Source: Chitinophagales bacterium
GTDB taxonomy: Bacteria; Bacteroidota; Bacteroidia; Chitinophagales; Chitinophagaceae
DNA length: 33,338 nt
Assembly (NCBI GenBank): GCA_015654495.1
Contig: JAATGW010000025.1
Span: forward strand, 1 to 33,338
Direction: 5' to 3'
Position 1 is the stretch's first letter; each line of letters begins with the position of its first letter. This document shows, piece by piece, positions 1 to 33,338 of the stretch. Both the position numbers and the translations under genes were made by a program. The notes under the pieces were generated by a model. That model was not told the origin of the DNA. It made no database searches and was given only the letters and a program-made list of their open reading frames with translations.

Positions 1-518
<518 letters not shown>

Positions 519-762
519 TTAACAATACTTATGCCGGGACAGGAGAATGTGCAATCTTGTCAGTTAGTTATTAGGGGTTTAGTACGCTTTAACCGGGGAG
601 CCTATGCCTGTTCCGCTCCAAACGGAAATTTATTTCCCGATGCCGGGCACTACAATGTGTCCAATTGACACAAAAATTCGTTCGGAACTGACGTTGTTAC
701 CGGTAAGAATTTTACATTGATATGGCACCTGAAAGCCGACTGATCATATCATAATACCGCCC

Positions 763-1746
763 TTAGTTGTTTGCGGACTTGAAATGTTCAATAATCTTAT
801 CTGCATGAACCCGGGAATTTTCTATAAACCACTTATTGGTCTGCATTCCACCACAAACAACTCCGGCCAGATATAACCCCGGAATATTGGTTTCCATGGT
901 TTCCGGATTGTGGACGGGTGTTTTCATGTCATCTGCTCCAATCCCGATTCCGGTTTCTTTCAGGAATGGGAAATCAGGCAGATAGCCCGTCATGGCAAGT
1001 ACAAAATCATTTTCGAACTTAACTATTCCTTCCGGGGTTATAATCTCAACTTCAGTCTCACTGATTTCTTTCAACGAAGAGTTGAAAAATGCGGTTATAT
1101 CTTTATCGCGGATTCTGTTTACAATATCCGGGCGCACCCAGTATTTTACATTTTCCCCGATTAGATTTTCGCGTATCACCATTGTCACTTCCGCACCTTT
1201 ACGCCAGGTTTCCAAAGCTACATCCACAGCCGAATTTGCGGCACCTACCACAACTATTTTCTGACCAAAATAGTTATGGGGTTCTTTGTAATAATGATGC
1301 ACCTTGGCCAGATCTTCTCCCGGAACATTCATGAGATTCGGAATATCGTAAAAACCAGTTGCAATAATTACAGCGCGCGACTGATAATTATTCCGATCTG
1401 TCTCAGTAATAAAATCGTCTTTTTCCTTTTTAATTTTCAACACCTTTTCATAGAGTCTCGTCTTCAGTTTCCAATGCATTGCCACTCTCCTGTAATACTC
1501 CAGCGCTTCGCTTCTTGTAGGTTTGGGATTATGTGATATAAACGGAACCTCTCCTATTTCCAGCCTTTCTGAGGTGGAAAAGAAAGTCATATTTAACGGA
1601 TAATTAAATAAGGAATTCACCAGCGCTCCCTTCTCAATTATTTCATAACTGAGCGCATTTTTGTTGCAGGCAATTCCACAAGCCAGCCCGATGGGTCCAC
1701 CACCTACAATAACAACATCCCTGATTAGCATTTGGTCCATGAACAT
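763..1746 (-). CDS. ypdA: YpdA-family FAD/NAD(P)-dependent oxidoreductase (putative bacillithiol disulfide reductase)
   Basis: 327 aa; N-terminal VVIVGGGPIGLACGIA dinucleotide-binding motif, internal VVVGAANSAVDVALE second Rossmann motif, C-terminal GLYLAGVVCGGMQTNKWFIENSRVHA typical of YpdA. Confidence 0.85.
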   Translation of the reverse strand: MFMDQMLIRDVVIVGGGPIGLACGIACNKNALSYEIIEKGALVNSLFNYPLNMTFFSTSERLEIGEVPFISHNPKPTRSEALEYYRRVAMHWKLKTRLYEKVLKIKKEKDDFITETDRNNYQSRAVIIATGFYDIPNLMNVPGEDLAKVHHYYKEPHNYFGQKIVVVGAANSAVDVALETWRKGAEVTMVIRENLIGENVKYWVRPDIVNRIRDKDITAFFNSSLKEISETEVEIITPEGIVKFENDFVLAMTGYLPDFPFLKETGIGIGADDMKTPVHNPETMETNIPGLYLAGVVCGGMQTNKWFIENSRVHADKIIEHFKSANN

Positions 1747-1864
1747 GTGTGTTAAAATAACGGTACAATCAAAGTTAACTCCGCAGGATCAATAGTATTT
1801 AATTCTTTGTTGCGGAAGATTTCGTTTAATCACAACCAGTTTTCAGGCACATTTGTCTGCTTCC

Positions 1865-1872
1865 TATCTTTG
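1865..1872 (+). promoter_or_regulatory. Candidate Bacteroidetes -7 element TATCTTTG
   Basis: Exact match to TAnnTTTG, 10 bp upstream of the ATG at 1883. No clear -33 TTG at the expected spacing was identified. Confidence 0.35.
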
Positions 1873-1882
1873 ACGCAATCAT

Positions 1883-3331
1883 ATGCAGTACCGTTTATAT
1901 TCCAGCCACCGGATCTTTTTTGGTTTTTTATTTTTAAGCAGCATGTTTTCCTGTTCAAAAAAAATCATTCCTGAAAAACCGCAGCTTAATATAAGTGTTG
2001 CTGCTCAGGATACACTTCCGGTTTCAGATATTGATATTCCGGTTCAGATTCCCCTTCAGCCATTGATTAAAATGGCAGAATCACAGATTGATCTTCAATA
2101 TACTTCTCCAGGCTGGCCAAATGATTTTGTAGTTGACAGTTGCTCCTCCAGGTATATGTACAGATTCCGGCGCGGGCCGGTAAAAATAAGTGGTTCGGTT
2201 ACTGATCTTAAGCTGGAATTCATGGGTTTTTATCAGATTGCCGGTTCACAGAGGCTTTGTGCGGGCGTTGGAAGTAATCAGGTGGCATTAACACCATGGT
2301 CGCCGCCCTGCACCTGCGGATTAAAAGAGGGTGAAAGAAAAGTTCAGGTAGGCTTCAACGTTGATATCAGGCTGAACAGCAATTACAGTGTGGACCCGCA
2401 TATCAAAAGTCTTCCACCTGTTCCGCTTGACAAATGCAATGTCTGTTTATGGAGCTCTGATATCACGACTACTATAATGGATCGGTTACTGGCACAAATG
2501 GAGGATGCGAGGAAGGCAATTGAAGACAGCATCAGGATCATGCAGCTACGCCCGAAATTCCAGCAACTGTGGGACAGCCTGAATGCAACTATTGCGCTTG
2601 CTGGTATTGGATACGTAAGAATAAATCCGGAAAAACTGCGGTTCAGCCGGTTCATTGTACAGAAAGATACACTGGTATTCTCGATGGGGATTTCTGCAAG
2701 ACCCATAGTTTCACAATACCGACCCGCCCCAGGGCCGCGCACCGTTATTCCGGACATCAGTGATTTTCAACTCCGGAAAGGATTTTCTCTGTTTCTTGAT
2801 GCTCACCTTGATTATGATTCGCTTAGCAAAATCCTTAATGAAAAAATGCATAAAAAAAGGATTGACCTAGATCAGGTGGGCAAGTATGTTATTGTAGAAA
2901 ATTGTCAGATCTATGGAGCTGATAAGGAAAAGCTGATCTTTAAACTGGATTTTTCAGGATCTGAATCCGGTACTTTTTATCTGACCGGCAAACCGGTTTA
3001 TGATGCCGTCAAAAAACAATTGTCAGTTTCCGATCTTGAATATGATATCCGTACAAAAGACATGCTTGTTAAAACCGCAAAATGGCTGTTTAACCGGAGA
3101 ATTCTCACCACATTGCAATCTTACACCCGTTTCGAACTTGCAGCGCACGAAAGCACACTGATCAGCCAGATAAACAGACAATCTCCCCGTGAACTCTATC
3201 CCGGTGTTTGGGTAAATGGCTCAGTAAATGCTGTGTCGTTGATAAGGATCCTTCCTTCGCGGGAAAAATTGCTGGTGAGATTCAGCAGCACAGGGAATAT
3301 GAGCCTGATCATTACCCGCTTAGACTTTTAA
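1883..3331 (+). CDS. DUF4403 family lipoprotein
   Basis: 482 aa with lipoprotein signal peptide (FFGFLFLSSMFSCSKK); overall character fits the DUF4403 family of Bacteroidetes (recalled, not searched). Confidence 0.7.
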   Translation: MQYRLYSSHRIFFGFLFLSSMFSCSKKIIPEKPQLNISVAAQDTLPVSDIDIPVQIPLQPLIKMAESQIDLQYTSPGWPNDFVVDSCSSRYMYRFRRGPVKISGSVTDLKLEFMGFYQIAGSQRLCAGVGSNQVALTPWSPPCTCGLKEGERKVQVGFNVDIRLNSNYSVDPHIKSLPPVPLDKCNVCLWSSDITTTIMDRLLAQMEDARKAIEDSIRIMQLRPKFQQLWDSLNATIALAGIGYVRINPEKLRFSRFIVQKDTLVFSMGISARPIVSQYRPAPGPRTVIPDISDFQLRKGFSLFLDAHLDYDSLSKILNEKMHKKRIDLDQVGKYVIVENCQIYGADKEKLIFKLDFSGSESGTFYLTGKPVYDAVKKQLSVSDLEYDIRTKDMLVKTAKWLFNRRILTTLQSYTRFELAAHESTLISQINRQSPRELYPGVWVNGSVNAVSLIRILPSREKLLVRFSSTGNMSLIITRLDF

Positions 3332-3336
3332 GCAAT

Positions 3337-3849
3337 TCAGATAGAACTCACTTTGAAAGTAAAAAACCGTTGTGAAGTATAGCTAAAGAACATGACGATG
3401 GCGGTTGTCATTATTTTAGCAACTGTTGGAAAAAGATGAAATTGTTCGATAAAAATCTTAAGGCAGATATAATTGAGAATAATGCAGATCAGAACAGTAA
3501 CAAAATAACGGAACAACTGAACCCGGCCCTTGATCGGTGAACCCTGAAAAACGATATTCCGCATCAGAAAAAAGCCAATAGGAAAGGTTACACAGAAAGC
3601 AAGAAAAAATGCCGCTATATAAGGTTTAACCGCAAAAGGACCGAAATGCTGTACCTGTTCACTAAAAATATAATGAAAGCTTATATAAAACATTAAAATG
3701 TCCAGAACAGTATTGCTGGCCCCACAGGCAGCATACCTGAAAGTCAGTTTATTCATTACCCTGCTAAAGGGCGGATAAAAAAAGTCAATGGTATTTTCAA
3801 TAATAGTTATCATCCAGAACCTTAAACTGTTATTATCAAAAACGATCAA
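3337..3849 (-). CDS. GtrA family membrane protein
   Basis: 170 aa, four hydrophobic segments; RYAACGASNTVLDILMFYISF and C-terminal FFSYTSQRFFTFK typical of GtrA/DPMS-flippase-like proteins. Confidence 0.8.
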   Translation of the reverse strand: MIVFDNNSLRFWMITIIENTIDFFYPPFSRVMNKLTFRYAACGASNTVLDILMFYISFHYIFSEQVQHFGPFAVKPYIAAFFLAFCVTFPIGFFLMRNIVFQGSPIKGRVQLFRYFVTVLICIILNYICLKIFIEQFHLFPTVAKIMTTAIVMFFSYTSQRFFTFKVSSI

Positions 3850-3995
3850 ATGCGTAAATTATTGAATTGCATGACACGTGCTAAGGCTCAGCAATTGCAT
3901 TAATTGCGTTTGCAAAGTTAATTCTTCAGAGGAATAGAAGTTCAGCGATGAGAAGCTTTAACGTTCCTGTGGATGCGCCAAATTATAAAACTTTT

Positions 3996-4895
3996 CTAAT
4001 TTTTCAAAGCCCGGTCAGGGTAATCGGTTATGATGCCGTCAACCCCCATTGATCTGAGCCGGACTATTTCAGCTGAATCATTGACCGTCCAGGGTATGAG
4101 TTTCATCTTTTTATCCCGGCAAAAACTGAGAAGGGATGGATTTACAAGGTGATATTCGGGGCTGTAAATTGAAGGAGTAAATCCCAGATCAGTCAATTTA
4201 GTCTGGTGATTCGGATTGCTGAGTCCCTCTACCAATAATGCGGTAGCTATCCCCGGAAATGAGTTATGCACTACGCGGAGTGTTCTTGGATCAAAAGACT
4301 GAATTATAACCCGCCCTGCGATTCCTTTCCTGTTTATGACATCCATAAGCAAGGAAGTAAATTCATCCGGGGCAGGATGGAAAACATTATCAGTTGAAGG
4401 TTGACATTTTGTTTCAATATTATAGTAAACCGGCCTGAGTTTATGTTGTTTAATATAGTTTTCAACGCTATCAATAACATCTGAAAGCAGCGGTTTATGC
4501 AGCTTTAGCTTTTGTTGTTCCGGAAACCGTTTATGAAACATTGACCCGACATCCCATTTTTCTATGTCCGCATAGTTCATTTCATAAATGTTAAAAGACT
4601 TTTCATTACCAATGCCAGGAACAGTGCCGTCCGGAGCAGTAGCAAGTTCATGACTCATAAACGGCTCATGCGAAAGGATAACTTTTTTGTCCTTTGTAAC
4701 TACAGCATCCATCTCGAGTGTCGTCACTCCGATCTGCAAGGCCCTGATCATTGCTGGAATTGTATTTTCAGGCATCAGTCCTCTGCATCCGCGGTGACCC
4801 TGTATGTCGAATTTCTCTGGCAATTGTGCATTATCGGCCGATCTCATAGAACAGGAAAATAGTACAGAAAAAAGCAAAAACCTCAGGTGCTTCAT
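3996..4895 (-). CDS. Glycerophosphodiester phosphodiesterase family lipoprotein
   Basis: Signal peptide with Cys (LLFSVLFSCSMRS), then IQGHRGCRGLMPENTIPAM and C-terminal PWTVNDSAEIVRLRSMGVDGIITDYPDRA, classic GDPD motifs. Confidence 0.92.
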   Translation of the reverse strand: MKHLRFLLFSVLFSCSMRSADNAQLPEKFDIQGHRGCRGLMPENTIPAMIRALQIGVTTLEMDAVVTKDKKVILSHEPFMSHELATAPDGTVPGIGNEKSFNIYEMNYADIEKWDVGSMFHKRFPEQQKLKLHKPLLSDVIDSVENYIKQHKLRPVYYNIETKCQPSTDNVFHPAPDEFTSLLMDVINRKGIAGRVIIQSFDPRTLRVVHNSFPGIATALLVEGLSNPNHQTKLTDLGFTPSIYSPEYHLVNPSLLSFCRDKKMKLIPWTVNDSAEIVRLRSMGVDGIITDYPDRALKN

Positions 4896-4926
4896 CAGGA
4901 ACAGTTTTCATGAAATTAGCGAATCG

Positions 4927-4934
4927 TACATTTG
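4927..4934 (+). promoter_or_regulatory. Candidate Bacteroidetes -7 element TACATTTG upstream of argS
   Basis: Exact TAnnTTTG match lying between the ORF-track start (4910) and the more likely argS start (4955). Confidence 0.4.
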
Positions 4935-4954
4935 CAGCCATATTAGAAAAAATC

Positions 4955-6733
4955 ATGATCGTATCTCAGGTAAAAGAAAAGGTTGCAGCGGCTTTGGAAC
5001 AGCTGTTTAATCAACCCTTCACCGAAAAAGATTTCCAGGTAAATCAGACAAAACCGGAATTTGAAGGAGATTATACAGTGGTGCTTTTCTCCCTGGTTAA
5101 ATCTTTGAAATTGTCTCCTGATCAACTGGGCAACTCGCTGGGGAATCAACTGCTGAAAAATCACCCGGATTTATTTACAGGATTCAATATCATCAAAGGT
5201 TTCCTCAACCTTTCGATAAAAGACGAATTCTGGTTTAGTCTGCTTGAAGAAAATTTTGCTAATAACAGCTTTGGAAAAGCAACTGCCACAGGAATAAAGG
5301 TGATGGTAGAATACAGTTCTCCCAACACAAATAAGCCATTGCACCTCGGTCATCTCCGTAATAATTTTCTGGGATGGAGCATAGCCGAAATCTTAAAAGC
5401 AAATGGAAATGAAGTGATCAAGACATGCGTGGTAAATGATCGCGGTATTCATATATGCAAGAGTATGCTTGCATGGAAACTTTTTTCAAACGGAGCAACA
5501 CCACAAACAACAAATCAGAAAGGTGATCATTTTGTAGGTGATTACTATGTGAAATTTAATGATGCCTACAAAAAAGAAGTTGAAGATTTAATCAGTGCGG
5601 GACAGAGCAAAGAAGATGCTGAAAGAAATTCGCCCATTATGCAGCAAACGCAGGAGATGCTGAAAAAATGGGAGGCCGGAGATCCGGAAACCATGGAACT
5701 CTGGCGTACAATGAATCAATGGGTATATGCAGGATTTGATGAAACCTATAAAAGAATCGGATCTGATTTTGACAGGATATATTATGAAAGCCAGACCTAC
5801 CTGCTTGGCCGCGATACAGTGCAGGAAGGATTAAAGAAGGGCATTTTCTTCAGAAAAGAGGATGGCAGCGTCTGGATTGACCTTACTGCAGATGGACTGG
5901 ACGAAAAACTGGTGTTGAGGAAAGATGGAACTTCTGTTTATATCACACAGGATATCGGGCTTGCACAGGATAAATACAGGGAATACGGTATTGATAAAAG
6001 TATTTATGTTATCGGTGATGAGCAGAACTATCACATGAAAGTACTGAAGCTGATCTGTCAGAAAATCGGGTTACCCTATGCTGATTCTATTTACCATTTA
6101 TCCTATGGTATGGTTGAACTGCCGACAGGAAAAATGAAAAGCAGAGAAGGAACAGTTGTTGATGCTGATGATATTGTAGATGAAATGAACGCAATTGCAG
6201 CCCGGCATACAGCCGAGCTCGGCAAAGTTCAGGATTTCGCACCCGAATCTCTGAAAGAGCTTTATGATACCATTGGCCTTGGTGCGCTGAAATTTTTTCT
6301 ATTAAGAGTTGAACCAAAAAAGAAAATGGTTTTTAATCCGGAAGAATCTGTGGACTTTCACGGCTTTACCGGTCCGTTCATTCAGTATACACACGCAAGA
6401 ATAAAATCAATACTTCGTAAAGAGAGCATCAATTCCAGCTATAAAAATTATGACGGAAACGGGTTGCTTCCCCTGGAAAAATCGCTTCTTATTTCACTTG
6501 AGCAATATGGCGACATTTTACAGCAGTCTGCAACTGAACTGAACCCTTCTGTCATTGCGATATTCGCATTCAACCTTGCAAAAACTTTTAATTCCTTTTA
6601 TGCGGAACATTCGGTGATGCAGGCAGAAACCGAATCAAAAAAGCAACTTCGGCTACGCATTGCTGCTATGACGGCAATCGTTCTTTCATCATCTATGCGG
6701 TTATTGGGGATAAGGGTTCCGGAGAGAATGTGA
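4955..6733 (+). CDS. argS: Arginyl-tRNA synthetase
   Basis: EYSSPNTNKPLHLGHLRNNFLGWSIAEIL (class I HIGH-like motif), YGMVELPTGKMKSREGTVVDADD, C-terminal LRIAAMTAIVLSSSMRLLGIRVPERM. ATG at 4955 (MIVSQVKEKVAAALEQLF) preferred over 4910. Confidence 0.96.
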   Translation: MIVSQVKEKVAAALEQLFNQPFTEKDFQVNQTKPEFEGDYTVVLFSLVKSLKLSPDQLGNSLGNQLLKNHPDLFTGFNIIKGFLNLSIKDEFWFSLLEENFANNSFGKATATGIKVMVEYSSPNTNKPLHLGHLRNNFLGWSIAEILKANGNEVIKTCVVNDRGIHICKSMLAWKLFSNGATPQTTNQKGDHFVGDYYVKFNDAYKKEVEDLISAGQSKEDAERNSPIMQQTQEMLKKWEAGDPETMELWRTMNQWVYAGFDETYKRIGSDFDRIYYESQTYLLGRDTVQEGLKKGIFFRKEDGSVWIDLTADGLDEKLVLRKDGTSVYITQDIGLAQDKYREYGIDKSIYVIGDEQNYHMKVLKLICQKIGLPYADSIYHLSYGMVELPTGKMKSREGTVVDADDIVDEMNAIAARHTAELGKVQDFAPESLKELYDTIGLGALKFFLLRVEPKKKMVFNPEESVDFHGFTGPFIQYTHARIKSILRKESINSSYKNYDGNGLLPLEKSLLISLEQYGDILQQSATELNPSVIAIFAFNLAKTFNSFYAEHSVMQAETESKKQLRLRIAAMTAIVLSSSMRLLGIRVPERM

Positions 6734-6735
6734 AG

Positions 6736-6791
6736 GAAGTACGAAGTACGAGGGACGAAGTGGGAAGTAGTTCAACGTTGAACGTTAAACA
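6736..6791. repeat. Heptamer tandem array, two families fused in phase
   Basis: gaagtac gaagtac gagggac gaagtgg gaagtag | ttcaacg ttgaacg ttaaaca = 8 consecutive 7-mers, starting 2 nt after the argS stop codon. Confidence 0.85.
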
Positions 6792-6812
6792 TGTTTTTAG
6801 TACATTAGCTTT

Positions 6813-7712
6813 ATGAAACGTTTTTTGTTTGCCGCAATACTATTCATGACTCATTTCAGATTGAGCGCACAACAACAGAAAATTATCCTTTATGATGATC
6901 AGACTGTTGCTAATATCGGAGGGTCTGCAAAAATCCAGGAACCACCCTACCTGATGGTTTTCCCTTCCCCTGTCGCAGGATCAAAAAAATCAATCCTGAT
7001 CTGCCCCGGAGGCGGATATACCGCCCTGGCAAAAGATCACGAAGGGCTTGATGTTGCTGCATTCTTTAATTCAAAAGGCTACCATGCCTTTGTGCTTATG
7101 TACCGTTTAAATGATTTCCAGCAGACCGGAAGCAAATTTCCTGCGCAGCTCAATGATGTTACAAGGGCAATGCAGATCATACGTTCACGCGCAACCGAAT
7201 TTGGAATCGATCCCGCCGGAACAGGTGTGATCGGATTTTCAGCGGGCGGACATCTGGCCTCCATGGCGGCTACCATGTTCTCAAAAGGTGACCCTTCTTC
7301 AAAGAATATTCTTGAGCGGCAGAACACCCGGCCTGCGTTTGCTATACTTGTTTATCCTGTAATTGCGCTGAACGACAGTTTTACCCATAAGGGCAGTGCA
7401 GAAATGCTTACAGGAAAAAATTCATCTGCTTCTTTCAGAGATTCACTGAGTACACAAAACAGGGTTACTGCAGAAACTCCTCCAACCTTTCTTATCTACG
7501 GAAATGACGATAAAGCGGTACCACCGGAAAACGGGATTGTATTTTACCAGGCATTGAGAAAATATAATATTCCCGCAAGCTTGCACATATATCCGCATGG
7601 TGGTCATGGGTTCGGGCTGGCCCCGAAAGATCCTGTTTTAAATACCTGGCCTGAATTAGCTATAAGCTGGATTGAAGAAGTCGGACGTTCAACGTCGAAC
7701 GTTAAACCTTAA
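6813..7712 (+). CDS. Secreted alpha/beta hydrolase (acetyl-esterase/xylanase-like)
   Basis: Signal peptide; ICPGGGYTALAKDHEG oxyanion region, GVIGFSAGGHLAS nucleophile elbow, YGNDDKAVPPENG and YPHGGHGFG catalytic Asp/His regions. Confidence 0.88.
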   Translation: MKRFLFAAILFMTHFRLSAQQQKIILYDDQTVANIGGSAKIQEPPYLMVFPSPVAGSKKSILICPGGGYTALAKDHEGLDVAAFFNSKGYHAFVLMYRLNDFQQTGSKFPAQLNDVTRAMQIIRSRATEFGIDPAGTGVIGFSAGGHLASMAATMFSKGDPSSKNILERQNTRPAFAILVYPVIALNDSFTHKGSAEMLTGKNSSASFRDSLSTQNRVTAETPPTFLIYGNDDKAVPPENGIVFYQALRKYNIPASLHIYPHGGHGFGLAPKDPVLNTWPELAISWIEEVGRSTSNVKP

Positions 7713-7726
7713 ACTTAAAATTTAAC
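7685..7726. repeat. Heptamer tandem array spanning both stop codons of convergent genes
   Basis: acgttca acgtcga acgttaa accttaa acttaaa atttaac = 6 consecutive 7-mers; contains the esterase stop (7710-7712) and the TPR-protein stop (7715-7717, minus strand). Confidence 0.8.
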
Positions 7727-8734
7727 CTCAGTCCTATGACTTTTAAGAGATGGGTCCATTGCAATTGCGCGATCGCATAAAGCAGTTCCTTTACTTATAT
7801 CACCTTTTTTCTGGTAAGCCATACCTATCATATAAAGTGATCTTGAATTCTCTTTATCATACTTCAGTATCGTATCCCAGTGATCAATGGCCAGCTGGTA
7901 TTTCCCAAGCCGGTAATAAGTGTCAGCGACATTATAAAGCAAATCGAGATCTGCAGGTCTTGCTTCAAGTAATTTCACCAGCACATTTATTCCCTTATCA
8001 GGCATTCCGCCGGCAATATAGGAATTAGATAAATTTTCCATGAACACCGCGTCAGCTTTATGTCCTCTTTCTAAAGCAAGCTCATAGTATTCAATGGCTT
8101 TCTTTTCATCAGGTATAGATGAATAAGCCATGGCCAGTTCCACAACCCAGTTTGTTTTTGTTGAATCGAGAGCCACTGCCTCCAGGTAATACCTAACAGC
8201 AAATTTATAATTACTCATTTCTACAAAAGCCCTGGCAAACAGGAAAGGAATTTCTGCGCGCGTTGGCTCTTCCTTATAGGCAGCATCCAGATAACGGAAT
8301 GCGAGTCCGAAATTTTCTTTCTCATAATAGCTCTTTCCTACAATATAATTGATGAGGCGCCCGCGATTTGACGCCAGCATTTTCAAACCGTATTGAATGG
8401 CATCATCCCATTTCCTGGTTGCGAAACTTAGTGTTGTAAGTTGATCAAGAGCGATTGTGTCTGATGGAACAGCTTCGATTACCTTTTTAAAGGCCTGTCT
8501 GGCAATTTCTGCCTGCCTGATTTCGACAGCAGCAAGCCCGAGTTCGCGATGTGCATCAATATTTGAAGGATTTTCAGCAGCCGCTGTTTGAAAATATTCG
8601 AATGCCGGTTTGTACCTTTTTGCGTTTTTTTCGCGTAATCCCTTCTGGAAATTATCGGCCACTCCGGCAGAATCCTGGCTTTTAGTACATAATGTAATGG
8701 TAAACAATATAGTTAGGAGAAATGTGGTTTTCAT
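7715..8734 (-). CDS. TPR-repeat protein, secreted/periplasmic
   Basis: 339 aa with N-terminal signal peptide and repeated TPR-type helices (e.g. AFEYFQTAAAENPSNIDAHRELGLAAVE; ALDQLTTLSFATRKWDDAIQYGLKML). Confidence 0.85.
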   Translation of the reverse strand: MKTTFLLTILFTITLCTKSQDSAGVADNFQKGLREKNAKRYKPAFEYFQTAAAENPSNIDAHRELGLAAVEIRQAEIARQAFKKVIEAVPSDTIALDQLTTLSFATRKWDDAIQYGLKMLASNRGRLINYIVGKSYYEKENFGLAFRYLDAAYKEEPTRAEIPFLFARAFVEMSNYKFAVRYYLEAVALDSTKTNWVVELAMAYSSIPDEKKAIEYYELALERGHKADAVFMENLSNSYIAGGMPDKGINVLVKLLEARPADLDLLYNVADTYYRLGKYQLAIDHWDTILKYDKENSRSLYMIGMAYQKKGDISKGTALCDRAIAMDPSLKSHRTEVKF

Positions 8735-8754
8735 GTGGAGAGGGAATTTTGGGG

Positions 8755-10842
8755 TTAACGGAGTACCACAGCTCCTAACGGTGGTAAATGCAGATTTATT
8801 TCAAACCTTTTTTGCTTTTTATCCAGAACTTTTACCTCAACAGAGGGGTTAAAAACATTTCCGGCTCCCCAGAACTCCCTGCTGTCGCTATTGAAAATTT
8901 CCTGCCACTCTGATTTGCCGCTAACCTCTATCTTCCAGTCATTTCTGACTACCGGGGTCATATTCAGAATCACCAGGATATCGTTTTTTGAACTCTTTCC
9001 TTTTCTCTTAAAAACAATCACAGACTCCTGCCTGTGTGAAAGATCAACCCATTCAAAACCCTCGGCTTCAAACTGAAGTTCATGAAGTGCGGGTTCGTTG
9101 CAATAAAGTTTCGAGAGGGTGCTGACACAGGTTTTTAAGCCATTATGGCTGTCATGTGCTAATAATCCCCAGTCAAGCTCTGATTTATAATTCCATTCAG
9201 ACGTTTGCCCGAATTCATTTCCCATAAAAAGAAGTTTGCCACCCGGATGTGTGTACATATAGGTATACAGCAAACGAAGATTCGCGAATTTCTGCCAGTC
9301 GTCGCCGGGCATTTTATACAGCATCGGCGATTTGCCGTGTACAACTTCATCATGACTAAGGGGCAGCATAAAATTTTCATCGTTATAATACACCATGCTG
9401 AAAGTAAACTGGTCCTGTTGAAATTGCCTGTAAAAAGGATCCTGTTTAAAATATTTCAGCGTGTCATGCATCCAGCCCATCATCCATTTCATTCCAAAAC
9501 CGAGGCCATCCTGCCATGTTGGTTTGGAAACTCCCGGCCAATCTGTAGCCTCCTCGGCAATCGTCTGAACATCCGGGAAATCGCGATAAATTGTTTCGTT
9601 GAGATCTTTTATGAAAGCAATCGCTTCAAGATTTCCATTTCCTCCGAATGTATTGGGCTCCCATTCACCAGCCTTCCGGCTGTAGTCAAGTTTCAGAATT
9701 GATGACACCGCATCAACACGGATTCCATCAATATGAAATTGCTCAAACCAAAACCGCGCATTGCTGATAAGAAATGATTTCACTTCTCCCCTGCTGTAAT
9801 TGAAAATATAACTGTTCCAGTCCGGATGATAACCCTTACGCATATCCGCATATTCATAAGTATGCGTTCCGTCGAACATGAATAATCCATGATGATCATA
9901 TGGAAAATGCGAAGGCACCCAATCGAGGATCACGCCGATACCTTCGCGATGAAAATAATCGATCATTGCCATCAGCTCTTCAGGATTTCCGAATCGCGAA
10001 GTAGGAGCAAAATAGCCGGTGCCCTGGTAACCCCAGCTACCATCAAAAGGATATTCCATTACAGGCATAAATTCCACATGAGTAAAACCCATTTCCTTTG
10101 CGTAGGGCACCAACCTCTCTGCTATCTGCCAGTAGGAATTATAACTATCCTCATTGTTTTTGTCGGGGCGCATCCAGCTGGCCAGATGAACTTCATAAAC
10201 AGAATAGGCAGACTGAAGGGAATTGTGTTTTTTCCTGGTCTTCATCCACTGCTCATCCTTCCACTCATATTCAAAATTCCATGTGATAGAAGCCGTTTTG
10301 GGTTTATGTTCCCAGAAATGGGAATAGGGATCACCCTTATCCAGTTGCACTCCGCCAAAGCCCGTGATATGGTATTTATAAACTTCTCCGCGATTTACAT
10401 TCGGAATAAAACCTTCCCAAATACCGCTTTTATCAAGGCGTACAAAAAGATCATGTGATTCCTTATTCCAGTCGTTGAAATTTCCCGTGACTGTTATACG
10501 CGTAGCATTGGGAGCCCATACGGCAAAATAGCTTCCTGTAGTATCGAGTACTGTTATCTGTTTATTACCAAAATATTCATAAGCGTTATAACATGTGCCT
10601 TGCTGAAAATTGCGGATCACTTCATCATTAAATAATGAATAGTTCCACACCGGTTTCGTGGAATCAACAAAATGTATATCCTCATATTTCTCTGATCCCT
10701 GTTTAATACCACTCTTCACTTTAGTTTTATCGCTTGTGTGCATTTTAGACTTTTTTGCATCCTGTTTACTTTGCTTCGGAATTTTTTTTCCGTCAGATAA
10801 TTTTTTACCCTTTGTTCCGGAACTGTCGGATTCACGATTCAT
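8755..10842 (-). CDS. glgB: 1,4-alpha-glucan branching enzyme (GH13) with Lys-rich N-terminal extension
   Basis: CBM48-type N-domain (YFAVWAPNATRITVTGNFNDWN), GVILDWVPSHFPYD, GIRVDAVSSIL, IAEEATDWPGVS, PLSHDEVVHGKSPM, FMGNEFGQTSEWN. Confidence 0.95.
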   Translation of the reverse strand: MNRESDSSGTKGKKLSDGKKIPKQSKQDAKKSKMHTSDKTKVKSGIKQGSEKYEDIHFVDSTKPVWNYSLFNDEVIRNFQQGTCYNAYEYFGNKQITVLDTTGSYFAVWAPNATRITVTGNFNDWNKESHDLFVRLDKSGIWEGFIPNVNRGEVYKYHITGFGGVQLDKGDPYSHFWEHKPKTASITWNFEYEWKDEQWMKTRKKHNSLQSAYSVYEVHLASWMRPDKNNEDSYNSYWQIAERLVPYAKEMGFTHVEFMPVMEYPFDGSWGYQGTGYFAPTSRFGNPEELMAMIDYFHREGIGVILDWVPSHFPYDHHGLFMFDGTHTYEYADMRKGYHPDWNSYIFNYSRGEVKSFLISNARFWFEQFHIDGIRVDAVSSILKLDYSRKAGEWEPNTFGGNGNLEAIAFIKDLNETIYRDFPDVQTIAEEATDWPGVSKPTWQDGLGFGMKWMMGWMHDTLKYFKQDPFYRQFQQDQFTFSMVYYNDENFMLPLSHDEVVHGKSPMLYKMPGDDWQKFANLRLLYTYMYTHPGGKLLFMGNEFGQTSEWNYKSELDWGLLAHDSHNGLKTCVSTLSKLYCNEPALHELQFEAEGFEWVDLSHRQESVIVFKRKGKSSKNDILVILNMTPVVRNDWKIEVSGKSEWQEIFNSDSREFWGAGNVFNPSVEVKVLDKKQKRFEINLHLPPLGAVVLR

Positions 10843-10972
10843 ATGGTGTAATTAAGGGTTTAACTTAACATTATGTAGTATACAATTTAAGGTTTAAATA
10901 AATACAAGTTTCTTCGCAGGGTAAAATTCAAAATTCAATTTTACAACTGCACCAACAACCAAGGTAACTGAC

Positions 10973-13765
10973 ATGAGAAAAATAATCCTACTATCCTTAC
11001 TGTGTTCTTTTTTTTCTGCAGGAGCCTGGTCGCAGCAGTCAGCTGTTCAGGGTACAATAACGGATACAGTTAATAAGAAAAATCTTTACAGAACATCAAT
11101 CGTAATTCTACGGCAATCAGATTCGACGATGGTCGGATATACCCGGTCAACTCAGGACGGGTCTTTCAAATACAATCTGCAGGAGCCCGGAAAATACATC
11201 ATTCAAATTGGCCATCCGGGTTTTGCGGACTATTCGGATACATTCAGTATAGTTTCCAACACTCCTTTTATTCTTGGTGATATTTCACTCACTCCCAGGA
11301 GTAAGCTGCTCGAAGAAATCATTGTTAAAAAAACCATTCCGGCTATCCGCTTCAAAGGGGATACCCTTGTTTTTAAGGCTGATAGTTTTGCTGTTAAAGC
11401 CGGCGCTTCAGTCGAAGATATGCTTAAAATTATGCCCGGCTTCCAGGTCGATAAAAACGGACAGATTACGGCCCAGGGCCAACGGGTTCAGAAGGTGCTG
11501 GTTGATGGAGAAGAATTTTTTAGCGATGACCCGACAATTGCAACAAAAAATCTCCTCGCAAATATGGTAGACGATGTGGAGGTTTTTGATAAGAAAAGCG
11601 ACCAGGCTGTATTTTCAGGAGTTGATGACGGAGAGAAAACAAAAACAATTAATCTCAAACTAAAAGAAGATAAGAAGAACGGCTATTTCGGAAAACTTGA
11701 AGGAGGAACTGACTTTAAGAATTACTTTAACAACAATGCCATGTTGAATTATTTCAAAGGGAAAAAGAAAATTTCCGGTTTTGGAATTATGTCAAACAAT
11801 GGAAAAACAGGGCTCGATTGGCAGGAAAATGCAAACTATGGCGGGAATAGCGGCAATATGGAATCCGGTATGAGTGATGATGGCGGCATGTATTTTATGA
11901 TGAACAATAACGATGAATTTGGTGGTTCTAATTTTTATGGCGAAGGAATTCCGAGCAGCTGGTCGGCTGGTGCACATTTTTCAAATAAATGGGATGCTGA
12001 TCGCCAGCACCTGAACGGCAACTATCGTTTTAACAAACTGAATAATGATGCAACAGTTAATACAAAAACCCAGTACATCCTGCCAGACACTTTGTATTAC
12101 CAGAATCAGTTGAACAAAACATATAATAGCCGGATGCGGAACCGGCTGGAAGGAATTTATGAAGTAACACTTGACTCATCTTCTTCCTTAAAAATAACAG
12201 CTAACGGCTCTCTTGGTGAAAACACAAATTATAATCAGTTTAACACCGAATCTCTCAATGAAGAAAATCAGCAGGTAAACTCAAGCGAAAGGTTCACAAC
12301 AAATAATGGAACCAGCCAGGCAATCAACAGCACTCTTTTATACAGAAAACGGTTTAAGGGTGCCGGACATACAATGTCGGTCACGCTCCGGCAGGACTAT
12401 AATAATCAACCCGGCGAGGGATTCCTGAAAGCTGATAACAGGTTTTTTGATGAGCAGGGAAATATTGTGCGTCAGGATATTATTGATCAGCGCAAAATCA
12501 ATAATAACAGGATCAATAATATCAACGGACGTATTTCATATACAAAACCTATATCAAAACGTTCTTATCTGGAATTCAACTATACGCTGGCGAATAACCG
12601 AAGAAATTCAGACCGCCAGACCTATGAAAAAACTTCACCCAATGACCCTAAATACGACGAGGAAGTTGAATTGCTCACCAATAACCTCGATTACAATACC
12701 TGGAGCAATACCGGTGGCATTAACTACAGGTATGCGAAACCCAAAAAGTTCAATTTCAGTATTGGCGGATCTGTAAGTCAGAATAATCTATACCAGAAAG
12801 ATCTTAAAAGAGACACAAGTGTGAAGTATAATTTTCTCAATTTCTTTCCACAGGCCAATGCCAATTTTACATTGAAGAAAAACAAGAATATCGGCATACG
12901 CTACAATGGATCAACCCAGCAACCTACAATTGAGCAGTTACAGCCAATTGTTGACAATACGGATCCTTTGAATGTTTATATTGGTAACCCTGACCTTAAA
13001 CTGGCAGTGAATCACAACCTGGGTCTCAATTTTGGTGGTTACGATTTTTTAAGTGAAAGCGGATTTTATATAAATGCCAATGTCAATATAACCCAGAACG
13101 CCTTCAGCACAAGGGATGTAGTAGATTCACTGGGCCGCAGGGTGTATCAAACAGTAAACGTACCTCTTACCCTCAATGCAAACAGTTTCTTTGACTACAA
13201 TTTTAAAATTAAAAAGACGCCCTGGAGTTTCAGCGCAGGATATAATCTTGGATACACCAAAAACGTAAATTTTATCAACGGCGAAGAAAACACCATCAAA
13301 TCCGGCCGGGCCGGCGTCAATGCATCTATCCGGTTTTATAAAGACAAAAAATTCAGTGCCAGCACCTATTCCGTTTTTACATACAATTTTTCCGAATCAT
13401 CCATCCGCACAGATATCAAAACAAATTACTGGATTCAGCGGCATGATGTGGATATGACTGTATTCCTGCCATGGAAACTGGAACTGACGGGTGAACTCAG
13501 CATCAACCTGCGCCAGAAAACATCTGTGTTCGATAATAACAATAACGTTTACCTGCTGAATGCATGGATCGACAAGAAGCTGCTTAAAAATGATCCGCTT
13601 CGTATCAGGTTATATGCATTCGATATTCTTAATCAGAATAAAGGTTTCAGAAGAAATATCAATACTAATTTTATTTCTGAACGGACCTATAATACGTTCC
13701 AGCGTTACCTGATGATTTCTGTAATCTGGAATTTTAATAAAAATGGCAAACCTCAATCATTCTGA
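10973..13765 (+). CDS. Outer-membrane beta-barrel (TonB-receptor-like) protein with CarboxypepD_reg-like N-domain
   Basis: 930 aa; signal peptide, AVQGTITDTVNKKNLYRTSIVIL N-domain, plug-like SVEDMLKIMPGFQVDKNGQITAQGQRVQKVLVDGEEFFSDDPTIATKNL, long Asn/aromatic-rich amphipathic strands. Confidence 0.88.
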   Translation: MRKIILLSLLCSFFSAGAWSQQSAVQGTITDTVNKKNLYRTSIVILRQSDSTMVGYTRSTQDGSFKYNLQEPGKYIIQIGHPGFADYSDTFSIVSNTPFILGDISLTPRSKLLEEIIVKKTIPAIRFKGDTLVFKADSFAVKAGASVEDMLKIMPGFQVDKNGQITAQGQRVQKVLVDGEEFFSDDPTIATKNLLANMVDDVEVFDKKSDQAVFSGVDDGEKTKTINLKLKEDKKNGYFGKLEGGTDFKNYFNNNAMLNYFKGKKKISGFGIMSNNGKTGLDWQENANYGGNSGNMESGMSDDGGMYFMMNNNDEFGGSNFYGEGIPSSWSAGAHFSNKWDADRQHLNGNYRFNKLNNDATVNTKTQYILPDTLYYQNQLNKTYNSRMRNRLEGIYEVTLDSSSSLKITANGSLGENTNYNQFNTESLNEENQQVNSSERFTTNNGTSQAINSTLLYRKRFKGAGHTMSVTLRQDYNNQPGEGFLKADNRFFDEQGNIVRQDIIDQRKINNNRINNINGRISYTKPISKRSYLEFNYTLANNRRNSDRQTYEKTSPNDPKYDEEVELLTNNLDYNTWSNTGGINYRYAKPKKFNFSIGGSVSQNNLYQKDLKRDTSVKYNFLNFFPQANANFTLKKNKNIGIRYNGSTQQPTIEQLQPIVDNTDPLNVYIGNPDLKLAVNHNLGLNFGGYDFLSESGFYINANVNITQNAFSTRDVVDSLGRRVYQTVNVPLTLNANSFFDYNFKIKKTPWSFSAGYNLGYTKNVNFINGEENTIKSGRAGVNASIRFYKDKKFSASTYSVFTYNFSESSIRTDIKTNYWIQRHDVDMTVFLPWKLELTGELSINLRQKTSVFDNNNNVYLLNAWIDKKLLKNDPLRIRLYAFDILNQNKGFRRNINTNFISERTYNTFQRYLMISVIWNFNKNGKPQSF

Positions 13766-13767
13766 TC

Positions 13768-14502
13768 ATGAAATTTATAAGATATATAATCATTGTTTTC
13801 CTGCTTTTAAATGCCAGCCAATCTGCAAATGCACAGCAATTTATTACAGCAGGAAAAATCGAATTCGAAAAGAGAACCAATCAGCATTCTTTACTGGAGG
13901 ATGAAAGCATGTGGGACGAGATGATGAAAAAAAACCTTCCGAAATTTGCTGTCACCTATTTCGATCTGTTTTTTGATGAAAACAAAAGCCTTTATAAAAC
14001 CGGCCGCGATCCTGATAACCGAATGATCCACTGGGGTCTGAGTTATATCTCAAATACAGTGTACAAGGACATGCAGCATGAAACTTTTGTGAACCAGAAA
14101 AATATATTCGGCAGCGATTTTCTGATTGCAGACTCCTTACAAAAAATAGATTGGAAAATCACCAATGAACCACGAACCATTGCCGGATTCGAATGCCGCA
14201 AAGCTGTAGGCCGGATTTTCGATTCTATTGTGGTTATCGCATTTTATACCGATGAGATCATACCTTCAACGGGCCCCGAATCTTTTGGCGGACTGCCTGG
14301 AATGATCCTCGGCCTCGCGATTCCAAGAATGCACACCACCTGGTATGCCACCAAACTTGAAATCAGGGAAACAACACCAAAAGAAATTGTGATCCCTAAA
14401 ACCGGAAAGAAATTCAACGAAAAACAATTCCGGGTGGAAATGCAGGATATTCTGAAAGAACGTGAATGGCTCAAGAAGCTTTCCTGGCAGATGTTGATCT
14501 GA
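13768..14502 (+). CDS. GLPGLI family protein
   Basis: 244 aa, signal peptide; GPESFGGLPGMILGLAIP contains the variant family motif GLPGMI; starts 2 nt after the stop of the beta-barrel gene. Confidence 0.88.
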   Translation: MKFIRYIIIVFLLLNASQSANAQQFITAGKIEFEKRTNQHSLLEDESMWDEMMKKNLPKFAVTYFDLFFDENKSLYKTGRDPDNRMIHWGLSYISNTVYKDMQHETFVNQKNIFGSDFLIADSLQKIDWKITNEPRTIAGFECRKAVGRIFDSIVVIAFYTDEIIPSTGPESFGGLPGMILGLAIPRMHTTWYATKLEIRETTPKEIVIPKTGKKFNEKQFRVEMQDILKEREWLKKLSWQMLI

Positions 14503-14523
14503 AAGGCAGGAGGCAGCAGGCAG
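14503..14523. repeat. Heptamer tandem array, NAGGCAG family
   Basis: aaggcag gaggcag caggcag, directly after the stop codon of the GLPGLI gene. Confidence 0.8.
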
Positions 14524-14543
14524 AAAACCAAAGGAAAGAACTT

Positions 14544-14571
14544 AAGGCAAAAGGCAGGAGGCAAGAGGCAA
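14544..14571. repeat. Heptamer tandem array, NAGGCAR family
   Basis: aaggcaa aaggcag gaggcaa gaggcaa; shares the 13-mer aaggcaggaggca with the array at 14503. Confidence 0.8.
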
Positions 14572-14640
14572 TAGGAACAGCCAGTGTGGAGTTAATAGTG
14601 GGTAATTTGCCAATATCCCTGTTAATTTCAAATCTTTAAT

Positions 14641-15069
14641 ATGAATCGTAAATTTTATTTCCTGGTTATATCGCTTTTTTTAGTCAGTACTTTCGCTTCT
14701 GTGGCATTTCAACGGGCATCGGCGCAGGGTATTGAAGATCAGAAGAAATTTCTCACGCAGAAGCCCTGGCATATTATTGAAGATAAACTTACCGGCGTAG
14801 GTAATCATCGTGCAATGAATGGTGAGGCTGAGATTATTTTCAGCGCTGACGGAAACTGGAATTGCAATCAGAATATTGAAGGGGAAAAATCCGGAACCTG
14901 GTGGTTAAAAGATACAAGCACACTTTATCTTAAAACAGCCAAAGGCGGAAAGGAAATCAAATGTGAGCTGATTAAACTTACTGCCGAAACTCTCCGCTTT
15001 AAATACAAACTTCTCACGGCCGCACGCGTAATGGAATGGGAAAGTACTGAAGACGACGTTGAACGTTAA
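14641..15069 (+). CDS. Hypothetical exported protein (small, lipocalin-like appearance)
   Basis: 142 aa with signal peptide; GNWNCNQNIEGEKSGTWWLKDTSTLYL suggests a beta-rich fold. C-terminus ..DVER* falls in a heptamer array. Confidence 0.6.
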   Translation: MNRKFYFLVISLFLVSTFASVAFQRASAQGIEDQKKFLTQKPWHIIEDKLTGVGNHRAMNGEAEIIFSADGNWNCNQNIEGEKSGTWWLKDTSTLYLKTAKGGKEIKCELIKLTAETLRFKYKLLTAARVMEWESTEDDVER

Positions 15070-15083
15070 ACGTACAACGTCCC
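15056..15083. repeat. Heptamer tandem array, ACGTTNA/AACGTT family
   Basis: acgttga acgttaa acgtaca acgtccc; contains the stop codon at 15067-15069. Confidence 0.75.
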
Positions 15084-15100
15084 CTCAACAGCAGTGGTTG

Positions 15101-16954
15101 TCATTGAAGTTCCAGAACAGTTAGTTGCAATGCGGGCAGTTTTATTTTCGTTCCAAGATTCACGCTATTTCCACTCACTACATCCTTTGCATTTTTAAAA
15201 TTTCCAATCCGCTCTGAGAAACGCGAAAGATCAAGAACTGATTCCGTTTCCTTGCTATTTAAAATGCACATTATTGTTTGCCTGTTGTCGTATCTGAAAT
15301 AAACATAAATTCCATTTTGCGGAATATACTGCATAGTGTTGCCACGGCTAAGAGCCGATGAAGTTTTACGGAAACCTGCGAGCCGTTTGGTATAATTAAA
15401 AGCTTCGTTTTCCTGATCTGTTCTTCCGGAAGCAGAAAACTTATTGGCCGAATCACCGGAAAATCCACCCGGAAAATCCCGTCTTACTTCCGCGTCTGAA
15501 GGGTTTTTCAAATTTTTCATCAGAATTTCTGTACCATAATACATTTGTGGTATTCCCCTCAAAGTGAGCAATAGTCCAACACCAATTTTGAATTTACTGA
15601 ATTGCTCTCCGGCTACTGAGTAAAACCGATCCATATCGTGGTTATCGAGAAATATACAATTGCGAAGCGGGTCTTTATATAGAAAGTCCTGGGAAAGTGT
15701 TTCGTATAAGTTCCCGGCACTTTCGGGCGATTGGGCCCTGGTAGCATCCAGTACCGAACCGTTTACAGGAAAATCAGTAACGCCCTGGGCATTGTGTTTG
15801 AATTTCGTGTTCATATTATTCTGTACAAAATAGGCTGCCTCAGGAACCAGGTTGGTCCATGCTTCGCCGAACACCGTAATAGCCGGAAATTCTTTCTCAA
15901 GTGCCGAATTGATATTATTCAAAAACTGTTCATCACAATATTTGTAGGTATCCACACGCCACCCATCGATACCGAATTCTTCAGTAGCCCAGATCGTATT
16001 CTGAATAATATATTTTGCAACATAAGGGTTGGCGAGATTAAGGTCAGGCAGATGTGGAACAAACCAGCCACCAACCATAATCTTCTTATCGATAGCAGAA
16101 GCATAGGGATCCATAAATACTTCTTCCTTATGATTGCTGCCCTGGTATGCAGGCCATTGATTCAACCAGTCTTTCATTGGTGGATCCAGCACGGTATGAT
16201 GGAATGATCCAACATGATTATATACGGCATCCTGGATGATCTTCATTCCTTTTGCATGCGCGGCATCTACCAGCTGGTGATATGCAGTATTACCTCCATG
16301 CCTCGGATCAATAGTATAGTGATTGGTGATCCAGTAGCCATGGTAACCACTCATGAGATTTTTTCCTTCCTGCATCAGGGGCATATCGTTCTCTACCACC
16401 GGGGTCATCCAAACCGTTGTGATTCCAAGATCCTTCAGGTAATCGAGATGGTTTTCCACGCCTTTTAAATCACCGCCATGCCGGGTCAGGGAATTCGCCC
16501 TGTCTGCGAGGGTATCCCGGCAGGTCCTGCATTTGTCATTTGCAGGATCTCCGTTTGCAAAACGATCGGGCATAATGAGGTATATAAAATCATTTGAACG
16601 CACACCCTGCACCCTGCTTTTTCCGTTCAGTGCACTCTTTGCTTTCAGTACGTAACGCAATTTTTTTCCATCAGAAAAACGGATTTCAAAAGAGCCGGGC
16701 TTTGTTGTTGACGCAATTTCCAGGTCGATGAAAACATAATTCTTATTTTCCGGCTGACTGACTTTCACAACTCTTATACCCGGATAATTGATTTTAATGC
16801 CCGCGGAAATATTACCTGTGTTATGCACCATCAGTTGCAATTGCTTCGCCTGCATACCGGTCCACCAATGAGTTGGATATACCTTTATTTCCTGGCCTTC
16901 TGCATTCAGCAAAAAGGCAAGCATCACAATGGTTAGAAAATTTTTTAAAGACAT
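15101..16954 (-). CDS. Exported GH13 alpha-amylase/neopullulanase-type enzyme with N-terminal cyclomaltodextrinase-like domain
   Basis: Signal peptide, KVYPTHWWTGMQAKQLQLMVHNTG N-domain, MKIIQDAVYNHVG, GIDGWRVDTYKYCDEQFL, ITVFGEAWTN, IFLDNHDMDRFYS. Confidence 0.92.
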   Translation of the reverse strand: MSLKNFLTIVMLAFLLNAEGQEIKVYPTHWWTGMQAKQLQLMVHNTGNISAGIKINYPGIRVVKVSQPENKNYVFIDLEIASTTKPGSFEIRFSDGKKLRYVLKAKSALNGKSRVQGVRSNDFIYLIMPDRFANGDPANDKCRTCRDTLADRANSLTRHGGDLKGVENHLDYLKDLGITTVWMTPVVENDMPLMQEGKNLMSGYHGYWITNHYTIDPRHGGNTAYHQLVDAAHAKGMKIIQDAVYNHVGSFHHTVLDPPMKDWLNQWPAYQGSNHKEEVFMDPYASAIDKKIMVGGWFVPHLPDLNLANPYVAKYIIQNTIWATEEFGIDGWRVDTYKYCDEQFLNNINSALEKEFPAITVFGEAWTNLVPEAAYFVQNNMNTKFKHNAQGVTDFPVNGSVLDATRAQSPESAGNLYETLSQDFLYKDPLRNCIFLDNHDMDRFYSVAGEQFSKFKIGVGLLLTLRGIPQMYYGTEILMKNLKNPSDAEVRRDFPGGFSGDSANKFSASGRTDQENEAFNYTKRLAGFRKTSSALSRGNTMQYIPQNGIYVYFRYDNRQTIMCILNSKETESVLDLSRFSERIGNFKNAKDVVSGNSVNLGTKIKLPALQLTVLELQ

Positions 16955-16966
16955 TTCGCAGGAGAT

Positions 16967-18352
16967 TTATTGTTTTTCCTCTACCACTGCAATTGTTGCA
17001 GGATCGTACACATAGATGACGCTGACGGCGGCACAGAGCATGCAGATACCGGAAAGCACCAATGCATATACCGGCTGATTGTTATAAAGGTGTTTTACTG
17101 CGGGTCCACCGATAATTCCATTCAGAATCTGAGGAATGGTGATAAAGAAATTAAAAATACCCATATAGATACCCATCTTACCTGCTGGTATAGACGAAGA
17201 GAGAATCACATAGGGCATAGCAAGGATGCTGGCCCAGGCAATGCCTACCAGCACCATCGAAAAAATGAGAAATTCTTTATTCGGAGCAAAATAGATGGAG
17301 ATCAATCCAACACCACCTGCTATCAATGATACGGCGTGCGTCTTTTTTCTCCCGATCCGGTTGGCAATCCAGGGTAAACAAAGCGCATAAATGGCAGACA
17401 CGCCGTTATAAACTGAAAATATTACACCAGTCCAGTTTTGTGCTTCGCGATAGGAGTCGGAACTTTTGTCGTTTACTGACAATCCCATAATATGAGTAGC
17501 AATTGAATCGGTTGTAAACACCCACATGCCGAATAAAGCGAACCATGAAAAAAACTGGACAAGGCCGAGTTGTTTCATAGTGCGTGGCATATTCGCGAAG
17601 TCGCGGAATATAGAACTCAATCCTGCATGGTGATCTTCGTTTTTTCCATGAAACTGTTCATAGTCCTTAGGGGGATATTCCTTTGTTTTAAATACCGTCC
17701 ACAATACCGACCCGACAAAAAACACAGCGCCGATATAAAAAGCATACCTGATATTCAGTCCCACCACCCCTTCCGGCGCTTCCTTTGGTACATCGAACCA
17801 ATTGTAAAGAATGCTAGGTAACAATGAACCGGCCACTGCGCCTATCCCTATCAGGCAGGTCTGGATTGAAAATCCTTTGGTCCTTTGAGAATCGGGCAGA
17901 TTATCAGCAACAAGCGCACGAAAAGGTTCCATCGCAAGATTAAAACAGGCGTCCATAATCATCAGGAATGCTGCGCCGACAATAACCAGCGGCGCAATGG
18001 ACCCGAGGATTCCGGCATTAGGCATGAGCGTTAGTGCACAGGAGGAAAGAATTGCACCGGCAAGAAAATAGGGACGCCGGCGCCCCAGGCGATTCCAGGT
18101 ACGATCGCTGTAGTGCCCGACAATCGGTTGTACAATCAATCCCACAAGAGGTGCTGCCAGCCAGAACCAGGATAGTTGTTCCACTTCTGCTCCATAATTC
18201 CGTAGTATTCCGCTGGCATTGGCATTTTGCAATGCGAATGCAAACTGTATCCCCAGAAATCCAAAACTCATATTGAAGATCTGCCAGAAACTTAGAAGAG
18301 GTTTTGGCCTAAGATCAGGTTTATCAATAACCGGCGAAGGAGCTATTGGCAT
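16967..18352 (-). CDS. MFS transporter, SLC45-like (putative maltose/oligosaccharide uptake)
   Basis: 461 aa, about 12 TM; GHYSDRTWNRLGRRRPYFLAGAILSS and PYVILSSSIPAGKMGIYMGIFNFFITIPQI are typical SLC45/GPH-like features. Confidence 0.85.
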   Translation of the reverse strand: MPIAPSPVIDKPDLRPKPLLSFWQIFNMSFGFLGIQFAFALQNANASGILRNYGAEVEQLSWFWLAAPLVGLIVQPIVGHYSDRTWNRLGRRRPYFLAGAILSSCALTLMPNAGILGSIAPLVIVGAAFLMIMDACFNLAMEPFRALVADNLPDSQRTKGFSIQTCLIGIGAVAGSLLPSILYNWFDVPKEAPEGVVGLNIRYAFYIGAVFFVGSVLWTVFKTKEYPPKDYEQFHGKNEDHHAGLSSIFRDFANMPRTMKQLGLVQFFSWFALFGMWVFTTDSIATHIMGLSVNDKSSDSYREAQNWTGVIFSVYNGVSAIYALCLPWIANRIGRKKTHAVSLIAGGVGLISIYFAPNKEFLIFSMVLVGIAWASILAMPYVILSSSIPAGKMGIYMGIFNFFITIPQILNGIIGGPAVKHLYNNQPVYALVLSGICMLCAAVSVIYVYDPATIAVVEEKQ

Positions 18353-18356
18353 GGCA

Positions 18357-18405
18357 AAAGTTGAAAGTTCAACGTTAAACGTTGAACGTTTAACGTCTAA
18401 CGTTA
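18357..18405. repeat. Heptamer tandem array filling the glgC/MFS intergenic gap
   Basis: aaagttg aaagttc aacgtta aacgttg aacgttt aacgtct aacgtta = 7 contiguous 7-mers (49 bp). Includes the glgC stop codon (18403-18405, minus) and ends 4 nt from the MFS start codon. Confidence 0.9.
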
Positions 18406-19677
18406 TATTACAAATCCGTCGGGAAGTATCGCGCCTTTCTTCACTACCACAATGCCGTCTTTTACTGTATAAAGTGAATGATCAGAGTTTGCAAGATGCG
18501 CGCCACCATTAATTCTTACATCATTTCCCAGGCGACAGTTCTTATCGATGATTGCATTGCGGATATAGCAGCGTTCGCCGATACCAACTTTGGGAAGCCC
18601 CTTGCTCACCGAATTATTCATGTCTTCAATGGTTTCATAATAATCGGTACCCATAATATAGCTGCTTACAATTGTAGTACCTGAACCGATCCTGGTACGG
18701 ATACCGATAACGCTGTTCTCAATTCTGGAAGCATTGATAATACAGCCTTCTGCAATGATTGTTTTTTCAAGAGTAGTTCCGCTGATTTTTGCAGGAGGCA
18801 GCATGCGCGCACGGGTATAAACAGCCCTGCTGTTATCAAAAAGATTGAACGGCGGAACCTCATCGGTGAGCGCCAGGTTGGCCTCGAAAAATGAATAGAT
18901 ATTTCCGATATCCGTCCAGTATCCTTCATACTGGTAGCTGAGCACCTTGAAATGTTCTATTGAATGAGGGATGATTTCTTTACCAAAGTCAGTGGCATCT
19001 TTATGAACATCCTGCAGGAGATCAAACAAAATTTTCCTGCTGAAAATATAGATACCCATACTGGCGAGATAATTTCTTTGCACTGCCTTCATTTCGGCTC
19101 CGGTATCACTTTCCCAATCTTCGAGTACTTCTTTCTTTGGCTTTTCAATAAAAGAGGTGATGAAATGATCATCACTTGTTTTCAGAATACCAAATTCTGT
19201 TGCATCTTTTGCGTTTACCGGAATGGTAGCTATGGAGATATCGGCTCCTTTCGCAATATGTTCATCAACCATTTCCTGGAAATCCATCTGATAAAGCTGA
19301 TCACCGGAAAGGATCAGCAAATAATCGAAGTCCTGCTGTTCAACATGCCTGAGTGATTGCCTCACTGCGTCTGCAGTACCCTGGAACCAGGCCGGATTAT
19401 CGGGTGTTTGTTCCGCTGCTATAATATCAACAAATGCTGAGCTGAACACACTGAAGTGATAAGTGTTTTTAATATGTTTATTCAGCGAAGCGGAGTTGAA
19501 TTGCGTAAGCACATACATTCTTCCAATGCCTGAATTGAGGCAGTTGGAAATCGGAATATCAACCAACCTGTATTTTCCGGCAATCGGTACCGCCGGCTTA
19601 CTTCTCGTAGCTGTGAGCGGAAACAATCTTGTTCCGGCACCACCGCCAAGAATGATAGCTATCACTTCTTTTTTCAT
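18403..19677 (-). CDS. glgC: Glucose-1-phosphate adenylyltransferase
   Basis: VIAIILGGGAGTRLFPLTATRSKPAVPIAGKYRLVDIPISNCLNSGI; ILSGDQLYQMDF; left-handed beta-helix C-domain. Confidence 0.97.
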   Translation of the reverse strand: MKKEVIAIILGGGAGTRLFPLTATRSKPAVPIAGKYRLVDIPISNCLNSGIGRMYVLTQFNSASLNKHIKNTYHFSVFSSAFVDIIAAEQTPDNPAWFQGTADAVRQSLRHVEQQDFDYLLILSGDQLYQMDFQEMVDEHIAKGADISIATIPVNAKDATEFGILKTSDDHFITSFIEKPKKEVLEDWESDTGAEMKAVQRNYLASMGIYIFSRKILFDLLQDVHKDATDFGKEIIPHSIEHFKVLSYQYEGYWTDIGNIYSFFEANLALTDEVPPFNLFDNSRAVYTRARMLPPAKISGTTLEKTIIAEGCIINASRIENSVIGIRTRIGSGTTIVSSYIMGTDYYETIEDMNNSVSKGLPKVGIGERCYIRNAIIDKNCRLGNDVRINGGAHLANSDHSLYTVKDGIVVVKKGAILPDGFVI

Positions 19678-19700
19678 ATGGTTGTTAGTTAGAGTGTAAT

Positions 19701-21116
19701 TTAATGCAAAGTTGAATAAAGGTTAATATATTGTTGGGCACTGTTGTCCCAGCTGAAATCCAGTTTCATCATTGTTTTCCTCACATCCTTCAACCTCTTT
19801 TTGTCTTCATATAATTCGAGGCCACGAAAAATGCCCTGAGTAATATCTCCGACACTTGCATAAAGATGAGTAATGCCATAACCATCAGGATCACCATAAT
19901 CTATAACCGTATCTTTCAGGCCTCCTGTTTTTCTTACTATCGGCACAGTCCCATATCGCATTGCATACATCTGATTCAATCCGCAGGGCTCCACCCTTGA
20001 GGGCATAAGTATAAAATCCGCACCTGCATACATCAGGTGGCTGAGTGCTTCATTATATCCTACAAATACATTATAGTCGCCGGCACTGTATGCTTTTAAT
20101 ATTTCAAGCTGCGATTCCACATATGGATCTCCACTGCCAAGGATCAGAAAATTCATTTTTCTTCCGATATGATAGAAACTATCACCTATAACCTGTGGCA
20201 AAAGATCCGCAGCTTTTTCGCCAACAAGTCTGCCTATAAAAACGAAAAGTGGCTTTTCAGGATCAAGCTCAAAAGTTTCACATAATTTTTCCTTGCTTGC
20301 TGTTTTACCCCTTTTTACATCAAGCGCTTTATAATGATCATCGATATATTTATCGGTTTCAGGATCCCATACAACCGTATCAATACCATTAAGGATACCC
20401 GAACATTTTCCTTTTTCATATTCAAAAAGTGCTTCAAGCCCGTTGCTCATGTACTTGAGCTCCTCCATATAGCTCCAGCTTACAGTAGTCACTTTCCACG
20501 CACATTTGATGCCTGATGCAAGGGGATTGATCATATTATTCCACTCCAGCTGGCCCCATTTCCACTGATCCCACTCAGGTATGTAATGGCTCTTATCCCA
20601 TCCCAGCCAACCCTGGTACTGCGCATTGTGAATGGTAATTACTGACGGAATATCTGCCAGGTTCCGGAACCCGACACAATTTTGCATCATAAATGGGATA
20701 AGAGCTGCGTGATGATCATGTACATGTATCACATCGGGTTCGTGATTCCATTTTGCGATCCAGTCGACTACAGCAATCTGAAAAGCTGTAAACCGCTCAG
20801 TATCGTCATCATATCCATATACTTTTTCCCTGTCGAGTAGTCCGCCGATATCAATAAGATAAAGATCAAAACCCAGAACATTGGTTATTTCCTTGATAAC
20901 TGTGTATTCAAACCACCAGTAACCGAGGTTGGCGCCACCCTTATGAACGAGTTCCCATTGGTTGTTATATAAAAATTTTGTATTGTACATGGGCATCACC
21001 ACTTTGGCAATATGCCCGAGTTGATTCTGGTATCGGGGAAGTGCGCCAACCACATCGCCGAGGCCTCCTGCTTTAGCTACCGGATAACATTCGGCCGATA
21101 CGTGTATGATTTCCAT
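19701..21116 (-). CDS. glgA: Glycogen synthase (GT5)
   Basis: MEIIHVSAECYPVAKAGGLGDVVGALP (KxGGL motif), HVHDHHAALIP, FIGRLVGEKAADLLPQ, FILMPSRVEPCGLNQMYAMRYGTVPIVRKTGGLKDTV. Confidence 0.96.
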   Translation of the reverse strand: MEIIHVSAECYPVAKAGGLGDVVGALPRYQNQLGHIAKVVMPMYNTKFLYNNQWELVHKGGANLGYWWFEYTVIKEITNVLGFDLYLIDIGGLLDREKVYGYDDDTERFTAFQIAVVDWIAKWNHEPDVIHVHDHHAALIPFMMQNCVGFRNLADIPSVITIHNAQYQGWLGWDKSHYIPEWDQWKWGQLEWNNMINPLASGIKCAWKVTTVSWSYMEELKYMSNGLEALFEYEKGKCSGILNGIDTVVWDPETDKYIDDHYKALDVKRGKTASKEKLCETFELDPEKPLFVFIGRLVGEKAADLLPQVIGDSFYHIGRKMNFLILGSGDPYVESQLEILKAYSAGDYNVFVGYNEALSHLMYAGADFILMPSRVEPCGLNQMYAMRYGTVPIVRKTGGLKDTVIDYGDPDGYGITHLYASVGDITQGIFRGLELYEDKKRLKDVRKTMMKLDFSWDNSAQQYINLYSTLH

Positions 21117-21248
21117 CCCCTTTTGCGGTTTAATTGATTCAAATTAAGAAGTATATCGATTCATCATGCTACAATGATAAAAATATTTTTATGCTAAGTA
21201 ATTCTTATTATTTTCAGGTTTCAAACCAACTTAAACCAATCACGGCTC

Positions 21249-22859
21249 ATGAGGCAACCCGCAAAACCCACTAACCATAGTGCGCTTGGAACGTTAGTGA
21301 TCGTATTCTTCTTCTGGGGATTTATTGCAGCTTCTAATAGTATCCTGATCCCTTTCTGTAAAACACATTTCTCTTTAACACAATTTCAGTCGCAGCTGAT
21401 AGGATCTGCCTTTTACGGGGCTTATTTCATTGGTTCGCTTATTCTGTTCATCGTTTCCAATATTGCCGGATACGATATCGTGAATAAGATCGGATACAAA
21501 AGAGGCATTATTTACGGACTTTTTATTTCGGTTATAGGTGCCCTGCTGATCATTCCGTCCGCCAATGCCAATTCATTTTATGCGATCCTGGGCTCTTTAT
21601 TTGTAGTTGCGCTGGGGTTTTCTCTGCAGCAAACCTGCGCACAACCATTTGCCATTGCGCTGGGAGACCCGGCTACAGGCTCTCACAGGTTAAACCTGGG
21701 TGGTGGAGTAAACTCTTTCGGAACCACACTGGGACCGGTTATCGTGAGTTTGTTCCTGTTTGGCTCCATCGGCGAGAAAACAACAGATGTCATTTATACC
21801 GTTAAAAACATCAATAATCTTTATATAATTGTCGCCATTGTTTTTGCTGTAGTGGCGCTCTTCTTTCTGTTTTCGAAACTGCCCGATGGTAAAAACCTTG
21901 AGCCTTTCGAAAAGGCAACCAAGGCTTCATGGGCACTTTTTTTAATGCTTTTGCTGATAGTTGTTATTATATTGATAGGTCAACTTACAGACACGCCTAA
22001 ACTATATCTGCTGATTGCCACCATGATTGCAGTTGCCACTATTTTGTTTTATGGAAACAGTGCGGCTGAAAAAAAGCCCGACGGCTGGGGCGCAATGAAA
22101 TTCCCGCAGCTTATTTACGGTATGTTTGGCATATTCGTTTATGTGGGTGTGGAAGTTACTATCGACAATAATTTCGGTGCCTTACTAAAAGTTCCGGGCT
22201 ATTTCAATGAAGCAGGTTTATCAGAAAGTGAAATATCACAATATATTTCCCTGTACTGGGGAAGTCTTATGATTGGAAGGTGGACTGGTGCAATAAGTGT
22301 ATTCAGCCTTTCCGCTGTATCCAAAAAAATTGCAATGGTTATCGTTCCATTTATTGCCTTTGCCGTTATTCTTCTTGTAAACAAGATTTCAGGAAATGAA
22401 ATCGGTAACCTTTACCCATAGGCAATCTGCATTGTGGTCGCCATTGCTGCTTTTTTCTTCGGCCAGGAAAAGCCGGTGAAAACACTTTTAACGCTGTCCA
22501 TCCTTGGCACCATTGCCATGATCATCGGATCATATACAACAGGTATAGTTTCCGTGTTTGCAATCATTTCCGGCGGACTCTGTTGTTCTGTTATGTGGCC
22601 CTGCATTTTTGCATTGGGCGTCGGCGGTCTTGGTAAATACACAAGCGAAGGGTCTGCAATGCTTATCATGATGATATTAGGTGCTGCAGTTATCCCGCCA
22701 TTCCAGGGAGCTGTTGGAGATGGTGCAATAGGTTTGCATAAATCATACCTGGTGGCAGCGGCATGTTTTGCAATTTTGATTCTTCTTGCGGTGAAATTGC
22801 GCAACGTGCTGAACAAACAGGGACTTAACTTTGACGAGCAAATCTCGGGAGGTCATTAA
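21249..22859 (+). pseudogene. Sugar MFS transporter (FucP/glucose-galactose-like) interrupted by one in-frame TAG at 22419-22421
   Basis: 21249-22421 and 22434-22859 are the same frame (offset 1185 = 3 x 395) and together form one continuous TM protein: ..[39 protein letters not shown]... No other stop or frameshift seen. Confidence 0.85.
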
Positions 22860-22874
22860 AATCATCTTTTTCTT

Positions 22875-23864
22875 ATGGATTTAACGAATGCAGTTCCACC
22901 GGTATCGCAACAATTCGCGCTTGGTGTTGATCTCGGAGGTACAAATACAAAATTCGGACTGGTTAATACACACGGTGATATATTTCATTATGGTTCAATT
23001 TCCACTAATACAAAAGATGCTGTGGAAGATTTTATTGATGAACTGTATGATGCCATAATTCCTGGAATTACGGAAGTCGGAGGTATTGGAATGATCCGGG
23101 GCATCGGCATCGGCGCGCCCAATGGAAATATTTATAAAGGAACAATCGAATATGCGCCAAATCTGAAATGGAAAGGAATTATTCCACTCGCAGATCTGAT
23201 AACAAAAAAGTTCGGCATCAAGGCAAGGCTTACCAATGATGCGAATGCAGCAGCAGTTGGCGAAATGACCTATGGTGCGGCTAAGGGTATGCGTGATTTT
23301 ATTATGATTACCCTCGGAACCGGCGTTGGAAGCGGAATTGTAGCTAATGGTCAGCTGATCTATGGGCACGACGGTTTTGCCGGAGAACTGGGTCATACCA
23401 TTATAATTCCAGGGGGACGGCTTCATCCGGGTACGGGAATCCTTGGATCCCTGGAAGCATATGCATCGGCAACGGGTGTTGCACGCACTGCCGTCGAATT
23501 TCTTGATGAACATCCGGGCATTGAAAGTTCCATGCGTGCATATAATAAGGATGAAATTGATGCAAAGGTTGTGTATGATTGTGCAATGGCAGGAGATCAG
23601 CTTGCGATCGAAGTTTACAATTACACCGGGAATATTTTAGGACTTGCGCTGGCGAATTTTGTGATGTTCAGCAGCCCTGAAGCAATTGTATTATTCGGTG
23701 GAATGGCAAAAGCAGGTGAAATGATTCTTAAACCCACCCGCGAGAATATGGAAAAACACCTGCTACCGATCTTCCAGAATAAAGTAAAATTGTTGTTCAG
23801 CGAATTGAAGGAAGCAGATGCGGCGATACTTGGTGCAAGCGCACTCGTATGGGATGTACGATAA
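22875..23864 (+). CDS. ROK family sugar kinase (putative glucokinase)
   Basis: ALGVDLGGTNTKFGLVN phosphate-binding motif, LTNDANAAAVGEMTYGAAKGMRDFIMITLGTGVGSGIV, DGFAGELGHTIIIPGGR. Confidence 0.92.
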   Translation: MDLTNAVPPVSQQFALGVDLGGTNTKFGLVNTHGDIFHYGSISTNTKDAVEDFIDELYDAIIPGITEVGGIGMIRGIGIGAPNGNIYKGTIEYAPNLKWKGIIPLADLITKKFGIKARLTNDANAAAVGEMTYGAAKGMRDFIMITLGTGVGSGIVANGQLIYGHDGFAGELGHTIIIPGGRLHPGTGILGSLEAYASATGVARTAVEFLDEHPGIESSMRAYNKDEIDAKVVYDCAMAGDQLAIEVYNYTGNILGLALANFVMFSSPEAIVLFGGMAKAGEMILKPTRENMEKHLLPIFQNKVKLLFSELKEADAAILGASALVWDVR

Positions 23865-23890
23865 CGTTAAACGTTCAACGTTCAACGTTT
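23863..23890. repeat. Heptamer tandem array, AACGTTN family, with 10-bp inverted ends
   Basis: aacgtta aacgttc aacgttc aacgttt between convergent ROK and lipA; gttaaacgtt-caacgttc-aacgtttaac (23866-23893) is a perfect 10-bp inverted repeat with 8-nt loop. Confidence 0.85.
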
Positions 23891-24807
23891 AACAACTGCT
23901 CAGTAAGCCATTTTTCACGGCCATAACCAGGAACTACGTGCTTTTCGCTGTGATAACTTGATCTCACAAGCGGGCCGCTCTCCACATAATCTATCCCCAA
24001 AGAATAGCCGATTTCACGGTATTCAGCAAATTCATCAGGATGTACAAATCGGGCAACCTGTAAATGTTTACGTGTTGGTTGCAGGTACTGACCGATTGTT
24101 ACCACATCTACTCCGCTGTTGTTAAGGTCTTTCAGGGTTTGTATAACTTCCTCTTTTTTCTCTCCCAAACCCAGCATGATTCCTGATTTTGTACGCATGC
24201 CGCCTTCTTTGAGGATACGCAGCACTTCCATACTACGCCAGTATTTGGCCTGTATGCGAACCTGGCGGGTAAGCCGCTCTACGGTTTCAATATTATGCGA
24301 AACAACTTCAGGAGCTGCTTCAATGATGCGGTTTATATTTTCCTTCTCTCCCTTGAAATCAGGAATAAGTGTTTCAAGCGTAGTATCCGGGTTTAGTGTT
24401 TTAACGGCGCGGATTGTGTTATACCAGACAATACTTCCCCCATCCTTTAATTCATCACGGTCTACAGAAGTAATAACCGCATGCTTCACCTTCATCAAAT
24501 GAATTGCTTCCGCTACACGTTGCGGTTCATCCCAATCCACTGCTCCGGGCCGCCCGGTTGCAACCGCACAAAATCCGCAACTTCTTGTACATACATTTCC
24601 AAGTATCATGAAGGTGGCTGTTCCGGCTCCCCAGCACTCACCCATATTCGGACAATTTCCGCTTTCGCAAATGGTGTGAAGTTTATGTGTATCAACCAGG
24701 TTTCTTACATTCCGGTAACTTTCGCCAATGGGTAGTCGAACCCTCAACCAGTCTGGTTTTTTTGGTTTTTGTTCCACAACCGGATCTATAACTGTCAGTT
24801 CTTTCAT
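23875..24807 (-). CDS. lipA: Lipoyl synthase
   Basis: [41 protein letters not shown] (both LipA Cys motifs); [23 protein letters not shown]. Confidence 0.97.
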
Positions 24808-24839
24808 TGTTTTTTTATAATTCTTTCAGCCCTATCCCG

Positions 24840-25682
24840 CTACTTTCGGCTTCCGAAAAGGAGCGAGATATATCCGTTATTGAAAAAATTCTTTCCACCT
24901 ACACCTACCATCTGATCGATCTTCTTTGTATAATATTCGAAATTAAAGCCGAATTCAATTGCTGTAATAGTGTTATTAAATCTTGCCCAGTCAAACCGGA
25001 GGGCTGCTTTCGCATGTATGCCCGGAACAAATTTCATTTCACCCCAGCCTGAAGATATTCCTGTCCCCCCAACAATAAAGGGCCCCAGAAATTCTGCACT
25101 ATCAGCCTGTGTGTATTTTATTTTTTTAACCTGGCCTGAATTAGGCGGAGATTCAACTTCAATATAATATGGCCTCATCAAACCCGCTGAAAACCCTCCG
25201 GCAAAAAGGGCATAAACCCCTACCCCATTTTTATTTCCCTTGCCTCCGATCATGAGTTGCTGACCGATGCCCAGTTTCAACTGGTAAAATGAGTTCTGCT
25301 TTCCATAAATGAAGGGATTGCCAAGCACTACAAAACCGTTACCAATATTATCACTGGTACTTTGTTTTTCTTCCTTCGCATGCTTTTTTTCATTCAGTTC
25401 AATCTGATAAATTGTAGCCCTGTATGGAGTTTTTAACTTGCCCAGTTCATACGAAAGGCCATAGCCATCATTATTGAACTTAATCCCGAAAATATTATGT
25501 TTTCTGTAGGCAGGCTCTCCCTCCTCTTCCATCCGGATCATATTATTGATCCTTTCTCTTTTTTCAGCTTTTTTATCAGATCTGGATTTTGCGGGTACCC
25601 TTGACGGTTCAGGTTCCTGCTCCTGCGCCTGCATTGACAAAGCCAGCAGCAACAATCCTGTGAAAATTATAGGTCCTTTCAC
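24840..25682 (-). CDS. Hypothetical exported, probably outer-membrane, protein
   Basis: 280 aa; signal peptide MKGPIIFTGLLLLALSMQAQEQEPEP, charged linker, then beta-strand-like Gly/aromatic alternation ending ..NNGYISLLFGSRK. Confidence 0.6.
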   Translation of the reverse strand: MKGPIIFTGLLLLALSMQAQEQEPEPSRVPAKSRSDKKAEKRERINNMIRMEEEGEPAYRKHNIFGIKFNNDGYGLSYELGKLKTPYRATIYQIELNEKKHAKEEKQSTSDNIGNGFVVLGNPFIYGKQNSFYQLKLGIGQQLMIGGKGNKNGVGVYALFAGGFSAGLMRPYYIEVESPPNSGQVKKIKYTQADSAEFLGPFIVGGTGISSGWGEMKFVPGIHAKAALRFDWARFNNTITAIEFGFNFEYYTKKIDQMVGVGGKNFFNNGYISLLFGSRK

Positions 25683-25729
25683 TTAATAATATTTGTATTA
25701 TGGATGTAAATTTATGCAAATTACGAACA

Positions 25730-26146
25730 ATGACTTCAAATGTTATATACGAAGGTGGGCTGAGAACTGTTGCCACTCATGTCCGATCTTCGTCTGATTT
25801 TGAGACCGATGCCCCTGTTGATAACGAAGGAAAGGGTGAAAGATTTTCGCCTACGGACCTTGTTGGGACAGCTCTTGCCAGCTGTATGCTAACAACTATA
25901 GCTATCAAGGCAAAACATATGGAAAATGATCTTCGTGGGATAAAAATAGATGTGTTAAAAATTATGGCAGCCAATCCCCGCCGGATCGGAGGCTTAAATT
26001 TAACATTTCATTACCCTGAAAATTTTACTCCAACTCCTTCTCAAAAGGAAGAACTCGAACGCATCGCCATGACCTGCCCGGTCGCTGAAAGCATTCATCC
26101 GGATATTAAATTAAACGTCGATTTCAACTGGCCTTCCGCTTCCTGA
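25730..26146 (+). CDS. OsmC family protein
   Basis: FSPTDLVGTALASCMLTTIAIKAK (OsmC active-site Cys) and MTCPVAESIHPDIKLN (second Cys). ATG at 25730 (MTSNVIYEGGLRT) preferred over 25700. Confidence 0.88.
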   Translation: MTSNVIYEGGLRTVATHVRSSSDFETDAPVDNEGKGERFSPTDLVGTALASCMLTTIAIKAKHMENDLRGIKIDVLKIMAANPRRIGGLNLTFHYPENFTPTPSQKEELERIAMTCPVAESIHPDIKLNVDFNWPSAS

Positions 26147-26215
26147 TTAGGTCCGACCATGCTGGCTACTAAATTGATTTGCATAAACGTGCTAATATTT
26201 TTAGTAATTTGCAAT

Positions 26216-27274
26216 ATGGATGAACAGAACTACCGGCGAGGTCGCGGTGCGCAGATAAACAGCAGTAATCGCTTCCTGAAACATCGTCTCGACAGGGAGA
26301 TCGATTCTGCAGTTGATGATTGGGAAGAAAAGCCGATCCAAACTGTGTATATCGAAGAGCTGGCCAAATCAATTGTGAACAAAGTTGACAGTCCTGATCT
26401 AAGGCTGGAATACAGTATGAATCCTTATTCAGGTTGCGAACATGGATGTATTTATTGTTATGCACGTAATGCGCACGAATACCATGGCTTCAGCGCGGGG
26501 CTCGATTTTGAATCAAAAATTCTGGTTAAGAAAAATGCGCCTGAGCTACTTCATGATTTCCTCATGAAGCCATCATGGGAATGCCGCCCCATTATGCTAA
26601 GCGGGAATACCGATTGTTATCAGCCTGCTGAGCAAACTTACAGGCTCACCCGCCAGATGCTCGAAATCTGTTACCAGTTCCGGCAACCGGTTGGAATCAT
26701 AACAAAAAATTCATTTATTGTCAAAGACCTTGATCTGTTAAGCAAAATGGCTTCACAGCGCCTGGTTTCGGTTTTATTTTCAGTTACGACGCTTGATGAA
26801 AAACTGCGCAGGTTTATGGAACCAAGAACAACCACAGCAAGCCAGAAATTTAATACCATGCGCGAACTCAGCAAAGCCGGTGTACGCGTTGGTGTAATGA
26901 TCGGTCCTGTAATTCCGGGATTGAATGATCATGAACTGAGTTCTATTATCGAAGCGGCAAAAGACCATGGAGCCAGTTTTACGGCCTATACTTTTATAAG
27001 ATTGAACGGCGTATTGCCGCTAATTTTTCACGACTGGTTATTTAAAAATTTTCCCGACCGGGCTGAAAAAGTGTGGCATCTGATTGAAGAGTCGCATGGC
27101 GGCAAAGTGAATGATTCCCGTTTTGGCGTGAGGATGCGCGGCGAAGGGCCGATTGCAGCGATGGTATCGGAACAGTTCAAAAAATACGGAAAAAAATTTG
27201 CAATGAATCTTGAAGAGTGGCATCCGGACAGCTCCCAGTTTAAGCGACCCGGAAGCCAGCTTAGTTTGTTCTAA
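26216..27274 (+). CDS. PA0069-family / SplB-like radical SAM protein
   Basis: SMNPYSGCEHGCIYCYARNAHEY (CxxxCxxC) and NSRFGVRMRGEGPIAAMVSEQFKKYGKKF; start MDEQNYRRGRGAQINSSNRF preferred over 26159. Confidence 0.88.
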   Translation: MDEQNYRRGRGAQINSSNRFLKHRLDREIDSAVDDWEEKPIQTVYIEELAKSIVNKVDSPDLRLEYSMNPYSGCEHGCIYCYARNAHEYHGFSAGLDFESKILVKKNAPELLHDFLMKPSWECRPIMLSGNTDCYQPAEQTYRLTRQMLEICYQFRQPVGIITKNSFIVKDLDLLSKMASQRLVSVLFSVTTLDEKLRRFMEPRTTTASQKFNTMRELSKAGVRVGVMIGPVIPGLNDHELSSIIEAAKDHGASFTAYTFIRLNGVLPLIFHDWLFKNFPDRAEKVWHLIEESHGGKVNDSRFGVRMRGEGPIAAMVSEQFKKYGKKFAMNLEEWHPDSSQFKRPGSQLSLF

Positions 27275-27315
27275 ACCTCGGAGGTCTTTTTGCCAAGGTT
27301 GGCATCCGTACGGAT
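27275..27315. terminator. Possible bidirectional terminator region between convergent genes
   Basis: Three adjacent inverted repeats: acctc-g-gaggt (27275-27285) followed by ctttttt-like tract, tgcca-aggt-tggca (27291-27304), atccgtacggat (27304-27315). Confidence 0.35.
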
Positions 27316-27328
27316 CCTCAGGCTTAAT

Positions 27329-28639
27329 TTATTCTGCGTTTTTATCTGCAGCCTGAGAAAGGATATTCCGATTCCCTGAAATACGAAGAAATGTTTTGCC
27401 AATAGAACAGTTCAAACAACCTTTCTTGTCGCAATAAGATTTTTTCAATTCATGCAATGCCTGGGTATCGGCCGCATTTGAAGCAGAAAAACCCAGCCTC
27501 CCGTAAACTCCGATAACACTATTTTTTTCGGGATGCATTTCGTTTAGCCATTGCAGTGATTTACTGATGATGAGGTCATCTTTATAATAAGAACCATAAG
27601 CGTAGAGCGCCGGCACGATTGTATTGATAAGGATGTTCTCGATCATCGGATCTCCAAGTGGTTTCTCTTCTGACACCGACTCAACTCCCATCCTGTAATG
27701 CTCATGCCAGTAATCATTGGCCGTAACACGCAATCGCGTTTTTAATACTGACAACTGATTCTCCTCTTTAATAACCGAGAACAGGTGAACCGACTCCTTT
27801 ATCAGCTGCGCAAGCTGGGCCAGCCTGATTGTAGGAAAATTCCTGGGTCTCATTCTGAGGAACTGCACCTGTATTGAAATTGGTTTAAGACCATATTTCG
27901 TTTTTAGAAAATGATATTCTTTTTGTAAAAGTCTCGTGTATGCATCCCTGGCCTTGCCCCGCAACAGACCGGCCTGACCCAGCAATAAGGATTCAATCTG
28001 ATGTATCTGGTGTTTATGCCTGCTCAGTAAATTCAGTGGAAGAGATACTGCGACTGCTTCGAATGCATCAGCATTGATCTTATAACCAAAATTCCTCGCA
28101 AGCATCCGCCAGAAAACCTCACTCCAGTTTCCGTTTGAACGCTCAAGCAATTCGTAAAAAACGATGGATTTATTATTCAGCCGTTCTTTTATAAGCTGCC
28201 CGAACCATTCCTGATCATGTAAAAATCCATTGTTTACACATTCTCTTTCGCAGGCAATATGGCCCATATTATTCATCCAGCTCTGATACCTGCTGATAAG
28301 AATTCCCGGCACCCGTCCGCTGAGTTCCAGCACTGGAATATTCTCTGTTTCATATCCATCGTTTTCCCATACCACATGCAGTATCACATTTCTGTAATTG
28401 GGATCAGTCTGGTGATTGTGAAGGCGCCAGTCGGAACTTTTTATATGTAATTCGACCTGCCCTGCCCAGGCAGTATTTCCGATTATAAGTCTTGCATTGA
28501 TAAAATCAGGACCCTGATTGCTATTCCATTCGCCGGGAAAAATGATTTTTATTTCCTCACCAGTTGTAGTGATTAATTCCTGCTGATTAAAATAACCTTG
28601 CGCCCAGATAAACTGCAGCAGTTTTTCCTGCATCTGCAT
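27329..28639 (-). CDS. DUF2851 family protein
   Basis: 436 aa; MQEKLLQFIWAQGYFNQQELITTTGEEIKIIFPGEWNSNQGPDFINARLIIGNTAWAGQVELHIKSSDW is typical of DUF2851 in Bacteroidetes; Cys-rich C-terminal CDKKGCLNCSIG. Confidence 0.85.
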   Translation of the reverse strand: MQMQEKLLQFIWAQGYFNQQELITTTGEEIKIIFPGEWNSNQGPDFINARLIIGNTAWAGQVELHIKSSDWRLHNHQTDPNYRNVILHVVWENDGYETENIPVLELSGRVPGILISRYQSWMNNMGHIACERECVNNGFLHDQEWFGQLIKERLNNKSIVFYELLERSNGNWSEVFWRMLARNFGYKINADAFEAVAVSLPLNLLSRHKHQIHQIESLLLGQAGLLRGKARDAYTRLLQKEYHFLKTKYGLKPISIQVQFLRMRPRNFPTIRLAQLAQLIKESVHLFSVIKEENQLSVLKTRLRVTANDYWHEHYRMGVESVSEEKPLGDPMIENILINTIVPALYAYGSYYKDDLIISKSLQWLNEMHPEKNSVIGVYGRLGFSASNAADTQALHELKKSYCDKKGCLNCSIGKTFLRISGNRNILSQAADKNAE

Positions 28640-28713
28640 TCATTTCTCTAAAATTAATGCGGACGCAGGGCCTTCCCAAGTGAAAAACACCGGCCGTTTC
28701 CGGAAAAAACTGT

Positions 28714-29292
28714 TTAAAAATGTTCATTTAAAGCAGTAACAACACGGTTTACAGGAAGCCCCATTACATTGTAGTAGTCGCCATAAATTCCACTGATGCC
28801 GATAACGCCGATCCATTCCTGGATGGCATAAGCACCGGCTTTATCAAAAGGTCTGTATTCCTCTACATAAAACCTGATGCTCTCCTCACTAAGTGTATTG
28901 AAATTTACTTCTGTTGTTTCAGCGAAAGCAATTTCTTTCATGCTGGTACTGATAACAACGCCCGTGATCACTTTATGTTTCCTTCCTGACAAAGAGCGAA
29001 GAATATTTATGGCTTCTTCTACATTTGTTGGCTTTCCAATGATCCTGTCGTCAAGTACAACAATAGTATCTGCAGAGAGGATCGGGTGGTCGGCTTCATA
29101 CATTGCAAACAGGGGCTTATTTCTTGCTGCAATTCCCTTTTCGCGGGCAACGTGTATGGTCACCTGCTCAGGGCTAAGTCCAGCCGGATATGTTTCTGTT
29201 GTTTCGCCGGGAAGAATATCAAAATTGAGAAGTGCCAGTTCAAGAATTGATTTTCTGCGCGGGGAGGCAGACGCCAGAACAAATTTCTGCAT
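28714..29292 (-). CDS. maf: Maf-like nucleotide pyrophosphatase
   Basis: MQKFVLASASPRRKSILELA; ADTIVVLDDRIIGKP. The ORF-track start at 29295 is a TTG; the ATG at 29290-29292 overlaps the upstream TGA as TGATG. Confidence 0.93.
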   Translation of the reverse strand: MQKFVLASASPRRKSILELALLNFDILPGETTETYPAGLSPEQVTIHVAREKGIAARNKPLFAMYEADHPILSADTIVVLDDRIIGKPTNVEEAINILRSLSGRKHKVITGVVISTSMKEIAFAETTEVNFNTLSEESIRFYVEEYRPFDKAGAYAIQEWIGVIGISGIYGDYYNVMGLPVNRVVTALNEHF

Positions 29293-30239
29293 CAATAATA
29301 ATATTTAAAAAATAACATGGAAATTATTCCGGCAAGCATAACCATTTTTATCATCGTGCTGACCTTCCCGAAATCCTTACTTGTTTTTGCAGAAATCAGG
29401 TATTTAAAAATGATCAGCAGCGGGGTGATGATAAGTACAAGATTATAAATGATCATCCACCACCATTGCAGCTGAAAAGCATAAACCTGTAAAATCAGTA
29501 TGGCAGCGATAAGCACAATCAGCCACACGGCTACAAATAATTTACTCGAAGGCATTCCCCATGCAACCGGAAGTGTTTTACAATTATACTTCATATCACC
29601 CTCCATATCTTCTATATCTTTTACAACTTCCCTGATCAGGGAAATAATAAAGGCAAAGCCTCCATATACAACAGCCAGTTTATAAATACTTGTGAGGTAA
29701 CTGATCTGAGCTTCGGGCAGGCTGCTTAAATTGAATTTTGCTTCACACACATACATGACGAGCACCACCCATGCTGTTAGCAGGGAAATCACGACGTTCC
29801 CGATCAGCAATTGTCTTTTGAAATTGGTTGAATAAAACCAGAGCAGAAAAACAGCAAGAAGATTAAAAATTCCAACAATCGGATTCCCTGTTTTCCATCC
29901 GAGATAAAAACTGATCAGCAGACCTACAGCAGAAAGACAAAGATGCCAGAGAATTGCCCACCTCCTTTTTATCAGTTTTTCAACAACCAGTCGCTCCGGT
30001 TTGTTTATACGATCGATATTAAGATCGAAATAATCATTGATCACATAACCTGCACCAGCAATCAGTACAGACGCGATGATCAGCAACACCAGCATGGGAA
30101 TAGTTAGTGTAACTGTTGATCCCGGATTATTCCCGTGCTGCTGAATTACAACACAGAAATAAAAAAGCACTTGTGTAAGCGCTATAAAAAAAAGATTAGG
30201 ATAGCGAACAAGTCGTATGAATGCGCCGAAAAGATTCAT
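29292..30239 (-). CDS. UbiA-family prenyltransferase (geranylgeranylglycerol-phosphate geranylgeranyltransferase-like)
   Basis: GYVINDYFDLNIDRINKPERLV (NDxxDxxxD) and second Asp-rich segment REVVKDIEDMEGDMKYNCKTLPVAWG; multiple TMs. Confidence 0.87.
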   Translation of the reverse strand: MNLFGAFIRLVRYPNLFFIALTQVLFYFCVVIQQHGNNPGSTVTLTIPMLVLLIIASVLIAGAGYVINDYFDLNIDRINKPERLVVEKLIKRRWAILWHLCLSAVGLLISFYLGWKTGNPIVGIFNLLAVFLLWFYSTNFKRQLLIGNVVISLLTAWVVLVMYVCEAKFNLSSLPEAQISYLTSIYKLAVVYGGFAFIISLIREVVKDIEDMEGDMKYNCKTLPVAWGMPSSKLFVAVWLIVLIAAILILQVYAFQLQWWWMIIYNLVLIITPLLIIFKYLISAKTSKDFGKVSTMIKMVMLAGIISMLFFKYYY

Positions 30240-30260
30240 GCTGTGAAGATAACCAAGAAA

Positions 30261-30782
30261 TCAGATACTGCTAACCCCCGCATCTTTATTCCACAGGTTG
30301 TGGAGTTTTAGTACTTTTTCAATTACGTCCCTCACGGCACCTTTCCCCCCATCCCGCGATGAAATATATTTTGAAAGGGCCCGGATTTCAGGGGCAGCAT
30401 CGGCCGGGCAGCATCCCACTCCGGCAAACTGAATTGCACCAAGATCGGGAATATCATCACCCATGAATACTATTTCTTCCGGATTCAACCCCTTGCCCTC
30501 CGCCCACTGTTTTAATACCGTTACCTTATGGGATACCTGCTGAAATACATCAGTGACGCCTAAACGCTTTAATCTTTCAGCAACCGGAGCGGACCCGGAT
30601 CCCGTAATTACTGCAATATGGTAGCCGCTTTTAACTGCCAGCTGTAATGCATAGCCATCTTTAATATCCATCCGCCGAACCCATTCTCCATCCGGTAAAA
30701 TGAGCAGGGATCCGTCTGTTAATACGCCATCCATATCAAAAACAAAAGCCCGCACCCGCTTGAAAATTTCCAGCAGATTCAT
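30261..30782 (-). CDS. KdsC-like HAD phosphatase (KDO-8-P phosphatase family)
   Basis: AFVFDMDGVLTDGSLLI; IAVITGSGSAPVAERLKRLGV; VFMGDDIPDLGAIQFAGVGCCPADAAPEIR. Confidence 0.9.
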   Translation of the reverse strand: MNLLEIFKRVRAFVFDMDGVLTDGSLLILPDGEWVRRMDIKDGYALQLAVKSGYHIAVITGSGSAPVAERLKRLGVTDVFQQVSHKVTVLKQWAEGKGLNPEEIVFMGDDIPDLGAIQFAGVGCCPADAAPEIRALSKYISSRDGGKGAVRDVIEKVLKLHNLWNKDAGVSSI

Positions 30783-30839
30783 ATTCCGAAATTAATAAAT
30801 GGTTTGGGCGCCGATTGAAAAAATATATTTCTTAATTGA

Positions 30840-31619
30840 TCAACCAGATTTGCCACTATGCTGGTAATAATTTTTAATCGATGTAGTAAAAATCCCGTAA
30901 AACCTTCTCATTTCAGGATAATCTTCAAGCATCTTCAGGTGTACATCAATAGTCGGCTGATCATCACGCATAGCAGGCCCCGTCTGAACATCCGAGGGAG
31001 CAAAATCACTTAACCTTTTAATTGTTTCGTTTAAGACTGGTAGCAGCACTCCAGTATCCAGGTTTTCAGCTTTGCAGTATTGAAAAGTCTGAATGATCAG
31101 ATAATTGATAAAATTCGCAGAGTACACTGCAGCCAGATGAAACTTTTTTCGAATATCATCTCCGGCCTTTGTTACTTTTTCAGAAAGATCCCGCGCGAAT
31201 CCTTCTATTAATTTTATGGTATCCTCGTCTGACCCATCTACAAGAAAGGGTACTTCAGGGATCAAAAGGGTTTCCCTTCTTAAGGTTTGCAAAGGATAAA
31301 GGACTCCAAACGGAATTTTAAATTGTTTGAGCACGTTTACAGGCACGGAACCTGCCGTATGAACGATAATCCCAACCTGTGGCTTAAAATGCTGGTGGAG
31401 TTCAGGCAGAAACCTGTCTGAAACCGCAGCAATATAGATATCTGCTTCAGGCGGCTTGTCTGCAAAGGAAAGGAATCGTGATGTCCCGGGGCTAATCGGT
31501 GCAGAAAGTAGATTTTCAGGATTGCGACAAACAATTCCTGCGAGCTGATGCCTGGTTTTTACAATCATTCTGGCCAGAATCTGAGCCACATTTCCCGATC
31601 CTATTATCACGACGTTCAT
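30840..31619 (-). CDS. Rossmann-like and DUF2520 domain protein
   Basis: MNVVIIGSGNVAQILARMIVK Rossmann; HTAGSVPVNVLKQFKIPFGVLYPLQTL; AAVYSANFINYLIIQ and TGPAMRDDQPTIDVH in the C-terminal domain. Confidence 0.87.
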   Translation of the reverse strand: MNVVIIGSGNVAQILARMIVKTRHQLAGIVCRNPENLLSAPISPGTSRFLSFADKPPEADIYIAAVSDRFLPELHQHFKPQVGIIVHTAGSVPVNVLKQFKIPFGVLYPLQTLRRETLLIPEVPFLVDGSDEDTIKLIEGFARDLSEKVTKAGDDIRKKFHLAAVYSANFINYLIIQTFQYCKAENLDTGVLLPVLNETIKRLSDFAPSDVQTGPAMRDDQPTIDVHLKMLEDYPEMRRFYGIFTTSIKNYYQHSGKSG

Positions 31620-31837
31620 GTATTAAATATTTTTTAAACAACAAATTTGCGATCAAAATGCGGAAATTTTGACAGATTTTTCACCCGGATTTCGGGCTTT
31701 TACCCTTGTTTCATGGAATTTTTGTCACTAATTTGCTCCTCATCCAGACCGGAACTGAGGGTCATTTTCTGAAATTATCAACATTAGCTTATTATTGCAG
31801 CTTTAAAATCCCGGCGACGGGTAGTTCCGGAACCGAA

Positions 31838-31853
31838 AATTTTCCGGAAAATT
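31838..31853. repeat. Perfect 16-bp palindrome AATTTTCCGGAAAATT upstream of topA
   Basis: Read directly; reverse complement is identical. Located 40 nt 5' of the topA ATG. Confidence 0.85.
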
Positions 31854-31893
31854 AAGTGAGAACCCGGTTAAATTCCGAAGGAACCACCAACTT

Positions 31894-33338
31894 ATGGCAA
31901 AAAACCTTTTAATAGTTGAGTCACCGGCAAAGGCCAAAACCATCGAAAAAATTCTTGGAGCAGATTTCGAGGTAAAGAGTTGTTTTGGACATATCCGTGA
32001 TCTTGAAAAAGATGAGATGGGTATTGATGTGAATAAGGGCTTTAAGCCCCGGTACATCGTGCCTGAGGATAAGAAAAAAGTAGTGACCGAATTGAAACTG
32101 GTTGCTAAAAAATCTGACGAAGTTTGGCTGGCAACGGATGAGGACCGCGAAGGGGAAGCCATCAGCTGGCATTTATGTGAAGTGCTGGGTCTGGATCCTG
32201 CTATTACCAAACGAATTGTTTTTCACGAAATCACCAAGCCCGCAATAAAGTCTGCAGTAGCTTCTCCAAGAACCGTGGACATGAATCTGGTGAATGCCCA
32301 ACAGGCCCGTAGAATTCTGGACAGGATCGTGGGATTTGAACTTTCGCCCATTTTATGGCGAAAGATGAGCATGCGCAATAACCTTAGTGCCGGAAGGGTT
32401 CAAAGTGTGGCGGTCCGGTTAATTGCGGAACGGGAACGTGCAATTAATGCTTTTACTTCTGTCAGCAGTTTTAAGGTGGACGCGATTTTTTCGGCAAAAG
32501 ATATTCAGGGAAAAATTGTCCAGTTTAAGGCTGAAGGTGGAAAATATGCCGTGGCTGAAGATGCTGAAAAATTTCTGAAATCCTGTGTCGGCGCGGGATA
32601 CAAGGTTGCAGACATCCAGGTTAAGCCTGCAAAAAAATCACCGGCTGCACCTTTTACAACCTCAACCCTTCAGCAGGAAGCCAGCCGGAAACTCGGTTAT
32701 GGAGTGAGTCGCACAATGATCCTGGCGCAGAAACTGTACGAAGCCGGCCATATAAGCTATATGCGTACTGACAGCGTGAACCTTAGTGATACTGCCATGG
32801 ATGGTATAAAGGCGCAGATCAATTCCAGCTATGGAAAAGAATACGTACAGGTGAGGAAGTTTAAGAATAAGAATGAATCGGCCCAGGAAGCGCATGAAGC
32901 AATCCGCCCCACCAATATGGACACAACCCGTGTGGATATTGCCGATGCACAACGCTTGTATGACCTGATATGGAAACGCACCATGGCCTCCCAGATGTCA
33001 GATGCCGAACTGGAAAAAACAACCGCTAAAATTGAAATTTCAACAAATAAGGAACAGCTGGCTGCGCAGGGCGAAGTATTGAAATTTGACGGATTTCTGA
33101 AAGTTTATATGGAGGGAAAGGACGAAGAGGACGATTCTCCGGAGGAAGACAGTGCAGAAGGAATGCTGCCCCCGCTGGCTGTAGGTCAGCAACTGAGCCT
33201 GAAAGATATGAAAGCGACCGAACGGTTTAGCCGTCCGCTGCCTCGCTATACAGAAGCTTCACTGGTAAAAAAACTGGAAGAGCTGGGTATTGGCAGGCCA
33301 TCAACCTATGCCCCAACTATATCCACCATTCTGAAAAG
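31894..33338 (+). CDS. topA: DNA topoisomerase I, N-terminal part, truncated by window edge
   Basis: MAKNLLIVESPAKAKTIEKILGADFEVKSCFGHIRDL (Toprim), WLATDEDREGEAISWHL, AGHISYMRTDSVNLSD active-site Tyr. Frame open to window end; not in ORF list because no stop. Confidence 0.97.
   Translation, partial: MAKNLLIVESPAKAKTIEKILGADFEVKSCFGHIRDLEKDEMGIDVNKGFKPRYIVPEDKKKVVTELKLVAKKSDEVWLATDEDREGEAISWHLCEVLGLDPAITKRIVFHEITKPAIKSAVASPRTVDMNLVNAQQARRILDRIVGFELSPILWRKMSMRNNLSAGRVQSVAVRLIAERERAINAFTSVSSFKVDAIFSAKDIQGKIVQFKAEGGKYAVAEDAEKFLKSCVGAGYKVADIQVKPAKKSPAAPFTTSTLQQEASRKLGYGVSRTMILAQKLYEAGHISYMRTDSVNLSDTAMDGIKAQINSSYGKEYVQVRKFKNKNESAQEAHEAIRPTNMDTTRVDIADAQRLYDLIWKRTMASQMSDAELEKTTAKIEISTNKEQLAAQGEVLKFDGFLKVYMEGKDEEDDSPEEDSAEGMLPPLAVGQQLSLKDMKATERFSRPLPRYTEASLVKKLEELGIGRPSTYAPTISTILK

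Follow-up and report, generated by a model that had tools for sequence, protein, structure and literature searches.

Adjoining heptanucleotide arrays of two families downstream of argS in a Chitinophagales bacterium, and the dispersed period-7 repeats of its genome

Heptanucleotide repeats are over-represented in many bacteria, and the published explanation for this is a guess that the polymerase contacts 7 nt (PMC4679880, PMC4692102). Intergenic heptanucleotide simple sequence repeats were noted as a class by Mrazek 2007, as cited in PMC4679880, and the idea of polymerase contact comes, as cited, from Mrazek and colleagues. Another example is the intergenic direct repeat TAACTGA, which is found in Beggiatoaceae, Cyanobacteria, and some Bacteroidetes (MacGregor 2015, PMC4679880).

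The locus described here lies downstream of the arginyl-tRNA synthetase gene of a Chitinophagales bacterium. The window, by which we mean the whole 33,338-nucleotide stretch of DNA that was analysed, belongs to a contig that is part of a 5.44-Mb assembly in 814 contigs. The features of the locus are as follows.

4910 to 6733, plus strand: argS, arginyl-tRNA synthetase, 607 aa, upstream of the arrays (PF00750, 1.7e-42; PF05746, 7.2e-28)
6736 to 6770, plus strand: first array, family GARGTAN, five units (GAAGTAC GAAGTAC GAGGGAC GAAGTGG GAAGTAG), with the G-rich strand leaving the gene
6770 to 6791, no strand assigned: second array, family GTTNAAC/AACGTTN, palindromic unit, three units ((G)TTCAACG TTGAACG TTAAACA)
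6813 to 7712, plus strand: downstream gene, alpha/beta hydrolase of the BD-FAE type (PF20434, 3.3e-24), with the same neighbour in Pollutibacter soli

The 56 bases from 6736 to 6791 (8 x 7) start 2 bases past the argS stop codon and read as (GARGTAN)5 followed by (TTNAACG)3. The original prediction quoted these heptamers exactly as they stand in the sequence, and two adjoining arrays with unlike units and the same period are indeed present. TRF reports the first part (6736-6769) with period 7 and a score of 40. Inside the 56 bases, 33 of 49 lag-7 comparisons agree; in the whole 79-nt spacer between argS and the hydrolase gene there are 39 matches in 72 comparisons, against a mean of 19.2 and a maximum of 35 in 20,000 shuffles. 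Since no shuffle reaches the observed count, the arrays are real. The assembly is fragmented, which could favour an artefact, but arrays of the same kind occur in the separately assembled P. soli, and it is barely credible that the arrays and their phase continuity arose by chance or during assembly.

The arrays had been described as fused in perfect 7-bp phase, and this part of the description does not survive. Only one base in seven agrees across the junction (GAAGTAG against TTCAACG), so the relative phase is not set by the sequence itself, and the offset shifts with the rotation that is chosen. Counted modulo 7 from the last GAAG unit (6764), a second unit of TTNAACG gives 0, one of GTTNAAC gives 6, and one of AACGTTN gives 3; with the GTTNAAC cut, base 6770 lengthens the second array by one base leftward. 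The perfect phase is thus a choice of rotation. Until a rotation is chosen, the relative phase of two unrelated period-7 arrays is undefined. A meaningful test is offered only by the recurrence of the same pair at other loci.

Junctions from GARG to AACGTTN arrays (with the unit cut as GTTNAAC) were found at 10 loci genome-wide, with offsets of 0 at three loci, 6 at three, 2 at two, and 1 and 4 at one each. A Monte Carlo test does not separate these offsets from random ones (p = 0.43), which is the outcome that the original prediction had named as contrary to in-phase fusion, and it applies to this pair. The 27 junctions from AGTTCNT to AACGTTN arrays give another picture, with offset 1 at 18 loci, 2 at six, 3 at two, and 0 at one (p < 2e-5), so that the keeping of phase by composite arrays holds for one pair and fails for the other. 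An identical linker heptamer, AGATGTT, is present at 10 of the 27 loci, all with offset 1. When these are set aside, offset 1 is still found at 8 of 17 (p = 4e-4), with similar linkers (AGAAGTT, AGGAGTT, and GAGGTT). Given the shared linkers, the register of this pair is better explained by common descent of a composite module than by independent length-counted fusion, and the recurring linkers point to composite modules that would have been copied with single-base slips.

A DNA search with the argS locus found three further places in the same genome (C366, C106, and C467) that align over essentially the whole composite and differ at the junction by about 1 nt. C106 has GAAGTGAGTTCGACGTTGAACG where the window has GAAGTAGTTCAACGTTGAACG, making the join one base longer in C106, and C467 has GAAGTGAGTTTAAAGTTTAAAG at the corresponding join. 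If two arrays simply came to lie side by side, the apparent phase continuity after argS would be one outcome among seven, made visible by a convenient choice of rotation, and the junction by itself is ordinary.

Two processes had been offered for such a fusion, one that counts length rather than copying sequence, and a drift of one family into the other at constant period. Counting of length is not seen as phase at the GARG-AACGTTN junction, but it is supported at another level, since the six or more families all have a period of 7 and hardly any other period is enriched. Drift has in-register intermediates in its favour for other pairs of families (GAAGTAG to GCANNAG, AGGCNGG to AGTCNGG) and none at the argS junction.

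The argS gene is 85% identical to that of P. soli, and its further close matches are mostly from Chitinophagaceae. The same hydrolase gene comes after argS in P. soli, where the spacer has several hundred bases as against 79 bp in the window. The left end of this spacer carries degenerate heptads (GAAGGAC GAAGGCC GATTTGC GAGTGAC GAATGGT), and near its right end there is a GGCTGTT-pyrimidine stretch; an AACGTTN array is absent from it. Alignment of the two genomes after argS contains a 7-nt gap. Since P. soli has a GAAGNNC-like run in the same place and no AACGTTN array, the GAAG array is probably the older of the two at argS. The order of acquisition, which was to be read from relatives, can be traced to this extent in the one relative compared. 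On the simplest reading of the sequences, the GAAG array would be old in this position and the second array would have come alongside later; the juxtaposition may perhaps have arisen through loss of DNA between the arrays, as the spacer of this single relative suggests. Short heptad-like runs, resembling GATTTAG and GGGAGTC, were also seen 3' of argS in other Chitinophagaceae (L053 and L061).

Abundance was estimated only from an unbiased 639-kb sample of arbitrarily chosen contigs, with an array threshold of a score of at least 13 and one dinucleotide-model shuffle as the control. The sample holds 133 period-7 arrays, against 1 in the shuffled sample, an excess of more than 100-fold. Other periods give at most 20 arrays, except for multiples of 7, with 14 and 21 enriched; among the remaining short periods, only 6 is clearly enriched. 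By extrapolation, the genome has about 1,100 period-7 arrays, or roughly a thousand. At least six heptad families can be recognised: AACGTTN, AGGCANN, GARGTAN, AGTTCNT, AGTCNGG, and CTGGNNA. Three consecutive GTTNAAC units have 594 matches in the genome, with both strands counted, and GAAGTACGAAGTAC has 21 exact sites. As shuffle controls model neither selection nor shared ancestry, copies that are inherited together can inflate such counts. The window itself contains several further arrays.

7685 to 7725, no strand assigned: AACGTTN-type array, spanning the hydrolase stop codon, between convergent genes
14503 to 14575, plus strand: two AGGCANN arrays, immediately downstream of a stop codon
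14576 to 14582, plus strand: AACAGCC cap, closing the second AGGCANN array on its 3' side
15058 to 15078, no strand assigned: short GTTNAAC array, overlapping the stop codon of the ORF at 14641-15069
18353 to 18408, no strand assigned: GTTNAAC array of six units, between two minus-strand genes
23858 to 23899, no strand assigned: GTTNAAC array, over a stop codon, between convergent genes

The 7-nt unit of each family combines a conserved core of 4-6 bases with between one and three free positions. Arrays often have about five units (~35 nt), and this length is a clear mode in two families, with 23 of 44 GARG arrays and 22 of 51 AACGTTN arrays. If replication slipped locally, with a preference for steps of 7 nt, arrays could grow from any seed, with families arising by point mutation and the register being kept as new units copy old ones. 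The period common to all families, with 14 and 21 also enriched, the in-register intermediates between families, and the 7-nt gap in the alignment with P. soli all agree with this, and both a heptanucleotide excess and a slippage proposal have already been published (PMC4679880, PMC4692102). Slippage copies all seven bases, so that neighbouring units should also resemble each other at their free positions. They do so above expectation in AGGCANN (0.45 against 0.25) and GARG (0.60 against 0.36), which implies that local unit duplication acts too. Plain slippage does not fit AACGTTN, where the seventh base is nearly evenly distributed (A 0.28, C 0.22, G 0.20, T 0.29) and neighbours are identical less often than expected (0.19-0.21 against 0.25-0.26). 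The length peak at five units also speaks against slippage, as does the recurrence of the same families across the genome, with a common AACAGCC end and a preferred orientation to genes, and we regard it as an unlikely source of the arrays.

AACGTTN arrays that are self-complementary number 12 of 65, a moderate excess over the 5.0 +- 2.1 expected. Hairpins with a paired seventh base were considered for this family and set aside, since complementary pairs are in partial excess only.

With gene edges taken from simple ORF calls, 85 of 99 placed arrays in the unbiased set are intergenic. Among the oriented arrays that lie within 80 nt of a gene, 57 of 63 have their 5' side toward the gene, with the G-rich strand running out. 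The window and twenty contigs had been picked for carrying arrays, and the strongest orientation test was redone on the unbiased set. In this family-agnostic form, with one array per gene edge, the rule is followed by 38:8 within 200 nt, which divides into 28:1 at stop codons and 10:7 at gene starts. An equal rule at starts and stops was thereby weakened. The loci of P. soli are oriented 10:0.

This placement raises the possibility that the arrays are functional sites under selection, acting for instance in RNA binding in the 3' UTR, in Rho-type termination of transcripts that enter the gene, or as hairpins, with 7 nt as the spacing of a binding surface. Placement and orientation at stop codons, the fixed core with a free spacer base, the C-rich opposite strand in four families, and the moderate excess of self-complementary AACGTTN arrays would all be accounted for. 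However, Rfam gives no match to a known structured RNA, and the arrays at 6736-6791 have no terminator-like hairpin. In PMC9160355, Rho utilisation sites are scored with YC dimers 9-13 nt apart rather than 7, and a C-rich strand is missing from the AGTTC and AACGTT families; Rho sites were accordingly demoted to a part of this alternative. Searches of 100-300 related genomes placed the arrays in one lineage, which also argues against a core function. Selection for such sites is thus a doubtful, distinctly unlikely origin of the arrays, and 3' UTRs are a possible site for any role they may have.

Spacers with at least two arrays show a further regularity. The outermost pair is oriented +- in 22 of 35 spacers, ++ in 6, -- in 7, and never -+, and in about half of the cases the two outer arrays belong to different families. 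The latter is not predicted by plain terminal inverted repeats, such as those of a MITE, which are of one family. At two loci (L178:7758-7888 and L232:14843-14934), arrays of the same family face each other in opposite orientation and are able to form long hairpins.

The heptamer AACAGCC forms a common end for some of the families. An array lies within 35 nt upstream of 60 of the 235 AACAGCC sites and downstream of 10, and the heptamer is reached by 38 of 73 AGGCANN and 13 of 41 GARG arrays, with the register fixed to +-1 nt. The association is strong for these two families and minor for AACGTTN and AGTCNGG; a k-mer count did not show it 3' of AGTTC or CTGG arrays, where single cases were found by eye. 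The idea that AACAGCC ends every family was toned down on this count. The arrays at 6736-6791 lack it, as do many others. The sequence that loci have in common continues past AACAGCC. With GARG arrays it takes the form of a GTAG hairpin; other forms are GGCGTTTGGAGATT and then a 6-nt pyrimidine repeat, or else runs of AGTG.

Some loci combine several such parts. A 6-nt pyrimidine repeat (TTNCTS-like) lies downstream of the linker AACAGCCGGCGTTTGGAGATT at four of them (L023, L154, L209, and L242), and tandem REP-like units, each with a GTAG hairpin and a second hairpin, have GARG arrays between them at two (L153:6850-7900 and L130:8880-9700). At least eight paralogs, called histidine kinases from translated motifs, carry AGGCANN arrays, mostly with AACAGCC, in frame inside a HisKA-like loop. 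The following are among the loci with such in-frame arrays.

L227, 2999 to 9549: histidine kinase paralogs with in-frame arrays
L236, 660 to 7845: the same
L237, 6170 to 8129: the same
L126, 3544 to 5902: the same
L230, 209 to 2375: the same

Two of the families were traced through related genomes. Capped AGGCANN arrays have 73 sites in the genome of the window and 16 in the genome taken as P. soli, which was assembled separately in about 40 contigs and shares their orientation, and none in the 99 other relatives searched. Three GTTNAAC units were found in none of 298 other genomes of the order, a sample to which the P. soli genome does not belong. The reversed control, three units of CAANTTG, has matches in a few genomes of the order (G030, G138, and G187), which suggests that other species may carry other palindromic hexamer-plus-N arrays (TTGCAAN).

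Taken together, we lean towards a reading in which these are dispersed intergenic heptad cassettes, spread by copying, with the 7-nt spacing held by a constraint, and two of them adjoining after argS; we hold this to be somewhat probable. The arrays would form the ends or the modules of non-coding repeat elements dispersed between genes, and these elements might spread through transposition-like movement or through microhomology-templated repair. Whatever keeps the spacing would read or build the array in steps of 7 nt. At argS, two cassettes would have come together to form the junction, perhaps with loss of the intervening DNA. A search for an autonomous mobile partner of the arrays found none. 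A Y1 transposase is a possible candidate for the mover; the corresponding family, PF01797 (Y1_Tnp), which is wider than RAYT, has 7 matches in the genome of the window and 4 in P. soli.

It is also possible, if rather unlikely, that heptads are placed next to genes in runs of about five, often with AACAGCC at the end, by an element or enzyme not described before. Its 7-nt length rule would be independent of the unit, and unrelated families could coexist and be linked in register through fixed linker heptamers. In another proposal, a reverse transcriptase would extend DNA ends by heptads copied from a template, in the manner of telomerase or of the bacterial DRT10 system. The G-rich strand has its 3' end directed away from the gene edge, the tandem units are short, several templates would be possible, and DRT10 shows that bacterial reverse transcriptases make tandem-repeat DNA (PMC12632851). 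Such a system would yield short tandem DNA repeats. However, the array-bearing P. soli genome, which is 99% complete, has 0 RVT_1 matches (the genome of the window has one), and the DRT10 products were recovered as non-chromosomal DNA (PMC12632851). Reverse transcriptase or telomerase-like synthesis was rejected as a likely cause on the P. soli result and is highly improbable.

The arrays can be compared with described systems. Compared with the class noted by Mrazek 2007, as far as it is described in the citing work, the arrays show the same tandem excess at 7 nt (133 against 1) and are mostly intergenic. The copying of neighbours divides them, since free positions in AGGCANN and GARG agree above expectation and in AACGTTN below it. 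Like TAACTGA repeats, they are short tandem sets of 7 nt, mostly intergenic, at many loci per genome, and with indel steps of 7 nt, and in some Bacteroidetes with TAACTGA other heptamers also occur in the same spacers (PMC4679880). Unlike them, they include 0 TAACTGA squares in about 0.9 Mb, have at least six families with degenerate positions and a common AACAGCC end, and are placed mainly at stop codons, whereas the Beggiatoaceae repeats lie in forward orientation just upstream of start codons (PMC4679880).

The heptamers GGGNATC of Xanthomonas and GGGGA(C/T)T of Nostoc are likewise degenerate and form few units at many intergenic loci (Rehm 2015, PMC4692102). In those genomes one family was studied in each, with G-quadruplex potential (PMC4692102), whereas several families are present here and the main ones have no G-quadruplex motif. 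REP and BIME elements with RAYT (Y1) transposases (PMC3733652) are dispersed modular intergenic repeats, as are the arrays, and REP-like GTAG hairpins adjoin GARG arrays in this genome. The arrays differ from GTAG REP/RAYT elements in being direct repeats without a GTAG hairpin, such hairpins being neighbours only. Slippage copying, a spacing constraint, and dispersal may be told apart in a genome that has six or more families, a common end, an orientation rule, and a random seventh base in AACGTTN. Intergenic heptamer repeats are known; what sets these apart is the presence of several families in one genome, the degenerate positions, the common AACAGCC end, and the placement at stop codons.
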